This document shows, one piece after another, positions 1 to 64,000 of a DNA stretch of 64,000 bases. Below the pieces are notes generated by a model that was given only the letters and a program-made list of their open reading frames with translations, had not been told where the DNA came from and ran no database searches. Position numbers and translations under genes: made by a program. This DNA is from Streptomyces sp. Root1304 (GTDB taxonomy: Bacteria; Actinomycetota; Actinomycetes; Streptomycetales; Streptomycetaceae). The number at the start of each line of letters is the position of its first letter. The stretch's first letter is position 1. Location: NCBI RefSeq assembly GCF_001426405.1, contig NZ_LMEP01000012.1, positions 1,006,707-1,070,706 of the forward strand, given 5' to 3'.

Positions 1-245
1 TGGAGACGGGCCGCACCCACCAGATCCGGGTGCACATGTCCGCCCACCGCCACCCCTGCGTCGGCGACCTCACCTACGGCGCCGACCCGACGCTCGCCAA
101 GCGCCTCGGCCTGACCCGGCAGTGGCTGCACGCCGTCCGGCTCGGCTTCGAGCACCCCGGCGACGGCTCCTGGGTCGAGTTCGCCAGCACCTACCCCGAG
201 GACCTGCAGAAGGCCCTGGACCGGATCGCGTCGGAGAGCCGGTGA
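1..245 (+). CDS. RluA-family RNA pseudouridine synthase, C-terminal part (5' end outside window)
   Basis: Only the last 80 codons are visible; the reading frame is open from base 3 and the start lies upstream of the window. The visible part begins [12 protein letters not shown] and continues into [10 protein letters not shown], the conserved C-terminal signature of RluA/RluD-type enzymes, which isomerise specific uridines to pseudouridine in 23S rRNA. The catalytic Asp domain is off the edge, so the subtype cannot be fixed. In Streptomyces this gene is usually annotated rluD and follows lspA, but that context is not visible. The stop codon overlaps the GTG start of the next gene, so the two are probably translated together. 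Confidence 0.9.
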
Positions 246-715
246 ACAGCGCGTACGGCGTCCGTGAGGCCGTCGGCGCCGAGGACCGGGAGGCGTGCTT
301 CGCGGTGCGCCACGAGGTCTTCGTCGTGGAGCAGGGCGTGCCGCCGGAACTGGAGTACGACCCGTACGACGAGACCGCCGTGCACGTCCTCGCGGTCCGC
401 GAGGACGGGCTGCCGCTGGGCACAGGCCGGCTGCTGTTCGGGGCGGACGCGGTCGGGAAGACCGGCGCCGACGCCTCCGTGGGCTCGCTCGGCCGGCTCG
501 CGGTCTCCGGGGCCGCCCGCGGTCTCGGGGTCGGCGCGGCGCTCGTGCGGGGCATCGAGGACGTGGCGCGCGAGCGCGGTCTGACCGCGGTCGACCTGCA
601 CGCGCAGACCCACGCGCTGGGCTTCTACGAGCGGCTCGGCTACGTGGCGTACGGCCCCGAGTTCCCGGACGCCGGCATGCCGCACCGGGCGATGCGTCGG
701 TCCCTCCGGGCGTAG
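242..715 (+). CDS. GNAT-family N-acetyltransferase
   Basis: A 157-residue GNAT-fold protein expected to transfer an acyl group from acyl-CoA to an amine; the acceptor is unknown. The N-terminal half has the ElaA/YitI-like pattern ([15 protein letters not shown]). The acetyl-CoA loop is visible as [12 protein letters not shown] and is followed by the typical C-terminal GFYERLGYV strand. The GTG start at 242 was chosen because it overlaps the upstream TGA as GTGA, giving translational coupling, and because it removes an Arg-rich upstream extension that is only a shadow of the pseudouridine synthase frame. Family assignment is secure and substrate is not predictable. Confidence 0.9.
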
Positions 716-834
716 GGCCCGCCTTTCGGATCGTGCCGGGCTCGGTCCGGTAGCCGGGGCGGCCGGGCGCCGCCGCCGTCTTCCGGTGCCGACCGGGGGG
801 CAGTCACGGTGAAAGCGGACATACGTGGCAGGGT

Positions 835-2427
835 GTGGCCGTGGATCAATTGGCCCTGTTGTTCTTGCTGCTGCTCGGCGCCCTGCTCACCGTGCCCCTC
901 GGTGACCGGCTCGGACTGCCCGCACCCGTCCTGATGACCCTCGTCGGGATCGCGCTGGCCTTCCTGCCCTTCGTACCGAACGTCGAGATCCCGCCGGAGT
1001 TCATCCTCCCGCTGGTGCTGCCGCCGCTGCTCTACGCCTCCGTGCAGCGCACCTCGTGGCGCCAGTTCGCGGCCAACAGGCGGCCCATCTTCCTGCTGGC
1101 GGTCGCCCTCGTCTTCGTCACCACGGCCGCCGTCGGCGCCGTCGCGCACGCGATGGTGCCCGGCCTCCCGCTGGCCGCCGCCATCGCGCTGGGCGCCCTC
1201 GTCGCGCCGCCGGACCCGGTGGCGGCGACCGCCGTGGCCGGCTCGCTCGGGCTGCCCCGCCGGCTGGTGTCGATCCTGGAGGGCGAGGGCCTCTTCAACG
1301 ACGTCACCGCGATCGTGCTCTACCACGTGGCCATCGCCGCCGTCGTCAGCGGTTCCTTCTCCTGGCCGGAGGCGCTCGGCGAGTTCGCGCTCTCCGCCGT
1401 GGTCGCCGTGATCGTCGGCCTGACGCTCGGCTGGCTCTCCAACAAGCTCATCGGGCTGCTCGGCGACGTCACCCTCCAGACCGGCCTGACGCTCCTGGTG
1501 CCCTTCGTGAGCTATGTGCTCGCCGAGGAGCTGCACGGCTCCGGCGTCCTCGCGGTCCTGCTCACCGCCCTCTTCCTGGCCGAGCACGCGGCCGACGCCG
1601 ACGACGTCATGGGCCGGCTCGCCGGCCAGACGTTCTGGCAGATCGTCGACACCCTGGTCACCGGCATCGCCTTCGGGCTCATCGGCCTGGAACTGATCCA
1701 TGTCTTCGGGGTGGCCGAGGGCCGTGGCTGGGAGATGCTCCGCTGGGGCGCCGCCGTGGTCGGGGTGGTCGTCGGGGTCCGGCTGCTGTGGCTGCTGCCC
1801 GCCACCTGGCTGGCGAAGCGGCTGCACACGCTCCGGGACGTCGACGAGGAGATCCCCACCAGCTGGCGGGAGACGATCGTCATGTGGTGGGCGGGGATGC
1901 GCGGGGTGGCCTCGGTGGCACTGGCGCTCGCCGTGCCGCTCACCACCCACGACGGCGAGCCCTTTCCCGGCCGTGACGAGATCGTCTTCATCGCCTTCTG
2001 CGTGATCATCACCACCCTGGTCTTCCAGGGGCTCACCCTGCCCTGGCTGGTCCGGCGGCTCGGCGTGCGGGCCGACGCGGACGTCGAGCGGGCCTTCGAG
2101 CGCGACCTCGCGATCCGGGCCGCGAAGGCGGCGAAGCGCAGGCTCAAGGAGATCGAGGAGGTCGAGGAGCTGCCGGAGGAGGTCCAGGAGCGGCTGCTGC
2201 GCGGGGCGTACGACATCGGGGCGCGGATCAGCCCCGACATGGTCGACGAGGAGCGGAAGGCCGCGTTCGTGGAGCGGACGGAGCGGTTCAAGGCGGTGCA
2301 GCGGATCCAGCGGGAGCTGATGTCGGCCGCCCGGCACGAGGTGCTGGCGGCGCGCAGCGAGCCGGGCGCCGACCCGGAGGTGGTCGACCGGGTGCTGCGG
2401 CAGCTGGACGTGCGCAGCATGCGGTGA
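835..2427 (+). CDS. CPA1-family Na+/H+ antiporter
   Basis: A 530-residue integral membrane protein of the NhaP/NHE-type cation:proton antiporter family, exchanging cytoplasmic Na+ or K+ for protons. About ten to twelve hydrophobic segments fill residues 5-400. Diagnostic motifs are visible: APPDPVAATAV around residues 124-134 (equivalent to the conserved TDPV loop) and EGEGLFND around 149-156, whose Asn-Asp pair is the ion-site motif of the family. The last roughly 120 residues are a charged, probably helical cytoplasmic domain rich in Glu and Arg. GTG at 835 and GTG at 841 are both possible starts; neither has a convincing ribosome-binding site. Confidence 0.92.
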   Translation: MAVDQLALLFLLLLGALLTVPLGDRLGLPAPVLMTLVGIALAFLPFVPNVEIPPEFILPLVLPPLLYASVQRTSWRQFAANRRPIFLLAVALVFVTTAAVGAVAHAMVPGLPLAAAIALGALVAPPDPVAATAVAGSLGLPRRLVSILEGEGLFNDVTAIVLYHVAIAAVVSGSFSWPEALGEFALSAVVAVIVGLTLGWLSNKLIGLLGDVTLQTGLTLLVPFVSYVLAEELHGSGVLAVLLTALFLAEHAADADDVMGRLAGQTFWQIVDTLVTGIAFGLIGLELIHVFGVAEGRGWEMLRWGAAVVGVVVGVRLLWLLPATWLAKRLHTLRDVDEEIPTSWRETIVMWWAGMRGVASVALALAVPLTTHDGEPFPGRDEIVFIAFCVIITTLVFQGLTLPWLVRRLGVRADADVERAFERDLAIRAAKAAKRRLKEIEEVEELPEEVQERLLRGAYDIGARISPDMVDEERKAAFVERTERFKAVQRIQRELMSAARHEVLAARSEPGADPEVVDRVLRQLDVRSMR

Positions 2428-2457
2428 CGTCCCGGCCCGTCGGAGCCGGGTGGCAGG

Positions 2458-3036
2458 ATGGGACGCATGGACATCATGCTCTTCCACTCGGCCTACGGGC
2501 TGACCCCCTCCGTCAAGGCGGCCGCCGAGCGCCTCAGGGCCGCCGGGCACCAGGTCTGGACGCCGGACCTCTACGACGGACGGACGGTCGGGACCGTCGA
2601 GGAGGGCGTGGTGCTCCGGGACGAGATCGGCAAGGACGAGCTGCTGAAGCGGGCGGTCCTGGCCGCCGCGCCCTACTCCGAGCGGGGCCTGGTCTACATG
2701 GGCCTCTCCCTCGGGGCCTCGGTCGCGCAGACCCTGGCGCTCGGGGACGAGAAGGCGCGCGGGCTGCTGCTGTTCCACGGCACCTCGGACCTCGCGGAGT
2801 CCGCGTCGGTGGACGAGCTGCCGGTGCAGCTGCACGTGGCCGATCCGGACCCCTTCGAGACGGACGACTGGCTGTCCTCCTGGTACCTCCAGATGCGGAA
2901 GGCCGGGGCGGACGTGGAGATGTACCGCTACCGGGGCGCCGGGCACGTGTACACGGACCCGGAGCTGCCCGACTGGGACGAGGAGGCGGCGGAGCGGACC
3001 TGGTCGGTGGCGCTGTCCTTCCTCGACAGCCTGTAG
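2458..3036 (+). CDS. Dienelactone hydrolase family protein (alpha/beta hydrolase)
   Basis: A 192-residue cytosolic alpha/beta hydrolase. A nucleophile elbow is visible as GLSLGA (Ser near residue 84), a candidate catalytic His lies in GAGHVYTD near residue 163, and the short fold length fits the dienelactone hydrolase branch (about 190-240 residues). Classical dienelactone hydrolases use Cys, so the Ser here makes the substrate open. Translation may begin at ATG 2458 or at ATG 2467, which gives the family-typical MDIMLFHSAYG start. It follows the antiporter by 30 bp and could be cotranscribed with it. A strong hairpin terminator lies just downstream. Confidence 0.85.
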   Translation: MGRMDIMLFHSAYGLTPSVKAAAERLRAAGHQVWTPDLYDGRTVGTVEEGVVLRDEIGKDELLKRAVLAAAPYSERGLVYMGLSLGASVAQTLALGDEKARGLLLFHGTSDLAESASVDELPVQLHVADPDPFETDDWLSSWYLQMRKAGADVEMYRYRGAGHVYTDPELPDWDEEAAERTWSVALSFLDSL

Positions 3037-3051
3037 GACGCGCGCGCAAGG

Positions 3052-3086
3052 CCGTGGCCCCCGGGGGATTCCCCCGGGGGCCACGG
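3052..3086. terminator. Strong hairpin terminator between convergent genes
   Basis: Two perfect 16-bp arms (3052-3067 and 3071-3086) enclose a 3-nt loop; the arms consist of CCGTGG followed by C5G5 and its complement. The hairpin lies between the 3' ends of the hydrolase (+) and the metalloprotease (-), so it probably serves both directions. There is no T-tract, as is usual in Streptomyces. Confidence 0.8.
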
Positions 3087-3101
3087 TCGTGTTCAGGCGG
3101 T

Positions 3102-4109
3102 TCAGGCGCGGTACGCGGTCCAGAAGTCGTTCATCCGGGTCACCTGGCCCGAGGTGAACTGGTACATGCAGGAGTCGTACGTGTAGTCCATGAAGTTGTG
3201 GATCGGGTCCACGCCGGCCTTGTTGGCGCAGGAGTCACGGCCGGTCGGGCACTCGTACGCGGGGCTCTTCTCGGCCGGGGTGTCGGCGACCGAGTCGCCG
3301 CTGCCGCTGCAGCCGCCCTGGAAGGTGTGGTAGAGGCCCATCCAGTGGCCGACCTCGTGGGTGGCGGTGTCGCCCTCGTTGTAGTTGGCCGCGGAGCCGC
3401 CCGGGAGGGAGGCGTCGAGGATGACGACACCGTCCATGGAGGGGCTGGAGGCGTACGAGGACGGGAAGGTCGCCCAGCCGAGGAGGCCGCCGCCGAGGTT
3501 CGCGGTGTAGACGTTCAGCGCGCCCGCGCCGCCCTTGCGGAGGGTCTGCTTCATCTGCTTCTCGGCGGTGGAGCCGGAGGACAGGTTGTACCAGGTGGCG
3601 TTGTCCGTGTAGTCGGTGCCGGCCAGGGTGAACTGGAAGTTGGTGTTCACGTTGCCGGTGCCCTGGCCGCCGTAGGCGGCGTTGAGGACCGCCATCTGGT
3701 TGTTGATCGAGGTGGCGGAGAGCTTGCCCGTGGTGCCCGAGTGGACGACGTGGAAGTAGACGGGGATGTTCACCGCGGCGGCGATCCCGGCCGTGCCGGC
3801 GGTGGCGCCGAGGCGGCCGGCGGAACGGGCCTCGGAGAGCTTCTTCTTGAAGTCCTCGTCCATGGACTTGGCCTTGGCGGCCGAGACCTCGTTCGGCTCG
3901 GCGGCGTGGCTGTCGGCGCCGCGCGCCTTCCGGGCGCCGGAGAGGGCGCCGGCGTCGTCCGCGCACTTCTCGGCGGAGGCGCCCGCCAGGGCGGTGCCGC
4001 CTACGGCCACGGGGGCGGAGAGGGGGGCCAGGGCCAGGGTTCCGGCCATGACGGCGGTGCCGAGCATACGACGTGACATACGGGGGGATATACGGACAAG
4101 AGCACGCAC
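3102..4109 (-). CDS. Secreted zinc metalloprotease (M43/pappalysin-like)
   Basis: A 335-residue precursor. The N-terminus has Arg residues followed by a hydrophobic Ala/Leu-rich stretch ending at an Ala-x-Ala type site, so the protein should be secreted; a propeptide of roughly 100 residues precedes the catalytic domain. The zinc site is the extended metzincin motif [11 protein letters not shown] (His251, Glu252, His255, His261), and a Met-turn candidate ([10 protein letters not shown]) follows. Cys residues around the active site suggest disulfides, as in M43 enzymes. The GTG start at 4109 was chosen because GAGGAG lies 5 bases upstream; an earlier in-frame ATG at 4208 has no such site. Natural substrate unknown. 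Confidence 0.88.
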
Positions 4110-4416
4110 GGTGACTCCTCGCGGGGGGTGGTGGGGAGGAACTTCCTCCGCCACGCCGGGGAGATTACGCGTCCATGTCAGATGCTGTTGAGCAGTGATC
4201 AGGCCCAATCATTCGTGGGGCATTTCGGGGCATCGGGAAGAAAAACTGGTGTGGCTTCCGGAGTTTGAGACGCCGACGTAACAGTCGGGGTGACGGAGGC
4301 GGGTGGTGTGTCCGGATTCGATCTCCGTAACCCGCCACCCGCCGTAGCCATGTGATCTCCCGTTAACAGAAGGGATCATGGCTGAAAAGCATCGCTGCCG
4401 GACCGTCAGGGGAACC
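4110..4416. promoter_or_regulatory. 307-bp intergenic region upstream of the metalloprotease
   Basis: No protein-coding gene is convincing here. The region holds the probable protease promoter (4162-4191, minus strand), a 15-bp perfect palindrome GGAGGAA-C-TTCCTCC at 4135-4149 in the predicted leader, and a hairpin with 9-bp arms GGCGGGTGG/CCACCCGCC at 4298-4306 and 4335-4343. The hairpin lies about 75 bp beyond the phoD-like stop codon and could act as its terminator. Confidence 0.5.
4162..4191 (-). promoter_or_regulatory. Candidate promoter of the metalloprotease
   Basis: On the minus strand TCAACA (4191-4186) and TAATCT (4167-4162) are separated by 18 bp, a reasonable -35/-10 pair for the principal sigma factor. 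Transcription would start about 45 bases before the GTG at 4109. Assigned by eye only. Confidence 0.35.
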
Positions 4417-6066
4417 TCAGCGAACCGGCTGGTACACCCGCTCGACACGCTGCGTTCCGCTCAGCGTCCGGTAGGAGCGCGCCCAGGCGGTGGACGCGGC
4501 CGGGTCCGCCTTGTCGGAGACCGTGTAGTAGTCCATCTGCGAGCGTTCGGCGGTCACGTCGAGCACGCCGTAGCCGTGGTGGTCCATGTCCACCCACTTC
4601 ACATGCCGGTTGGCGGCCTTCACGGCGCCCGCGGCCACCACCGAGAGCGTCCCCGGCGCCACGTGCAGCAGGTCGTCCAGGTTGTCCGAGGTCACCGAGG
4701 TGACCACGAACTCGGTCGCGGCGGAGGCCGACAGCGGATACGTCGCCGCCTTCACCGGAACGTCGTTGGCCCACGCCATGTGGATGTCACCGGTGAGGAA
4801 GACCGTGTTCCTGATGGCCCGCGAGGTCAGGTGCGCGAGCAGCTCCCTGCGGTCGTCGGTGTAGCCGTCCCACTGGTCGACGTTGACCGCGAGCCCCTCC
4901 TTCGGCAGGCCCATCAGCTCGGCGAGCGGCTCCAGGAGCGAGGCGGGCAGCGCGCCGAACGCGACCGGCGAGATCATCACCGAGGTGCCGACCAGCTGCC
5001 AGGTCGCGTCCGAACCGGCCAGCCCGGACTTCAGCCAGTCCAGCTGGGCGCGGCCGGTGATGCTCCGCTCCGGGTCGTCGACCGTTCCGCTGCCCACCTT
5101 CGCCGGGGCGGAGCGGAAGGACCGCAGGTCGAGCAGGTGCAGATCGGCCAGCTTGCCGAAGCGCAGCCGCCGGAAGACCGTGCCCTCGGTGGAGGCGCGG
5201 ACCGGCATCCACTCGAAGTAGGCCTGCTTGGCGGCGGCCACCCGGGCCGCCCAGTCGCCCTCGGCGCCGGGGGTGTGGTTCTCGGCGCCGCCCGCCCAGG
5301 CGTCGTTGGCGAACTCGTGGTCGTCCCAGATGGCGACGAACGGGTGGGCGTGGTGCAGTGCCTGGAGGTCGGGGTCCGTCTTGTACGCGCCGTGCCGGGT
5401 GCGGTAGTCGGCGAGCGAGACGATCTCGTGGCGCGGCTCGTGCTGCCGGACGGTGTACTTCGCCTCCGGGTAGACGCCGGAGCCGTACTCGTAGAGGTAG
5501 TCGCCGAGGTGGAGGACCGCGTCCAGGTCGGCGCGGGCGGCGAGATGGCGGTACGCGGAGAAGTGGCCGGCCTCCCAGTTCGCGCAGGAGACCACGCCGA
5601 AGCGGATGCCGGGCGCGGCGGAGTCGGCGGCCGGAGCGGTGCGGGTCCGGGCGGCCGGGGAGACGGCGGAGCCGGCGGTGAAGCGGAACCAGTAGGCGGT
5701 GGCCGGGCGCAGGCCCCGTACGTCCGCCTTCACGGTGTGGTCGGAGGCGGCGCTCGCCGTGGTCGTACCGGAGGCCACGGGCCGGGTGAAGGCGCGGTCC
5801 TCGGCGAGCTCCCAGCCGACCTGGACGTCCGGGCCGAGGCCGGAGCCGGGCACGGCCTCGGGAGTGGGGGTGACGCGCGTCCAGAGCAGGACGCCGTCGG
5901 GCAGCGGGTCGCCCGAGGCGACGCCGTGGAGGAACGCGGGCTCGCCTGAAGCCGCTTGCGCGACGGCGGCCGTGCCGAGCAGGGTGGGCGCGACGGCGGC
6001 GGTGACGGCGGCGGCCTTGACGACCGTGCGCCGCGTGGGGGCGGGTGATATGAAACGACTGGTCAC
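4417..6066 (-). CDS. phoD: PhoD-like alkaline phosphatase, Tat-exported
   Basis: A 549-residue secreted metallophosphatase of the PhoD family, hydrolysing phosphomono- and diesters outside the cell. The N-terminus carries a twin-arginine signal ([11 protein letters not shown], Arg12-Arg13) followed by a hydrophobic stretch and an AQA cleavage site near residue 38. A fibronectin-like N-terminal domain is followed by the metallophosphatase core, with metal-binding motifs [29 protein letters not shown] and TGDIHMAW in the expected order. Length matches the family. Streptomyces phoD-type genes are often PhoP-controlled, but I see no GTTCAC-type PHO-box repeats upstream; instead a perfect inverted repeat overlaps the likely -10 region. 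The exact orthologue is inferred. Confidence 0.9.
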
Positions 6067-6067
6067 G

Positions 6068-6085
6068 GCCAGTCAGATTACTGGC
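6068..6085 (-). promoter_or_regulatory. Inverted repeat over the -10 region of the phoD-like gene
   Basis: GCCAGT (6068-6073) and ACTGGC (6080-6085) form perfect 6-bp arms with a 6-bp spacer. The minus-strand -10-like hexamer TAATCT (6080-6075) lies inside, and its start point would fall almost on the GTG at 6066, which suggests a leaderless mRNA. A repressor bound here would block the promoter. Confidence 0.4.
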
Positions 6086-6261
6086 GAGTACGCCCAAAGG
6101 GCAGGCGATATCCGGAAGTTCGCCGGGCCGTCGCCCGCAGGCCACACCCCGGCGGCGGACGCGATTCCTCGGGGGTCGCTAGCCTGACCCGGGATCAGGA
6201 ACGGCCTTCCGTGGAGCAGTGGCCAGAGGGAGGCCGCTCGCACCGTCGCAGGGGGAGCAGG

Positions 6262-7800
6262 ATGTCGCAGCCGCACGAGCCCTGGTACAGGCACAACCCG
6301 CCGTCCTGGCCCGCGCCGGACAATCCCTACGCCCCCGAGGGCTACGGCCCGCCGCCGCCACGCCCGCGCCGCCGCCGCCGGTGGCCGGTGGCCGCCGCGG
6401 CCCTCGCCCTCCTCCTGCTCGCCGGCGCCGGCGTGTACGTCCTCGGCGAGCGCTCCGGACCGGACCGCGCGATATCGGACGGCGCCGGATCGAAGAGTCC
6501 CGCCCCGGCGACCACCGCGCCGCCTGAGGCGACCGCCCGGCCCACCCCGACGCCCGCCCGCATCCCCACCACCGAGGAGATCGCGCAGCGGCGCAAGCCC
6601 GGTGAGGCGAGCGCCTGGATCGTCGACGACCGAACCGACCTGCCCCGCCGGAACATCCCGACCGAGGACCTCTGGATCGTCGGAGACACCGTCGTGCAGG
6701 CCATCTACAAGAAGGTCGTCGCCCACCGGCTCGGCGACGGCGCCGAGCTGTGGAGCGTCACCCTCCCGACGCCCGTCTGCGAGACCCCGGTCAACCCGAC
6801 CCCCGACGGCAAGGTCGTCATCGTCCTCCAGAACGTCGAGGCCTGGACCGGCGCCCGGTGCAACCAGCTCCGGATGATCGACCTGCGCACCGGCAAGGAG
6901 GGCTGGCACAAGCAGCTGGCCGAGACCGGCGCGGGGGACGACACGATCATCGTGGACAGTGCGATCAGCGGCGGCACCGTCGCGATCGTCCAGAGCATGA
7001 AGGCCGCCGCGTACCGGGTCGCCGACGGGCGGAAGCTGTACGACATCCCCCTGGAGAACCCCGGGAAGTGCTACCCCGGCCGGGTGGCGGGCGGCAGCCG
7101 GCTCCTGGTGCTCGCCGACTGCGCGATCAGTGCGCTGGAGAGGGCGTACGACCAGGTCCGGGAGATCGATCCGGCCACGGGCAAGGTCCGGTGGCGCTAC
7201 CGGACGGAGCCGGGCCGGAGGATCGGCCAGGTGCTTTCCGTCGCCCCGGCCGTGATCACCACCGTGCACCGGAAGACCCACGCCGCCGACTGGCGGGTCG
7301 TCGCCCTCGGACCCGACGGCCGGGTCCGCAGGACCATCGACCCCCGGCCGCAGGGCTTCAAGCACTGCGGCGACACCGTGGACACCTCCGCCGACGCCCA
7401 GGCGTGCCGGCAGGCCGTCGTCGGCGGGGGCCTCGTGCTCCTCGGCGGCGACGACCGCGTCGGCGCCTACGACCTCGGCACCGGGAAACTGGTCTGGGGC
7501 GTGAAGGCGGAGGGGACCGCGTACGGCTACTTCCCCCTGCGCGTGGGACCGGGCAGGACCGGGCTCGTCTACCGGCTCGGCACGTACAGCGAAGGCGGGC
7601 GCGTCTTCCGGGTCGGTCCGGGGAGCGTGAACGCGATGAAGGACGTGCTCCGGCTTCCCGCGTCCACCGCGAGGGTCGAGTTCGGGATGGGCGTCGTCGG
7701 GGAGAACGCCTACGTGGGCGACCGGCTGGTGCTCGCGCCCGCGGGTCTGAGCGGCGACGACATCCAGCACCAGCCCCGCATGCTCTCCTTCGCTCCCTGA
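6262..7800 (+). CDS. Membrane-anchored PQQ-type beta-propeller protein
   Basis: A 512-residue protein with a Pro-rich N-terminus, an Arg-rich stop-transfer stretch ([12 protein letters not shown]) and one hydrophobic segment near residues 42-62. A Pro/Thr-rich linker follows, then about 400 extracytoplasmic residues. These contain repeats of the type 'D/R-TG-K-x-x-W' (for example LRTGKEGWHKQ, PATGKVRWRY, LGTGKLVWGV), typical of PQQ-like propellers. It is probably a surface binding or scaffold protein rather than a quinoprotein enzyme, since no dehydrogenase active-site Asp or disulfide ring is recognisable. The ATG at 6262 has GGGGGAG closely upstream and was preferred over an in-frame start at 6211. 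Confidence 0.8.
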   Translation: MSQPHEPWYRHNPPSWPAPDNPYAPEGYGPPPPRPRRRRRWPVAAAALALLLLAGAGVYVLGERSGPDRAISDGAGSKSPAPATTAPPEATARPTPTPARIPTTEEIAQRRKPGEASAWIVDDRTDLPRRNIPTEDLWIVGDTVVQAIYKKVVAHRLGDGAELWSVTLPTPVCETPVNPTPDGKVVIVLQNVEAWTGARCNQLRMIDLRTGKEGWHKQLAETGAGDDTIIVDSAISGGTVAIVQSMKAAAYRVADGRKLYDIPLENPGKCYPGRVAGGSRLLVLADCAISALERAYDQVREIDPATGKVRWRYRTEPGRRIGQVLSVAPAVITTVHRKTHAADWRVVALGPDGRVRRTIDPRPQGFKHCGDTVDTSADAQACRQAVVGGGLVLLGGDDRVGAYDLGTGKLVWGVKAEGTAYGYFPLRVGPGRTGLVYRLGTYSEGGRVFRVGPGSVNAMKDVLRLPASTARVEFGMGVVGENAYVGDRLVLAPAGLSGDDIQHQPRMLSFAP

Positions 7801-7843
7801 TCCGTCGGGGGCGGGTCGGGGAACGAAGGAGGCGCGATGCCGG

Positions 7844-8659
7844 TCAGGCCTTCAGCGCGGCGGCGATGGCCGTCTCGAACTCGGCCGCCGTCAGCGGCGG
7901 GTTCTCGCTGCCCGCCACCGTCACCGGCTTGCCGTCCATCTTCAGGGTCGGCGTGCCCGTCACTCCGCTGTCGTCGAAGGCCTTCGACATCTTCATCGCC
8001 CAGGCGTCGAAGGTGCCCTCCTCGACGTTCTTCTTGAACTCGGCGTTGCCCTTCAGCGCCGGCACCGAGTCCGCCACCTTCAGGAGGTAGGAGTCCTTGG
8101 CGAACTTGTCGTCGTTCTCCTCGGGGTGGAAGTCCGTCGAGTAGAGCGCCGACTTGTACGTCAGGAAGGCCTCGGGGCTCACGTTCAGGGCCGCGCCCAG
8201 CGCCGACAGGGCGTTCTTCGAGCCCTCGCCCGCGGTGGCGTTGTCGATGAAGGTGGCACCCACGTACTTGATCTTGTACTTGCCGGCCGCGACGTCCTTC
8301 TCGACCGTCGCGCCCACGCCCTGCTCGAAGGTCGCGCAGACCGGGCAGCGCGAGTCCTCGTACAGCTCCAGGGTCTTCTTCGCGGACTCCTTGCCGATGA
8401 CGACCGTCGTGCCGTTCGTGCCCGTGGTGTTCTTCGGCGCGGACACCGTCTTCGCGTCCGCCGCCGCCTCCCAGGCGGAGGGCTTGTTGGACTGGACGAC
8501 CGCGTAGCCGATGCCGCCTGCGGCGGCCAGGACGGCCACCGCCGAGACGCCGACGACCAGCTGCCGGCGGGCCCGGTCCTTCTTGGCCTGCCGCTCGCGC
8601 TCGACGCGCAGCCGCTCGCGGGCGGCGGCCTTGTTGTTCTGGCTGTTGCGTGCGCTCAT
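7844..8659 (-). CDS. Membrane-anchored DsbA/thioredoxin-fold protein
   Basis: A 271-residue protein with a charged coiled N-terminus (repeated RER/AKK residues), one transmembrane segment near residues 34-55, and an extracytoplasmic thioredoxin-fold domain. The active-site motif is CPVC at residues 105-108, followed by the helical insert and the cis-Pro region TGTPTL typical of the DsbA/BdbD group. It should form or isomerise disulfides in exported proteins. The start has GGAG 8 bases upstream. The next gene on the same strand encodes a small membrane protein, as is common for thiol-redox pairs. A paralogue with the same layout lies at 38893-39735. Confidence 0.85.
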   Translation of the reverse strand: MSARNSQNNKAAARERLRVERERQAKKDRARRQLVVGVSAVAVLAAAGGIGYAVVQSNKPSAWEAAADAKTVSAPKNTTGTNGTTVVIGKESAKKTLELYEDSRCPVCATFEQGVGATVEKDVAAGKYKIKYVGATFIDNATAGEGSKNALSALGAALNVSPEAFLTYKSALYSTDFHPEENDDKFAKDSYLLKVADSVPALKGNAEFKKNVEEGTFDAWAMKMSKAFDDSGVTGTPTLKMDGKPVTVAGSENPPLTAAEFETAIAAALKA

Positions 8660-8722
8660 GATCGTGATCTCCGTGAAGGGTGAGGAAGGAAGGGGACTGC
8701 GTGCCGGGAAGCGGGCGTGCGC

Positions 8723-9424
8723 TCAGACGAGAGCGACGCCGGGGCACGGCGGTCCCCGCCGTCCCACGGAGTGGGTCAGGAGGCGGGTGCGGGAGGGCCG
8801 GGGCCGTCCCGCGGGCCGTCCGGACCGGCGGGGCGCCGGACCGGCGGTACGGAAGAGGGCCGCGACGAGCAGCAGCGGCCGGAACGCGAAGGCCGCGACC
8901 GCGCCGAGCAGCCGGGCGAGCGCCCGCTCCCCGCCGCGCAGCCAGACCGCCGCCGAGAGGCCGACGGCCAGATGGGCCGCGAGCAGCAGCCACGGCAGGG
9001 CCGGGTCGGGGGAGTCGAGCAGGGCGGCGGCGCCGCCCTCGGGGGCCGCCACGCCGGGCAGCGGGGTGCCGACGGCGCCGCCGCAGAACACCTCCACGCC
9101 CACCGCGCGCAGCGAACCGGCGACCGGGCCGCCGGCGGGGCCGTAACAGACCGCCTGGCCGCTGGTGAACAGCGTGTCGGCGGCCAGTTCCAGCGGGACC
9201 AGCAGCCCGGCGATCGGGCCGAAGCCGCGCTCGCGGCCGGCCAGCGCGTACGCCGCGGCGAAGACGCCGACAGCGACCGGGACGACCGTCCCGAGCGGCA
9301 GCGGCACGCGGGAGAGCAGCACGTGGGACGCCACGGACAGCGTCACGACCACCGCCGTGAAGAACGCCGCCCGCAGCGTCCTCAGCTGCGTCCCTGCCAT
9401 GTCCATCGTCGTGGAGTCTCCCAT
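8723..9424 (-). CDS. Multi-pass membrane protein of unknown function
   Basis: A 233-residue protein with about four to five hydrophobic segments (approximately residues 18-38, 41-60, 66-82, 140-160 and 170-195) and an Arg/Pro-rich cytoplasmic tail. An extracytoplasmic loop contains two Cys residues (AVCYGP and EVFCGG) that could form a disulfide. It is 63 bp upstream of and cotranscribed with the DsbA-like gene, so a supporting role in thiol chemistry is possible but is inference. The start is ambiguous: ATG 9424, ATG 9406 and ATG 9400 are in frame, and GGGAG lies 11 bases before the one at 9406. No domain recognised. Confidence 0.65.
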   Translation of the reverse strand: MGDSTTMDMAGTQLRTLRAAFFTAVVVTLSVASHVLLSRVPLPLGTVVPVAVGVFAAAYALAGRERGFGPIAGLLVPLELAADTLFTSGQAVCYGPAGGPVAGSLRAVGVEVFCGGAVGTPLPGVAAPEGGAAALLDSPDPALPWLLLAAHLAVGLSAAVWLRGGERALARLLGAVAAFAFRPLLLVAALFRTAGPAPRRSGRPAGRPRPSRTRLLTHSVGRRGPPCPGVALV

Positions 9425-9476
9425 GCGGGGCCGTAAGACGTCCTTAAAGGCAGCCTGTGAACAGCCCCTCCGGCCC

Positions 9477-10802
9477 CTACAGCCCCGGGATCCGGCCGTT
9501 GCGGAAGAGGTCCACGAAGATCTGGTGGTCGGCCCGGGCCCGCGCCCCGTACGCGTGCGCGAAGTCCACGAGCAGCTCCGCGAAGCCCTCCTCGTCGGCG
9601 GCGATGGCCGCGTCGATGGCCCGCTCCGTCGAGAACGGCACCAGCGAGTGGCCGCTGGAGTCGTCCGCCGCCGCGTGCATCGTGGCCGTCGCCCGGCCCA
9701 GGTCGGCGACGGTGGCCGCGATGTCCTCGGGGTCGTCGATGTCCGACCAGTCCAGGTCCACGGCGTACGGCGAGACCTCCGCGACCAGCTGCCCGGCGCC
9801 GTCCAGCTCCGTCCAGCCCAGCCAGGGGTCCGCGTGCGCCTGGAGCGCCCGCTGCGAGATCACCGTGCGGTGGCCCTCGTGCTGGAAGTACCCGCGCACC
9901 GCCGCGTCCGTCACATGGCGGGAGACGGCCGGGGTCTGCGCCTGCTTGAGGTAGATCACGACGTCGTTCTCCAGGGCGTCGCTGTTGCCCTCCAGGAGGA
10001 TGTTGTACGAGGGGAGGCCGGCCGAGCCGATGCCGATGCCGCGCCGCCCGACGACGTCCTTGACCCGGTAGGAGTCGGGGCGGGTCAGGCTGGACTCGGG
10101 GAGGGTCTCCAGATAGCCGTCGAAGGCCGCGAGGACCTTGTAGCGCGTGGCCGCGTCCAGCTCGATCGCGCCGCCGCCCGCCGAGAAGCGGCGCTCGAAG
10201 TCGCGGATCTCCGTCATGGAGTCGAGCAGCCCGAAGCGGGTCATGGCGCGGGCGTCGCGCAGCGCGTCGAGGAGCGCGCCCTCGGCCGTGTCCAGGGTGA
10301 AGGGCGGCAGCTCGTCGTTCTTGGCGCCGGTCGCGAGGGCGTGGATCCGCTCCCGGTAGGAGGCGGCGTAGATCCGGACGAGGTGGGTGATCTGCTCGTC
10401 GCTGAGGGCCTTGGTGTAGCCGATGAGCGCGAGGGAGGCGGACAGCCGCTTCAGGTCCCAGGTGAAGGGGCCCACGTACGCCTCGTCGAAGTCGTTGACG
10501 TTGAAGATCAGGCGCCCGTTGGCGTCCATGTACGTGCCGAAGTTCTCGGCGTGGAGATCGCCGTGGATCCAGACCCGGCCGGTGCGCTCGTCCAGGTAGG
10601 GGCCGCCGTGGGCCTCCCGCTCCAGGTCCGCGTAGAACAGGCAGGCGGTGCCCCGGTAGAAGGCGAAGGCGGAGCCGGCCATCTTGCGGAACTTGACGCG
10701 GAAGGCCGCGGGGTCGGCGGCGAGGAGCTCGCCGAAGGCGGTGTCGAAGACGGTGAGGATGTGCTCACCGCGCTCGGCTGCGGTGGGCTGCGGGACCGAC
10801 AT
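9477..10802 (-). CDS. DUF2252 domain-containing protein
   Basis: A 441-residue protein. The sequence carries the DUF2252 hallmark RVWIHGDLHAENFGTY, followed by NDFDEAYVGPFTWDLKRL. This arrangement resembles the catalytic loop of aminoglycoside-phosphotransferase/kinase-like folds (HGDLHxxN then a D-x-D metal segment), so a kinase-related activity is plausible though not demonstrated for the family. No membrane segment is present. The ATG at 10802 is preferred because AGGAGG lies 8 bases upstream; an upstream ATG at 10823 lacks a site. It is transcribed divergently from dnaE. Confidence 0.85.
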   Translation of the reverse strand: MSVPQPTAAERGEHILTVFDTAFGELLAADPAAFRVKFRKMAGSAFAFYRGTACLFYADLEREAHGGPYLDERTGRVWIHGDLHAENFGTYMDANGRLIFNVNDFDEAYVGPFTWDLKRLSASLALIGYTKALSDEQITHLVRIYAASYRERIHALATGAKNDELPPFTLDTAEGALLDALRDARAMTRFGLLDSMTEIRDFERRFSAGGGAIELDAATRYKVLAAFDGYLETLPESSLTRPDSYRVKDVVGRRGIGIGSAGLPSYNILLEGNSDALENDVVIYLKQAQTPAVSRHVTDAAVRGYFQHEGHRTVISQRALQAHADPWLGWTELDGAGQLVAEVSPYAVDLDWSDIDDPEDIAATVADLGRATATMHAAADDSSGHSLVPFSTERAIDAAIAADEEGFAELLVDFAHAYGARARADHQIFVDLFRNGRIPGL

Positions 10803-10912
10803 CGAGGGTGCCTCCTGGTGCAAGACTGCTCATGACAAATGGGACAGGTGTTCCCGGTCTCCCAACGCTCGACCGTACCGGCGAGTGCCCGCGCCCTGTC
10901 AGTCGGCCGACG

Positions 10913-10918
10913 TAGACT
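10913..10918 (+). promoter_or_regulatory. Candidate -10 element of dnaE
   Basis: TAGACT matches the TAGRRT-type -10 hexamer common for the Streptomyces vegetative sigma factor and lies 41 bases before the dnaE GTG, in the 157-bp region divergent from the DUF2252 gene. No convincing -35 is visible at the right spacing. Confidence 0.35.
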
Positions 10919-10959
10919 TCCACGCTGTCCCCCCAGAAATTCAGCCGGAGGCCTCCCCC

Positions 10960-13900
10960 GTGACCAAGCCGCCCTTCACGCACCTCCACGTCCACACCCA
11001 GTACTCGCTGCTGGACGGTGCCGCGCGGCTGAAGGACATGTTCAACGCGTGCAACGAGATGGGCATGACGCACATCGCCATGTCCGACCACGGCAACCTC
11101 CACGGGGCCTATGACTTCTTCCACAGCGCGAAGAAGGCCGGTGTGACGCCGATCATCGGCATCGAGGCGTACGTCGCCCCGGAGTCCCGGCGCAACAAGC
11201 GGAAGATCCAGTGGGGCCAGCCGCACCAGAAGCGGGACGACGTCTCCGGTTCCGGCGGTTACACCCACAAGACGATCTGGGCGGCCAATTCCACCGGACT
11301 GCACAACCTCTTCAAGCTCTCCTCCGACGCGTACGCCGAGGGCTGGCTCCAGAAGTGGCCCCGGATGGACAAGGAGACCATCTCCAAGTGGTCCGAGGGG
11401 CTCATCGCCTCCACCGGCTGCCCCTCCGGCGAGCTGCAGACCCGGCTCCGCCTCGGCCAGTTCGACGAGGCCCTGAAGGCCGCCTCCGAGTACCAGGACA
11501 TCTTCGGCAAGGACCGGTACTTCCTGGAGCTGATGGACCACGGCATCGAGATCGAGCGCCGGGTCCGCGACGGACTCCTGGAGATCGGCAAGAAGCTCGG
11601 CATCCCGCCGCTGGTCACCAACGACTCGCACTACACGTACGCGCACGAGTCGACCGCGCACGACGCCCTGCTCTGCATCCAGACCGGCAAGAACCTCTCC
11701 GACCCGGACCGCTTCCGCTTCGACGGCACCGGCTACTACCTCAAGTCCACGGACGAGATGTACGCCATCGACTCGTCGGACGCCTGGCAGGAGGGCTGCC
11801 GCAACACCCTCCTGGTCGCGGAGCAGATCAACACCGACGGCATGTTCGTCGAGAAGAACCTCATGCCGAAGTTCGACATCCCGGAGGGGTACACCGACAC
11901 CACCTGGTTCCGCGAGGAGACCATGCGGGGCATGCACCGCCGCTTCCCCGGGGGCATCCCCGAGGACCGCATGAAGCAGGTCGAGTACGAGATGGACACG
12001 ATCATCTCGATGGGCTTCCCCGGCTACTTCCTCGTCGTCGCCGACTTCATCATGTGGGCGAAGAAGCAGGGCATCGCCGTGGGCCCCGGCCGAGGCTCCG
12101 CGGCCGGCTCGATCGTCGCGTACGCCATGGGCATCACCGACCTCGACCCGATCCCGCACGGACTGATCTTCGAGCGCTTCCTCAACCCCGAGCGCATCTC
12201 GATGCCCGATGTCGACATCGACTTCGACGAACGCCGGCGCGTCGAGGTGATCCGGTACGTGACGGAGAAGTACGGCTCGGACAAGGTCGCCATGATCGGC
12301 ACCTACGGCAAGATCAAGGCCAAGAACGCCATCAAGGACTCCGCGCGCGTCCTCGGCTACCCGTACGCCATGGGCGACCGGCTCACCAAGGCCATGCCCG
12401 CCGACGTCCTCGGCAAGGGCATCGACCTCAACGGCATCACCGACCCCTCGCACCCCCGCTACGGCGAGGCCGGCGAGATCCGCGCGATGTACGAGAACGA
12501 GCCGGACGTCAAGAAGGTCATCGACACCGCCCGCGGCGTCGAGGGCCTGGTACGGCAGATGGGCGTGCACGCGGCCGGCGTGATCATGTCCAGCGAGCCC
12601 ATCGTCGACCACGCCCCGATCTGGGTGCGGCACACGGACGGCGTGACCATCACGCAGTGGGACTACCCCCAGTGCGAGTCGCTCGGCCTGATCAAGATGG
12701 ACTTCCTGGGCCTCAGGAACCTCACGATCATGGACGACGCCGTCAAGATGGTGAAGGCCAACAAGGGCATCGAGCTCGACCTCCTCGCCCTGCCGCTGGA
12801 CGACCCCAAGACGTACGAACTGCTCTGCCGCGGTGACACGCTCGGCGTCTTCCAGTTCGACGGCGGCCCCATGCGCTCGCTGCTGCGGCTGATGAAGCCC
12901 GACAACTTCGAAGACATCTCCGCCGTCTCGGCCCTGTACCGGCCGGGCCCGATGGGCATGAACTCGCACACGAACTACGCCCTGCGCAAGAACAAGCAGC
13001 AGGAGATCACCCCGATCCACCCCGAGCTGGAGAAGCCGCTCGAAGAGGTGCTCGCGGTCACCTACGGCCTGATCGTGTACCAGGAGCAGGTGCAGAAGGC
13101 CGCCCAGATCATCGCCGGGTACTCGCTCGGCGAGGCCGACATCCTGCGCCGCGTGATGGGCAAGAAGAAGCCCGACGAGCTGGCGAAGAACTTCGTCATC
13201 TTCCAGGAGGGCGCGAAGAAGAACGGCTACAGCGACCAGGCCATCCAGGCGCTCTGGGACGTCCTGGTCCCCTTCGCCGGCTACGCCTTCAACAAGGCGC
13301 ACTCCGCCGCGTACGGCCTGGTCTCCTACTGGACCGCCTACCTCAAGGCGAACTACCCCGCCGAGTACATGGCCGGTCTGCTCACCTCGGTGAAGGACGA
13401 CAAGGACAAGTCCGCGGTCTACCTCAACGAGTGCCGCCGCATGGGCATCAAGGTGCTCCCGCCGAACGTGAACGAGTCCGAGTCGAACTTCGCCGCCCAG
13501 GGCGACGACGTGATCCTCTTCGGTCTCTCCGCCGTGCGGAACGTCGGCACCAACGTCGTCGAGTCGATCATCAAGTCGCGCAAGGCGAAGGGGAAGTACA
13601 GCACCTTCCCGGACTTCCTCGACAAGGTCGAGGCCGTCGTCTGCAACAAGCGGACCATCGAGTCGCTGATCAAGGCCGGTGCCTTCGACGAGATGGGCCA
13701 CACCCGCAAGGGCATGGTCGCCCACCACGAACCCATGATCGACAATGTGGTCGCGGTCAAGCGCAAGGAGGCCGAGGGACAGTTCGACCTCTTCGGCGGG
13801 ATGGGCGACGAGGCGACCGACGAGCCCGGCTTCGGGCTCGACGTCGAGTTCTCCGATGTCGAGTGGGAGAAGTCCTACCTGCTCGCCCAGGAGCGCGAGA

Positions 13901-14499
13901 TGCTCGGCCTGTACGTCTCCGACCACCCGCTCTTCGGCATCGAGCACGTCCTCTCCGACAAGACGGACGCGGCGATCTCCCAGCTCACCGGCGGCGAGCA
14001 CTCCGACGGCGCGGTCGTCACCATCGGCGGCATCATCTCCGGCCTCCAGCGCAAGATGACCAAACAGGGCAACGCCTGGGCCATCGCCACCGTCGAGGAC
14101 CTGGCCGGTTCCATCGAGTGCATGTTCTTCCCGGCCACCTACCAGCTGGTCTCCACCCAGCTCGTCGAGGACACCGTCGTCTTCGTCAAGGGACGGCTCG
14201 ACAAGCGCGAGGACATCCCCCGTCTGGTCGCCATGGAGCTGATGGTCCCCGACCTGTCGAACGCCGGGACCAACGCGCCCGTCATCCTCACCATCCCCAC
14301 CGTGAAGGTCACCCCGCCGATGGTCACCCGGCTCGGCGAGATCCTGGGCCACCACAAGGGCAACACCGAGGTGCGGATCAAGCTCCAGGGCCCCCGGAAG
14401 ACCACCGTGCTCCGGCTCGACCGGCACCGGGTGCAGGCCGACCCGGCCCTCTTCGGCGACCTGAAGGTGCTGCTCGGCCCGTCCTGCCTGGCGGGCTGA
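10960..14499 (+). CDS. dnaE: DNA polymerase III alpha subunit
   Basis: The 1179-residue replicative polymerase subunit that extends DNA at the fork within the Pol III holoenzyme. Domains in order: an N-terminal PHP domain beginning FTHLHVHTQYSLLDGAARLK, the palm with catalytic acidic residues in MPDVDIDFDERR (Asp417 and Asp419) and in KMDFLGLRNL (Asp581), thumb/fingers, tandem helix-hairpin-helix, an OB fold (VTIGGIISGLQRKMTKQGNAWA) and the C-terminal tau-binding region. Length is typical of actinobacterial DnaE1. The GTG at 10960 follows CCGGAGG; an in-frame extension upstream to 10684 runs antisense through the neighbouring gene and is rejected. Essential housekeeping gene. Confidence 0.98.
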   Translation: MTKPPFTHLHVHTQYSLLDGAARLKDMFNACNEMGMTHIAMSDHGNLHGAYDFFHSAKKAGVTPIIGIEAYVAPESRRNKRKIQWGQPHQKRDDVSGSGGYTHKTIWAANSTGLHNLFKLSSDAYAEGWLQKWPRMDKETISKWSEGLIASTGCPSGELQTRLRLGQFDEALKAASEYQDIFGKDRYFLELMDHGIEIERRVRDGLLEIGKKLGIPPLVTNDSHYTYAHESTAHDALLCIQTGKNLSDPDRFRFDGTGYYLKSTDEMYAIDSSDAWQEGCRNTLLVAEQINTDGMFVEKNLMPKFDIPEGYTDTTWFREETMRGMHRRFPGGIPEDRMKQVEYEMDTIISMGFPGYFLVVADFIMWAKKQGIAVGPGRGSAAGSIVAYAMGITDLDPIPHGLIFERFLNPERISMPDVDIDFDERRRVEVIRYVTEKYGSDKVAMIGTYGKIKAKNAIKDSARVLGYPYAMGDRLTKAMPADVLGKGIDLNGITDPSHPRYGEAGEIRAMYENEPDVKKVIDTARGVEGLVRQMGVHAAGVIMSSEPIVDHAPIWVRHTDGVTITQWDYPQCESLGLIKMDFLGLRNLTIMDDAVKMVKANKGIELDLLALPLDDPKTYELLCRGDTLGVFQFDGGPMRSLLRLMKPDNFEDISAVSALYRPGPMGMNSHTNYALRKNKQQEITPIHPELEKPLEEVLAVTYGLIVYQEQVQKAAQIIAGYSLGEADILRRVMGKKKPDELAKNFVIFQEGAKKNGYSDQAIQALWDVLVPFAGYAFNKAHSAAYGLVSYWTAYLKANYPAEYMAGLLTSVKDDKDKSAVYLNECRRMGIKVLPPNVNESESNFAAQGDDVILFGLSAVRNVGTNVVESIIKSRKAKGKYSTFPDFLDKVEAVVCNKRTIESLIKAGAFDEMGHTRKGMVAHHEPMIDNVVAVKRKEAEGQFDLFGGMGDEATDEPGFGLDVEFSDVEWEKSYLLAQEREMLGLYVSDHPLFGIEHVLSDKTDAAISQLTGGEHSDGAVVTIGGIISGLQRKMTKQGNAWAIATVEDLAGSIECMFFPATYQLVSTQLVEDTVVFVKGRLDKREDIPRLVAMELMVPDLSNAGTNAPVILTIPTVKVTPPMVTRLGEILGHHKGNTEVRIKLQGPRKTTVLRLDRHRVQADPALFGDLKVLLGPSCLAG

Positions 14500-14521
14500 C
14501 CAGCAGTTCTCCCGCACGCGC

Positions 14522-14555
14522 AAGGGGCGCGCCCGTCGTCACGGGCGCGCCCCTT
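14522..14555. terminator. Terminator after dnaE
   Basis: Perfect 15-bp arms (14522-14536 and 14541-14555) enclose the loop CGTC; the arms read AAGGGGCGCGCCCGT and its complement and end in TTT. It lies between the convergent dnaE and the small gene at 14574 and is likely bidirectional. Confidence 0.85.
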
Positions 14556-14573
14556 TGCCGTACTCGGGATCCG

Positions 14574-14747
14574 TCAGTTGTGGCCGAAGCGCTTCTGACG
14601 GCCCTTGCGCGCCATGTCACCCGGTGTGACCTGGCTGGCGCGCTGTTCGGCCTGGGACTCCATCGCCGACTGCTGCGCCTGCTGGGCGCCGCGCTCGGCA
14701 GGCGACTGCTGCTTCTGACTGCGGTTCTGATTGCGGTTCTTGGCCAT
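14574..14747 (-). CDS. 57-residue Gln-rich basic protein, function unknown
   Basis: A small gene read directly from the sequence. It starts at ATG 14747 with GAGGAGG 6-7 bases upstream and ends in TGA at 14574. The protein begins MAKNRNQNRSQKQQSP, continues with an Ala/Gln-rich probably helical stretch, and ends TPGDMARKGRQKRFGHN. It has no hydrophobic segment and no Cys, and its charge is strongly positive. I recognise the general type as a conserved hypothetical of Streptomyces but can name no function; nucleic-acid binding would fit the composition. Both strong translation signals and the flanking terminator support a real gene. Confidence 0.75.
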   Translation of the reverse strand: MAKNRNQNRSQKQQSPAERGAQQAQQSAMESQAEQRASQVTPGDMARKGRQKRFGHN

Positions 14748-14963
14748 GGGGATGCCTCCTCAAAGGGACCTAGGGGCCAGGGCCGCTGTCAGACTCACAT
14801 ACGGTATGAACCGGCGCATGTTGGATCATTACGGAGCGTAAGGGCCTTCTGGAGGTGACATCCGCCACGCCGATGATCCAGTTCCGGCCGTCGAGCCCCC
14901 GCCCTTCGGGCAGACTCGAAGGAAATCCGAAGCAACTTCCGATCCCGAGGTTCCCGAAAGAGG

Positions 14964-16376
14964 GTGGAACACGTGGACCGCTGCGTCGTCCTGGTGGACG
15001 CCGGCTACCTGCTGGGTGCCGCCGCCAGTCTTCTCGCCGGGGAACCGGCCCGCTCACGGATCACCGTCGACCACGCCGGGCTCATCCAGCAGCTGCGCCA
15101 GCGCGCCGAGGCCGAGACGGCGCTGCCCCTGCTGCGGATCTACTGGTTCGACGGCGCGCCCGACCGGGTGCCCCAGCCCGAACACCGCAGACTGCGGGTG
15201 ATGCCCCGGGTCACCGTGCGGCTCGGCGCCCTGACGAGGAGCGACGGACGCTGGGCCCAGAAGGGCGTCGACGCGGCCATGCACACCGAGCTGACGGAGC
15301 TGGCCCGCAACCGGGCCTGCTCCGACATCGTGCTGGTCACCGGCGACGGCGACCTGCTGCCCGGTCTCATGTCGGCCAAGGAGCACGGCGTCGCCGTCCA
15401 CCTCTGGGCCGTCCAGGCCGCCGACGGCGACTACAACCAGTCCGAGGACCTGGTCGCCGAGGCCGACGAGCGGCGGGTCCTCGACCGGGCCTGGATCACC
15501 CGCGCGGTCCGCGCCAAGGACCTCAGCGGCCTCTGCGCGCCCGCGCCCGCCCCGCGCCCCGAGATCGCCGCCATCCTCTCGGCGCCCCTGCCGGAAGCCG
15601 CCCTCGCGGCCTCCGCCGAACGCGCCGCCGAGGCGGCCGCCGCCTCCGCCGCGGAGGCCGCCGCCAACGGCAGCCGCGTCCACGGCAACGGTCACGTCCA
15701 CCCCAACGGTCACCTCCGCGCCGACGGCCACGTCCACGGCGGCCCCCACGTCCACAACGGCGGCGGCCCCGGCCACGACGACGGTCACGACCGGAGCGAC
15801 GAGCACGCCCACGGCGAGGGCGAGCCCGCCCCGGCCCCCGGCAAGGGCGTCCCCACCCCCAAGGACCTCGCGGGCCTGCGCGGCCCCGGGAGCTCCGGGA
15901 GCGCCCCCGGCGGCGCCCCCCTGCCGCAGGGCGCGAGCGCGCTCCGCTGGTCCTCCGACCGCGGCTGGGTCGAGCGTCCGGCCGCCCCCCTCGGCGAACC
16001 GGCCGAGACCGCCTCCCTGCCCACCCTCGCCGCGCTCACGAGCGCCGAGCAGCGCTGGGCGGACCGCGAGGAGGACATCACCACCGTCGGCGGCGACCCG
16101 TTCGAGGTCGGACAGGTGTTCGCCCGCCGGTGGATGGAGCGGCTCCCCGAACAGACCCACGTCCAGAAACTCTCCACCCTCTACCCCCGCATCCCGCACC
16201 GCATCGACGGTGAACTCCTCCGCTACGCGGCACGGTTCGGCCTCCTCGCCCACAAGGACGACCAGATCGACGAACACGACCGCTACGCCATCCGGGCAGG
16301 ATTCTGGCGCGAGATCGACGTCCGGGCCGCCGCCGAACACGCCCCCGCGCCCGGAGCGGGCCCGGCGACCCCGTAG
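14964..16376 (+). CDS. NYN-domain (PIN-like) protein with His-rich insert
   Basis: A 470-residue protein. Residues 5-165 form a NYN/LabA-type nuclease-like domain, with acidic positions expected for metal binding: VVLVDAGYL near residue 11, the mid-domain KGVDAAMHTEL, and VTGDGDLLPG near residue 126. NYN domains are generally RNases. A Pro/Ala-rich low-complexity region follows and contains a His-rich stretch at residues 240-284 with about 12 His (HGNGHVHPNGH type repeats). A conserved C-terminal domain (about residues 365-455) holds QVFARRWMERLPEQ and a helical YAIRAGFWREID segment. GTG 14964 follows an AAAGAGG-type site; GTG 14973 is an alternative. RNA target unknown. Confidence 0.85.
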   Translation: MEHVDRCVVLVDAGYLLGAAASLLAGEPARSRITVDHAGLIQQLRQRAEAETALPLLRIYWFDGAPDRVPQPEHRRLRVMPRVTVRLGALTRSDGRWAQKGVDAAMHTELTELARNRACSDIVLVTGDGDLLPGLMSAKEHGVAVHLWAVQAADGDYNQSEDLVAEADERRVLDRAWITRAVRAKDLSGLCAPAPAPRPEIAAILSAPLPEAALAASAERAAEAAAASAAEAAANGSRVHGNGHVHPNGHLRADGHVHGGPHVHNGGGPGHDDGHDRSDEHAHGEGEPAPAPGKGVPTPKDLAGLRGPGSSGSAPGGAPLPQGASALRWSSDRGWVERPAAPLGEPAETASLPTLAALTSAEQRWADREEDITTVGGDPFEVGQVFARRWMERLPEQTHVQKLSTLYPRIPHRIDGELLRYAARFGLLAHKDDQIDEHDRYAIRAGFWREIDVRAAAEHAPAPGAGPATP

Positions 16377-16387
16377 GCTCTTCCCCC

Positions 16388-17368
16388 GTGAGTACGGTGT
16401 GCGTGGTGCGGGATCTGGTCAAGACGTACCCCGCCACGCGCGGCAGGCGCGGTGCGCCCGCGACACCCGAGGTGCGGGCCACCGACGGGATCGACCTCGA
16501 CGTGCGCGGCGGCGAGATCTTCGGCCTGCTCGGACCCAACGGAGCCGGCAAGTCCACCCTCGTCCGCCAGCTCACCGGCCTCATGCGCCCCGACTCCGGC
16601 ACCGTCCGCCTCCTCGGCCACGACCTCGTCCGGCACCCCGAACGGGCCGCCCGGCTCCTCGCCCACCTCGGCCAGGAGTCCACCGCCCTCGACGAGCTGA
16701 CCGTCTCCCTCGCCGCCGAGACCACCGGACGGCTGCGCGGCCTCACCGCCCCCGACGCCCGCGCCGAGCGCGACGCCGTCCTGGACGAGCTCGGCCTCGG
16801 CCCGCTCGCCTCCCGGCCCCTCAAGAAGCTGTCCGGCGGACAGCGCCGGCTCGCCTGCTTCGCCGCCGCGCTCGTCGGCCGCCGCTCCGTCCTCGTCCTC
16901 GACGAGCCCACCACCGGCATGGACCCCGTCGCCCGCCGCGCCGTCTGGGCGGCCGTCGACCGGCGCCGCGCCGAGCACGGCGCCACCGTGCTCCTCGTCA
17001 CCCACAACGTCATCGAGGCCGAGACCGTCCTCGACCGCGTCGCCGTCCTCGACAGGGGCCGGGTCATCGCCTGCGACACCCCCGCCGGACTCAAGGAACG
17101 CGTCGCCGGCGAGGTCCGCGTCGAGCTGGTCTGGCGCGAGGCCGCCCCGCTCCACCTCCCCGAGGTCGCCGCCCTGCGCGGACAGGCCCAGGAGACCGGT
17201 CGCCGCTGGAACCTCCGCCTCGCCCCCGACGCGGCCCGTGCCGCCGTCGCCACCGTCACCGGCGGAGCCGCCTTCGCCGCGCTCGACGACTTCACCCTGG
17301 CCACCCCCAGCCTGGAGGACGTGTACCTCGCCCTGGGCGGCGCGACCGAGGGGCTGGTGAAAGCGTGA
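16388..17368 (+). CDS. ABC transporter ATP-binding protein
   Basis: A 326-residue ABC ATPase of the exporter/drug-resistance type. Walker A is GPNGAGKST (around residues 49-57), the signature is LSGGQRRLACF, Walker B is VLVLDEPTTGMDP and the switch His lies in LLVTHNV. A roughly 90-residue C-terminal domain follows the nucleotide-binding core. The gene lies 11 bp after the NYN gene and is followed 40 bp later by its permease, so the two should form one exporter. The start has no strong ribosome-binding site. Substrate unknown. Confidence 0.93.
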   Translation: MSTVCVVRDLVKTYPATRGRRGAPATPEVRATDGIDLDVRGGEIFGLLGPNGAGKSTLVRQLTGLMRPDSGTVRLLGHDLVRHPERAARLLAHLGQESTALDELTVSLAAETTGRLRGLTAPDARAERDAVLDELGLGPLASRPLKKLSGGQRRLACFAAALVGRRSVLVLDEPTTGMDPVARRAVWAAVDRRRAEHGATVLLVTHNVIEAETVLDRVAVLDRGRVIACDTPAGLKERVAGEVRVELVWREAAPLHLPEVAALRGQAQETGRRWNLRLAPDAARAAVATVTGGAAFAALDDFTLATPSLEDVYLALGGATEGLVKA

Positions 17369-17408
17369 CCCGCCACCACCGGCCCGAGACCGTCAGGAGC
17401 TGTACGCA

Positions 17409-18236
17409 GTGAGCACCGTGTCCGCCGAGGCCCTGCCGACCGGCGCGCCCACCGTCCCGGCCCGCGCCGACGAGGACGCCGCCGCGCCCCTCGCCCCGCG
17501 CGCCCGGCTGCTGCCGGCCCTGGCCGCCGTCTACCGGGCGCAGCTCTCCCGCGCCCGGGTCGCCCGCATCCCGCTGCTCTTCGTCGCCACCTTCCAGTCC
17601 GTCGGGATCATGGTCCTGATGCGCGGGGTCGTCGACGGCGGCTCCGAGGCGCGGGCCGTCGTGGCCGGTTCCACCGTCCTCGTCGTCGCCTTCGTCGCGC
17701 TCAACCTGCTCGCCCAGTACTTCGGGCAGCTGCGGGCCACCGGCGGCCTCGACCACTACGCCACGCTGCCCGTGCCGCCCGCCGCCGTCGTGCTCGGCGC
17801 GGCGGGGGCGTACGCCTCCTTCACCGTGCCCGGCACCGCCGTCACCGCCGTCATCGGCTCCGTGCTCTTCGGGCTGCCGCTCGGCAACCTCTGGATCCTC
17901 GCCGCCGTCGTCCCGCTCGCCGGAGCGGCGCTCGCCGGCCTCGGCGCGGCCCTCGGCCTCCTCGCGCCCCGCCCGGAACTCGCCACCCTCCTCGGCCAGC
18001 TCGGCATGTCGGCCGCGCTGCTCCTCGGCGTGCTCCCGGCCGAGCGGCTGCCCGGGCCCATCGGCTGGGCCCGGGACCTGCTGCCGTCGACGTACGGCGT
18101 GGAGGCCCTGGCCCGCACCTTCGCCCCCCACCCCGACTGGGCCGCCGTCGCCCTCGACCTCGGCGTGTGCGCGGCGGTCGGCGTGGTCTCCCTGGCGGTC
18201 GCCACCGGGGCGTACCGGCGGGCCGCCGTCCGCTGA
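17409..18236 (+). CDS. ABC transporter permease (ABC-2 type)
   Basis: A 275-residue membrane protein with about six hydrophobic segments between residues 55 and 270, preceded by a polar Ala/Pro-rich N-terminus. The layout and the position directly after the ATPase fit an ABC-2 type permease of a two-component exporter. GTG start at 17409, 5-10 bases after AGGAG. Substrate cannot be inferred from sequence. Confidence 0.88.
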   Translation: MSTVSAEALPTGAPTVPARADEDAAAPLAPRARLLPALAAVYRAQLSRARVARIPLLFVATFQSVGIMVLMRGVVDGGSEARAVVAGSTVLVVAFVALNLLAQYFGQLRATGGLDHYATLPVPPAAVVLGAAGAYASFTVPGTAVTAVIGSVLFGLPLGNLWILAAVVPLAGAALAGLGAALGLLAPRPELATLLGQLGMSAALLLGVLPAERLPGPIGWARDLLPSTYGVEALARTFAPHPDWAAVALDLGVCAAVGVVSLAVATGAYRRAAVR

Positions 18237-18270
18237 GGCGGGCCACAGGGACACCTGGCACGATGGCGGG

Positions 18271-18906
18271 GTGACCGCACCCCTGACTCCGCCTCACCAG
18301 CCGACACCGCACGATCCCGACCGGCTCCCCCCGCCCCCGCACGGCACGGGCGGCGACCCGATCACGGCGGCCGAGGTCCTGCAGGGTGTCCTGGTGACCG
18401 TCGTCTCGGCCCTCGCGGGCGCGCTGCTGGGCGTGCTGTGGCTGAACCTGGCCCCCCGCGTCCTGCTCGTCTCGGACGGCAGGGGCGTCTACCTCAGCAA
18501 CTCCGAGGGCGAGGCGGCCATCGGCGCGGACGGCACGTTCGTCCTCCTCGCCCTGGCCTTCGGAGCGGTCGCCGCGCTCGTCGTCTTCCTGCTGCGCCGC
18601 AAGGGCGGCGTACCGCTGGTGCTCGGGCTCGCGCTCGGCGGCGTCCTCGGCTCGCTGCTCGCCTGGGGCCTCGGTACGTACTTCGGGCCGACCGACGACG
18701 TCGTCGCCCACGCCAAGGCGGTCGGGCCGAACATCGCCTTCGAGGCGCCGCTCGAACTGAACCTGGCGGTCGCCGCCATGCTGGCCTGGCCGCTCGCCGC
18801 GATGATCGTGCACCTGGCGCTCACGGCCGCCTTCGGCCCGCGCGACCCGGAGCCGGACCCGTGGGACCAGCCGAAGGCGTACACCCGGGGCCCGGGCCCC
18901 GGCTGA
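18271..18906 (+). CDS. Integral membrane protein of unknown function
   Basis: A 211-residue protein with a Pro-rich N-terminus and four predicted hydrophobic segments (about residues 38-60, 88-110, 114-135 and 165-188). The extracytoplasmic loop after the first segment contains VLLVSDGRGVYLSNSEGEAA. It resembles actinobacterial DUF2567-type proteins in size and layout, but I cannot confirm this. It lies 34 bp after the ABC permease on the same strand and may be cotranscribed with it. GTG start at 18271. Confidence 0.7.
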   Translation: MTAPLTPPHQPTPHDPDRLPPPPHGTGGDPITAAEVLQGVLVTVVSALAGALLGVLWLNLAPRVLLVSDGRGVYLSNSEGEAAIGADGTFVLLALAFGAVAALVVFLLRRKGGVPLVLGLALGGVLGSLLAWGLGTYFGPTDDVVAHAKAVGPNIAFEAPLELNLAVAAMLAWPLAAMIVHLALTAAFGPRDPEPDPWDQPKAYTRGPGPG

Positions 18907-18920
18907 CGGACACGGCCCGC

Positions 18921-18936
18921 CCGGCGCCCGCGCCGG
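18921..18936. terminator. Weak hairpin between convergent genes
   Basis: CCGGCG (18921-18926) and CGCCGG (18931-18936) pair around a CCCG loop in the 36-bp gap between the convergent membrane-protein and ybaK-like genes. The stem is short, so the terminator call is tentative. Confidence 0.35.
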
Positions 18937-18942
18937 ACCGGG

Positions 18943-19440
18943 TCAGACGCGGCCGATCGGCGCCACGACCGCCGCGGTGAGGGCGGCCAGGTCGGCGGGG
19001 GAGAGCTCCACCTCGAGTCCCCGCCGCCCGGCCGAGACGCAGATGGACGCGTGGTCCGACGCCGAGGCGTCCAGGACCGTACGGAGCCGCTTGCGCTGCC
19101 CGAGCGGGGAGATGCCGCCCCGGACGTACCCCGTGGTGCGCTCCGCCGCCGCCGGGTCGGCCATCGCCGCCCGCTTGCCGCCGACCGCCGAGGCCAGCGC
19201 CTTCAGGTCCAGCTGGCCCGCGACCGGGACCACCGCGACGGTCAGCTCGCCGTCGACGTCCGCGACCAGCGTCTTGAACACGCGGTCGGGGGAGACGCCC
19301 AGCGCCTCCGCGGCCTCCTCGCCGTACGAGGGGGAGGCCGGGTCGTGCTCGTACGCGTGCAGGGTGAACGCGGTGCCGGCCGCCGTCAGGGCCACCGTCG
19401 CCGGGGTGCCGCCGCTGTTCTTCTTCTGCTTCTTCGCCAC
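18943..19440 (-). CDS. ybaK: YbaK/EbsC-family aminoacyl-tRNA deacylase (Cys-tRNA(Pro) deacylase)
   Basis: A 165-residue editing protein of the YbaK/ProX superfamily, which hydrolyses mischarged tRNA such as Cys-tRNA(Pro) in trans. Characteristic elements are visible: the N-terminal THVALT-like start (PATVALTAAG), SYGEEAAEALGV, DRVFKTLV, the VVPVAGQLDLKALA segment, and YVRGGISPLGQRK, the family signature loop. Length is typical. The Lys-rich N-terminus (MAKKQKKNSGG) is normal for actinobacterial versions. The gene is convergent with the upstream membrane protein and 46 bp downstream of the LON-domain gene. Confidence 0.9.
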   Translation of the reverse strand: MAKKQKKNSGGTPATVALTAAGTAFTLHAYEHDPASPSYGEEAAEALGVSPDRVFKTLVADVDGELTVAVVPVAGQLDLKALASAVGGKRAAMADPAAAERTTGYVRGGISPLGQRKRLRTVLDASASDHASICVSAGRRGLEVELSPADLAALTAAVVAPIGRV

Positions 19441-19486
19441 GCGCGCTCTTCCTCGGGATCCCGGAGGACCGGCTCGGTCCCCCCGC

Positions 19487-20224
19487 TCAGTTCGGGTACG
19501 TCGGGGCCTGCGTCAGGTCCACCACCGGCAGCGACGGCAGATGCCGGAGCACCGCCGTCTCCGCGCGCAGCAGCGTCAGCTCCTCGCGGAGCCGGGTCGC
19601 CGTGTCCGGGGCCTGGAGCAGCCGCTGCTTCGACGGGATGTCCAGCACGGCCGCGGCCGCGACCAGGTACGACACCACCGAGGGGTCGTCCGGCAGCTCG
19701 CTCGTCGTCAGCGAACGCTCCCGGGCCCCCGCCAGCCGCTTCTGATAGCTGCGGAAGGCCCGCAGCACCCCCTCGGCGAGGGTGCCGGCCTCCTCGCCCT
19801 GCTCCTCCGGGATCTCCTCGACCTCGCCGACCAGGAACGGCCCGCTCGCGTCGACCGACAGCAGCTTCACCCGGGTCGTGCCGGTGGCCATCACCTCGAA
19901 GCTGCCGTCCGCGCGCTCCCGGATCGACGCCGCGTCGGCGATGCAGCCGACCCGGTGGAAGGCCTGGGCGGGGTCCGAGCCGAAGCCCGCGGCCGGGCCC
20001 TTCTCCGGCAGCGCCGTCTGGTCCGGCATGCCCGGGGCGGTCGGCGCGACCTCCCGGCCGTCGCGGATGGCGACCACGGCGAAGCGGCGCGGCTCCGAGT
20101 CGTCGATCGTGAGCAGCTCGCGCATCATGGCGCGATAACGCTCCTCGAAGACGTTCAGCGGCAGCACGAGGCCGGGGAACAGCACCGTGTTGAGCGGGAA
20201 CAGAGGCAGGCGAGCGGTGGTCAC
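19487..20224 (-). CDS. LON N-terminal (substrate-binding) domain protein
   Basis: A 245-residue protein consisting of the Lon protease N-terminal domain without AAA+ or protease domains. The start TTARLPLFPLNTVLFPG and the following LPLNVFEERYRAMM are hallmarks of the PUA-like LON domain; GCIADAASIRERADGSFEV and the GTTRVKLL strand follow. Stand-alone LON-domain proteins are widespread in actinobacteria, with no firm function. The likely start is GTG 20224; TTG 20233 is also in frame. No ribosome-binding site is obvious, so the transcript may be leaderless. Confidence 0.88.
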   Translation of the reverse strand: MTTARLPLFPLNTVLFPGLVLPLNVFEERYRAMMRELLTIDDSEPRRFAVVAIRDGREVAPTAPGMPDQTALPEKGPAAGFGSDPAQAFHRVGCIADAASIRERADGSFEVMATGTTRVKLLSVDASGPFLVGEVEEIPEEQGEEAGTLAEGVLRAFRSYQKRLAGARERSLTTSELPDDPSVVSYLVAAAAVLDIPSKQRLLQAPDTATRLREELTLLRAETAVLRHLPSLPVVDLTQAPTYPN

Positions 20225-20235
20225 AGCGGTCAAGA

Positions 20236-21276
20236 CTAATGGCCGCCGGGCCCTCCCCGTCCTGCCCGTCCGCCTCCGGTGCCCCGGAACGGTCCGAGCC
20301 GGGCCGGTTCGCCCCCGACCCGCTCCCGCGCGGCGAGGAAGCTCCGCAGCGGATCCTCCCCTCCGGCCTCCCGCCCGGCGCCCCAGGGGAACGAGGTCGC
20401 GTGGGCGCCGATCCTCCCGAACTCCTCCCGAGCCTCGTCCCGGCGCGCCCGCTGGATCAGCACGTACGCCAGCAGATTGCGGACCTCGGCCGGCCACGGG
20501 TCACCCGCCGGGTAGGCCGCCGACAGCGCCAGCGCGCGGTCCGCCGCCCGGTCGACCCGCGCCTCCGGCACCGCCGGGTCACGCAGCGGCGGCACCCGGA
20601 GCCGGTCGTAGGCCGCGCGGACCGGCAGCGCCCGTACGAGCGACCGGGGGGCGGCGTCGTCCGCCGCCTGCTCGGCGAAGTCGAAGGCCGCGCGGTGCGA
20701 GCCGTACCACTGCGCGGAGAGGTACTTCAGGGCCGCGACATGGCTGCCGTAGTGGTGCGGGGAGCGGCGCACGGCCTGCTCCCAGAGCGACTCGAAGACC
20801 CCGTGCCCGGCGTGCGCCCCGCGCGCGTGGTCCAGGGCGAGGCGCCACGGCACCGGGTCCTGCGGCGCGTTCTCGGCGACGGCGTGGACCAGCGGGCCGA
20901 GCTCGCGCAGCCGCTCGGCCCGCGCGGGGGAGTCCCAGGCCCTGCGCACGGCGAGCTGCGCCGTGACGAGCAGGGCGTCGGGGTCGCCGGGTGCGACCGA
21001 CAGCCAGTGGGTCAGCCAGTCGCCCCTGCTGTACGCGAAGGTGGCCAGCCGGGTGACGTACCGGTCGCGGTCCTCCCACTCACCGGCGTCCCGGGTGGTG
21101 GCGAGCAGTTTCGCGGCGGGCTCCGGGTCGGCGAGCGCGGCGGCGACCAGGGCGGGCGCGAGGCGCTCGTCCGGGGCGTCGAGGAGCACGTCGTCGTCCG
21201 GCACGAACCCGGCGGCGGGGCCGCGGGTGTACCGGGCCGGGCGGACGGCACCGATCAGGGCACGGAGCAAGGACAT
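20236..21276 (-). CDS. Hypothetical helical-repeat-like protein
   Basis: A 346-residue, largely helical, Ala/Arg/Trp-rich soluble protein with no signal peptide or membrane segment. Sequence blocks such as DALLVTAQLAVRRAW, VPWRLALDHARG, FESLWEQAVRRSPHHYGSH and LKYLSAQWYGSH resemble tetratricopeptide-like repeats of the DUF4034 type, a guess from pattern only. ATG 21276 begins MSLLRALIG and is preferred; the in-frame upstream extension is Cys/Arg-rich and unlike protein. A last Gly-rich tail ends 11 bp before the LON-domain gene, suggesting cotranscription. Confidence 0.75.
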   Translation of the reverse strand: MSLLRALIGAVRPARYTRGPAAGFVPDDDVLLDAPDERLAPALVAAALADPEPAAKLLATTRDAGEWEDRDRYVTRLATFAYSRGDWLTHWLSVAPGDPDALLVTAQLAVRRAWDSPARAERLRELGPLVHAVAENAPQDPVPWRLALDHARGAHAGHGVFESLWEQAVRRSPHHYGSHVAALKYLSAQWYGSHRAAFDFAEQAADDAAPRSLVRALPVRAAYDRLRVPPLRDPAVPEARVDRAADRALALSAAYPAGDPWPAEVRNLLAYVLIQRARRDEAREEFGRIGAHATSFPWGAGREAGGEDPLRSFLAARERVGGEPARLGPFRGTGGGRAGRGGPGGH

Positions 21277-21423
21277 GGTGCGACATATTCTCTCCCGGCC
21301 CCGCCCGGTACGGCAGCACTTCTCACCCCTGTGGCACACGTCCCACACACCGTCGGCACCCGTCGGCACGCCGTCCACACCGGCCCGGCACCAGGGCCGC
21401 CGTCGGCCCGCCGCCGAACCGGC

Positions 21424-23142
21424 TCACCCCCTGCTCAGCAGGCGTGTCGCGCCCGCCGCGACCGTCGTCGCCAGGATCCAGCCGAGCATGATCAGCACCG
21501 CCGCCGCCCACTGCCAGACGCCCTCCAGCCGCCAGTAGCCGTCCTGCCCGAGGTTGATCACCGGCAGCAGCAGGTCCAGGGCGTACAGCGTGCCGTTCCA
21601 CTCCGGCGCCTCGTCCGCCTTCAGCGGTATCGGCCGGTAGTGGGAGAAGGCCACCGTGCCCGCCGCCCACAGGACCGCCATCCACAGCGCCGCCCGACCC
21701 GGCCGGTAGCCGTAGGCCACGGTCCAGTCCTGGAGGTACCCCCACAGCTTCCCCGCCAGCGGCAGGGTCTCCCGTCTGCGCCGCTGCTTGGCGAGCAGCA
21801 CCTCGCGGGCGTCGGCGTCCTCGCCGCTGTTGCGCAGCACCGTCGCGAGCCGCTCGTACGGCTCGGGGGCGTACTCCGGGGTCGCCGCGGCCACCCATTC
21901 GAGCCGCCGGGCCAGCGGGAAGTGGCCGTACGGCACGAGGTTCTCGTAGGCGAAGCCGCCCATCGCGAGCCCGCCGGGGCCCGGCCAGCTCGTCGACAGG
22001 TCGATCAGGGTGACGACCTTGGCGCCGTTGAGCACGACCCGGCCCTCCTCGGGACGCTCGCCGTTGAACCGGAGCTCCGGGGTGACGATCCGGCGCAGCG
22101 ACACCTCCTCCCGGCGCGCCCCGCTCAGCAGGAAGCGGGCGTGGTGGAGGTCCACCGCGTCACCGAAGCGGCCGTCGTCGAGCCGCACCCCGCCGTGGCA
22201 CTCCACCGGCTTGCGCCGGGCGCCGTGCTCGGGGCTCACCCCGTACGGCGGGGTGGCCGTCGAGCCGCCGCTCGGATACCCGGAGCCGCCCGGGGACCCG
22301 GAGTCCCCCGGGTCCTCGTAGACCCACGCCGCGTTCAGATAGAGCGAGCGCTCCACCGTCAGCTGCGGCGCGTTGAGCGCGCGGCGGCCCTGCGCGCCGC
22401 GCAGCACGCTGCCCCGCAGGCTGAGCGACACGCCGACCTTCGCCCCGCGCAGGCTCAGCTCCCCGTACGTCTCGATCAGCTCGGCCTGGAGGTCCTGGGC
22501 GACCACCATCCCGTCCGCCGTGATGGCCCGGCCGCGCCGGTCCGGCCACACCTGGATCTGGTTGACGAGCAGATCCGTGCCGATCTGGGCGTCGGTGAGC
22601 CGGATGCCGTGCCGCACCCGGCAGCGCGGCAGGTGCAGGTCGCCCTCCGTGTGCAGCCGGGCCGCCTCCAGACGCGGCAGCGCGCACCCGACCATCCGAA
22701 GCGTGCCGAAGCGGGCCTCGGGCAGCACCACCTCGCCGTCGAACCGGCAGCCGTTCAGCTCGACGTACGGCCCTATCGTCCCGCCCGCCAGATTCAGCAC
22801 GCCGGTGATCCGGACGCCGCGCAGCTTCAGCGCGGCGACCCGCCCGGAGCGGGCCGGCGGCCCGGCGAGCAACAGCAGCGCCACCACGTCCGCGCGGACG
22901 GTCCGCGCCTCTCCCCACTCCCGTCCCCCGAAGGGGTCGTCCCGCTCCGCGATCCCCTCCGTCAGATCGCACGTCCTGCCGATGCGGAAGGCCCGCCACA
23001 TGGCCCGTTCCGGGCCCGTGAGACCGTCCGGCATCCCGTCCTCGTGCGGCTCGGTCACTGCCGCCCCCTCGCTTTCCACGATCCGTTCCCACGATTCCGT
23101 GCCTCCGGACGCCCGGTTCCGCACGGCCTCGTCGATTCGCAC
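21424..23142 (-). CDS. Large protein with beta-solenoid-like repeats and C-terminal membrane anchor
   Basis: A 572-residue protein sometimes annotated in Streptomyces as a membrane-associated oxidoreductase, though no nucleotide-binding motif is visible. Residues about 85-290 consist of short hydrophobic repeats (LRGVRITGVLNLAGGTI, LRGAKVGVSLSLRGSVL) like a right-handed beta-helix or pentapeptide-type solenoid. The C-terminus has two hydrophobic segments (around residues 485-505 and 540-565), so the solenoid is probably cytoplasmic and membrane-tethered. GTG 23142 has GGAAG 8 bases upstream; GTG at about 23058 (VTEPHEDG) is an alternative. Divergent from hisD. Function unknown. Confidence 0.75.
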   Translation of the reverse strand: MRIDEAVRNRASGGTESWERIVESEGAAVTEPHEDGMPDGLTGPERAMWRAFRIGRTCDLTEGIAERDDPFGGREWGEARTVRADVVALLLLAGPPARSGRVAALKLRGVRITGVLNLAGGTIGPYVELNGCRFDGEVVLPEARFGTLRMVGCALPRLEAARLHTEGDLHLPRCRVRHGIRLTDAQIGTDLLVNQIQVWPDRRGRAITADGMVVAQDLQAELIETYGELSLRGAKVGVSLSLRGSVLRGAQGRRALNAPQLTVERSLYLNAAWVYEDPGDSGSPGGSGYPSGGSTATPPYGVSPEHGARRKPVECHGGVRLDDGRFGDAVDLHHARFLLSGARREEVSLRRIVTPELRFNGERPEEGRVVLNGAKVVTLIDLSTSWPGPGGLAMGGFAYENLVPYGHFPLARRLEWVAAATPEYAPEPYERLATVLRNSGEDADAREVLLAKQRRRRETLPLAGKLWGYLQDWTVAYGYRPGRAALWMAVLWAAGTVAFSHYRPIPLKADEAPEWNGTLYALDLLLPVINLGQDGYWRLEGVWQWAAAVLIMLGWILATTVAAGATRLLSRG

Positions 23143-23214
23143 AGCCGTTCTTCCCGCTGAGTGACGGGCTGAACGCTAACGGTCAGGAGTGGCGACAAGA
23201 CGCCAGTGGGGTGC

Positions 23215-23273
23215 GTATCAGTCAGTGATTGGCATGTATCAGCTGTTGATACGGGCGACCGGCGTTGTAGGCC
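23215..23273 (+). promoter_or_regulatory. Candidate hisD promoter with GTATCA repeats
   Basis: TTGATA (23246-23251) and TAGGCC (23268-23273), 16 bp apart, form a plausible promoter for the his operon. The -35 box lies in a perfect inverted repeat GTATCA-GCTGT-TGATAC (23236-23252), and another GTATCA lies at 23215-23220, exactly 21 bp (two helical turns) upstream of the first arm. This arrangement suggests a dimeric regulator, not identified. The region is AT-richer than its surroundings. Confidence 0.45.
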
Positions 23274-23291
23274 GTCTGCGAGAATTGACCC

Positions 23292-24635
23292 GTGATCTCT
23301 CGAATCGATCTGCGCGACGAGACCCTCCCCGAGGGTTCCGCCCTGCGTGACCTGCTGCCCCGTGCCGAGTTCGACGTGGAAGCCGCCCTGGAGAAGGTGC
23401 GGCCGATCTGCGAGGACGTCAGGCATCATGGCGCGGCCGCGGTGATCGAGTACGGCGAGAAATTCGACGGCGTCCGCGTCCCGAGCCTGCGCGTCCCCGC
23501 CGAGGCGATCCGGCGCGCCCTCGACGAGCTCGACCCGGCCGTCCGCGCCGCCCTGGAGGAGTCCATCCGGCGCGCCCGGCTCGTCCACCGCGAGCAGCGC
23601 CGCACCACCCACACCACCCAGGTCGTCCCCGGCGGCACGGTCACCGAGAAGTGGATCCCGGTCGAGCGCGTCGGGCTGTACGTGCCGGGCGGCCGCGCCG
23701 TCTACCCGTCCTCCGTCGTGATGAACGTCGTCCCGGCCCAGGAGGCCGGTGTCGAGGGCCTGGCCGTCGCCTCGCCCCCGCAGAAGGACTTCGGAGGACT
23801 CCCGCACCCGACGATCCTCGCCGCCTGCGCCCTGCTCGGCGTCGACGAGGTGTACGCCGCCGGCGGCGCCCAGGCCATCGCCATGTTCGCGTACGGCACG
23901 AAGGACGGCGAGGGCGCCGACGCCGAGCCCGGCTGCGCCCCCGTCAACCTCGTCACCGGCCCCGGCAACATCTACGTGGCCGCCGCCAAGCGCCTCCTCA
24001 AGGGCCGCATCGGCATCGACGCCGAGGCCGGCCCCACGGAGATCGCGATCCTCGCGGACTCCACCGCCGACCCCGTGCACGTCGCCGCCGACCTCATCAG
24101 CCAGGCCGAGCACGACCCGATGGCCGCCTCCGTCCTCGTCACCGACTCGGACGAACTGGCCGCCGCCACCGAGGCCGAGCTGAAGACCCAGGTCGCCGCC
24201 TCCAAGCACGTCGACGACCGGATCGTCCCGGCCCTCACCGGCCGCCAGTCCGCGATCGTCCTCGTCCGCGACCTCGCCGACGGCCTCAAGGTCGTCGACG
24301 CCTACGGCGCCGAGCACCTGGAGATCCAGACCGCGGACGCCGCCGCCGTCGCCGACCGCGTCCGCAACGCCGGCGCGATCTTCGTCGGCCCCTGGGCGCC
24401 CGTCTCGCTCGGCGACTACTGCGCCGGCTCCAACCACGTCCTGCCCACCGGCGGCTGCGCCTGCCACTCCTCGGGCCTCTCCGTGCAGTCCTTCCTGCGC
24501 GGCGTGCACATCGTGGACTACACGCGCGACGCCCTCGCCGACGTCGCCCACCACGTCGTGACCCTCGCGGAGGCCGAGGACCTGCCCGCGCACGGCGCGG
24601 CGGTCAAGGCCCGTTTCGGCTGGAAGGTGCCGTAG
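23292..24635 (+). CDS. hisD: Histidinol dehydrogenase
   Basis: A 447-residue zinc enzyme that oxidises histidinol to histidine with two NAD+, the last step of histidine synthesis. Recognised by [48 protein letters not shown], the zinc/active-site region [15 protein letters not shown], and the C-terminal [18 protein letters not shown]. Length is typical. The GTG at 23292 lies shortly after the candidate promoter. First gene of the his operon; hisC follows after 4 bp. Confidence 0.97.
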
Positions 24636-24639
24636 GCAA

Positions 24640-25752
24640 GTGAGCGAGATCAGGATCGACGACCTGCCCGTCCGGGACGAGCTGCGCGGCAAGTCCCCCT
24701 ACGGCGCGCCCCAGCTCGACGTCCCCGTCCAGCTGAACACCAACGAGAACCCCTACCCGCTGCCCGAGCCCCTGGTGGCCCGGATCGCGGAGCGGGTCGC
24801 CGAGGCCGCCCGCCACCTCAACCGCTACCCCGACCGCGACGCGGTCGAGCTGCGCACCGAGCTGGCCGCGTACCTCACCCGCACCGCGAAGCACCCGGTC
24901 GCCGCCGAGAACATCTGGGCGGCCAACGGCTCCAACGAGGTCCTCCAGCAGCTGCTGCAGACCTTCGGCGGCCCCGGCCGCACCGCGATCGGCTTCGAGC
25001 CCTCGTACTCGATGCACTCCCTGATCGCCCGCGGCACCGGCACCGGCTGGATCTCCGGCCCGCGCAACGAGGACTTCACCATCGACCTCGCGGCGGCCGA
25101 GCGGGCCGTCGCCGAGCACCGCCCGGACGTCGTCTTCGTCACCAGCCCCAACAACCCCACCGGCACCGCCGTCGCCGCGGACACCGTCATCGCCCTGTAC
25201 GAGGCGGCCCAGGCGGCCAAGCCCTCGATGGTGGTCGTCGACGAGGCCTACGTGGAGTTCAGCCACCGGGACTCGCTGCTGCCCCTCATCGAGGGCCGCC
25301 CGAACCTGGTGGTCTCCCGGACCATGTCCAAGGCCTTCGGCGCCGCCGGACTGCGCCTCGGCTACCTCGCCGCCCACCCGGCCGTGGTCGAGGCCGTCCA
25401 GCTGGTCCGGCTGCCGTACCACCTCTCCGCCGTCACCCAGGCGACCGCGCTCGCCGCCCTGGAGCACACCGACACCCTCCTCGGGTACGTCGAGCAGCTC
25501 AAGGCCGAGCGCGACCGGCTCGTCACCGAGCTGCGCGGGATCGGCTACGAGGTCACCGAGTCGGACGCCAACTTCGTGCAGTTCGGGAAGTTCCCGGACA
25601 CCCACGCGGTCTGGCAGCGGATCCTCGACCGGGGCGTCCTGGTCCGGGACAACGGCGTACCGGGATGGCTGCGGGTCACCGCGGGCACCCCCGAAGAGAA
25701 CGACGCGTTCCTCGACGCGGTTCGTGAATTGATGAAGGAGCAGGAGCGATGA
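24640..25752 (+). CDS. hisC: Histidinol-phosphate aminotransferase
   Basis: A 370-residue PLP-dependent class I/II aminotransferase converting imidazole-acetol phosphate to histidinol phosphate. Markers: [11 protein letters not shown] at the N-terminus, [36 protein letters not shown], and the PLP-lysine motif [17 protein letters not shown] with Lys231. The GTG start follows the hisD stop by 4 bases; the stop overlaps hisB by 4 bases (ATGA), so translation is coupled. Confidence 0.97.
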
Positions 25753-26342
25753 GCCGCGTAGGCCGCGTTGAGCGCACCACCAAGGAGACCTCCGTCGTCG
25801 TCGAGATCGACCTCGACGGCACCGGAAAGGTCGATGTGTCGACCGGGGTCGGGTTCTACGACCACATGCTCGACCAGCTCGGCCGGCACGGTCTGTTCGA
25901 CCTCACCGTCAAGACCGACGGCGACCTGCACATCGACTCGCACCACACCATCGAGGACACCGCCCTCGCCCTCGGTGCCGCCTTCAAGCAGGCCCTCGGC
26001 GACAAGGTCGGCATCTACCGCTTCGGCAACTGCACGGTGCCCCTGGACGAGTCGCTCGCCCAGGTCACCGTCGACCTGTCCGGCCGCCCCTACCTCGTGC
26101 ACACCGAGCCCGAGACCATGGCGCCGATGATCGGTTCGTACGACACGACGATGACCCGGCACATCCTGGAGTCCTTCGTCGCGCAGGCCCAGATCGCGCT
26201 GCACGTCCACGTCCCGTACGGGCGCAACGCCCACCACATCGTGGAGTGCCAGTTCAAGGCCCTCGCCCGCGCGCTCCGCTACGCCTCCGAGCGCGACCCG
26301 CGCGCCGCCGGAATCCTCCCCTCCACGAAGGGCGCGCTCTAA
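25749..26342 (+). CDS. hisB: Imidazoleglycerol-phosphate dehydratase
   Basis: A 197-residue manganese-dependent dehydratase (the monofunctional HisBd type) that turns imidazoleglycerol phosphate into imidazole-acetol phosphate. The metal-binding motifs are clear: [28 protein letters not shown] and [15 protein letters not shown]. The start [14 protein letters not shown] overlaps the hisC stop. Two bases after the stop begins a small membrane-protein gene on the way to hisH. Confidence 0.97.
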
Positions 26343-26344
26343 CC

Positions 26345-26509
26345 GTGACCGGCCTCTCCTCCATCCTGATCGTCGTCGGCCTCTTCCTGCTGGGCGGCGT
26401 CTACTCCTTCGTCAAGCAGAAGCTGCCCAAGGGCCTCATCGTGCTCGTCTCCCTCGGCGCCGCGATGTGCCTCTCCGCCGGCGTGCTGCGGCTGAGCGTG
26501 TGGTCATGA
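26345..26509 (+). CDS. 54-residue two-helix membrane protein inside the his operon
   Basis: A small gene between hisB and hisH. It starts at GTG 26345, 2 bases after the hisB stop, and its TGA overlaps the hisH ATG (ATGA). The protein has two hydrophobic helices, around residues 5-22 ([17 protein letters not shown]) and 30-50, joined by a short basic KQKLPKG turn. The tight coupling on both sides and the membrane composition support real expression. I do not know a function; a role in the operon rather than in histidine chemistry cannot be decided from sequence. Confidence 0.8.
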
Positions 26510-27153
26510 GCGCGGCCGCCCCCAAGAAGGTCGTCGTCTTCGACTACGGCTTCGGCAACGTGCGCTCCGCCGAGCGGGCCCTCGCCCGGGTCGGCGCCGA
26601 CGTGGAGATCACCCGCGACTACGACACGGCGATGAACGCCGACGGACTGCTCGTCCCCGGCGTCGGCGCCTTCTCCGCGTGCATGCAGGGCCTCAAGGAG
26701 GCCCGCGGCGAATGGATCATCGGCCGCCGCCTCGCCGGCGGCCGGCCCGTGATGGGCATCTGCGTCGGCATGCAGATCCTCTTCGCCCACGGCATCGAGC
26801 ACGGCGTGGAGACCGAGGGCCTCGACGAGTGGCCCGGCACGGTCGAGCCGCTGAACGCCCCCGTCGTCCCCCACATGGGCTGGAACACCGTCGACGCGCC
26901 CGCGGACACCCAGCTGTTCGCCGGCCTCGACGCCGACACCCGGTACTACTTCGTGCACTCCTACGCGGTGCGCGAGTGGACCCTGGAGGTCGGCAACGTC
27001 AACATCCGCGCCCCCAAGGTCACCTGGGCCTCCCACGGCGAGCCCTTCGTCGCGGCCGTCGAGAACGGCGCCCTGTGGGCGACCCAGTTCCACCCCGAGA
27101 AGTCCGGCGACGCCGGAGCCCAGCTCCTCACCAACTGGATCGGAACCCTGTGA
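26506..27153 (+). CDS. hisH: Imidazole glycerol phosphate synthase, glutaminase subunit
   Basis: A 215-residue class I glutamine amidotransferase that supplies ammonia to HisF. The nucleophile is Cys86 in [11 protein letters not shown] and the partner residues are His196 and Glu198 in TQFHPEKSG. The N-terminal [13 protein letters not shown] is family-typical. The ATG at 26506 overlaps the preceding TGA. The stop overlaps the GTG of priA. HisF, its partner, is three genes downstream. Confidence 0.97.
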
Positions 27154-27893
27154 CTGTGTCGTCTCGAAGCGTGCTCGAACTCCTTCCCGCCGTCGACGTC
27201 CGCGACGGCCAGGCCGTCCGCCTCGTGCACGGCGAGTCCGGCACCGAGACCTCGTACGGCTCCCCGCTCGAAGCGGCGCTCGCCTGGCAGAGCTCCGGCG
27301 CCGAGTGGCTGCACCTGGTCGACCTCGACGCCGCCTTCGGCACCGGGGACAACCGGCAGCTGATCGCCGAGGTCGCCCAGGCCATGGACATCAAGGTCGA
27401 GCTCTCCGGCGGCATCCGCGACGACGCCTCGCTCGCCGCCGCCCTCGCCACCGGCTGCACCCGCGTCAACCTCGGCACCGCCGCCCTGGAGACCCCCGAG
27501 TGGGTCGCCAAGGTCATCGCGGAGTACGGCGACAAGATCGCCGTCGGCCTCGACGTCCGCGGCACGACCCTGCGCGGCCGCGGCTGGACCCGTGACGGCG
27601 GCGACCTCTACGAGACGCTGGCCCGTCTCGACTCCGAGGGCTGCTCCCGCTACGTCGTCACCGACATCGCCAAGGACGGCACCCTCCAGGGCCCCAACCT
27701 GGAACTCTTGAAGAACGTCTGCGCGGCCACCGACAAGCCCGTCGTCGCCTCCGGCGGCGTGTCCTCCCTGGACGACCTGCGGGCCCTGTCCGGGCTGGTC
27801 CCGCTGGGCGTCGAGGGCGCGATCGTCGGCAAGGCGCTCTATGCCAAGGCGTTCACCCTGGAGGAGGCGCTCGAAGTGGTGGCCTCGGCATGA
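27150..27893 (+). CDS. priA: PriA: bifunctional phosphoribosyl isomerase (HisA/TrpF)
   Basis: A 247-residue (beta/alpha)8 barrel that isomerises ProFAR in histidine synthesis and, in actinobacteria, also phosphoribosyl anthranilate in tryptophan synthesis. Signatures: [20 protein letters not shown] with the first catalytic Asp (Asp16 from the GTG start), [29 protein letters not shown] and [14 protein letters not shown] with the second catalytic Asp. The sequence agrees with my memory of S. coelicolor PriA over most of its length. No trpF is present in the trp genes further along, as expected for PriA organisms. GTG 27150 (coupled to hisH) or GTG 27156 could be the start. Confidence 0.95.
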
Positions 27894-28288
27894 CGGACGC
27901 GGTGCGCAAGGTCGTCACCGGAGCCCCCTGGGAGGAGCAGATCGGCTACTCCCGCGCGGTCGAGCTCCCCAACGGCCTGGTCCTGGTCGCCGGCTGCACG
28001 TCGGTGATCGACGGCCAGATCGCCGACGGCGGCCCGTACGACCAGACGGTCAACTCCTTCAACGTGGCCTTCGCCGCGCTGAAGCAGCTGGGCATGGGCC
28101 CGGAGCACGTCGTCCGGACCCGGATGTACATCACCCACGCCCGGGACGTGGACGAGGTCGGACGCGCCCACAAGGAGCTGTTCGACGCCGTCCGCCCGGC
28201 CGCCTCGATGGTCATCGTCTCCGGCTTCATCGACCCCCGGCTCGTCGTCGAGGTCGAGGTCGAGGCGTACCGGGGGAGTGCGGAATGA
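27890..28288 (+). CDS. RidA-family (YjgF/YER057c) protein
   Basis: A 132-residue RidA-like protein; the family deaminates reactive enamine/imine intermediates released by PLP enzymes. The C-terminal Arg of the RidA active site is plausibly the one in [14 protein letters not shown]; the terminal VEVEVEAYR strand is also typical. It sits between priA and hisF with ATGA overlaps at both ends, so it is part of the his operon, perhaps detoxifying an intermediate. A direct role in histidine synthesis is inference. Confidence 0.9.
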
Positions 28289-29040
28289 GCCTCGCCGTAC
28301 GGGTGATCCCCTGCCTGGACGTCGACAACGGCCGGGTCGTCAAGGGCGTCAACTTCCAGAACCTCCGGGACGCGGGCGACCCCGTCGAGATGGCCAAGCT
28401 GTACGACGCCGAGGGCGCCGACGAGCTGACCTTCCTCGACATCACCGCCTCCTCGGGTAACCGGGAGACCACCTACGACGTGGTGCGCCGCACCGCCGAG
28501 CAGGTCTTCATCCCGCTCACCGTCGGCGGCGGCGTCCGCTCGGCGGAGGACGTCGACAAGCTGCTGCGGGCCGGGGCCGACAAGGTGGGCGTCAACACCG
28601 CCGCCATCGCCCGCCCCGAGCTGATCCGGGAGATCGCGGAGCGCTTCGGCCGCCAGGTGCTCGTCCTGTCGGTCGACGCCCGGCGCACCGCCTCCGGCTC
28701 CTTCGAGGTGACGACGCACGGCGGCCGCAAGGGCACCGGCATCGACGCCGTCGAGTGGGCGCACCGGGCCGCCGAGCTGGGCGCGGGCGAGATCCTGCTC
28801 AACTCGATGGACGCGGACGGCACCAAGGACGGCTACGACACCGAGATGATCGCCGCCGTGCGCGAGCACGTGACGGTGCCGGTGATCGCCTCCGGCGGCG
28901 CCGGCAAGCTGTCGGACTTCCCGCCGGCCGTGGCGGCGGGCGCGGACGCGGTGCTCGCGGCCTCCGTCTTCCACTTCGGCGACCTGCGGATCGGGCAGGT
29001 CAAGGACGCGCTGCGGGAGGCGGGCCACCCGGTCCGCTGA
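28285..29040 (+). CDS. hisF: Imidazole glycerol phosphate synthase, cyclase subunit
   Basis: A 251-residue (beta/alpha)8 barrel that, with HisH, makes imidazoleglycerol phosphate and AICAR. Markers: [18 protein letters not shown] with the first catalytic Asp, [21 protein letters not shown] with the second Asp, and [13 protein letters not shown]. The ATG at 28285 overlaps the ridA stop. Last gene of the operon; a strong terminator follows 20 bases after the stop. Confidence 0.97.
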
Positions 29041-29059
29041 GCCGCCCGTCTCACGCCAC

Positions 29060-29091
29060 GAAGAAGGGCCCCGCTCCCGGGGCCCTTCTTC
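29060..29091 (+). terminator. Terminator of the his operon
   Basis: Fourteen-bp arms (29060-29073 and 29078-29091) of the type GAAGAAGGGCCCCG pair around a 4-base loop, and the right arm runs into a T-rich CTTCTTC stretch. It directly follows hisF and insulates the his operon from the ArsR-like gene. Confidence 0.85.
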
Positions 29092-29113
29092 TTCGACAAG
29101 ATGCACAAGATTT

Positions 29114-29136
29114 ATTGCGCATATTCCATTGCGCAA
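29114..29136 (+). promoter_or_regulatory. Palindromic operator candidate upstream of the ArsR-like gene
   Basis: ATTGCGCA occurs at 29114-29121 and again at 29128-29135, giving inverted arms TTGCGCA (29115-29121) and TGCGCAA (29130-29136) with an 8-bp AT-rich spacer. The site ends 28 bases before the ATG at 29165 and is ideally placed for autoregulation by the winged-helix protein encoded next. Confidence 0.5.
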
Positions 29137-29164
29137 GTTTTCCTTCCTGTCTACCGTCGGGAAC

Positions 29165-29752
29165 ATGACCTCGCCCGACTCCCGCCGGATCACCGAGCTC
29201 GGCACCCTCAAGGCCCTCTCGCACCCGCTGCGGATGCGCCTCTACCGCGCCCTCTTCGTGGCCCGTACCGCCACCGCCTCCCAGCTCGCAGACCAGGTCG
29301 ACGAGGCCGTCTCGCTGATCAGCTACCACCTGCGCAAGCTCGCCGAGCACGGCCTCATCGAGGAGGCCGAGGGCCGCTCCACGGACGGCCGCGAACGCTG
29401 GTGGCAGCCCTCCTCGTACGGGATCGCCATCCGCGACGAGGACGTGCGCGGAACCCCCGAACTGGCCGCCGCGAGCGACGCCCTCAGCCGCACGATCAAC
29501 GAGCAGCGCGACGCGCTCCACCGCCGCTTCCTCGACGAGCGCCTCAGCTGGCCCGACGACTGGCGCTCCGCCGCGATCAGCTCCGAGTGGCTGCCCCGCC
29601 TCACCGCCGCCGAACTCGCCGCGCTCGGCAAGGAGCTCGACGCCGTCCTCAGGAAGTACGACCAGCGGGCCCGCGCCGCCGAAGCCGCCGGCGACACCGA
29701 GTGCCGCGAGAAGGTCGCCGTCCACCTCCACGGCTTCCCCTACCGCTCATGA
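29165..29752 (+). CDS. ArsR-like winged-helix transcriptional regulator
   Basis: A 195-residue regulator. Residues about 8-95 form a winged helix of the ArsR type: LGTLKALSHPLRMRLYRALF, TASQLADQVDEAVSLISYHLRKLAEHGLIEEA, then a wing with RERWWQPS. A C-terminal helical domain of about 100 residues may bind a ligand or dimerise. No metal-binding Cys cluster is seen. ATG 29165 begins MTSPDSRRITELG; an in-frame TTG at 29129 lies inside the operator-like repeat and is less likely. Its stop overlaps the start of an MFS transporter (ATGA), so it probably controls that exporter. Confidence 0.88.
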   Translation: MTSPDSRRITELGTLKALSHPLRMRLYRALFVARTATASQLADQVDEAVSLISYHLRKLAEHGLIEEAEGRSTDGRERWWQPSSYGIAIRDEDVRGTPELAAASDALSRTINEQRDALHRRFLDERLSWPDDWRSAAISSEWLPRLTAAELAALGKELDAVLRKYDQRARAAEAAGDTECREKVAVHLHGFPYRS

Positions 29753-30993
29753 CGGCCCCCGCCGCCGCCCAGGCCGCCCCCGCCGCGCGCCCCGCCCACC
29801 GCGACTCCCAGGTTCTCCGCTGGCTCGGCGCCTACACCGCCTCCACCCTCGGCAACAGCGTCTACTACCTCGCCCTCTCCTGGACCGCCGTCAGCAGCGG
29901 CACCCCCGCCCAGGCCGGACTCGTCATGGCGGTCTCCGCCGTACCCCGCGCGCTGCTCATGCTCGGCGGGGGCGTCGTCGCCGACCGGCTCGGCCCGCGC
30001 CGGGTCGTCATCGCCTCCGACACCGTCCGCTGCCTGGTCGTCCTCGGCCTGGCCGCGACCCTGCTGCTCGCCTCGCCCGGCCTCTGGGCGCTCGCCGCCG
30101 TCGCCCTCGTCTTCGGCGTCGTCGACGCCCTCTTCCTGCCGGCCGTCGGTGCCCTGCCGCCCCGGATCACCGAACGCGACCAGCTCGCCCGCGTCCAGGG
30201 GATGCGCGGCCTCGCCTCCCGGCTCGGCCCCGTCCTCGGCGGCCCGCTCGGCGGCCTCGCCGTCGCCCTCGGCGGCCCGGCCACGGCCTTCGGAGCCGCC
30301 GGACTGCTCTTCGCCCTCTCCCTGCCCCTGCTGTACGCGCTCCGCCTCCGGCCGCTGCCCGACCCGCAGGCGCCCCGCGCCGGGACGGCCCTGCGCGACC
30401 TCGCCGACGGACTGCGCTATCTGCGCGGACACCGGGTCCTCGGCCCGCTGATGCTCGTCGTGCTGCTCAGCGACCTCGGCTTCGCCGGCCCCTTCAACGT
30501 CGGCCTCGCCGTCCTGGCCGAACAGCGCGGCTGGGGCGCCTCCGGCATCGGCTGGATCCTCGCCGGCTTCGGCGCGGGGGCGGGCGCCGCCTCACTGCTC
30601 CTGACCGTCCGGGGACGCGTCCCGCGCGCGGGAGCCGTCAGCGGCTGGACCATGACGGCGGGCGCCGTCGCCATCGCCGCCCTCGCCCTCACCCCGCGGC
30701 TGCCCGTCGCGGTCGCCGTCGGCCTGGCCGTAGGCCTGCTCGCCGGACTCTCCGGGGCGCTCTGCAACGCCCTCGTCCAGACCGAGTGCGACCCCGCCTA
30801 CCTCGGCCGCGTCTCCGCCGTCGCCGCCCTCTGCTCCCTCGGCATCGCACCGCTCAGCTTCCCGCTCACGGGCGCGGCGATCGAGCTGTGGGGCGTCGGA
30901 CCGGTGTACGCCGTGAGCGCGGCGGTCTGCGCGCTCGCGGGCGGCTACAGCCTGGTGGCCCCCGCCGTCCGGCGGGCCGAGCTGCCCCGCTGA
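29749..30993 (+). CDS. MFS transporter (probable drug/metabolite exporter)
   Basis: A 414-residue major facilitator with about twelve hydrophobic segments. The first cytoplasmic loop shows GGGVVADRLGPRRVV, matching the MFS motif A (G-x-x-x-D-R-x-G-x-R-R). The central loop is basic, and the C-half ends with a short positively charged tail. It resembles the enterobactin-exporter-like DHA3 group. It is translationally coupled to the ArsR-like regulator and its stop is 3 bp from the stop of the convergent gene. Substrate unknown. Confidence 0.9.
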   Translation: MTAPAAAQAAPAARPAHRDSQVLRWLGAYTASTLGNSVYYLALSWTAVSSGTPAQAGLVMAVSAVPRALLMLGGGVVADRLGPRRVVIASDTVRCLVVLGLAATLLLASPGLWALAAVALVFGVVDALFLPAVGALPPRITERDQLARVQGMRGLASRLGPVLGGPLGGLAVALGGPATAFGAAGLLFALSLPLLYALRLRPLPDPQAPRAGTALRDLADGLRYLRGHRVLGPLMLVVLLSDLGFAGPFNVGLAVLAEQRGWGASGIGWILAGFGAGAGAASLLLTVRGRVPRAGAVSGWTMTAGAVAIAALALTPRLPVAVAVGLAVGLLAGLSGALCNALVQTECDPAYLGRVSAVAALCSLGIAPLSFPLTGAAIELWGVGPVYAVSAAVCALAGGYSLVAPAVRRAELPR

Positions 30994-30996
30994 CCC

Positions 30997-31632
30997 TCAG
31001 ATCCCCAGCTGCCTGGTCTCCCGCAGCCGCTCGATGGCCTCCGGCTCCCCGTCCAGTTCCACCTTGGCCGAGGCCTGGCGCCCGTACAGGTACATCGTCA
31101 GCTCGCCCGGCTCCCCGGAGACCGTCACCACCGGGGTGCCGCGGTGGGCGACCGCCGTCTGCCCGTTCGGCCGGCGCAGCACCAGTCCCACCGGCACCTT
31201 GCGGCCGAGGAGCCGGGCCGTGCGCTCCAGACGGGACCAGAGGGCGTCCGCGAAGACCGGGTCGAGCTCGCGCGCCGACCAGTCCGGCTGGGCCCGGCGC
31301 ACGTCCTCCGCGTGGACGTAGAACTCGACGACGTTCGCCCCCTCGTCCACCTGCTTGATGGTGAACGGCGAGAACCGCGGCGGCCCCGTCCGGACGAGCT
31401 GGATCAGTTCTTCGTAGGGCTTCTCGGCGAACTCCGCCTGCACCCGGTCCCGCCGGTCCTTCAGCGCCGCTACGAGCGAACCGGCCGCGGCGTCCGGGCG
31501 CCGCTCGCGCACCACCACATGGGCGGCGAGGTCCCGGGTCCGCCAGCCCTCGCAGAGCGTCGGCGCGTCCGGGCCGGCCGCCTCCAACAGGTCGGCGAGC
31601 AGAAGCCGTTCACGTTTGGCATGGGTCGACAT
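30997..31632 (-). CDS. TIGR03085-type protein (mycothiol/DinB-like maleylpyruvate isomerase fold)
   Basis: A 211-residue protein of the actinobacterial TIGR03085 family, which shares the N-terminal four-helix metal-binding fold of mycothiol-dependent maleylpyruvate isomerase (MDMPI). Visible features: [37 protein letters not shown] (a candidate metal-binding His), [17 protein letters not shown] (another) and a C-terminal sterol-carrier-like domain ending [13 protein letters not shown]. Specific function is not established. The ATG at 31632 is preferred; longer in-frame extensions run antisense through the hisI 5' end. Confidence 0.85.
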
Positions 31633-31716
31633 GACCGCCAGCGTACGGCCGCCGCCACCCGTCCGCCCAGTGGACGCCCCGCCGGACCACGGCTGCGGGC
31701 GCGGCACAATGGCGCC

Positions 31717-32091
31717 ATGAGCAGCAATCTCGACCCGGCCGTCTCCGCCCGGCTCAAGCGCGGCCCCGACGGGCTCTTCCCCGCCATCGCCCAGCAGTAC
31801 GACACCGGTGAGGTGCTGATGCTCGGCTGGATGGACGACGAGGCCCTCCACCGCACCCTCACCACCGGCCGCTGCACCTACTGGTCCCGCAGCCGCCAGG
31901 AGTACTGGGTCAAGGGTGACACCTCCGGTCACGTCCAGCACGTGAAGTCCGTCGCCCTCGACTGCGACGCGGACACCGTCCTCGTCAAGGTCGACCAGGT
32001 CGGAGCCGCCTGCCACACCGGCGACCGGACCTGCTTCGACGCCGACGTGCTCCCCGTATCCACGTCCGACGTGGACCCCGTCTCCGAGTAG
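31717..32091 (+). CDS. hisI: Phosphoribosyl-AMP cyclohydrolase
   Basis: A 124-residue monofunctional HisI that opens the purine ring of PR-AMP in step 3 of histidine synthesis. Diagnostic segments: [29 protein letters not shown] (active-site stretch), LDCDADT and CHTGDRTCF with the Zn/Mg-binding Cys and Asp residues. HisE is not fused and is not in the window. The gene is 11 bp upstream of trpE on the same strand, so histidine and tryptophan genes share a transcript here. Confidence 0.96.
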
Positions 32092-32102
32092 GGTCTGGCG
32101 CC

Positions 32103-33593
32103 ATGGATCTCGACACCTTCCGCAAGCTGGCGGCCGACCGCCGCGTCATCCCCGTCAGCCGCCGGCTGCTCGCGGACGGCGACACCCCGGTCGGGCTCTA
32201 CCGCAAGCTCGCCGCCGAACGGCCCGGCACCTTCCTCCTCGAATCCGCGGAGAACGGCCGCAGCTGGTCCCGGTACTCCTTCATCGGCGTCCGCAGCGAC
32301 GCCACCCTGACGGTGAAGGACGGCGAGGCCCACTGGCTGGGCACCCCGCCCGTCGGCGTCCCCACGGACGGCGACCCGCTCCGGGCCCTGCGCGCCACCG
32401 TCGAGACCCTGCACACCCCGCGCGACCTCGCGTCCGGGATGCCCCCCTTCACCGGGGGCATGGTCGGCTACCTCGGCTACGACATCGTCCGCCGCCTGGA
32501 GAAGATCGGCGACTCCACCCGGGACGACCTGAAGCTCCCCGAGCTGACCATGCTCCTCACCAGCGACCTCGCCGTCCTCGACCACTGGGACGGCTCGGTC
32601 CTGCTGATCGCCAACGCGATCAACCACAACGACCTGGAGACCGGGGTCGAGGAGGCGTACGCGCACGCCGTCGCCCGCCTCGACGCCATGGAGGCCGACC
32701 TGGCCCGCCCGGTCGCCACCGTCCCCGCCGCGCTCCCCGCCTCGGAACTGCCGGAGTTCTCGGCGCTCTGGGGCGGGCCGGCCTACCAGGACGCCGTCGA
32801 GGACATCAAGGAACGCATCCGGGCCGGCGAGGCCTTCCAGGTCGTGCCCTCGCAGCGGTTCGAGACCCGCTGCACCGCCTCCGCGCTCGACGTCTACCGA
32901 GTGCTGCGGGCCACCAACCCGTCCCCGTACATGTACCTCTTCCGCTTCGAGAACGGCTTCGACGTCGTCGGCTCCAGCCCCGAGGCCCTCGTCAAGGTCG
33001 AGGACGGGCAGGCGATGCTCCACCCCATCGCCGGCACCCGGCACCGGGGCGCCACCCCGCAGGAGGACCACGACCTCGCCGAGGAACTGCTGGCCGACCC
33101 CAAGGAGCGCGCCGAGCACCTGATGCTCGTCGACCTCGGCCGCAACGACCTCGGCCGGGTCTGCACCCCCGGCTCCGTCGAGGTCGTCGACTTCATGTCC
33201 GTCGAGCGCTACTCGCACGTCATGCACATCGTCTCCACCGTGACCGGCGAGGTCGCCGAGGGCCGCACCGCCTTCGACGTCCTCACCGCCTGCTTCCCCG
33301 CCGGCACCCTCTCCGGAGCCCCCAAGCCGCGCGCGATGCAGATCATCGAGGAGCTCGAACCCTCCCGGCGCGGTCTCTACGGCGGATGTGTCGGTTATCT
33401 CGATTTCGCCGGCGACGCCGACACGGCCATCGCCATCCGCACCGCCCTGCTCCGCGACGGAACCGCGTACGTGCAGGCCGGAGCGGGTGTCGTCGCCGAC
33501 TCCGACCCCGTCGCCGAGGACAACGAGTGCCGCAACAAGGCCGCCGCCGTCCTCCGCGCCGTCCACACGGCCAACCGGATGAACGACAACTGA
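32103..33593 (+). CDS. trpE: Anthranilate synthase component I
   Basis: A 496-residue chorismate-utilising enzyme forming anthranilate with a glutaminase partner not encoded here. Recognised by the feedback-site-like N-terminal [18 protein letters not shown] (LLES and S-x-x-S elements that bind Trp in other TrpE), and the catalytic domain motifs [33 protein letters not shown] and [18 protein letters not shown]. Length is standard. Spacing to hisI is 11 bp, leaving no room for a leader peptide of its own. Confidence 0.96.
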
Positions 33594-33607
33594 GGACGTA
33601 GGGGATA

Positions 33608-34258
33608 GTGGGGTACGTGAGTGCCGTACCCGTACCCCAGCCCCGGGCCGCCCGAGCGGCCGTCCCCGGCAACAGCCGCCGCAGCCTGGCCGCGGCCCTC
33701 CTCCTCGGTGCCCTCGGCGCCACCGTCGTGCTGCTCTCCGCCGGCCAGATCTGGGCGGAGGGCACCGCCTCCGTCGGCGGCGGCACCGTCCCCGTCGAGG
33801 CCGACGGCGGCACCGTCACCGGTGTGCCCACCGCCCTCGCGATCGTCGGCCTGGCGGCGCTCTTCGCCGTCTTCGCCGTCCGCCGCACCGGCCGCACCCT
33901 CGTCTCCGCGCTCCTCGCGCTGAGCGGCGCGGGCGCCGCGCTCGCCGCCGTCCTCGGCGCCTCCGACCGCGCCGCGCTGGACGCCGAGGCCGCCCGCATC
34001 AGCGGCGACACCGCCGCCGCCGTCGCCGGACTGACCCACACCGTCTGGCCGTACGTGACCGCCGCGGGCGCCGTCCTGATCCTCCTCGCCGGCCTCTTCG
34101 CGCTGCGCTTCGGCAAGACCTGGCCCGCGATGGGCGGCCGCTACGAGCGCTCCGGCGCCCCCCGCGCCACCCGTAAGGCCCCCACGACCGACCCCGACCG
34201 GCCCGAGGACCTGTGGAAGGCCCTGGACCGAGGCGAGGACCCCACCCACGGCGCCTGA
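33608..34258 (+). CDS. TIGR02234-family trp-associated membrane protein
   Basis: A 216-residue integral membrane protein of the actinobacterial tryptophan-operon-associated family (Trp_oprn_chp). Four hydrophobic segments are visible (about residues 25-42, 73-92, 96-116 and 140-162), with the extracytoplasmic sequence GQIWAEGTASVGGG after the first and a cytoplasmic C-terminus rich in Arg and acidic residues. It follows trpE by 14 bp. Function unknown; the recurrent position suggests a role in Trp transport or homeostasis, which is inference. Confidence 0.85.
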   Translation: MGYVSAVPVPQPRAARAAVPGNSRRSLAAALLLGALGATVVLLSAGQIWAEGTASVGGGTVPVEADGGTVTGVPTALAIVGLAALFAVFAVRRTGRTLVSALLALSGAGAALAAVLGASDRAALDAEAARISGDTAAAVAGLTHTVWPYVTAAGAVLILLAGLFALRFGKTWPAMGGRYERSGAPRATRKAPTTDPDRPEDLWKALDRGEDPTHGA

Positions 34259-34436
34259 CCGGGCGACGGGGGCGGCGGACCGACGGCGCCGGCCCGCCGG
34301 CGGGAGGTCCGGCCGCGACGCGTGATCGTCCCGGTACCCCCGATTCATCCTCGCGCGCCCGCGTGCGGGACAATGAACGCCGAGTGTCCGCGCACGCGAG
34401 ACCTCACCATCGAGCAACTGCAACGAGGAGCAACTC

Positions 34437-34685
34437 ATGGCGGGCAGCGCCCACGGACACACCCCGGCCGCCTGGACCGGTGTCATCATCTCCTTCATCG
34501 GCTTCTGCATCGCCGGCGTCTTCATGGTGGCCGCCAACCTGCCCGGTTTCTGGGCCGGCGTGGGTGTCATCGTGCTCGGCGGCATCGTCGGCGGCGCGAT
34601 GAAGGTGGCGGGTCTCGGCATGCCGAAGGAGTCGGCGGCCGTCACCGCCGCCCGCGAGGCCGCGACCGCGCAGATCCGTTCCTGA
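34437..34685 (+). CDS. HGxxPAAW-motif small membrane protein
   Basis: An 82-residue protein starting MAGSAHGHTPAAW, the defining motif of this actinobacterial family. Two hydrophobic helices follow (around residues 14-33 and 40-57), then a short polar C-terminus. AACGAGGAG lies upstream of the ATG. The gene is found beside trp genes in other streptomycetes in my recollection. Function unknown. Confidence 0.88.
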   Translation: MAGSAHGHTPAAWTGVIISFIGFCIAGVFMVAANLPGFWAGVGVIVLGGIVGGAMKVAGLGMPKESAAVTAAREAATAQIRS

Positions 34686-34762
34686 CACGACACGACGCAT
34701 CCGAGAGCGCAGTCCGGCCGTGCCGGGCTGCGCTCCCGCGCGTCCGGGGCGAGAATCACCGG

Positions 34763-35407
34763 GTGGACACGCAGCCGACGGCCGGAGCCGCGACCGAGGA
34801 ACCCCGCACCCGTCCGGGTGAACCCGGGAACGGAGCCGTACCGCCGCACGCGGGCGGGTGGCCGCCGGGGGGACCCGACGTGCCGCACCACGCGCAGGAG
34901 GGGCAGCCCCACGTGCACGGGATGCCGCCGCACGCGCACGCGTGGCCCGGTGAGGGGGACACGCCGTCCCCCGCGCACGCGTGGCCCGGTGGGCCGCGGC
35001 CCGCGCCCCGGTCGCTCGCCCGGCGGCTGTTCGTGCCCGGCGCCGTCCTCGCCGGGGCCGTCGCCGCCTTCGCCTACGTCGGGGCCGTCGACCCCAACGA
35101 ACCCGGGCACTACCCCGTCTGCCCGCTGCTCCGCTTCACCGGGATCTACTGCCCCGGCTGCGGCGGACTCCGCAGCGCCCACGCCTTCGCCCACGGCGAC
35201 CTCCCCGCCGCCCTCGGCGCCAACGCCCTCGCCGTCGTCGGCTACGGCGTCTTCGCCGTCGTCATGGCCCTCTGGCTGATTCGCGCCGTCCGCGGGGTGC
35301 CCATGCGCCTCGCGGTCTCCCCGGCCTGGTCGTGGGGGATCGGGGCCGTCCTCGCCCTCTTCACCCTGGTCCGGAACCTTCCCTTCGGCTCCGCGCTGGC
35401 CCCGTGA
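34763..35407 (+). CDS. DUF2752 domain membrane protein
   Basis: A 214-residue protein. The first roughly 85 residues are Pro/His/Gly-rich and disordered, with two AHAWPG units created by a 19-bp direct repeat. The remainder has three hydrophobic segments and the DUF2752 signature [21 protein letters not shown], whose CPGCGG may bind metal or form a redox pair. GTG start at 34763; no good ribosome-binding site. It precedes trpC by 154 bp, the longest gap in the trp region. Confidence 0.85.
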
Positions 35408-35441
35408 GGGCCCGTACGGCGCCGAGGCGACCCCTACGGGA

Positions 35442-35458
35442 GTCCCAGCAGTTGGGAC
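35442..35458 (+). promoter_or_regulatory. Inverted repeat upstream of trpC
   Basis: GTCCCA (35442-35447) and TGGGAC (35453-35458) form perfect 6-bp arms around GCAGT. A -10-like TAGGAT follows at 35498-35503 without a matching -35. The pair could mark a trpC promoter region under repressor control; no known operator was matched. Confidence 0.3.
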
Positions 35459-35505
35459 GCCACTCCGGCCGATGCGGGTCCGGAGCCGTCCTGCGGATAG
35501 GATCG

Positions 35506-35565
35506 ATGTGGCTGAACCTGGTTCCTCATCACCATCACCGTCCCGGAAGGGGGCCCCTCGCGTGA
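35506..35565 (+). CDS. Possible 19-residue leader peptide with four consecutive His codons
   Basis: ATG at 35506 opens a 19-codon frame ([19 protein letters not shown]) whose TGA overlaps the trpC GTG as GTGA. One Trp codon at position 2 and four His codons at 8-11 are striking beside his/trp genes, and the last codons cover the trpC ribosome-binding site (GGAAGGGGG). Against it: no attenuator stem can be fitted between leader and trpC, its own ribosome-binding site is weak, and if TAGGAT (35498-35503) is the -10 element the transcript would start inside the frame. Confidence 0.3.
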
Positions 35566-36371
35566 GTGTGCTCGACGAGATCATCGAAGGCGTACGCGCC
35601 GACCTCGCAGAGCGGCAGGCGCGGGTCACCCTCGACGAGCTCAAGGAGCGCGCCGCCAAGGCGCCGCAGGCCAAGGACGGGGTCGCCGCGCTGCGCGGCG
35701 ACGGCGTCAAGGTGATCTGCGAGGTCAAGCGCTCCAGCCCGTCCAAGGGCGCGCTCGCCGCCATCGCCGACCCGGCCGGACTCGCCGCGGACTACGAGGC
35801 CGGCGGCGCAGCCGTCATCTCCGTCCTCACCGAGCAGCGCCGCTTCGGCGGCTCCCTCGCCGACCTGGAGGCCGTCCGGGCCAAGGTCGACATCCCGGTC
35901 CTGCGCAAGGACTTCATCGTCACGGCGTACCAGCTCTGGGAAGCGCGCGCGTACGGAGCGGATCTCGCGCTCCTCATCGTCGCCGCCCTGGAGCAGGAGG
36001 CCCTGGTCTCCCTCATCGAGCGCGCCGAGTCCATCGGGCTCACCCCGCTCGTCGAGGTGCACGACGAGGAAGAGGTCGAGCGGGCCGTCGACGCGGGCGC
36101 CCGGATCATCGGCGTCAACGCGCGGAACCTCAAGGACCTCAAGGTCGACCGCTCCACCTTCGAGCGCGTCGCCCCGGAGATCCCGGCGCACATCGTCAAG
36201 ATCGCCGAGTCCGGCGTGCGCGGCCCGCACGACCTGATCGCCTACGCCAACGCGGGCGCCGACGCGGTCCTGGTCGGCGAGTCCCTCGTCACCGGCCGCG
36301 ACCCGAAGGCCGCCGTCGCCGATCTCGTCGCCGCCGGTGCCCACCCCGCCCTGCGGCACGGCCGGAGCTGA
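35562..36371 (+). CDS. trpC: Indole-3-glycerol-phosphate synthase
   Basis: A 269-residue (beta/alpha)8 barrel that closes the indole ring from CdRP. Active-site segments: [14 protein letters not shown] (with the two essential Lys-side residues), [45 protein letters not shown] and [15 protein letters not shown] 35562 is preceded at 8 bases by GGAAGGGGG. First gene of trpC-trpM-trpB-trpA. TrpF, which makes its substrate, is absent and is presumably supplied by PriA. Confidence 0.96.
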
Positions 36372-36378
36372 CCGCGCC

Positions 36379-36663
36379 ATGACCCCGCGCCACGACACGC
36401 CGACACCTCCGGGCAGCGCCCGGGGGGCCGTCGTCGTGCCGTCGGCGCCCGGCCGCCGCGGTCGGCTCCGTAGCGCGGCCGCCCCCGTCTCCAAGCACGC
36501 CCCGCTGGCCCGCGGCTGCCGGCCGCGCGGCTGCCGGGCGCCGGCCCGGCGGGTCCACGGGCGCCGGGTGCGGTACGTGATCGGCTCCGAGCCGGGCCAG
36601 GTCAACGGCATGCGATGGCGCCGGCGCCTCGCGCGCACCTTCACGAACAGCGCAGCCGCCTAG
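36379..36663 (+). CDS. trpM: TrpM-like small tryptophan-pathway modulator
   Basis: A 94-residue (from ATG 36379) very basic protein between trpC and trpB, where S. coelicolor carries trpM (earlier trpX), reported to modulate tryptophan biosynthesis and development. The conserved part is the C-terminal half: ARGCRPRGCRAPARRV with a Cys-x3-Cys pair, then RVRYVIGSEPGQVNGMRW. The N-terminal 40 residues are Pro/Arg-rich and poorly conserved-looking, so translation may begin at a later GTG. It starts 7 bp after trpC. Assignment rests on position plus remembered sequence pattern. Confidence 0.7.
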   Translation: MTPRHDTPTPPGSARGAVVVPSAPGRRGRLRSAAAPVSKHAPLARGCRPRGCRAPARRVHGRRVRYVIGSEPGQVNGMRWRRRLARTFTNSAAA

Positions 36664-36772
36664 CCCGTAACCGGGCGGGTGGGCTCGGCGGGCGTTCGTG
36701 GAGGGGGCGGGCGCATACCGTGACCATCACCCGCACGTCACCCGGGGCACCCGCCCCGCGAGGAGCAACCGC

Positions 36773-38007
<1,235 letters not shown>

Positions 38008-38011
<4 letters not shown>

Positions 38012-38829
38012 CGACCGGCAACATCAAGCTGCTCAGCGACACCCTCGCCGTGGCGAAGGCGGAGAACCGGGCCGCGCTCATCGCGTACCTCCCGGCCGGC
38101 TTCCCGACGGTCGACGGCGGCATCGCGGCGATCAAGGCCGTCTTCGACGGCGGCGCGGACGTGGTCGAGGTCGGCCTCCCGCACAGCGACCCGGTCCTCG
38201 ACGGGCCCGTCATCCAGACCGCCGACGACATCGCCCTGCGCGGCGGCGTCAAGATCGCCGACGTGATGCGCACGGTCCGCGAGGCCCACGAGGCCACCGG
38301 GAAGCCGGTCCTCGTCATGACGTACTGGAACCCGATCGACCGGTACGGCATCGACCGCTTCACCGAGGAGCTGGCCGCGGCCGGCGGCGCGGGCTGCATC
38401 CTGCCCGACCTGCCGGTCCAGGAGTCCGCGGTCTGGCGCGAGCACGCCGACAAGCACGGTCTCGCCACCGTCTTCGTCGTCGCGCCCAGCAGCAAGGACG
38501 AGCGCCTCGCCACCATCACGGCGGCCGGCTCCGGGTTCGTCTACGCGGCCTCCCTCATGGGCGTCACCGGCACCCGCGTGTCGGTCGGCGCGCAGGCCGC
38601 CGACCTGGTCCGCCGGACCCGGGCGACCTCCGAGCTGCCGGTCTGCGTCGGCCTCGGCGTCTCCGACGCGGCCCAGGCGAAGGAGGTCGCGGCCTTCGCC
38701 GACGGCGTCATCGTCGGCTCCGCCTTCGTGAAGCGGATCCTCGACGCCGACGGCGACGAGGCCGCGGGACTCGCCGCCGTAAGGGAACTGGCGGCCGAAC
38801 TCGCCGAGGGCGTACGGCGCGTTTCGTAA
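38008..38829 (+). CDS. trpA: Tryptophan synthase alpha chain
   Basis: A 273-residue (beta/alpha)8 subunit that cleaves indole-3-glycerol phosphate. The catalytic Glu is in [16 protein letters not shown] and the catalytic Asp in the same motif's DGPVIQ. Other markers are [25 protein letters not shown] and [17 protein letters not shown] start overlapping the trpB stop. A hairpin terminator follows 20 bases after the stop codon. Confidence 0.97.
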
Positions 38830-38848
38830 CCCATCTGGGTGGATCTGC

Positions 38849-38880
38849 AACCGGGGAGGCGCGTTCGTGCCTCCCCGGTT
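38849..38880 (+). terminator. Terminator after trpA
   Basis: AACCGGGGAGGC (38849-38860) and GCCTCCCCGGTT (38869-38880) form a perfect 12-bp stem with an 8-base loop, followed by CGTTCCT. It closes the trpC-trpA unit 12 bases before the next gene, which therefore has little room for its own promoter unless read-through occurs. Confidence 0.8.
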
Positions 38881-38892
38881 CGTTCCTGAGGC

Positions 38893-39735
38893 GTGAGCGA
38901 GAACAACCGTGGTGACGGTAACCGGAGCGCGCGGGAGCGCCTCCAGCAGCAGCGTGAGCGTGACAAGGCCCGCGAGAAGCAGCGGCGCGTCCTGATCGTG
39001 TCGGCGGCGGTGGTCGGCGTCCTCGGCCTGGCCGCGATCGTCGGCGTGATCGCGGCCGGCGGCGACAAGGACGGCGGGTCCGACAAGGCGGGCCCGGTGG
39101 TCGCGCCGACCGGGGCGATCGAGGAGGACGCGAAGCCCGCCATCCCCACCGGGAAGACGGACGCGCCGTCCACGCTCGCGGTCTGGGAGGACTTCCGCTG
39201 CCCGGCGTGCGCCCAGTTCGAGAACGTCATGAGGGCCACGGTCCACGAGCTGGAGGCCTCGGGCGCGCTCAAGGTCGAGTACCACCTCGCCACCCTCATC
39301 GACGGGAACATGGGCGGCAGCGGCTCCCTGCGCGCGGCGAACGCGGCGGCGTGCGCCCAGGACGCGGGGAAGTTCACCGCGTACCACGACACGCTCTACA
39401 TCAACCAGCCGCCGGAGACCGACGACGCCTTCGGCAACAACGACAAGCTGATCGAGCTGGCCGGGAAGGTCCCGGGGCTCGACACGCCCGCCTTCCGCAG
39501 CTGTGCGAACGACGGGACGCACGACAGCTGGGTGACCAAGTCGAACGAGGCCTTCCAGAACGGCGGCTTCCGGGGCACGCCGACCGTCCTCCTCAACGGC
39601 GAGTCGATCTTCCCGACGAAGGGGAACGAGCAGATCTCCCCGGAGAACCTGAAGAAGTGGGTCGCCGAGGCCAACAAGGGCAAGAAGCCGGGCACCGCCA
39701 GCCCCGCCGCCGGGGTCTCCCCGTCGGCCGGCTGA
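38893..39735 (+). CDS. Membrane-anchored DsbA/thioredoxin-fold protein (second copy)
   Basis: A 280-residue paralogue of the protein at 7844-8659, with the same plan. It has a charged coiled N-terminus (SARERLQQQRERDKAREKQ), one transmembrane segment near residues 32-54, a Gly/Asp linker, and a DsbA-type domain with CPAC at residues 103-106, the helical insert and the cis-Pro region RGTPTVLLNG. The active-site dipeptide differs (PA versus PV), so redox potentials may differ. GTG start just after the trpA terminator. Likely acts on exported proteins at the outer face of the membrane. Confidence 0.85.
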   Translation: MSENNRGDGNRSARERLQQQRERDKAREKQRRVLIVSAAVVGVLGLAAIVGVIAAGGDKDGGSDKAGPVVAPTGAIEEDAKPAIPTGKTDAPSTLAVWEDFRCPACAQFENVMRATVHELEASGALKVEYHLATLIDGNMGGSGSLRAANAAACAQDAGKFTAYHDTLYINQPPETDDAFGNNDKLIELAGKVPGLDTPAFRSCANDGTHDSWVTKSNEAFQNGGFRGTPTVLLNGESIFPTKGNEQISPENLKKWVAEANKGKKPGTASPAAGVSPSAG

Positions 39736-39820
39736 GGCCCGCTCCGGCGGCGTTAGTTACCCAGACGTTGCCGGGTGGGCTGCCGTCCCGCCCGCCCGGC
39801 AGGGTAGCGTCGGTCCTGCC

Positions 39821-40891
39821 ATGGACCTTGCCTATATTCCCAGCCCGTCGACCGGCGTGATCAACCTCGGACCGATCCCGCTGCGCGGCTATGCCTTCTG
39901 CATCATCATCGGTGTCTTCGTCGCCGTCTGGTACGGCAACAAGCGCTGGATCGCCCGGGGCGGCACCGCCGGCACCGTGGCCGACATCGCCGTCTGGGCG
40001 GTGCCCTTCGGCCTCGTCGGCGGACGCCTCTACCACGTGATCACCGACTACCAGCTGTACTTCAGCGAGGGTGAGAACTGGGTCGACGCCTTCAAGATCT
40101 GGGAGGGCGGCCTCGGTATCTGGGGCGCCATCGCGCTCGGCGCGGTGGGTGCCTGGATCGGCTGCCGCCGACGGGGCATCCCGCTCCCGGCGTGGGCCGA
40201 CGCCCTCGCTCCCGGTATCGCCTTCGCCCAGGCCATCGGCCGCTGGGGCAACTGGTTCAACCAGGAGCTCTACGGGCGGCCGACCGATCTGCCCTGGGCC
40301 CTGAAGATCACCGAGGGCGCGAACCGCGAGGCCGGGCTGTACCACCCGACCTTCCTGTACGAGTCGCTGTGGTGCGTCGGCGTCGGCTTCCTGGTCATCT
40401 GGGCCGACCGCCGCTTCAAGCTCGGCCACGGACGCGCGTTCGCGCTGTACGTCGCCGCGTACTGCTCCGGCCGGGCCTGGATCGAGTACATGCGGGTGGA
40501 CGAGGCGCACCACATCCTCGGCCTCCGGCTGAACGTGTGGACGGCGATCATCGTCTTCCTGCTCGCGGTGCTCTACATCGTGATCTCGGCGCGGATCCGT
40601 CCGGGCCGCGAGGAGATCGTGGAGCCGAGGGCCGTCACGAAGGACGGCGAGGACGCGAAGGGCGACGACGCCGAGGACGGCGAGGCCGCGAAGGCCGAGG
40701 CCGGGGAGAAGGCCGAGGACGCCGGCCCCGAGGACGCCGCCGCTGCCGCCGGCGGGCCGGATCTCGTCAAGGACAAGGTCAAGGACGCGGCCAAGGACAC
40801 GGCCGAGGACGCGGACAAGGACACCGACGGCTCCGACGCGGACGTGGAGCACGGGGCCGACAACGGCGCCGGGTCCGCCGCCAAGAGCTGA
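39821..40891 (+). CDS. lgt: Prolipoprotein diacylglyceryl transferase
   Basis: A 356-residue membrane enzyme that attaches diacylglycerol to the lipobox Cys of prolipoproteins. The core (residues 1-262) has about seven hydrophobic segments, the essential His-containing LRGYAFCII-type helix, GLVGGRLYHVITDY, and the Lgt signature GIAFAQAIGRWGNWFNQE near residues 132-149. The last roughly 85 residues form an acidic Asp/Glu/Ala/Lys-rich tail with KD/DKD repeats, beyond the usual family length. Its Met start gives MDLAYIPSPSTGVINLG. Confidence 0.96.
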   Translation: MDLAYIPSPSTGVINLGPIPLRGYAFCIIIGVFVAVWYGNKRWIARGGTAGTVADIAVWAVPFGLVGGRLYHVITDYQLYFSEGENWVDAFKIWEGGLGIWGAIALGAVGAWIGCRRRGIPLPAWADALAPGIAFAQAIGRWGNWFNQELYGRPTDLPWALKITEGANREAGLYHPTFLYESLWCVGVGFLVIWADRRFKLGHGRAFALYVAAYCSGRAWIEYMRVDEAHHILGLRLNVWTAIIVFLLAVLYIVISARIRPGREEIVEPRAVTKDGEDAKGDDAEDGEAAKAEAGEKAEDAGPEDAAAAAGGPDLVKDKVKDAAKDTAEDADKDTDGSDADVEHGADNGAGSAAKS

Positions 40892-40907
40892 TCGTTCACA
40901 GTCGGTC

Positions 40908-40945
40908 GAAGGGCCGCCGGAACCTCGTGGTTCCGGCGGCCCTTC
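40908..40945. terminator. Bidirectional terminator between lgt and the CitE-like gene
   Basis: A perfect 17-bp stem (40908-40924 and 40929-40945) with loop TCGT, the arms reading GAAGGGCCGCCGGAACC and its complement. It separates convergent lgt (+) from the end of the seven-gene minus-strand operon. Confidence 0.88.
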
Positions 40946-40985
40946 CGTATGCCGGGGCACGGCGGCGCCCGCCGGCGGACGGGCG

Positions 40986-41837
40986 TCAGGCCGCGCGGGC
41001 GGCGAGGGCCAGGACCCGCCGGGCGCCCTCGACCACCGCCGCGTCGACGAAACGGCCGTCCGGAAGCGCCAGCGCGCCCTGCCCGGTGGCGGCCGCCGCG
41101 ACCACCTCCCGGGCCGCGTCGATCTCGGCCGGGGTGGGCAGATAGGCCCGCTCGATGACCGGGAGCTGGCGGGGGTGGATGGCCGCCCGGCCGAAGAAGC
41201 CCAGGGCCCGGCCCCGGGCGCAGCCGGTGGCCAGCGCGTCCAGGTCGGCGATGTCCGGATGGACCGACTGGGCCGGCGGCGGGAGGGCGGCGGCGCGGGC
41301 CGCCACCACCACCCGCCCGCGCGGCCAGTCGAGGGCCGAGTCCTCCCGTACCCCCAGGTCGACGCGGAGGTCGGCCTCGCCGAGCGCGATGCCGCGCACG
41401 GCCGGATGGGCGGTGGCGATGGCGTACGCGTGCTCCACGGCGAGGGCGTTCTCCAGGAGCGGATAGAGGGGGAGGCCCGGGGCCAGCCGGGCGATCCGGT
41501 GGATGTCAGTGGCGTGTGTCACCTTGGGTACACGGAGACCGTGGAGGCCGGGGAGGGGGGCCAGGGTGGGGATGTCGTGCGGGGTGTGGACGCGGACGTG
41601 GACCGGGACGGGGTGGGAGTCCGCGAGGAGATCCGCCGTGGCGTCCAGGGCGTACGCCTTGCGGTCCGGGGGGACGGCGTCCTCCAGGTCGACGATCACG
41701 ACGTCGGCGCCGGCGGTCAGGGCCTTGGCGACCACACGGGGGCGGTCGCCGGGCGCGTACAACCAGGTGAGAGGGGTGAAGGGCGCCGGGTACCGGGGGA
41801 GTTCCGTGCCGGTCGCGCGGGTCATGGCCCCGCTCAT
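40986..41837 (-). CDS. CitE/HpcH-family CoA-ester lyase-like protein
   Basis: A 283-residue (beta/alpha)8 enzyme of the HpcH/HpaI-CitE superfamily, which cleaves citryl-, malyl- or citramalyl-CoA-type esters with Mg2+. Visible: LYAPGDRPRVVAKAL, the metal-site segment VVIVDLEDAVPP, an Arg/Glu pair in ALGEADLRVDLG, and GFFGRAAIHPRQL near the C-terminus. ATG 41837 overlaps the stop of the CoA transferase gene, and it is the last gene of the ARH/ribokinase operon. The substrate of the lyase and transferase pair cannot be told from sequence. Confidence 0.87.
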   Translation of the reverse strand: MSGAMTRATGTELPRYPAPFTPLTWLYAPGDRPRVVAKALTAGADVVIVDLEDAVPPDRKAYALDATADLLADSHPVPVHVRVHTPHDIPTLAPLPGLHGLRVPKVTHATDIHRIARLAPGLPLYPLLENALAVEHAYAIATAHPAVRGIALGEADLRVDLGVREDSALDWPRGRVVVAARAAALPPPAQSVHPDIADLDALATGCARGRALGFFGRAAIHPRQLPVIERAYLPTPAEIDAAREVVAAAATGQGALALPDGRFVDAAVVEGARRVLALAARAA

Positions 41838-43051
41838 ACCGCCCCCTGGTCGCGGAGGGCGTCGATCTCGGCGGGGCTGAGGCCGAGTTCGGAGAGGACG
41901 GCGGTGGTGTCGGCGCCGTGCGGGCGGCCGGGCCAGCGGATGGCGCCGGGCGTCTCGGAGAGGCGGAAGAGCACGTTCTGCATCTTGATCGGGCCGAGTT
42001 CGGGATCCTGCACCTCGGTGACGGTGCGGAGCGCCCGGTACTGCGGATCGGCCACCACGTCCCGGATGTCGTAGACCGGGGCGATGGCCGCCTCCGCCTT
42101 CTCGAAGGCCGCCATGGCCTCGTCCCGGGTGTGGCGGGCGATCCACGAACCGACCGCCTCGTCCAGGACGTCCGCGTGCTCGGCCCGGCCGGTGCCGTCG
42201 GCGAACCACGGCTCGTCGATCAGTTCCGGGCGGCCGACCAGCCGGAGGACCCGCTCGGCGATCGACTGGGCGGAGGTGGAGACGGCGACCCAGGAGCCGT
42301 CGGCGGTCCGATAGGTGTTGCGCGGGGCGTTGTTGCGGGAGCGGTTGCCCGTCCGGGGCTGGACGTAGCCGAGCTGGTCGTACCAGAGGGAGTGGGGTCC
42401 GATGACGGAGAGCATCGGTTCGATGATCGCCATGTCGACGACCTGGCCGCGGCCGGTCGTGTTCCTGGCGTTGAGCGCGGTCATCACGGCGTACGCGGTC
42501 GCCAGGGCGGCGATCGAGTCGGCCAGGCCGAAGGGGGGAAGGGTGGGCGGGCCCTCGGGTTCGCCGGTGATGGCGGCGAAGCCGCTCATCGCCTCGGCGA
42601 GGGTGCCGAAGCCGGGGCGGTGGGCGTACGGGCCGAACTGGCCGAAGCCGGTGACCCGGGCGAGGACCAGCCGGGGGTTGACGGTGGACAGCTCCTCCCA
42701 GCCCAGACCCCAGCGTTCCAGGGTGCCGGGGCGGAAGTTCTCCACGACGACGTCCACGTCGGCGGCGAGCGCGAGCAGGGTGTCACGGCCGCCCGGCGAG
42801 GACAGATCGAGGGTGATGGTCCGCTTGTTGCGGCCGAGGACCTTCCACCAGAGGCCGACGCCGTCCTTCGCGGGACCGTGGCCGCGGGACGGGTCGGGCT
42901 TGCGGGGGTGCTCGACCTTGACGACGTCGGCGCCGAAGTCCCCGAGCATCATGGCGGCGAGCGGGCCGGCGAAGAGGGTCGCGAGATCCAGGACGCGCAG
43001 GCCCTGGAGCGGAGCCGCGGGGGTGGGCGGCGCGGTGGGTGCGGTGGTCAT
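41834..43051 (-). CDS. Class III (CaiB/BaiF-type) CoA transferase
   Basis: A 405-residue family III CoA transferase that moves CoA between carboxylic acids through a mixed-anhydride/glutamyl path. Signatures: PLQGLRVLDLATLFAGPLAAMMLGD at the N-terminus, DVVKVEHPRKPD, NKRTITLDLSSP, and VDMAIIEPMLSVIG, whose acidic residues include the expected catalytic Asp position. Overlaps both neighbours by 4 bases (ATGA). Together with the following lyase-like gene it suggests activation and cleavage of a C4-C6 dicarboxylate or hydroxy acid; this is inference. Confidence 0.9.
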   Translation of the reverse strand: MTTAPTAPPTPAAPLQGLRVLDLATLFAGPLAAMMLGDFGADVVKVEHPRKPDPSRGHGPAKDGVGLWWKVLGRNKRTITLDLSSPGGRDTLLALAADVDVVVENFRPGTLERWGLGWEELSTVNPRLVLARVTGFGQFGPYAHRPGFGTLAEAMSGFAAITGEPEGPPTLPPFGLADSIAALATAYAVMTALNARNTTGRGQVVDMAIIEPMLSVIGPHSLWYDQLGYVQPRTGNRSRNNAPRNTYRTADGSWVAVSTSAQSIAERVLRLVGRPELIDEPWFADGTGRAEHADVLDEAVGSWIARHTRDEAMAAFEKAEAAIAPVYDIRDVVADPQYRALRTVTEVQDPELGPIKMQNVLFRLSETPGAIRWPGRPHGADTTAVLSELGLSPAEIDALRDQGAV

Positions 43052-43968
43052 ACGGGGTCGGTCTCCCTCGTGCCGAGGGGGCCGAAGGCCGCCTCGATCT
43101 CCGTGCGGAACGGCATCGACGTCGAGGCGCCCTCGCGCTGGACGGAGAGCGCGGCGGCGCTCTGCGCCCAGGCGAGCGCCTCGGGGACGGGGCGGCCCTC
43201 GCCGAGGGCGACCGCGAGCGCGCCGACGAAGGTGTCGCCCGCGCCGGTGGTGTCCACGGCCCGGACCCGGGGGGCGGGCACCGCGACCGGGTCGGCGCCC
43301 CGCGCCGCGTACAGGCTGCCGGCCGCCCCCAGGGTGACGACCACCTCGGGCACGTCCCCGAGCAGGGCGAGGGCGGCCTCGCGCGGGTCGGTGAGGCCGG
43401 TGAGCGCGGCGGCCTCGTGCTCGTTGGGCACCAACAGGTCGGTGGCTGCCAGGAGTTCGGGAGGGAGGGGCTGGGCGGGAGCGGGGGTGAGGACGGTACG
43501 GACGCCGAGGCGGCGGGCGGTCGTGGCGGCCTCCACGACGACGGAGAGCGGCAGTTCCAGCTGGAGGAGCAGGACGTCGGCGGTACCGAGGAGGGCCTCG
43601 TCGCCGTGGGTGAGGGAGGTGACGGTGCCGTTCGCGCCGGGGACGACGACGATCGCGTTGCCGCCCTCGTCGTCGACGACGATGTGGGCCGTGCCGGAGG
43701 CCCCCTCGGAGGTGCGCAGGAGGTCGGTGTCCACCCCGCAGTGTTCGAGCGTGGACCGGAGGCGGGCTCCGAACTCGTCCGCGCCGACCGCTCCGACCAT
43801 CGACACCTCGCCGCCGGCGCGGGCGGCGGCGACGGCCTGGTTGGCGCCCTTGCCGCCGGGGATCGTACGGAAGGAGCGGCCGGTGACGGTCTCGCCGAGG
43901 GCCGGGGCCCTCGGTACGTAGGCGACGAGATCCATGTTCGTACTGCCGAGTACGACGATGCTGGTCAT
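43048..43968 (-). CDS. rbsK: Ribokinase-type PfkB carbohydrate kinase
   Basis: A 306-residue PfkB kinase closest in pattern to ribokinase. It begins MTSIVVLGSTNMDLVAYVPR, has the substrate-side GGKGANQAVAAARAGG, and the catalytic anion-hole motif DTTGAGDTFVGALAV with the base Asp. Ribokinase would phosphorylate ribose to ribose-5-phosphate. Its start overlaps the stop of an ADP-ribosylglycohydrolase-family gene, which gives a chemically sensible link if those enzymes release ribose or ribosides. Other pentose or nucleoside substrates are possible. Confidence 0.88.
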   Translation of the reverse strand: MTSIVVLGSTNMDLVAYVPRAPALGETVTGRSFRTIPGGKGANQAVAAARAGGEVSMVGAVGADEFGARLRSTLEHCGVDTDLLRTSEGASGTAHIVVDDEGGNAIVVVPGANGTVTSLTHGDEALLGTADVLLLQLELPLSVVVEAATTARRLGVRTVLTPAPAQPLPPELLAATDLLVPNEHEAAALTGLTDPREAALALLGDVPEVVVTLGAAGSLYAARGADPVAVPAPRVRAVDTTGAGDTFVGALAVALGEGRPVPEALAWAQSAAALSVQREGASTSMPFRTEIEAAFGPLGTRETDPV

Positions 43969-45371
43969 GGGCGTACGGCCTCCAGACGGGTCAGTTCGGC
44001 CAGGGTGTCGAAGCCGATGCCGTCGAAGGACGGGACCGAGGTCGACAGCCGGTTCTTGAGGGGTGCGGTCCAGTGCTCGGGCAGCCGGTCGGGGTGCCCG
44101 GCGAGCAGCCCGGCGACCGAACCGGCGGTGGCACCGTTGGAATCGGTGTCCCAGCCGCCGGAGACCGCCGCGCAGACGGAGCGGGTGAAGTCGCCGTCGG
44201 CGTGGGTGAGGGCGGCGGCGAGCAGCGCGGCGTTCGGGACGGCATGGACCCAGTGGTACCCGCCGAGTTCGGCGTGCAGCCGGTCGACGACCGGGTCGAA
44301 GCCCGCGCGGTCGCCCGCCGCCTCACGGGCGTACCCGATGCCCCGGCGGACGGCCTCCGCGAGGCGGGAGCGCGGCGGGATCACGGCGAGACCGGCGGCG
44401 AGCGCCCGGTGGACGTCGGCGGTGCCGGTCGCGGCGGTGGCGAGGGTGGCGGCGACGAACATGGCGCCGTAGACGCCGTTCGCGGTGTGGGTGAGCACCG
44501 CGTCCCGGTGCGCCCGCGCGGCGGCGGCCACCGGGTCGCCGGGGTGGGTCCAGCCGTGGACGTCGGCGCGGATCTGGGCGCCGATCCACTCGCGGAAGGG
44601 GTTGCGGTGGACGGCGGTCAGCGGGGGTTCCACGCCGTCGAGGAGGTTGCGGTAGGCGACGCGTTCGGCCGTGAAGGTGCGGCCGGCGGGCAGTTCGTCG
44701 AGCCAGAGGCGGGCGACGTCGGAGGTGGTGAAGCCGCGGCCGTGCCGCTGGAGGAGCAGCAGGTTCAGCAGGGGGTAGTTGAGGTCGTCGTCCTCGGGCA
44801 TGCCGTCGATGTTCTCGGCGAGGGAGGTGGGGGCGGAGCGACGGTTCCAGGGGTGGGCGGCGAGCAGCTCGGGCGGGACGCCACGGGCGGTGAACCAGGT
44901 GGAGAGGGGCCAGTTGCCGGCGGCGCGGGCGAGGGCGCGGATCGCGGCGAGGGGCAGTTTCTCGACGGGCTTGCCGAGCAGGCATCCGGCGGCCCGGCCG
45001 AGCCAGGCGGCGTGGAGCCGGTCGCGGAGTGCGTCCTCCCCTCCCGGCGGGGACGCGGGACGGCCGCCCGTGGAAGGGGTGGTGGCGGTCGTGCCGGGGG
45101 CCGTCAGGGCGCGGATCGCGGGGAGGGAGGTCGGCTCCAGGGCGGCCAGGGGAGTGGGGAGGGAGGCCAGGGCGTCCAGGAGTTCCTCCGCCAGGGGGCG
45201 GAGGTCCGGGCGGGGGGTCCCGGAGGCGCCGGCCGTCTCCGGGGCGGGCGGGCCGCCCGCCGCCGCCCAGCGGGCCGCGAGGGCGCGGGCGTCGCGGCCG
45301 TCCTCCGCGGCCTGGCGGAGCTCGTGCCCCACCAGGTCCTCCGGCTGGACCCAGGTCAGCCGGAGGTTCAC
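43965..45371 (-). CDS. ADP-ribosylglycohydrolase family protein (ARH-D)
   Basis: A 468-residue protein with a roughly 110-residue N-terminal extension rich in Pro/Ala/Thr, then an ADP-ribosylglycohydrolase (DraG/ARH) fold. The metal-binding acidic clusters are intact: MPEDDDLNYPLL with Asp194-196 and WDTDSNGATAG with Asp408 and Asp410. Family members cleave ADP-ribose or related N/O-glycosides using two Mg2+ or Mn2+ ions. GTG 45371 overlaps the upstream stop (GTGA). Fourth of four tandem paralogues; its Asn-containing motif (DLNYP) marks a subfamily distinct from its neighbours. Confidence 0.88.
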   Translation of the reverse strand: MNLRLTWVQPEDLVGHELRQAAEDGRDARALAARWAAAGGPPAPETAGASGTPRPDLRPLAEELLDALASLPTPLAALEPTSLPAIRALTAPGTTATTPSTGGRPASPPGGEDALRDRLHAAWLGRAAGCLLGKPVEKLPLAAIRALARAAGNWPLSTWFTARGVPPELLAAHPWNRRSAPTSLAENIDGMPEDDDLNYPLLNLLLLQRHGRGFTTSDVARLWLDELPAGRTFTAERVAYRNLLDGVEPPLTAVHRNPFREWIGAQIRADVHGWTHPGDPVAAAARAHRDAVLTHTANGVYGAMFVAATLATAATGTADVHRALAAGLAVIPPRSRLAEAVRRGIGYAREAAGDRAGFDPVVDRLHAELGGYHWVHAVPNAALLAAALTHADGDFTRSVCAAVSGGWDTDSNGATAGSVAGLLAGHPDRLPEHWTAPLKNRLSTSVPSFDGIGFDTLAELTRLEAVRP

Positions 45372-46519
45372 CGGGCCGCGCTCGTCAGCGTGGCGAACGC
45401 GGCCTCGTGGGCCCGGCGGCGAGCGGCGTCCTCCGCGAAGACCTCGTGGGTCACCTCGGCCAGCGCCCGGGCCGGGGCGTGCAGATCGAGACGGCTGGCC
45501 TCGGCCACCCGCTTCGCCCAGTCGGCGGGCACCGCGGCCTCGCCGTGCAGCGCGCCCACGATCGCCCCCGCCATCGTCGCGATGGAGTCGCAGTCGCGGC
45601 CGTAGTTGACGGCGCCGAGCACCGTACGCCGGAAGTCGCCCTCGCCGACCAGCAGCATGCCCAGGGCGACCGGCAGTTCCTCGATCGCGTGGAGGCGGGA
45701 GGGGCGGCGGGCGCCGAGGGACGGGGTGCGGTAGTCGGGGCCGACCGAGTCGAAGGGAGCGACGGCCTTGCGGAGCGGGGCGAGGGCCGACTCGAAGTCC
45801 CGGTGCCCGGAGGCCACTTCCGCCACCGCTTCGATCGCCGACCGGGTGCCGTCCTTCGCCAGCGCCAGGGCCGTCGCGACCACCGAGGACGGGGTGGCGC
45901 CCGGCGCGCACGCCGCCGCCACCGCCGCCGCGAACACGCCGGCCGCCTCACGGCCGTACGAGGACTGGTGGGCGCCCGCGATGTCGAGGGCCTCGGCGTA
46001 CGCGGCCTCCGGGTGGGCCGCGTTGACGAGGCCGACGGGTGCCATGTACATCGCGGCGCCGCAGTTCACGATGTTGCCGTTGCCCGCCTCGCGCGGGTCC
46101 GCGTGGGCGTAGTGGAGCCGGGCCACGATCCACTTCTCGGCGAGGAAGATCCGCTGGAGCGGCAGCGCCTCCGCCTCCAGTTCGGGGATCCAGACGGGGG
46201 AGCCCATGAGTTCGGGGACCAGATGGTCCGCGACCGCGTACGCGTCGAGGTGGCCGCGGACCTTCTCGTACACCCTGATCAGGGCGTGGGTCATCAAGGT
46301 GTCGTCGGTGACGTGCCCGTCGCCCTTGTGGTACGGGGCGATGGGGCGGGCCGTGCGCCAGTCGCCGCCGTTCCAGGGGCCGACGATCCCGGTGACGCGG
46401 CCGCCGTGGCGCTCCACGATCTGCTCGGGGGTGTAGCCCTCGACGGGGCCGCCGAGCGCGTCGCCGACGGCGGCCCCGAGGAGACTGCCGGTGATCCGGT
46501 CATCCAGTGTGGGTGTCAT
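45368..46519 (-). CDS. ADP-ribosylglycohydrolase family protein (ARH-C)
   Basis: A 383-residue DraG/ARH-fold protein with no N-terminal extension. It starts MTPTLDDRITGSLLGAAVGDALG, the family-typical first helix, and has both metal motifs: HVTDDTLMTHAL (Asp72, Asp73, Thr74) and NYGRDCDSIATMAG (Asp309, Asp311). It is therefore likely catalytic. An in-frame GTG at 46534 would add five residues; ATG 46519 is chosen because AGGTGG lies upstream, and it overlaps the preceding coding region by 20 bases. Target molecule unknown. Confidence 0.88.
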   Translation of the reverse strand: MTPTLDDRITGSLLGAAVGDALGGPVEGYTPEQIVERHGGRVTGIVGPWNGGDWRTARPIAPYHKGDGHVTDDTLMTHALIRVYEKVRGHLDAYAVADHLVPELMGSPVWIPELEAEALPLQRIFLAEKWIVARLHYAHADPREAGNGNIVNCGAAMYMAPVGLVNAAHPEAAYAEALDIAGAHQSSYGREAAGVFAAAVAAACAPGATPSSVVATALALAKDGTRSAIEAVAEVASGHRDFESALAPLRKAVAPFDSVGPDYRTPSLGARRPSRLHAIEELPVALGMLLVGEGDFRRTVLGAVNYGRDCDSIATMAGAIVGALHGEAAVPADWAKRVAEASRLDLHAPARALAEVTHEVFAEDAARRRAHEAAFATLTSAAR

Positions 46520-48080
46520 GTCGGAATTGTCCACCTGGGGTGGCCGGTTCCGTGGTTGTCAGCAGCCCGGCGAGTTCCACCAGATCCGTCCCCGCGAGCC
46601 GGGGGAGCGCGCAGCCCGCCAGTGTCCGGCAGGCGTCCCGCCAGGTCGTCGGCACCGAACGGCCGCCGCCGAGCGCGCCGGTGAGCGCGCCCGCGAGGGC
46701 GGGGGCGGAGTCGGCGACCCGGGAGAGGCAGACCGCGGCCGGGACGGCGGCGGTCATCTCGCCCCGGGAGGCGGTCGCCAGGGCCAGCGCCACCGGGACG
46801 GTCTCGGCGGCGGCGATGCCGTAGCTGTAGACGTGGTCGACGATCCGGTGCTCCAGGAGCGGCACCAGTTCGAAGGCCGAACCGGCGGTCCGGGCGAGCT
46901 TCACCGCGTACCGGGCGTTGCGGCCGATCTCGGTGACCGGGGGGAGTTCGGCGAGGGCCGCCGCGACGGCCTCGTCGACCGTCGCCCCACCGAGGGCCGC
47001 CGCGACGGCCGCCGCCGTCGCGCGGGCGCCGTGGACGCCGTCGCCGTCCTGGGTGTACCGGGCGTCGAACTCGGCGAGTTCGGCGGCGGCGCGGGGGTCG
47101 CCGGGGTGGACGAGGGCCAGGACGGCGGCCCGGACGCAGGCCGCGTCGTCGAAGTAGTGCGGGTTGTCGTGGCCGGTGGCCGGCGGGCGCAGACCGGTGG
47201 CGAGATTGCCGAGGCCGGCGCGGACGGAGATCCGGGCGCGGAGGGGGAGTACGGCGGACTCGACCTCCGGGGCGCGGTCGGCGGCGGCGGCGACCTGGCT
47301 CGCCAGGGCGTTCCAGGCCAGGTCCACGGCGGCGCGGAGCCGGCGCTCCGGGGGCAGCGTCGCGAACACCGGGCCGGTGGAGGCGAGCACCGCCTCGGCG
47401 GTGAACACCGCCCATTCGGCGTCGTCCGAGGGGCCGAGGCGGAGCGGCTCCGGGGGCTGGTTGAGGGCGATGGGGACGGGGAGGGTGGTCGTGGCGTTCT
47501 GCTCGGCGAAGGTGTCGAGTTCACGGGTGAGCCGGCGGGTCCACTCGGGCATGCGGGCGGCACGGTGGCGGGCGGCGGGCCAGCCGGCGGCGTCGCCTGC
47601 GGCGATCCCGAGGAGCAGGCCTTCGACGGCGTCGCGGGTGGGGCGGAGGGGAGTGACGGGGGGCGGGGGGTTGTGGGTGCGGTGCCATGCGCCGGTGGCG
47701 CGCGGCTGTGAGCCGAAGCCGAGTGGGCCGGGGTCCCGCGGGGCGAGGTCCGTCGGGTCGGCTGCCGGGGCAGGGGGTTCCGCCAGGTCCTGGGGGGTGC
47801 CGAGGAGGGGGCCGCAGCCCGCCGTCGTGGGCTGCGCCCACCCTCCCCCGAGCTCTCGGTTCCGTTCGAGCAGGGGGGAGCTGCCTTCCCCGGCGGGACG
47901 ATGGCCCGCTGCGGTGGAGGTGGTGTCGGTGGTGGCGGCGGTGGTGCCGGTGTCCGGCCCCGTGGCTGTGTCCACGGCGGCGCCGGTGTCCAGCCGCAGG
48001 GCTGTGCCCACCGCGGTGCCGTCCGGTCCCGGGGCTGCGCCCCCGGGGGGCGTCGCCTGCGTCGTCAGGTCCGCGCTCAT
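46500..48080 (-). CDS. Divergent ADP-ribosylglycohydrolase-like protein with degenerate metal motifs (ARH-B)
   Basis: A 526-residue protein. The first roughly 145 residues are low-complexity (Thr/Ala/Pro/Gly) and partly encoded by a palindromic repeat. The rest has the ARH fold beginning AVEGLLLGIAAGDAAGW. The metal motifs are eroded: the usual T-D-D-T appears as PSDDAEW (Asp219, Asp220, no Thr) and the usual R-D-x-D as RVADSA (residues 454-459, one Asp only). It may have lost glycohydrolase activity and act as a binding partner. ATG 48080 overlaps the preceding stop by one base, supporting the long form. Confidence 0.8.
   Translation of the reverse strand: MSADLTTQATPPGGAAPGPDGTAVGTALRLDTGAAVDTATGPDTGTTAATTDTTSTAAGHRPAGEGSSPLLERNRELGGGWAQPTTAGCGPLLGTPQDLAEPPAPAADPTDLAPRDPGPLGFGSQPRATGAWHRTHNPPPPVTPLRPTRDAVEGLLLGIAAGDAAGWPAARHRAARMPEWTRRLTRELDTFAEQNATTTLPVPIALNQPPEPLRLGPSDDAEWAVFTAEAVLASTGPVFATLPPERRLRAAVDLAWNALASQVAAAADRAPEVESAVLPLRARISVRAGLGNLATGLRPPATGHDNPHYFDDAACVRAAVLALVHPGDPRAAAELAEFDARYTQDGDGVHGARATAAAVAAALGGATVDEAVAAALAELPPVTEIGRNARYAVKLARTAGSAFELVPLLEHRIVDHVYSYGIAAAETVPVALALATASRGEMTAAVPAAVCLSRVADSAPALAGALTGALGGGRSVPTTWRDACRTLAGCALPRLAGTDLVELAGLLTTTEPATPGGQFRHDTHTG
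47840..47880. repeat. Streptomyces-type dispersed imperfect palindrome inside a coding region
   Basis: The stretch reads CCTCCCCCGAGCTCTCGG, then a short connector, then GTTCGAGCAGGGGGGAG, a C-rich/G-rich imperfect palindrome. I recall close variants scattered through intergenic regions of many Streptomyces genomes. Here it is translated as residues 67-81 of the ARH-B protein, if the long form is correct. Copy number cannot be checked from this window, which shows one copy. Confidence 0.55.
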
Positions 48081-49075
48081 CAGGACTCCTCCTCCGGGGT
48101 CAGCAGGTCCGCCACGTCCAGGACGTGGTAGCCGCGCATCGACGGGAGGCAGCTGCCCGTCACCGGGGTGATGGCCGAGGCCCAGTCCGCCGGGATCGCG
48201 CCCACGCCGCCCGCCGCGCCGGCCAGCGCGCCCGCCACCGCCGCCGTCGTGTCCGCGTCGCGGCCCATGTTGACGGCCGTCAGGACCGCCGTACGGAAGT
48301 CGCCCCGCGCGGCGGCGAACGCGCCGAAGGCCAGGCCCACCGCCTCCGGGGCCAGGTCCGTCCAGGGGTAGCCGCCGATGACGACCGCCGAGCGGACCTG
48401 GCGTTCGCGGGTGAGCGGGTCCGGCTGGACGCGCTGCGCCGCGACGACCGCGCGGCGCAGCGAGCGGGCCGTCCAGGAGTCCATCGGGACGACCGAGAGC
48501 GCCGCCGCGATGACCGAGGTGACGCTCGCTCCCGTCATCGCCGCCGCCACGCCCGCCGCCACCGCCTGGCCGCCGTAGATGCCCTCGCCGTCGTGGCTGA
48601 CGCTGCCGTCGATGGCGACGAGCCGGGCCGCCTCCGCCGGGCGCCCCGCCGCGAACACCCCGAACGGCGCCGCGCGCATCGCGAGACCGTCGCTCCAGGC
48701 GTGCCGGTGCTGGGCGGAGATGGGGGCGGCGAGGCCCCTGCGGAGGTTCTCCAGCGTGCCGCGCTCCGAGAAGCCCGCACCCCGGAAGGGCCCCTCGTCG
48801 AGGTCGGCGATCCAGTGGTGCCAGGCCCGTTCGACGTGGTGGACGGTGAGGGCCGAGCCGTGCCGGGCGAGGAGGAGCGCCGAGAAGATGGCGTACTCGG
48901 TGTCGTCGGTGCCCGCGGGGCTCTCCGTCACGAAGCCCTCGATCCGGCCCCAGCGGCGGCGGATCTCGGAGGGCCGCATGTTCTCGGCGGGCGCGCCGAG
49001 CGCGTCGCCGACGGCGAGGCCGAGCAGCGCCCCTCTCGCCCGTTCGCGCGTGTCGCGTGCCGTGGTGGTCACCAT
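48080..49075 (-). CDS. ADP-ribosylglycohydrolase family protein (ARH-A)
   Basis: A 331-residue DraG/ARH protein, first gene of the seven-gene operon. Metal motifs are canonical: SPAGTDDTEYAIFS (Thr56, Asp57, Asp58, Thr59) and NMGRDADTTAAVAG (Asp273, Asp275). It begins MVTTTARDTRERARGALLGLAVGDALG. ATG 49075 has GAGGAAGGGG about 10 bases upstream and is preferred over an in-frame codon at 49141. It lies divergent from the VIT-type transporter with 254 bp between. Substrate unknown; removal of ADP-ribose from protein, nucleic acid or a metabolite is possible. Confidence 0.9.
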   Translation of the reverse strand: MVTTTARDTRERARGALLGLAVGDALGAPAENMRPSEIRRRWGRIEGFVTESPAGTDDTEYAIFSALLLARHGSALTVHHVERAWHHWIADLDEGPFRGAGFSERGTLENLRRGLAAPISAQHRHAWSDGLAMRAAPFGVFAAGRPAEAARLVAIDGSVSHDGEGIYGGQAVAAGVAAAMTGASVTSVIAAALSVVPMDSWTARSLRRAVVAAQRVQPDPLTRERQVRSAVVIGGYPWTDLAPEAVGLAFGAFAAARGDFRTAVLTAVNMGRDADTTAAVAGALAGAAGGVGAIPADWASAITPVTGSCLPSMRGYHVLDVADLLTPEEES

Positions 49076-49197
49076 GTCCGTGGCCCCTTCCTCGGTGGGG
49101 GCGCGTCGATGGCGCCCCGATGCCTGGATCTGTGCCACCACGCGCGGCGAACTCGCCGAAGAAACGTCTCTGTCACCCGCCTGACACCCCGCCAGGT

Positions 49198-49230
49198 TGC
49201 GGTGCCCTCAGTGAGGCGGGCCTTAGTAAG
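49198..49230 (+). promoter_or_regulatory. Candidate promoter region of the VIT-type transporter
   Basis: TTGCGG at 49198 and the 9-bp palindrome CTTAGTAAG at 49222-49230 lie about 18 bp apart in the 254-bp divergent region. The palindrome covers the -10 position and might be an operator. It does not match an iron-box consensus well. Confidence 0.25.
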
Positions 49231-49329
49231 TACGGCCTGCCTTGCTGGCGCGCCCCTTACATCGCGCGTACTTTCGAGGGTGTTGGGGGCGGCGGGTGCG
49301 ACCCGGCCCGCCGGAACGAGGGGAGAGCC

Positions 49330-50058
49330 ATGTCCATCATCGAAGCTCAGGCGCCACTGCACGAGGCCCACCGCGACAACCACACCCACCGTGACGTCAA
49401 CGGCGGTTGGCTGCGTCCGGCGGTCTTCGGCGCGATGGACGGACTCGTCTCCAACCTCGCCCTGATGACCGGTGTCGCCGGTGGCGCGGTCACCTCGCAG
49501 ACCGTCGTCATCACCGGCCTCGCCGGACTCGCGGCCGGCGCCTTCTCGATGGCGGCCGGCGAGTACACCTCCGTCGCCTCGCAGCGTGAACTCGTCCAGG
49601 CGGAACTGGACGTCGAGCGCCGTCAGTTGCGCAAGCACCCCGTCGACGAGATGGAGGAGCTCGCCGCCCTCTACGTCTCCCGGGGCGTCGAGCCCGCGCT
49701 CGCCCGCGAGGTCGCGATGCAGCTGTCGAAGGACCCCGAGCAGGCCCTGGAGATCCACGCGCGCGAGGAACTGGGCATCGACCCGGACGACCTGCCGTCG
49801 CCCACGGTCGCCGCGGTCTCGTCCTTCGGCTCCTTCGCGCTCGGCGCCCTGCTGCCCGTACTGCCGTACCTGCTCGGCGCGACCGCGCTCTGGCCCGCCG
49901 TGCTGCTCGCCCTCGTCGGGCTTTTCGCCTGCGGCGCGCTGGTGGCCCGGGTGACCGCGCGCGGCTGGCTCTTCAGCGGCATGCGCCAGCTGGTCCTCGG
50001 CGGGGCCGCCGCCGCCGTCACGTACGGCCTCGGCATGCTCTTCGGAGCGGCGCTGTAA
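49330..50058 (+). CDS. VIT1/CCC1-family membrane transporter
   Basis: A 242-residue protein of the VIT1/CCC1 family, which moves Fe2+ or Mn2+ across membranes. Typical features: LRPAVFGAMDGLVSNLALMTG as the first helix, then GLAAGAFSMAAGEYTSVASQREL, a Glu-rich cytoplasmic helix region (residues 85-150) equivalent to the metal-binding domain, and three C-terminal hydrophobic segments. ATG 49330 follows GAGGGGAGAG. A hairpin terminator lies at 50194-50218. Iron or manganese homeostasis is the likely role. Confidence 0.9.
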   Translation: MSIIEAQAPLHEAHRDNHTHRDVNGGWLRPAVFGAMDGLVSNLALMTGVAGGAVTSQTVVITGLAGLAAGAFSMAAGEYTSVASQRELVQAELDVERRQLRKHPVDEMEELAALYVSRGVEPALAREVAMQLSKDPEQALEIHAREELGIDPDDLPSPTVAAVSSFGSFALGALLPVLPYLLGATALWPAVLLALVGLFACGALVARVTARGWLFSGMRQLVLGGAAAAVTYGLGMLFGAAL

Positions 50059-50105
50059 CCCGGGGCCGCCGTGGGGTCCGCGCCGCGCGGACGACCCGGC
50101 GGCTG

Positions 50106-50180
50106 CGGATTCCGTACCCCGCGAAGGGCTCGGCGCCTACGGATTCCGTACCGCCCGGAAGGCGCGACGGAATCCGTACC
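50106..50180. repeat. Three 13-bp near-identical repeats
   Basis: CGGATTCCGTACC at 50106-50118 and 50140-50152, and CGGAATCCGTACC at 50168-50180. The central copy extends to the palindrome TACGGATTCCGTA. Spacing is 34 and 28 bp. They lie between the VIT-type gene and its terminator; role unknown. Confidence 0.6.
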
Positions 50181-50193
50181 CACGCAGAAGACC

Positions 50194-50218
50194 GAGAGGC
50201 TCCCATAGGGGGCCTCTC
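50194..50218 (+). terminator. Terminator after the VIT-type gene
   Basis: GAGAGGCTCCC (50194-50204) pairs with GGGGGCCTCTC (50208-50218), including one G-T pair, around the loop ATA. An 11-bp stem 135 bases after the stop codon; no T-tract. Confidence 0.6.
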
Positions 50219-50344
50219 CGGCATTTCGGGGCACCATTCAGGGGCAAAAGACATGAATCGGCTGTGACGTATCTCCCTGGTCCGATCCGCCGCAGCGATG
50301 AGACACTATGCGGGACGCCACATAAGTAGCCGGTTACTCGGCGG

Positions 50345-50360
50345 TTTCGAACCCGTGACC
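50345..50360 (-). promoter_or_regulatory. GlnR-type box (reverse orientation)
   Basis: On the minus strand the site reads GTCAC-n6-GAAAC, a full match to the actinobacterial GlnR consensus gTnAC-n6-GaAAC. It lies about 300 bases upstream of gltB, the gene for an ammonium-assimilation enzyme. Binding is inferred from motif and context only. Confidence 0.5.
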
Positions 50361-50583
50361 AACGGGAATGAGGCATGAGCGTCGCTGGGCAATGAAGCCC
50401 ACACAGTGACGGGTCGCCGGAGACCCGGAGATCTTCCGGATCGCCTTCGATCCGCCCCCGCGGGACAGCCCCTGTCGCCGCACCCCCAGGTGAACCTCCC
50501 AGGTGAACCCCCATCACCGCTCCGTGTCGGCGGTGTCCGCATGTTGGAATGAACTATCCGCTTCGTGAGAACTCAGCCATCAT

Positions 50584-50599
50584 GTAACCTGCACGAAAT
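50584..50599 (+). promoter_or_regulatory. GlnR-type box near gltB
   Basis: GTAAC-n6-GAAAT matches the GlnR consensus at all but the last base. It ends 63 bases before the gltB ATG, close to where the promoter should be, so GlnR could act as a repressor or roadblock here. Confidence 0.5.
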
Positions 50600-50662
50600 T
50601 TCGCGGAGGGCCAACGTCGTCCCTCGGCATCTGCATATGCCAATACGACGACGGGAGAGCCG

Positions 50663-55220
<4,558 letters not shown>

Positions 55221-55228
<8 letters not shown>

Positions 55229-56681
55229 CCCCAAGGGCTTCCTGACCACCGGGCGCGAAGTCGCCCAGACCCGTCCGGTGGGCGAGCGCGTCAGGGACTG
55301 GAACGAGGTCTACGTCCCCGGCTCCCTGCTGCCGATCATCAGCAAGCAGGCCGGCCGCTGCATGGACTGCGGCATCCCGTTCTGCCACAACGGCTGTCCC
55401 CTCGGGAACCTCATCCCCGAGTGGAACGACTACGCCTACCGCGAGGACTGGTCGGCGGCGCAGGAGCGCCTGCACGCCACCAACAACTTCCCGGAGTTCA
55501 CCGGCCGCCTGTGCCCGGCTCCCTGCGAGTCGGCGTGCGTGCTCGGCATCAACCAGCCGGCCGTCACCATCAAGAACGTCGAAGTCTCCATCATCGACAA
55601 GGCCTGGGACGGAGGCGACGTCAAGCCGCAGGTGCCCGAGCGCCTGTCCGGCAAGACCGCCGCCGTCATCGGCTCGGGCCCGGCGGGTCTCGCCGCCGCC
55701 CAGCAGCTGACCCGGGCCGGCCACACCGTGGTCGTGTACGAGCGCGCCGACCGCATCGGCGGCCTGCTGCGCTACGGCATCCCCGAGTTCAAGATGGAGA
55801 AGCGGCACATCAACCGCCGCATCGAGCAGATGCGCGCGGAGGGCACCAAGTTCCGCACCGGCATCGAGATCGGCCGCGACATGACGGCGACGGACCTGCG
55901 CAAGCGGTTCGACGCGGTCGTCATCGCCGCCGGCGCCACCACCGCCCGCGACCTGCCCGTCCCGGGCCGGGAGCTGAACGGCATCCACCAGGCGATGGAG
56001 TACCTGCCGCTGGCCAACAAGGTCGTCGAGGGCGACTTCGTGGCCCCGCCGATCACCGCCGAGGGCAAGCACGTCGTCGTCATCGGCGGCGGCGACACCG
56101 GCGCCGACTGCGTCGGTACGGCCCACCGCCAGGGCGCGGCCTCGGTCACGCAGCTGGAGATCATGCCCAGGCCGGGCGAGGACCGGAACGCCGGCCAGCC
56201 CTGGCCGACCTTCCCCATGCTCTACAAGGTCACCTCCGCGCACGAGGAGGGCGGCGAGCGGGTGTACTCCGTCTCCACCACCCACTTCGAGGGCGACGAG
56301 GACGGCAACGTCCAGTTCCTCCACCTCGTCGAGGTCGAGTTCGTCGAGGGCAAGCTGACCCAGAAGCCGGGCACGGAGCGGAAGATCCCCGCCCAGCTGG
56401 TCACGCTCGCGATGGGCTTCACCGGCACGGACGTGGAGAACGGCCTGGTCGCGCAGTTCGGCCTGGACCTGGACGAGCGCGGCAACATCGCCCGTGACGC
56501 GGACTTCGCCACCAACGTCGACGGCGTGTACGTCGCCGGTGACGCCGGCCGCGGCCAGTCCCTCATCGTCTGGGCCATCGCCGAGGGCCGCTCCGCCGCC
56601 CGCGGCGTGGACCGCTTCCTGACCGGAGCCAGCTCCCTGCCGGCCCCGATCCGTCCGACGGACCGTTCACTGATGGTCTGA
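55221..56681 (+). CDS. gltD: Glutamate synthase small subunit
   Basis: The 486-residue beta subunit that passes electrons from NADPH to GltB. The N-terminus carries the 4Fe-4S Cys ligands in [17 protein letters not shown] and [16 protein letters not shown] and NADPH folds are marked by [14 protein letters not shown] and [15 protein letters not shown], with [18 protein letters not shown] near the end. The ATG overlaps gltB by 8 bases, so the two subunits are coupled. Its last codons overlap the 3' end of the convergent hydrolase by 15 bp. Confidence 0.98.
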
Positions 56682-57668
56682 TCCGGCCGGATCACCCCCG
56701 GAGACGTCCCGTACAACGACGTGCGGAACTGAGCGCAGCACCCCCCGAAGGTCCCCGACCGGACGACTGGGGGGTGCTGCGGCGCGTTCGCCGGGGCCTC
56801 GGCCCAGACCGGCCAGCCACCCGGCGGCCCCGTCCAGGGCCCCGTCCGCCTCCGGGAGGACGCCCGCCCCGCCCAGGAAGCCGTGGAACATGCCCGTGTG
56901 CAGGTGGACCTCGGTCCGGACGCCCGCCGCGGAGAGGCGCCGGGCGTAGGCGAGGCCCTCGTCGCGCAGCGGGTCGCAGTCCGCGAGGACGAGCAGGGCC
57001 GGCGGGAGGCCGGTGACGTCGGTGGCCAGACCGGGGGAGGCCGCGGCCGGGTCGCCGTCCGGGCCCAGGTACTGCTCCCAGTACCAGCGCATATGGGCCG
57101 TGGTGTGGAAGTGCCCCTCGGCGTACGTCTCCGCCGACGGGCCGGCCAGCCGGTGGTCCAGGGCCGGATAGAGGAGCAGTTGTCCGGCGAGCGGCGGGCC
57201 GCCCCGGTCGCGGGCGCGGAGCGCCGCCGCGGCGGCCAGACTGCCGCCGCTGGAGTCGCCCGCCAGGACCAGGGAACGCCCCGGATACGCCTCCGCCGCC
57301 CAGGCCAGGGCCGCACACACATCGTCCTCGGCCGCCGGGAAGCGGTGCTCGGGAGCGCGCCGGTAGTCGACCGAGACGAGGGTCGCGCCGGTACGGGAGG
57401 CGAGCGCGCGGCACGTGCGGTCGTGGGTGTCCAGGTCGCACAGCACCCAGCCGCCGCCGTGCGCGAAGACGATCACCAGGTCGCCCGTCCCCTCGTACAC
57501 CCGGACCGGCACGCCGTTCGCCGCGACGGAAGCGGTGGGCGGGATCTCGCCGAGGTGGGCCCTGGCCGCCGCCCGCAGCGCCTCCGCGCCCGCCTCCGGC
57601 CGGGGGAAGACCGCCGACATCGCGTCGCAGAGCGCCCGGGCCGCCGGGGTGAGGGAGTCGCCCGTCAT
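56667..57668 (-). CDS. HSL-type alpha/beta hydrolase
   Basis: A 333-residue esterase/lipase of the hormone-sensitive lipase group. The oxyanion motif is HGGGW, the nucleophile elbow GDSSGG, and the remaining triad members lie in ADCDPLRDEG (Asp) and HTGMFHGF (His). The catalytic domain should end near residue 290 (AAGWLAGLG). The frame runs on for about 40 more residues through a hairpin that looks like a terminator, and into the end of gltD, so the natural stop may have been lost. ATG 57668 overlaps the SDR stop. Third gene of a catabolic operon. Confidence 0.87.
   Translation of the reverse strand: MTGDSLTPAARALCDAMSAVFPRPEAGAEALRAAARAHLGEIPPTASVAANGVPVRVYEGTGDLVIVFAHGGGWVLCDLDTHDRTCRALASRTGATLVSVDYRRAPEHRFPAAEDDVCAALAWAAEAYPGRSLVLAGDSSGGSLAAAAALRARDRGGPPLAGQLLLYPALDHRLAGPSAETYAEGHFHTTAHMRWYWEQYLGPDGDPAAASPGLATDVTGLPPALLVLADCDPLRDEGLAYARRLSAAGVRTEVHLHTGMFHGFLGGAGVLPEADGALDGAAGWLAGLGRGPGERAAAPPSRPVGDLRGVLRSVPHVVVRDVSGGDPAGSDHQ
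56734..56781. terminator. Long-loop hairpin after gltD, inside the hydrolase 3' extension
   Basis: CGCAGCACCCCCC (56734-56746) and its perfect complement (56769-56781) form a 13-bp stem with a 22-base loop, 53 bases after the gltD stop. It probably terminates gltBD and possibly the hydrolase operon, although it lies within the open frame of the latter. Confidence 0.6.
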
Positions 57669-58387
57669 GCCGTCAGCCCCCCGTCCACCGTGAACTCGGC
57701 GCCCGTCACGTACGAGGCCGCGTCCGAGAGCAGGAAGACGACCAGCTCCCCGGCCTCCTCCGGGCGGCCCATCCGGCCCAGCGGCACAGGGGACCAGTCC
57801 CGGTCCGCGACCGCCGCCGTCATCGGGGTGTCGACCGCGCCCGGGTGGACCGAGTTGACGCGGACGCCGTACGGGGCGAGATCGCGCGCCGCCGAGCGGC
57901 TCAGTCCCCGGAGCCCGAACTTGCCCGCCGCGTAGGCGGCGTGGCCGGGGACACCCTTGAGGCCGGCCGTGGACGACACGTTCACGATCGCGCCGCCGCC
58001 CGTCTCCCGGAGTGCGGGAAGCACCGCCTGGATGCCGAGGAAGGGACCCAGCAGATTGACCCTGAGCAGGAGTTCGAAGTTCTCGTACGTCTCCGACTCC
58101 ACCGGCGCGGTGCGCCAGAGCGCCGCGTTGTTGACCAGCCCGTCGATCCTCCCGTACGAGGCGAGGGCCGTCCCGGTCGCGGTCCGCCAGTCCTCCGCAC
58201 GCGTCACGTCGTGGCGGACGAAGACCGCCGCGTCCCCGAGGTCCGCGGCGACCGCCCGGCCCTCCTCCTCCCGTACGTCGGTGAGGACGACGCGCGCCCC
58301 CGCCGCCACCAGCAGCCGGGCCTCCGCCGCGCCCTGTCCGCGCGCCGCGCCGGTCACCAGGACGACCTTGCCGCGGAGGCCGTTCAC
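57665..58387 (-). CDS. SDR-family NAD(P)-dependent oxidoreductase
   Basis: A 240-residue short-chain dehydrogenase. The cofactor site is VLVTGAARGQGAAEARLL (TGxxxGxG), the structural motif LVNNAAL, the catalytic Ser in VNVSSTAGL and the Tyr-x3-Lys in AAYAAGKFGL. An acidic residue after the second strand (LTDVREEE) suggests NAD+ preference. C-terminal GGL(T)A is typical. GTG 58387 overlaps the LLM-gene stop by 4 bases; the stop overlaps the hydrolase ATG. Likely oxidises an alcohol product of the neighbouring monooxygenase pathway. Confidence 0.92.
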   Translation of the reverse strand: MNGLRGKVVLVTGAARGQGAAEARLLVAAGARVVLTDVREEEGRAVAADLGDAAVFVRHDVTRAEDWRTATGTALASYGRIDGLVNNAALWRTAPVESETYENFELLLRVNLLGPFLGIQAVLPALRETGGGAIVNVSSTAGLKGVPGHAAYAAGKFGLRGLSRSAARDLAPYGVRVNSVHPGAVDTPMTAAVADRDWSPVPLGRMGRPEEAGELVVFLLSDAASYVTGAEFTVDGGLTA

Positions 58388-59511
58388 GCCGTCGCCCCCG
58401 AGTCGCGGAAGTGCGGGATGACCTTCGTGCCCCACTGGCGGATGGTCTCCAGACAGACCTCCTGCGGGACGGTCCCCATCTGGATCAGGCACATCACCTC
58501 GTCGACGCCGATCTCCCGGAGCCGTTCGACGTAGGCGACGGCCGTGGCCGCGTCCCCGTAGGCGTGGTCGGTGTGGTAGGTGCCGGTGTCCACGGGCCGG
58601 GCCGGGATGTCCGCCTCGTGGAGCCGGGCGATCAGCTCCTCCCGCTCGCGGGTCAGGGCGCCGGCGTGGTCCTCGTCCTCCGCGTAACCGGTGGGGGCGG
58701 GGGCGCCGCCGTACCAGTGCGCGATCGACTCGGCGAAGAAGCGCTGGCCCCGGGTGCCGAGCCGGACGGCGCGGGCGGCGTCGTCCAGGACGATCGTCGG
58801 GCAGAGGGCGGAGAAGTGGTCGTTGACCTCGGTGGACACGAACCGGGAACCGTCCCGGCCGGCCACGGCCTCGTCGTACACCGCGCGCATCGCCCGGACG
58901 TCCTCGGCGCCCGCGAACCCCATCACCAGGGCCCCGATGCCGAGTTCGGCGGCCTGCCGCAGCGACTCGTGCTGCGAGCAGGCCATGAAGAGCGGGGGGT
59001 GGGGGTGCTGGACCGGGCGGGGCAGCACCGCACCGGGGCCGATGTCGAGGGTGCCGTGCCACTCGAACTCCGGCTCGCGCCAGGCGGCGGCGAAGATCCG
59101 CAGGGCCTCCTCCGTCTGCGGCCGGGTGTCCTCGGGGCGGACCCCGAACATCCGCGTCTCCTGGCGGGTCGCGCCCCGCCCGGCGCCGACGTCGACCCGG
59201 CCGCCGGAGAGGACGTCGAGCATCGCGGCGCGCTCGGCGACCCGGACGGGGTGCTGGTAGCCGAAGGGCATGGTGACGACGCCGTGGCCGACGCGGAGGG
59301 TGCGGGTGCGGGCGGCGACCCAGGTCAGGAAGATCTCGGACGCGCTCATGTGGGCGTACTGGGTGAGGGAGTGGTGCTCGACCGCCCAGATCCGGTCGAA
59401 GCCCATCTCCTCGGCGAGGACGGCCTGTTCGACGCAGTCGTGGAGGACACGGTGTTCGTTGGCGGGGGTCGGGTCGACGAGCTGTGCTTCGAAGATCATG
59501 GAGAACTTCAC
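58384..59511 (-). CDS. LLM-class flavin-dependent oxidoreductase (luciferase-like)
   Basis: A 375-residue bacterial-luciferase-fold protein using F420 or reduced FMN. Family features: MKFSMIFEAQLVDP start, EEMGFDRIWAVEHHSL, RTLRVGHGVVTMPFGYQHPVRVAERAAMLD, VDVGAGRGATRQE. It should hydroxylate or oxidise a small organic molecule. First gene of the operon with the SDR and hydrolase, a set that suggests breakdown of an alicyclic or ester compound; the compound is unknown. ATG 59511 lies just beyond the palindrome at 59539-59572, shared with divergent padR. Confidence 0.9.
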   Translation of the reverse strand: MKFSMIFEAQLVDPTPANEHRVLHDCVEQAVLAEEMGFDRIWAVEHHSLTQYAHMSASEIFLTWVAARTRTLRVGHGVVTMPFGYQHPVRVAERAAMLDVLSGGRVDVGAGRGATRQETRMFGVRPEDTRPQTEEALRIFAAAWREPEFEWHGTLDIGPGAVLPRPVQHPHPPLFMACSQHESLRQAAELGIGALVMGFAGAEDVRAMRAVYDEAVAGRDGSRFVSTEVNDHFSALCPTIVLDDAARAVRLGTRGQRFFAESIAHWYGGAPAPTGYAEDEDHAGALTREREELIARLHEADIPARPVDTGTYHTDHAYGDAATAVAYVERLREIGVDEVMCLIQMGTVPQEVCLETIRQWGTKVIPHFRDSGATA

Positions 59512-59538
59512 GGGACGCTCCTCCCGGAGACATGGCGA

Positions 59539-59572
59539 CTATGCCTAATCGAAATACTTCTAGCAGGCATAG
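59539..59572. promoter_or_regulatory. PadR-type operator candidate in the divergent region
   Basis: Perfect 8-bp inverted arms CTATGCCT (59539-59546) and AGGCATAG (59565-59572) flank an AT-rich 18-bp spacer, in the 95-bp gap between the flavin oxidoreductase and padR. Such long inverted repeats are typical PadR targets; the regulator may control both directions. Confidence 0.55.
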
Positions 59573-59593
59573 ATGGGGGAGGGAAGGGCCGCG

Positions 59594-59599
59594 TAGACT
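59594..59599 (+). promoter_or_regulatory. -10 element of padR with probable leaderless start
   Basis: TAGACT is a good -10 hexamer and ends 7 bases before the GTG at 59607, so the transcript likely begins at the start codon. No Shine-Dalgarno sequence is present, in keeping with a leaderless mRNA. Confidence 0.45.
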
Positions 59600-59606
59600 G
59601 CCGACC

Positions 59607-60191
59607 GTGGCGGACGAAGAGACCGTGCCGGCGCTTCCGGCGACGAGCTGGGCCGTGCTCGGACTGCTCTCCTTCGGGCGCGAGTTGTCCGGCTACGACC
59701 TCAAGAAATGGTCGGACCGCTCCCTCGGCCTCTTCTACTGGAGCCCGTCCTTCAGTCAGATCTACAGCGAACTCAAACGCCTGGAGTCCGCCGGATACGC
59801 CGGCTCCCGGCTGGTCGCCCCCCAGGCCGGCTCCCGCGACAAGCGCGTCTACCGGATCACCGACGAGGGACTCGCCGCCGTCCGCGCCTGGGCCGCCGAC
59901 GCCCCCCTCGACCCCCCGGTCCTCAAGCACGGGCCGATGCTGCGGCTCTGGCTCGGCCACCTCCTCGAACCCGGGCGGACCCGGGAGATCCTGACCGCGC
60001 ACCGCGAGCACGCCGAGGGCATGCGGCGGCGCGCCGAGGCGGACGTGGCCGACTCGGGGGCCGACGAGGCCTGGGCGTACCCCCGGCTCACCCTCACCTG
60101 GGCCGAGCGGTACTACGCCGCCGAACGCGACCTGGCCGACGCCATGCTCGCGGACATCGAGGAACTGGAGAGGGAACGCCCGTGCCCCTGA
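59607..60191 (+). CDS. PadR-family transcriptional regulator
   Basis: A 194-residue regulator. The N-terminal winged helix (residues 10-90) shows SWAVLGLLSFGRELSGYDLKKW, SPSFSQIYSELKRLESAGYAGSR and a wing with DKRVYRITDEGLAAV, all typical of PadR. The C-terminal helical dimerisation domain (residues 105-190) includes LTLTWAERYYAAERDLADAMLA, as in the Vir_act_alpha_C type. GTG 59607 chosen from the -10 position. Its stop lies within the next gene (10-base overlap), so a vWA protein is coexpressed. Confidence 0.93.
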   Translation: MADEETVPALPATSWAVLGLLSFGRELSGYDLKKWSDRSLGLFYWSPSFSQIYSELKRLESAGYAGSRLVAPQAGSRDKRVYRITDEGLAAVRAWAADAPLDPPVLKHGPMLRLWLGHLLEPGRTREILTAHREHAEGMRRRAEADVADSGADEAWAYPRLTLTWAERYYAAERDLADAMLADIEELERERPCP

Positions 60192-60901
60192 GCCTGCGGA
60201 AGGTCGAGGAGACCGCGCCCGCCCTGGTGAACCTCTACAAGGAGGCCGGAGCCTCGCTGCGGCGGAACGGGATCGAGGGGCAGCGGGTCGCCGTCCACCT
60301 CGTCGTCGACTACTCCGGCTCGATGAAGCCGTACTACCGGAGCGGCGCCGTCCAGGCCCTGGCGGACCGGGTCCTCGGTCTCTCCGCCCACCTCGACGAC
60401 GACGGACGGGTCCCCGTCGTCTTCTTCTCCACCGACGTCGACGCCGAGACCGAGATCCGGCTCGACGACCACGCCGGGCGGATCGACCGGATCGTCGCCG
60501 GGCTCGGCCACATGGGGAAGACCAGCTACCACCTGGCCATGGACGCCGTCATCGACCAGTACCTGGACAGCGGCTCGACCGAACCCGCGCTCGTCGTCTT
60601 CCAGACGGACGGCGGGCCGATCAACAAGCTCGCGGCCGAGCGGTACGTGTGCAAGGCGGCCCGGCTGCCGATCTTCTGGCAGTTCATCGGCTTCGGCGAC
60701 CCGGACAGCCGCCAGTTCGACTTCCTGCGACGCCTCGACGACCTGGACGTGCCGGGGAAGCGGCCCGTCGACAACGCCGGCTTCTTCCACGCCGGGCAGG
60801 ACCCGGGCCGGATGCGGGACGCCGAACTGTACGACCGGCTGGTCGCAGAGTTCCCCGCGTGGCTCGCGGCGGCCCGGCGGCAGGGCATCGTCCGGTCCTG
60901 A
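60182..60901 (+). CDS. von Willebrand factor A domain protein (TerF/TerY-like)
   Basis: A 239-residue cytoplasmic vWA protein. It begins LSLRKVEETAPALVNLYKEA, and the MIDAS metal site appears as VVDYSGSMKPYYRSG (Asp-x-Ser-x-Ser-type with a Gly), with TDGGP as the later metal-site Asp loop. The pattern is like the vWA proteins seen with tellurium-resistance/TerD systems, though no TerD is nearby. GTG 60182 gives a 10-base overlap with padR. Role unknown; the coupling to a regulator is unusual. Confidence 0.85.
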   Translation: MPLSLRKVEETAPALVNLYKEAGASLRRNGIEGQRVAVHLVVDYSGSMKPYYRSGAVQALADRVLGLSAHLDDDGRVPVVFFSTDVDAETEIRLDDHAGRIDRIVAGLGHMGKTSYHLAMDAVIDQYLDSGSTEPALVVFQTDGGPINKLAAERYVCKAARLPIFWQFIGFGDPDSRQFDFLRRLDDLDVPGKRPVDNAGFFHAGQDPGRMRDAELYDRLVAEFPAWLAAARRQGIVRS

Positions 60902-60987
60902 ACTCCCCGGCGCGGCAAGGGAGGACGAACCCCGCGCGGGGTGGAAAACGGGTGGCCCCGGGCGCGGCCCCGGGACATCATGCGGCC

Positions 60988-61374
60988 ATGAGTTCTCTCG
61001 TACGACATGTGACCATCGACTGCGCCGACGCCTACGCGCTCGCCACCTTCTGGGCCGGGGCCCTGGAGGTCGAGCTCTCCGAGGACGACCAGCCCGGTGA
61101 CCCGGAGGCCCTGGTGGAGTCGCCCGGCGCGAACCTCCTCTTCATCCGGGTCCCCGAGCCGAAGGCGGCCAAGAACCGCGTCCACCTCGACCTCCAGCCG
61201 CAGGACCGCAGCCGTGACGAGGAGGTCGAGCGGCTGCTCGGCCTCGGCGCCACCCTGTTCGAGGACCACCGCAACCCGGACGGCACCGGCTGGGCGACCC
61301 TCACGGACCCCGAGGGCAACGAGTTCTGCGTGGAGCGCAGCCAGGCGGAGCGGGACGCGACCGCCGCGGTCTGA
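60988..61374 (+). CDS. VOC-family (glyoxalase-like) protein
   Basis: A 128-residue protein of the vicinal oxygen chelate fold with two beta-alpha-beta3 units. The start SSLVRHVTIDCADAYALATFW and the end WATLTDPEGNEFCVERS are characteristic of the glyoxalase-like Glyoxalase_6 group in actinobacteria; the metal-site His and Glu candidates are visible (HVTID, GNEFCVE). Enzymatic role unknown. ATG 60988 is preceded by weak ribosome-binding sequence. Surrounding gaps are under 90 bp and hold nothing evident. Confidence 0.88.
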   Translation: MSSLVRHVTIDCADAYALATFWAGALEVELSEDDQPGDPEALVESPGANLLFIRVPEPKAAKNRVHLDLQPQDRSRDEEVERLLGLGATLFEDHRNPDGTGWATLTDPEGNEFCVERSQAERDATAAV

Positions 61375-61444
61375 CGCGGCCCGGCCGGTGGCGTCCGGAG
61401 TAATCCGGACAGTGGGTGTCGGGTATCCGGTGTTTCCTGGAGAC

Positions 61445-61972
61445 ATGGGAAGCATGGGAGACACCGATGACCCGACACCCGGCTGGCCGGCCTTCGAGGC
61501 CGCCGAACCCGAACTCGCCGCGACCGTCCGCGCGCGCTTCGGGCAGTACACCCACCACGCCCTCGCCACCGTGCGCAGGGACGGCTCGCCCCGGCTCAGC
61601 GGCATCGAGGCGGACTTCCGCTTCGGTGAGCTGTGGCTCGGCATGATGCCGAACTCGCGCAAGGCCCTCGACCTGCGCCGGGACCCCCGCTTCGCCCTGC
61701 TCGCCAATCCCGGCCCGGGCACCGACATGGGCGGCGGGGACGTCCGCGTCTCCGGCCGGGCGGTGGAGGTCACCGACCCGGAGACCGTGGACCGGTACGC
61801 GGCCGAGGCGGGCGCGCCCCGCCCGTTCCACCTCTTCCGGGTGGAGCCGGCCGAGGTCGTACGCACCTGGGTGGACGACGACGAGATCGTCCTCCACACC
61901 TGGACCGCCGCCGGCCCGACCCGCGTCCTCCGTCGCGGCAACGACGACAGCCCGCCGCGCGAGGACGCGTAG
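61445..61972 (+). CDS. Pyridoxamine 5'-phosphate oxidase family (FMN/F420-binding split barrel) protein
   Basis: A 175-residue split-beta-barrel protein. The segment HHALATVRRDGSPRLSGIEADF followed by LWLGMMPNSRKALDLRRDPRFALLAN is typical of the FMN- or F420-binding PNPOx-like group, whose actinobacterial members often reduce F420-dependent substrates. ATG 61445 and ATG 61454 are both possible. No operon partner on the same strand is closer than the VOC gene 70 bp upstream. Confidence 0.87.
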   Translation: MGSMGDTDDPTPGWPAFEAAEPELAATVRARFGQYTHHALATVRRDGSPRLSGIEADFRFGELWLGMMPNSRKALDLRRDPRFALLANPGPGTDMGGGDVRVSGRAVEVTDPETVDRYAAEAGAPRPFHLFRVEPAEVVRTWVDDDEIVLHTWTAAGPTRVLRRGNDDSPPREDA

Positions 61973-62015
61973 CCGTCCCGGGACGCGTACCCCTGCCGCG
62001 CTTCGGGCGCGCGCC

Positions 62016-63056
62016 TCAGGCGTACGCGTCGAGCACGGCCGCCCGGCACTCCGCCGGGTTCCCCCACGCGTCCCTCAGCGGCCGGGCCCTGCGCAGCCAG
62101 AGCGAGAGGTCCAGTTCCTCCGTGTAGCCGACGGCGCCGTGGATCTGGAGGGCCGTGCGTGCCGCCGTGTAACCGGCCTCGCCGGTGGCGACCTTCGCGG
62201 CGGCGAGGGCGCCTTCGGCCTCCCGCACGTCCGCGTCGTCCCCGGCCGCGAGCGCCACCGCCGCCCCGAACAGCAGCGGGCGGGCGAACTCCAGGGCCAG
62301 CAGGGTGTCGGCCAGCCGGTGCTTGACCGCCTGGAAGGCGCCGATCGGGGTGCCGAACTGGGTGCGCTGCCGGGCGTACGCCACCGTCCGGTCGAGCAGC
62401 GCCAGGCCCACCCCCAGCGACTGCGACGCCGTCGCCAGCATCGCCCAGCGCCGGGCGTGCGCCGCCGCGACGGCCACCGCCGGTCCCTCGGCGAGGAGTT
62501 CCCCGCCGGGCGCCGGGCGGGCCAGCCGCCGCGCGGGGTCGGCGGAGACCCTGACCGGCCCGTGGCCGGGCGCCTGCCACAGCTCCTCGCCCCGTACGAC
62601 GAGCACGGCATCGGCCCGGTCGGCGTCCAGGGCGTACGGCACGACGTTCCGTCCCGTCTCCGTCCCGGGTCCGGTCATCGCCAGCGTCGCCGTCCGCTCG
62701 CCGCTCGCCAGGCCCGGCAGCAGCCGCTTCGCCGGGCCCGGCTCGCCGAGCGCGGCCAGTTCGCCGAGGAGGACCGCCGACGCGACCGTCTCGGCCAGCG
62801 GGCCCGGCACCGCGTGGCGGCCCGACTCGACCAGGGCGTGGGCGAGTTCGACGGGCAGCGGGCCCACTCCCTCGTACGCCTCCGGTACGGCGAGGGCGAA
62901 CACCCCCGCCTCCGCCAGCCGCCCCCACAGCGCCCGCCCGGGAGCCGGGTCGCCGCCCGCCCAGGCCCGTACGGTCGCGGGGGTGTCGGCGGCCGTGAGC
63001 ATCGCGTCCAGGGAGCGGGCGAAGGCCCGCTGCTCGTCGGTCGGCAGGAAGGCCAT
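62016..63056 (-). CDS. Acyl-CoA dehydrogenase (smaller, atypical subunit)
   Basis: A 346-residue acyl-CoA dehydrogenase-fold protein, shorter than the usual 380-400. The C-terminal helical domain is clear: RTQFGTPIGAFQAVKHRLADT and ALQIHGAVGYTEELDLSLWLRRA. The central beta domain is reduced and the N-terminal half is Ala-rich. The canonical catalytic Glu is not evident in the position I would expect. Such proteins commonly pair with a full-length dehydrogenase to form a heteromeric FadE, as with steroid side-chain enzymes. ATG 63056 shares one base with the stop of the upstream dehydrogenase gene. Confidence 0.88.
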   Translation of the reverse strand: MAFLPTDEQRAFARSLDAMLTAADTPATVRAWAGGDPAPGRALWGRLAEAGVFALAVPEAYEGVGPLPVELAHALVESGRHAVPGPLAETVASAVLLGELAALGEPGPAKRLLPGLASGERTATLAMTGPGTETGRNVVPYALDADRADAVLVVRGEELWQAPGHGPVRVSADPARRLARPAPGGELLAEGPAVAVAAAHARRWAMLATASQSLGVGLALLDRTVAYARQRTQFGTPIGAFQAVKHRLADTLLALEFARPLLFGAAVALAAGDDADVREAEGALAAAKVATGEAGYTAARTALQIHGAVGYTEELDLSLWLRRARPLRDAWGNPAECRAAVLDAYA

Positions 63057-64000
63057 CAGCGGCGCCCCTTCGGGAGGCCGAGCAGCCGCTCGGCGATGAT
63101 GTCGCGCTGGATCTCGTTGGTGCCCGCGTAGAGGGGCCCCGCGAGGGAGAAGACGTACCCCTCGGCCCACGCCGTGTCCGTCAGCTCGCCGTCCGCTCCC
63201 AGGAGGTCGAGCGCGGTCTCGTGCAGGGCGAGGTCGTACTCCGACCAGAAGACCTTGTTGAGGCTCGACTCGGCTCCCGCGGAGGCCCCCGGGCCGCCCG
63301 CCGCCAGCCGGGCCGCCGCCCCCGCCGTGAACAGGTGGTACGCCCGCGCCCCGATCACCGCGTCCGCGACCCGGTCCCGCACCGCCGTGTCCGCCGGGTC
63401 GCCCTCCGCCCGCCACAGCCCCACGAGCCGGTCGGCGGCGGCGAGGAAGCGGCCGGGGGAGCGGAGCATCAGCCCCCGCTCGTTCCCGGTGGTGGACATC
63501 GCGATGCGCCAGCCCTGGCCGGGCTCGCCGATCACGTCCTCGTCGGGGACGAAGACCTCGTCGAGGAACAGCTCGGCGAAGGCCGGCTTCCCGTCGAGCC
63601 GGCCGATCGGCCGGACGGTCACCCCCGGCGCCCGCAGGTCGAACATCAGATACGTGAGGCCCCGGTGGGGCCGGTCCGCCGTCGGGTCGCTGCGGAAGAT
63701 GCCGAAGGCCCGGTCCGCGAAGGCGGCCCGGGACGACCAGGTCTTCTGCCCCGAAAGCAGCCAGCCGCCGTCGGTGCGGACCGCGCGGGAGGTCAGCGAC
63801 GCCAGGTCGGAGCCGGCCTCGGGTTCCGACCAGGCCTGCGCCCAGATCGTCCCGCCGGTCGCCATCGACGGCAGGATCCGGGCCCGCTGCTCCTCGGTGC
63901 CGTGGTCGAAGAGGGTGGGGGCGAGGAGCTGGACGCCGTTCTGCGAGACCCGGCCGGGCGCCCCCGCCGCCCAGTACTCCTCCTCGAAGACCAGCCACCG
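63056..64000 (-). CDS. Acyl-CoA dehydrogenase, 5' end outside window
   Basis: The last 314 residues of an acyl-CoA dehydrogenase; the frame is open to the window edge, so the start lies beyond base 64000. The visible part includes IWAQAWSEPEAGSDLASL (FAD and substrate loop), TWSSRAAFADRAFG, VFVPDEDVIGEPGQGWRIAMST and the C-terminal YAGTNEIQRDIIAERLLGLP. This is the FadE26/34-like layout with a partner acyl-CoA dehydrogenase in the next gene, overlapping by one base. Probably acts on the CoA ester of a large or branched acid; the substrate is inference. Confidence 0.9.
   Translation of the reverse strand, partial: RWLVFEEEYWAAGAPGRVSQNGVQLLAPTLFDHGTEEQRARILPSMATGGTIWAQAWSEPEAGSDLASLTSRAVRTDGGWLLSGQKTWSSRAAFADRAFGIFRSDPTADRPHRGLTYLMFDLRAPGVTVRPIGRLDGKPAFAELFLDEVFVPDEDVIGEPGQGWRIAMSTTGNERGLMLRSPGRFLAAADRLVGLWRAEGDPADTAVRDRVADAVIGARAYHLFTAGAAARLAAGGPGASAGAESSLNKVFWSEYDLALHETALDLLGADGELTDTAWAEGYVFSLAGPLYAGTNEIQRDIIAERLLGLPKGRR

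Follow-up and report, generated by a model that had tools for sequence, protein, structure and literature searches.

A seven-gene operon with four ADP-ribosylglycohydrolase-fold genes that may serve the catabolism of an environmental glycoside

Organization of the operon

The window analyzed here is a stretch of 64,000 nucleotides from the Streptomyces sp. Root1304 genome. It carries seven complete ORFs, all on the minus strand, that run from position 49075 down to 40986 (Table 1). They encode four proteins of the ADP-ribosylglycohydrolase (ARH) fold, a ribokinase (RbsK), a CoA transferase (CoAT) and a CitE-like lyase. The designations ARH1 to ARH4 label the operon genes (note that ARH1 and ARH3 are also names of known ADP-ribosylhydrolases). 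The operon is confirmed, and all six junctions overlap as described in the initial annotation. The overlap is 1 base for ARH1/ARH2 (TGATG at 48080), 20 bases (ATG at 46519) or 35 bases (GTG at 46534) for ARH2/ARH3, and 4 bases for ARH3/ARH4 (GTG at 45371) as well as for ARH4/RbsK, RbsK/CoAT and CoAT/CitE (ATGA in each of the latter three). Most junctions overlap in relatives as well, with a median gap of −4 in all six gene pairs. Overlaps were counted in 27/49 (ARH1/ARH2), 23/43 (ARH2/ARH3), 74/111 (ARH3/ARH4), 62/77 (ARH4/RbsK), 22/28 (RbsK/CoAT) and 78/97 (CoAT/CitE) related loci, where starts were picked by a simple gene caller and the first two figures are the least sure. The dN/dS ratio against six relatives lies between 0.09 and 0.42 for each gene that could be compared.

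Table 1. Features of the operon and of its upstream region (window positions).
Feature	Position	Strand	Remarks
ARH1, ADP-ribosylglycohydrolase fold, 331 aa	48080..49075	-	motifs GDALGAPAE / GTDDTEY / GRDADTT; PF03747 207.5 bits
ARH2, ADP-ribosylglycohydrolase fold, 526 aa, N-terminal extension	46500..48080	-	degenerate catalytic/metal motifs GDAAGWPAA, SDDAE, RVADS; probable pseudo-enzyme; PF03747 122.1 bits
ARH3, ADP-ribosylglycohydrolase fold, 383 aa, core member of the module	45368..46519	-	GTG start at 46534 also possible; PF03747 181.3 bits
ARH4, ADP-ribosylglycohydrolase fold, 468 aa, core member of the module	43965..45371	-	motifs PEDDDLNYP / WDTDS; PF03747 162.0 bits
Ribokinase (RbsK), PfkB family	43048..43968	-	Pfam PfkB; TIGR02152 over cut-off
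CoA transferase (CoAT), class III (CaiB/BaiF-type)	41834..43051	-	Pfam CoA_transf_3
CitE/HpcH-type CoA-ester lyase	40986..41837	-	Pfam HpcH_HpaI
Divergent promoter region, common to the operon and a VIT1-like gene (49330-50058, +)	49076..49329		no LacI operator; best site 5 mismatches

Sequence and fold of the encoded proteins

All four ARH proteins pass the PF03747 gathering score of 26.2 bits (Table 1). None reaches the cut-offs of TIGR02662 and NF041672, and no curated equivalog cut-off is attained. Active ARH/DraG hydrolases are marked by a catalytic Glu together with TDDT-like and DxD[ST] metal motifs. These acidic motifs are kept in ARH1, ARH3 and ARH4 of the window and of its relatives, with the exception of rows shortened by the gene caller and of the L099 ARH4 (PEGDD). 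The C-terminal DxD lacks its first Asp in 36 out of 36 aligned ARH2 rows and also in L078. In the window ARH2 the Glu and Thr positions are altered too, leaving the protein without the motif set of an active enzyme. The difference in motifs noted at first sight between the four ARHs is thus real. A model built for ARH2 residues 141-526 resembles ARH3 structures (VIA Z 27.8, rmsd 3.1, 285 residues aligned). As judged from alignment and model, ARH2 has kept the fold and lost part of the metal site. It is probably a catalytically dead-looking pseudo-enzyme, and we infer that it is the partner of ARH1. In a 60-row tree, whose long branches leave the deep joins unsure, each of the four ARHs has a clade of its own that spans families. 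According to this tree the four ARHs are old, separate lineages, and their recent tandem duplication was rejected.

The membership of all four proteins in PF03747 and the proximity of ARH1 to DraG, its nearest solved structure, would fit an operon whose ARHs reverse ADP-ribosylation of proteins, DNA, RNA or small molecules, the kinase recycling ribose and the CoA genes being incidental. In two papers the S. coelicolor DraG/ARH homologues, seven (PMC5087735) or eight including SCO2031 (PMC9411070), are counted as putative ADP-ribose hydrolases and, although uncharacterised, taken as sign of a lively ADP-ribosylation metabolism. Against this stands the absence of activity of SCO2028 and SCO2030 on uracil-ADP-ribose, according to a further report (PMC13036486), a result that leaves room for other linkages. 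The gene neighborhood of relatives, described below, makes this explanation very unlikely.

The kinase exceeds the TIGR02152 equivalog cut-off (314.8 versus 299.65 bits), which upholds its initial assignment as a ribokinase by one curated model, while a second model, NF008353, is not reached (266.8 versus 341 bits). The solved structures closest to it carry the name ribokinase, and the blocks conserved in them can be aligned with the kinase. The CoA transferase belongs to PF02515 (419.1 bits) and reaches none of the specific equivalog models. The lyase is a member of the broad family PF03328; its best model, RipC (NF038242), scores 121.1 bits for a cut-off of 375 and TIGR01588 scores 96.4 bits for a cut-off of 443.4. 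CoA transferases 62-64% identical to that of the operon adjoin MmgE/PrpD-type genes in Rhodococcus (as annotated) and, from a reading by eye, in Burkholderia; this setting may be a hint of a small dicarboxylate.

Gene content and regulation of related loci

The order found in relatives is LacI, two CUT1 permeases, a binding protein (SBP), (ARH1-ARH2), ARH3, ARH4, (ribokinase), (GH-like/FGE-like protein), CoAT and CitE-like lyase, the genes in brackets being present in part of the loci. Cellulosimicrobium and Streptomyces sp. NBRC 109706 are examples with a full operon. The 80 loci compared are best matches to a Microbacterium-led query and not a random sample. Those of at least 17 kb that were fetched with ARH3, which is present by construction, number 69. 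ARH4, CoAT and CitE were each found in all 69, and LacI, PermF, PermG and SBP together in 63. The six loci lacking LacI and the transporter belong to Streptomycetaceae and lie between gltB and lgt, the setting of the window itself. Linkage of the operon genes is kept well beyond Streptomyces. No transferase or macrodomain was seen by eye among the families recurring nearby in at least three genera; together with the association of the genes with a sugar transporter and LacI, this argues against reversal of ADP-ribosylation.

The GH-like/FGE-like protein is found without the ARH1-ARH2 pair in 54 of the 69 loci and the pair without it in the other 15; no locus has both or neither. Strict mutual exclusion is refuted by seven ARH2-matched loci that carry both (L061, L062, L063, L065, L066, L067, L075), two others of the same family (L064, L068) having the pair without the GH-like/FGE protein. 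Exclusion is the strong trend but has exceptions. The GH-like protein is a candidate retaining alpha-glycosidase of the GH13 type. The model of the L131 GH-like protein (pLDDT 84.9) aligns 300 residues to 2wc7 (VIA Z 19.1, rmsd 3.6), and no Pfam GH family was detected at E 0.001 in the two GH-like proteins scanned (L061, L181). In L181 the protein is fused to a PF00756 esterase; for 51 of the 69 loci no esterase was found. The ribokinase is missing in 18. This absence, the NF008353 score and the resemblance of the GH-like protein to hexose-acting alpha-glycosidases would fit a sugar other than ribose, the ARHs acting on another furanoside or a cyclitol with a cis-diol and the kinase being a generic PfkB enzyme. 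The TIGR02152 score and the solved ribokinases that align best speak against this possibility, which we consider doubtful.

The best solved match of the SBP is an arabino-oligosaccharide-binding protein, of low similarity, which makes it a binding protein of the oligosaccharide type. It bears on a further explanation, the salvage of nucleoside-like N-ribosides: these would be imported and split by the ARHs acting as nucleosidases, the ribokinase would take the ribose and the CoA pair would degrade the ring-opened base. The curated ribokinase score is compatible with it, as is the neighborhood of the 62% identical Rhodococcus CoA transferase (a dihydroorotase-family protein, an amidase, a cyclase-family protein and a CoA ester lyase), by annotation a setting of heterocycle breakdown. 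However, inspection by eye revealed no ring-opening enzyme, deaminase or phosphorylase that recurs at the ARH loci, and the type of binding protein and the frequent alpha-glycosidase-like protein also render N-riboside salvage unlikely.

The CoA transferase and lyase had been regarded initially as having no evident connection to the rest of the operon. Their presence in all long loci fetched with ARH3, and their recurrence on part of the rhizobial plasmids along with a homologue of ARH3, do not bear this out: the CoA branch is part of the pathway. The pair is not invariable. Among the 20 non-Streptomyces ARH2-matched loci, 16 have at least 17 kb; CoAT is found in 13 and CitE in 12 of these, both being missing in L069, L072 and L076 and CitE not being seen in L067. 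Both are missing also in L071 (13.7 kb) and in the long Nonomuraea locus L218.

The palindrome TGKAAACGTTTMCA, allowing 2 mismatches, precedes LacI in 61/61 upstream regions examined. Of 487 regions upstream of unclassified genes, 9 contain it, and eight of these 9 belong to divergent neighbors of LacI. No copy of the operator was found upstream of the window operon (Table 1). No LacI orthologue was found in the window's genome (best match 37%, near other LacI paralogues), and the LacI/CUT1 uptake operon seen in relatives is not adjacent to the window operon. Its transporter is unlinked, on another contig (C6; SBP 59%, permeases 67% and 77%). Since the operator is lost and no LacI orthologue was found, the gene set may have another role in this strain. 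In 197 genomes of the order, SBP and ARH2 occur together in 109, ARH2 alone in 27, SBP alone in 10 and neither in 51 (Fisher p=2e-17, a value that ignores kinship).

The module is sporadic: the ARH2 query was matched in 14 of the 137 genera of a class sample, and an ARH3 profile (E <= 1e-60) found 10/396 genomes of a phylum sample, all from the window's own genus. The Streptomyces copies are in some cases reduced (L095, L099). A 1.3-Mb genome keeps the arrangement esterase-LacI-transporter-ARH3-ARH1-ARH2-CoAT-CitE. Rhizobial plasmids carry LacI-permeases-SBP-ARH3 (43%) plus a second ARH and UgpC; on some megaplasmids the enzymes of the operon accompany a distant transporter, the transporter proteins being only 22-28% alike. 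Of 21 ARH3 plasmid records 12 were read, 11 alphaproteobacterial and one from Nonomuraea. In the 11 alphaproteobacterial loci, CoAT (45%) and CitE (34% to the L079 lyase) are both present in five Ensifer/Sinorhizobium records (L209, L212, L215, L216, L217), CoAT only in one (L213, with CitE below the threshold used) and neither in five: L205 (Phyllobacterium), L206 (Agrobacterium, with a 46% ribokinase), L207 (Nitratireductor), L208 (Pseudochrobactrum, also devoid of the second ARH) and L214.

A candidate pathway and its relation to known systems

As first suggested, the best reading is a single pathway that acts on a ribosylated or glycosylated compound so far unrecognised. The initial view of linkage, ribokinase and ARH differences stands and that of an unconnected CoA branch does not; it had been formed without the relatives' transporter, regulator, operator, GH-like protein and esterase, the dead-looking ARH2 and the separate clades. 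A role in uptake and catabolism is likely. The operon would probably be the enzyme half of such a system for a glycoside that has a carboxylic acid and a ribose-like sugar among its parts. This reading draws on gene content, order, operator, co-occurrence, partial loss of the ARH2 metal site and separate ARH clades, all observed by comparison of the loci.

A CUT1-type ABC transporter, in most relatives part of the same LacI-controlled operon, would import the compound. Inside the cell ARH3 and ARH4 may hydrolyze glycosidic bonds, aided by ARH1 and its putative partner ARH2 or by the putative GH13-like alpha-glycosidase with FGE-like domain (in a few loci by both). The ribokinase would phosphorylate the freed sugar; that this sugar is ribose is evenly balanced. 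In some species an adjacent esterase might free the acid. The CoA transferase would activate the acid, and its cleavage by the CitE-like lyase would yield acetyl-CoA, or a homologue of it, together with an aldehyde or oxo-acid; the handling of a beta-hydroxy acid by this pair is slightly favored. Candidate substrates that were considered and then left aside are malate, citramalate, HMG, bacillithiol, arabinan and alpha-ribazole.

A broader proposal, for and against which we see about equal reason, is that ARH-fold enzymes act as nutrient-catabolism glycosidases. Two to four members, one of them a conserved pseudo-enzyme, would take the place of conventional glycoside hydrolases in a pathway of two phyla that LacI controls, degrading an environmental ribose-like sugar/hydroxy-acid compound, the unclassified alpha-glycosidase-like plus FGE-like protein usually substituting for absent ARH1-ARH2. 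If the four clustered ARHs are catabolic glycosidases, the S. coelicolor DraG/ARH count is halved, and some members of PF03747 may have been interpreted in an unsuitable context. Such a conserved pathway, complete with transporter, regulator and operator and occurring in many Actinomycetes, rhizobia and the bacterium with the 1.3 Mb genome, would point to a widespread nutrient. The binding protein and the LacI operator offer two direct routes to its identification.

A description of the operon as a pathway was not found among the literature matches listed from open-access journals. The operon proteins are like the ADP-ribosylhydrolases DraG, ARH1 and ARH3 in fold, PF03747 membership and, for its ARH1, ARH3 and ARH4, acidic motifs. 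They differ by their location, in relatives, in a LacI/ABC-transporter operon and by an ARH2 lacking part of the metal site. In E. coli yegTUVW an ARH-family protein is likewise found beside a PfkB-type kinase and a transporter, but there is one ARH, the transporter is of the nucleoside type and no CoA genes are known there. In the itaconate/citramalate branch (Ict/RipA, RipB, RipC/Ccl) a CitE-like lyase likewise acts after a class III CoA transferase, and RipC is the best model of the operon lyase; however, its score is far under the cut-off and no recurring hydratase was seen at the operon loci. LacI-controlled CUT1 oligosaccharide uptake operons, such as the arabino-oligosaccharide systems, have in common with the relatives' operon LacI, two permeases, an extracellular binding protein, intracellular hydrolases, a kinase and a palindromic operator with a central CG. 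Here, by contrast, hydrolysis would fall to ADP-ribosylglycohydrolase-fold proteins, and the path would end with a CoA transferase and a C-C lyase.

Conservation and genomic setting in Streptomyces

The seven genes of the operon code for four ADP-ribosylglycohydrolase-fold proteins (PF03747; ARH1–ARH4), a ribokinase (RbsK; PfkB), a class III CoA transferase (CoAT; CoA_transf_3) and a CitE-like lyase (CitE; HpcH_HpaI). The operon has lgt as its neighbour at one end, a VIT1-like gene and gltB at the opposite end (names assigned by reading); no link of the VIT1-like gene to the pathway was seen. Half of the eight PF03747 matches in the genome lie in this operon. Its four ARHs are presumably, by synteny, the orthologues of SCO2028–SCO2031. 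PMC9411070 lists eight DraG/ARH homologues in S. coelicolor, among which SCO2028, SCO2029, SCO2030 and SCO2031 bear consecutive tags.

Features discussed in the text and their coordinates
Feature	Location	Orientation	Remarks
Seven-gene operon	window, 49075–40986	minus strand	all junctions overlapping
VIT1-like membrane protein gene	window, 49330–50058	divergent from operon	present in 19/20 Streptomyces loci
Operon of a 1.3-Mb genome	L078:2153–12329		order: esterase, LacI, transporter, ARH3, ARH1, ARH2, CoAT, CitE
GH-like/FGE protein fused to PF00756 esterase	L181:13445–16216		natural fusion
ARH4-like paralogue	L106:6471–9258		contig C22 of the window's genome
ARH paralogue	L107:5836–10846		contig C8 of the window's genome; by eye: PnuC-like, NadR-like, Nudix, ARH, two nucleotidyltransferases

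An ARH2 query (E ≤ 1e-10) found matches in 146 of the 197 genomes examined in the order; 136 were counted as orthologues by our own cut, the other 10 being ARH1 cross-matches or small fragments (G074, G182). Among 20 Streptomyces loci read, 19 are housed in the lgt–gltB interval; in the sole exception, L098, a LacI regulator and a transporter adjoin the enzymes. All 20 have ARH2 and CitE, and 19 have ARH1; CoAT is likewise present in 19, the remaining locus retaining a piece of it. Locus L099 lacks ARH1 and has ARH3 and CoAT as pieces only; in L095 RbsK is missing and ARH4 is matched only weakly. dN/dS values of 0.09–0.42 relative to six relatives, two of which allowed comparison of the ARHs only, indicate that the operon genes are under purifying selection.

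Contig C6 of the window's genome carries an unlinked transporter; compared with the linked one of L098, identity is 59% for the binding protein and 67% and 77% for the permeases. ARH2 and the binding protein occur together in 109 of the 197 genomes, ARH2 alone in 27, the binding protein alone in 10 and neither in 51 (Fisher p=2e-17, a test that ignores kinship). Of the 119 genomes matched by the binding protein, at least 5 have, judging from match coordinates, a copy near 60% identity next to ARH2. No LacI orthologue was found in the window's genome (best match 37%) and no copy of the LacI operator in the window.

The extended operon in other genera and on rhizobial plasmids

Outside Streptomyces the operon extends upstream to genes for a binding protein, two permeases and a LacI regulator. 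A scan of Actinomycetes with an ARH3 alignment provided 80 loci, the best 80 of 570 confirmed stretches and thus not a random sample; 69 of these, under 34 genus labels, are at least 17 kb long. ARH4, CoAT and CitE are each present in all 69 of these best-matching long loci. Of the same 69, 63 have LacI together with the two permeases and the binding protein, 54 a GH-like/FGE-like protein, 51 RbsK and 15 the ARH1–ARH2 pair. LacI and the transporter are missing from six Streptomycetaceae loci, all of them flanked by gltB and lgt. A further set of 20 loci from outside Streptomyces was picked by ARH2 match; CoAT is found in 13 and CitE in 12 of its 16 loci of at least 17 kb, and the GH-like/FGE-like protein accompanies the ARH1–ARH2 pair in seven loci. 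L069 and L072 combine LacI, transporter and all four ARHs and lack the CoA pair (CoAT and CitE), as does Nonomuraea L218, which also has RbsK. In L076 and the shorter L077, ARH1–ARH2 stand with a different sugar ABC set and LacI, without ARH3, ARH4 or the CoA pair. Neither ARH4 nor ribokinase was found within the stretch fetched for L078.

Inspection by eye showed two nearby gene families recurring in three or four genera, one an ABC-type ATPase; neither is taken as part of the system. The LacI–transporter–ARH3–ARH4 part is also present in L192, on a contig binned as Bifidobacterium breve that may be mis-binned. As seen with L124 and L125, a record titled Sphaerisporangium cinnabarinum has the Cellulosimicrobium gene layout and an esterase 98% identical; the title may be wrong.

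A palindrome, TGKAAACGTTTMCA, lies at most 250 bases before LacI in exact form in 37 of 61 cases, with one mismatch in 22 and with two in 2. In a control of 487 upstream regions of unclassified genes it was found nine times at up to two mismatches, eight of them at divergent LacI neighbours. L078 has only a four-mismatch site. TGGTAACGTTCCCA is found at all four of the LacI genes checked from rhizobia.

In another phylum, Hyphomicrobiales megaplasmids carry LacI, two permeases, binding protein, ARH3, a second ARH and UgpC, in this order. Their ARH3 is 43% identical to the window's; the second ARH, 699 aa long and extended at its C-terminus, is 24% like ARH4, the transporter proteins are 22–28% alike to the operon's, and LacI 32%. 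Much of the enzyme kit thus recurs with a distant transporter. An Agrobacterium locus has in addition a ribokinase (46%), and Ensifer/Sinorhizobium loci L209, L212, L215, L216 and L217 have CoAT (45%) and CitE (34% to the L079 lyase). CoAT but no CitE was seen in L213, and neither within the stretches fetched for L205, L206, L207, L208 and L214.

Features of the encoded proteins

The ARHs form four separate clades in a 60-row tree. Acidic motifs are retained in ARH1, ARH3 and ARH4 in the aligned rows, except incomplete rows and L099. All 36 ARH2 rows are without the Asp that opens the last motif, and the L079 row is without the middle motif as well. The model of ARH2 (residues 141–526, pLDDT 79.1) matches Latimeria ARH3 with Z 27.8 (rmsd 3.1, 285 aligned), and an ARH fold is predicted. 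By its sequence conservation, and by its position adjoining ARH1 in the loci read, ARH2 looks like a pseudo-enzyme partner of ARH1. ARH2 of L076/L077 keeps TDDT and the Glu and has QTDS or QSDS in place of DxDS, as though it were an intermediate on the way to a pseudo-enzyme.

Two other ARH paralogues of the window's genome were inspected by eye. The ARH4-like one (47% to ARH4) lies close behind a BCCT (betaine/carnitine type) transporter and near a glycerate-kinase-like gene, and is possibly tied to small-molecule uptake. The other, in contrast to the operon of the window, appears to lie among NAD-salvage genes.

The kinase passes the TIGR02152 cut-off and not that of NF008353. The models nearest to the CoA transferase (succinate/glutarate- and formyl-type) and to the lyase (RipC) score far below their cut-offs. 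In Burkholderia and Rhodococcus (L210, L211), stretches without ARHs contain CoA transferases 62–64% identical to the window's alongside CitE-like lyases and genes of the MmgE/PrpD type. The model of the GH-like protein of L131 (pLDDT 84.9) shows a GH13-like barrel (Z 19.1 to 2wc7) together with a C-terminus resembling FGE/EgtB. Of the 69 long loci from the best 80 of 570, 18 (L199 by a weak match) encode an esterase related to PF00756 proteins; another PF00756 esterase precedes LacI in L078.

A proposed pathway

The initial annotation had suggested a pathway for an unrecognised ribosylated or glycosylated compound; checked, as far as sequence allows, against unlinked homologues, unconserved overlaps and a non-ribose kinase, this idea survived. 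Among the matches listed in a literature search outside subscription journals and preprints, none describes this operon as a pathway. According to PMC13036486, SCO2028 and SCO2030 do not cleave uracil-ADP-ribose.

Apart from hydrolases, only three enzymes recur at the loci, namely the kinase, the CoA transferase and the lyase; this is consistent with cleavage of a compound into sugar and acid parts. We infer the sugar, the acid and their linkage alike: an imported compound would be split into the two moieties, and the acid would be a beta-hydroxy acid, since no hydratase was seen to recur at the loci. In loci lacking the CoA pair, genes elsewhere may deal with the acid, or it may not be processed at all. 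ARHs of known activity act on alpha-ribosides and GH13-like enzymes on alpha-glycosides; by analogy, alpha linkages are likely in the substrate of the operon.
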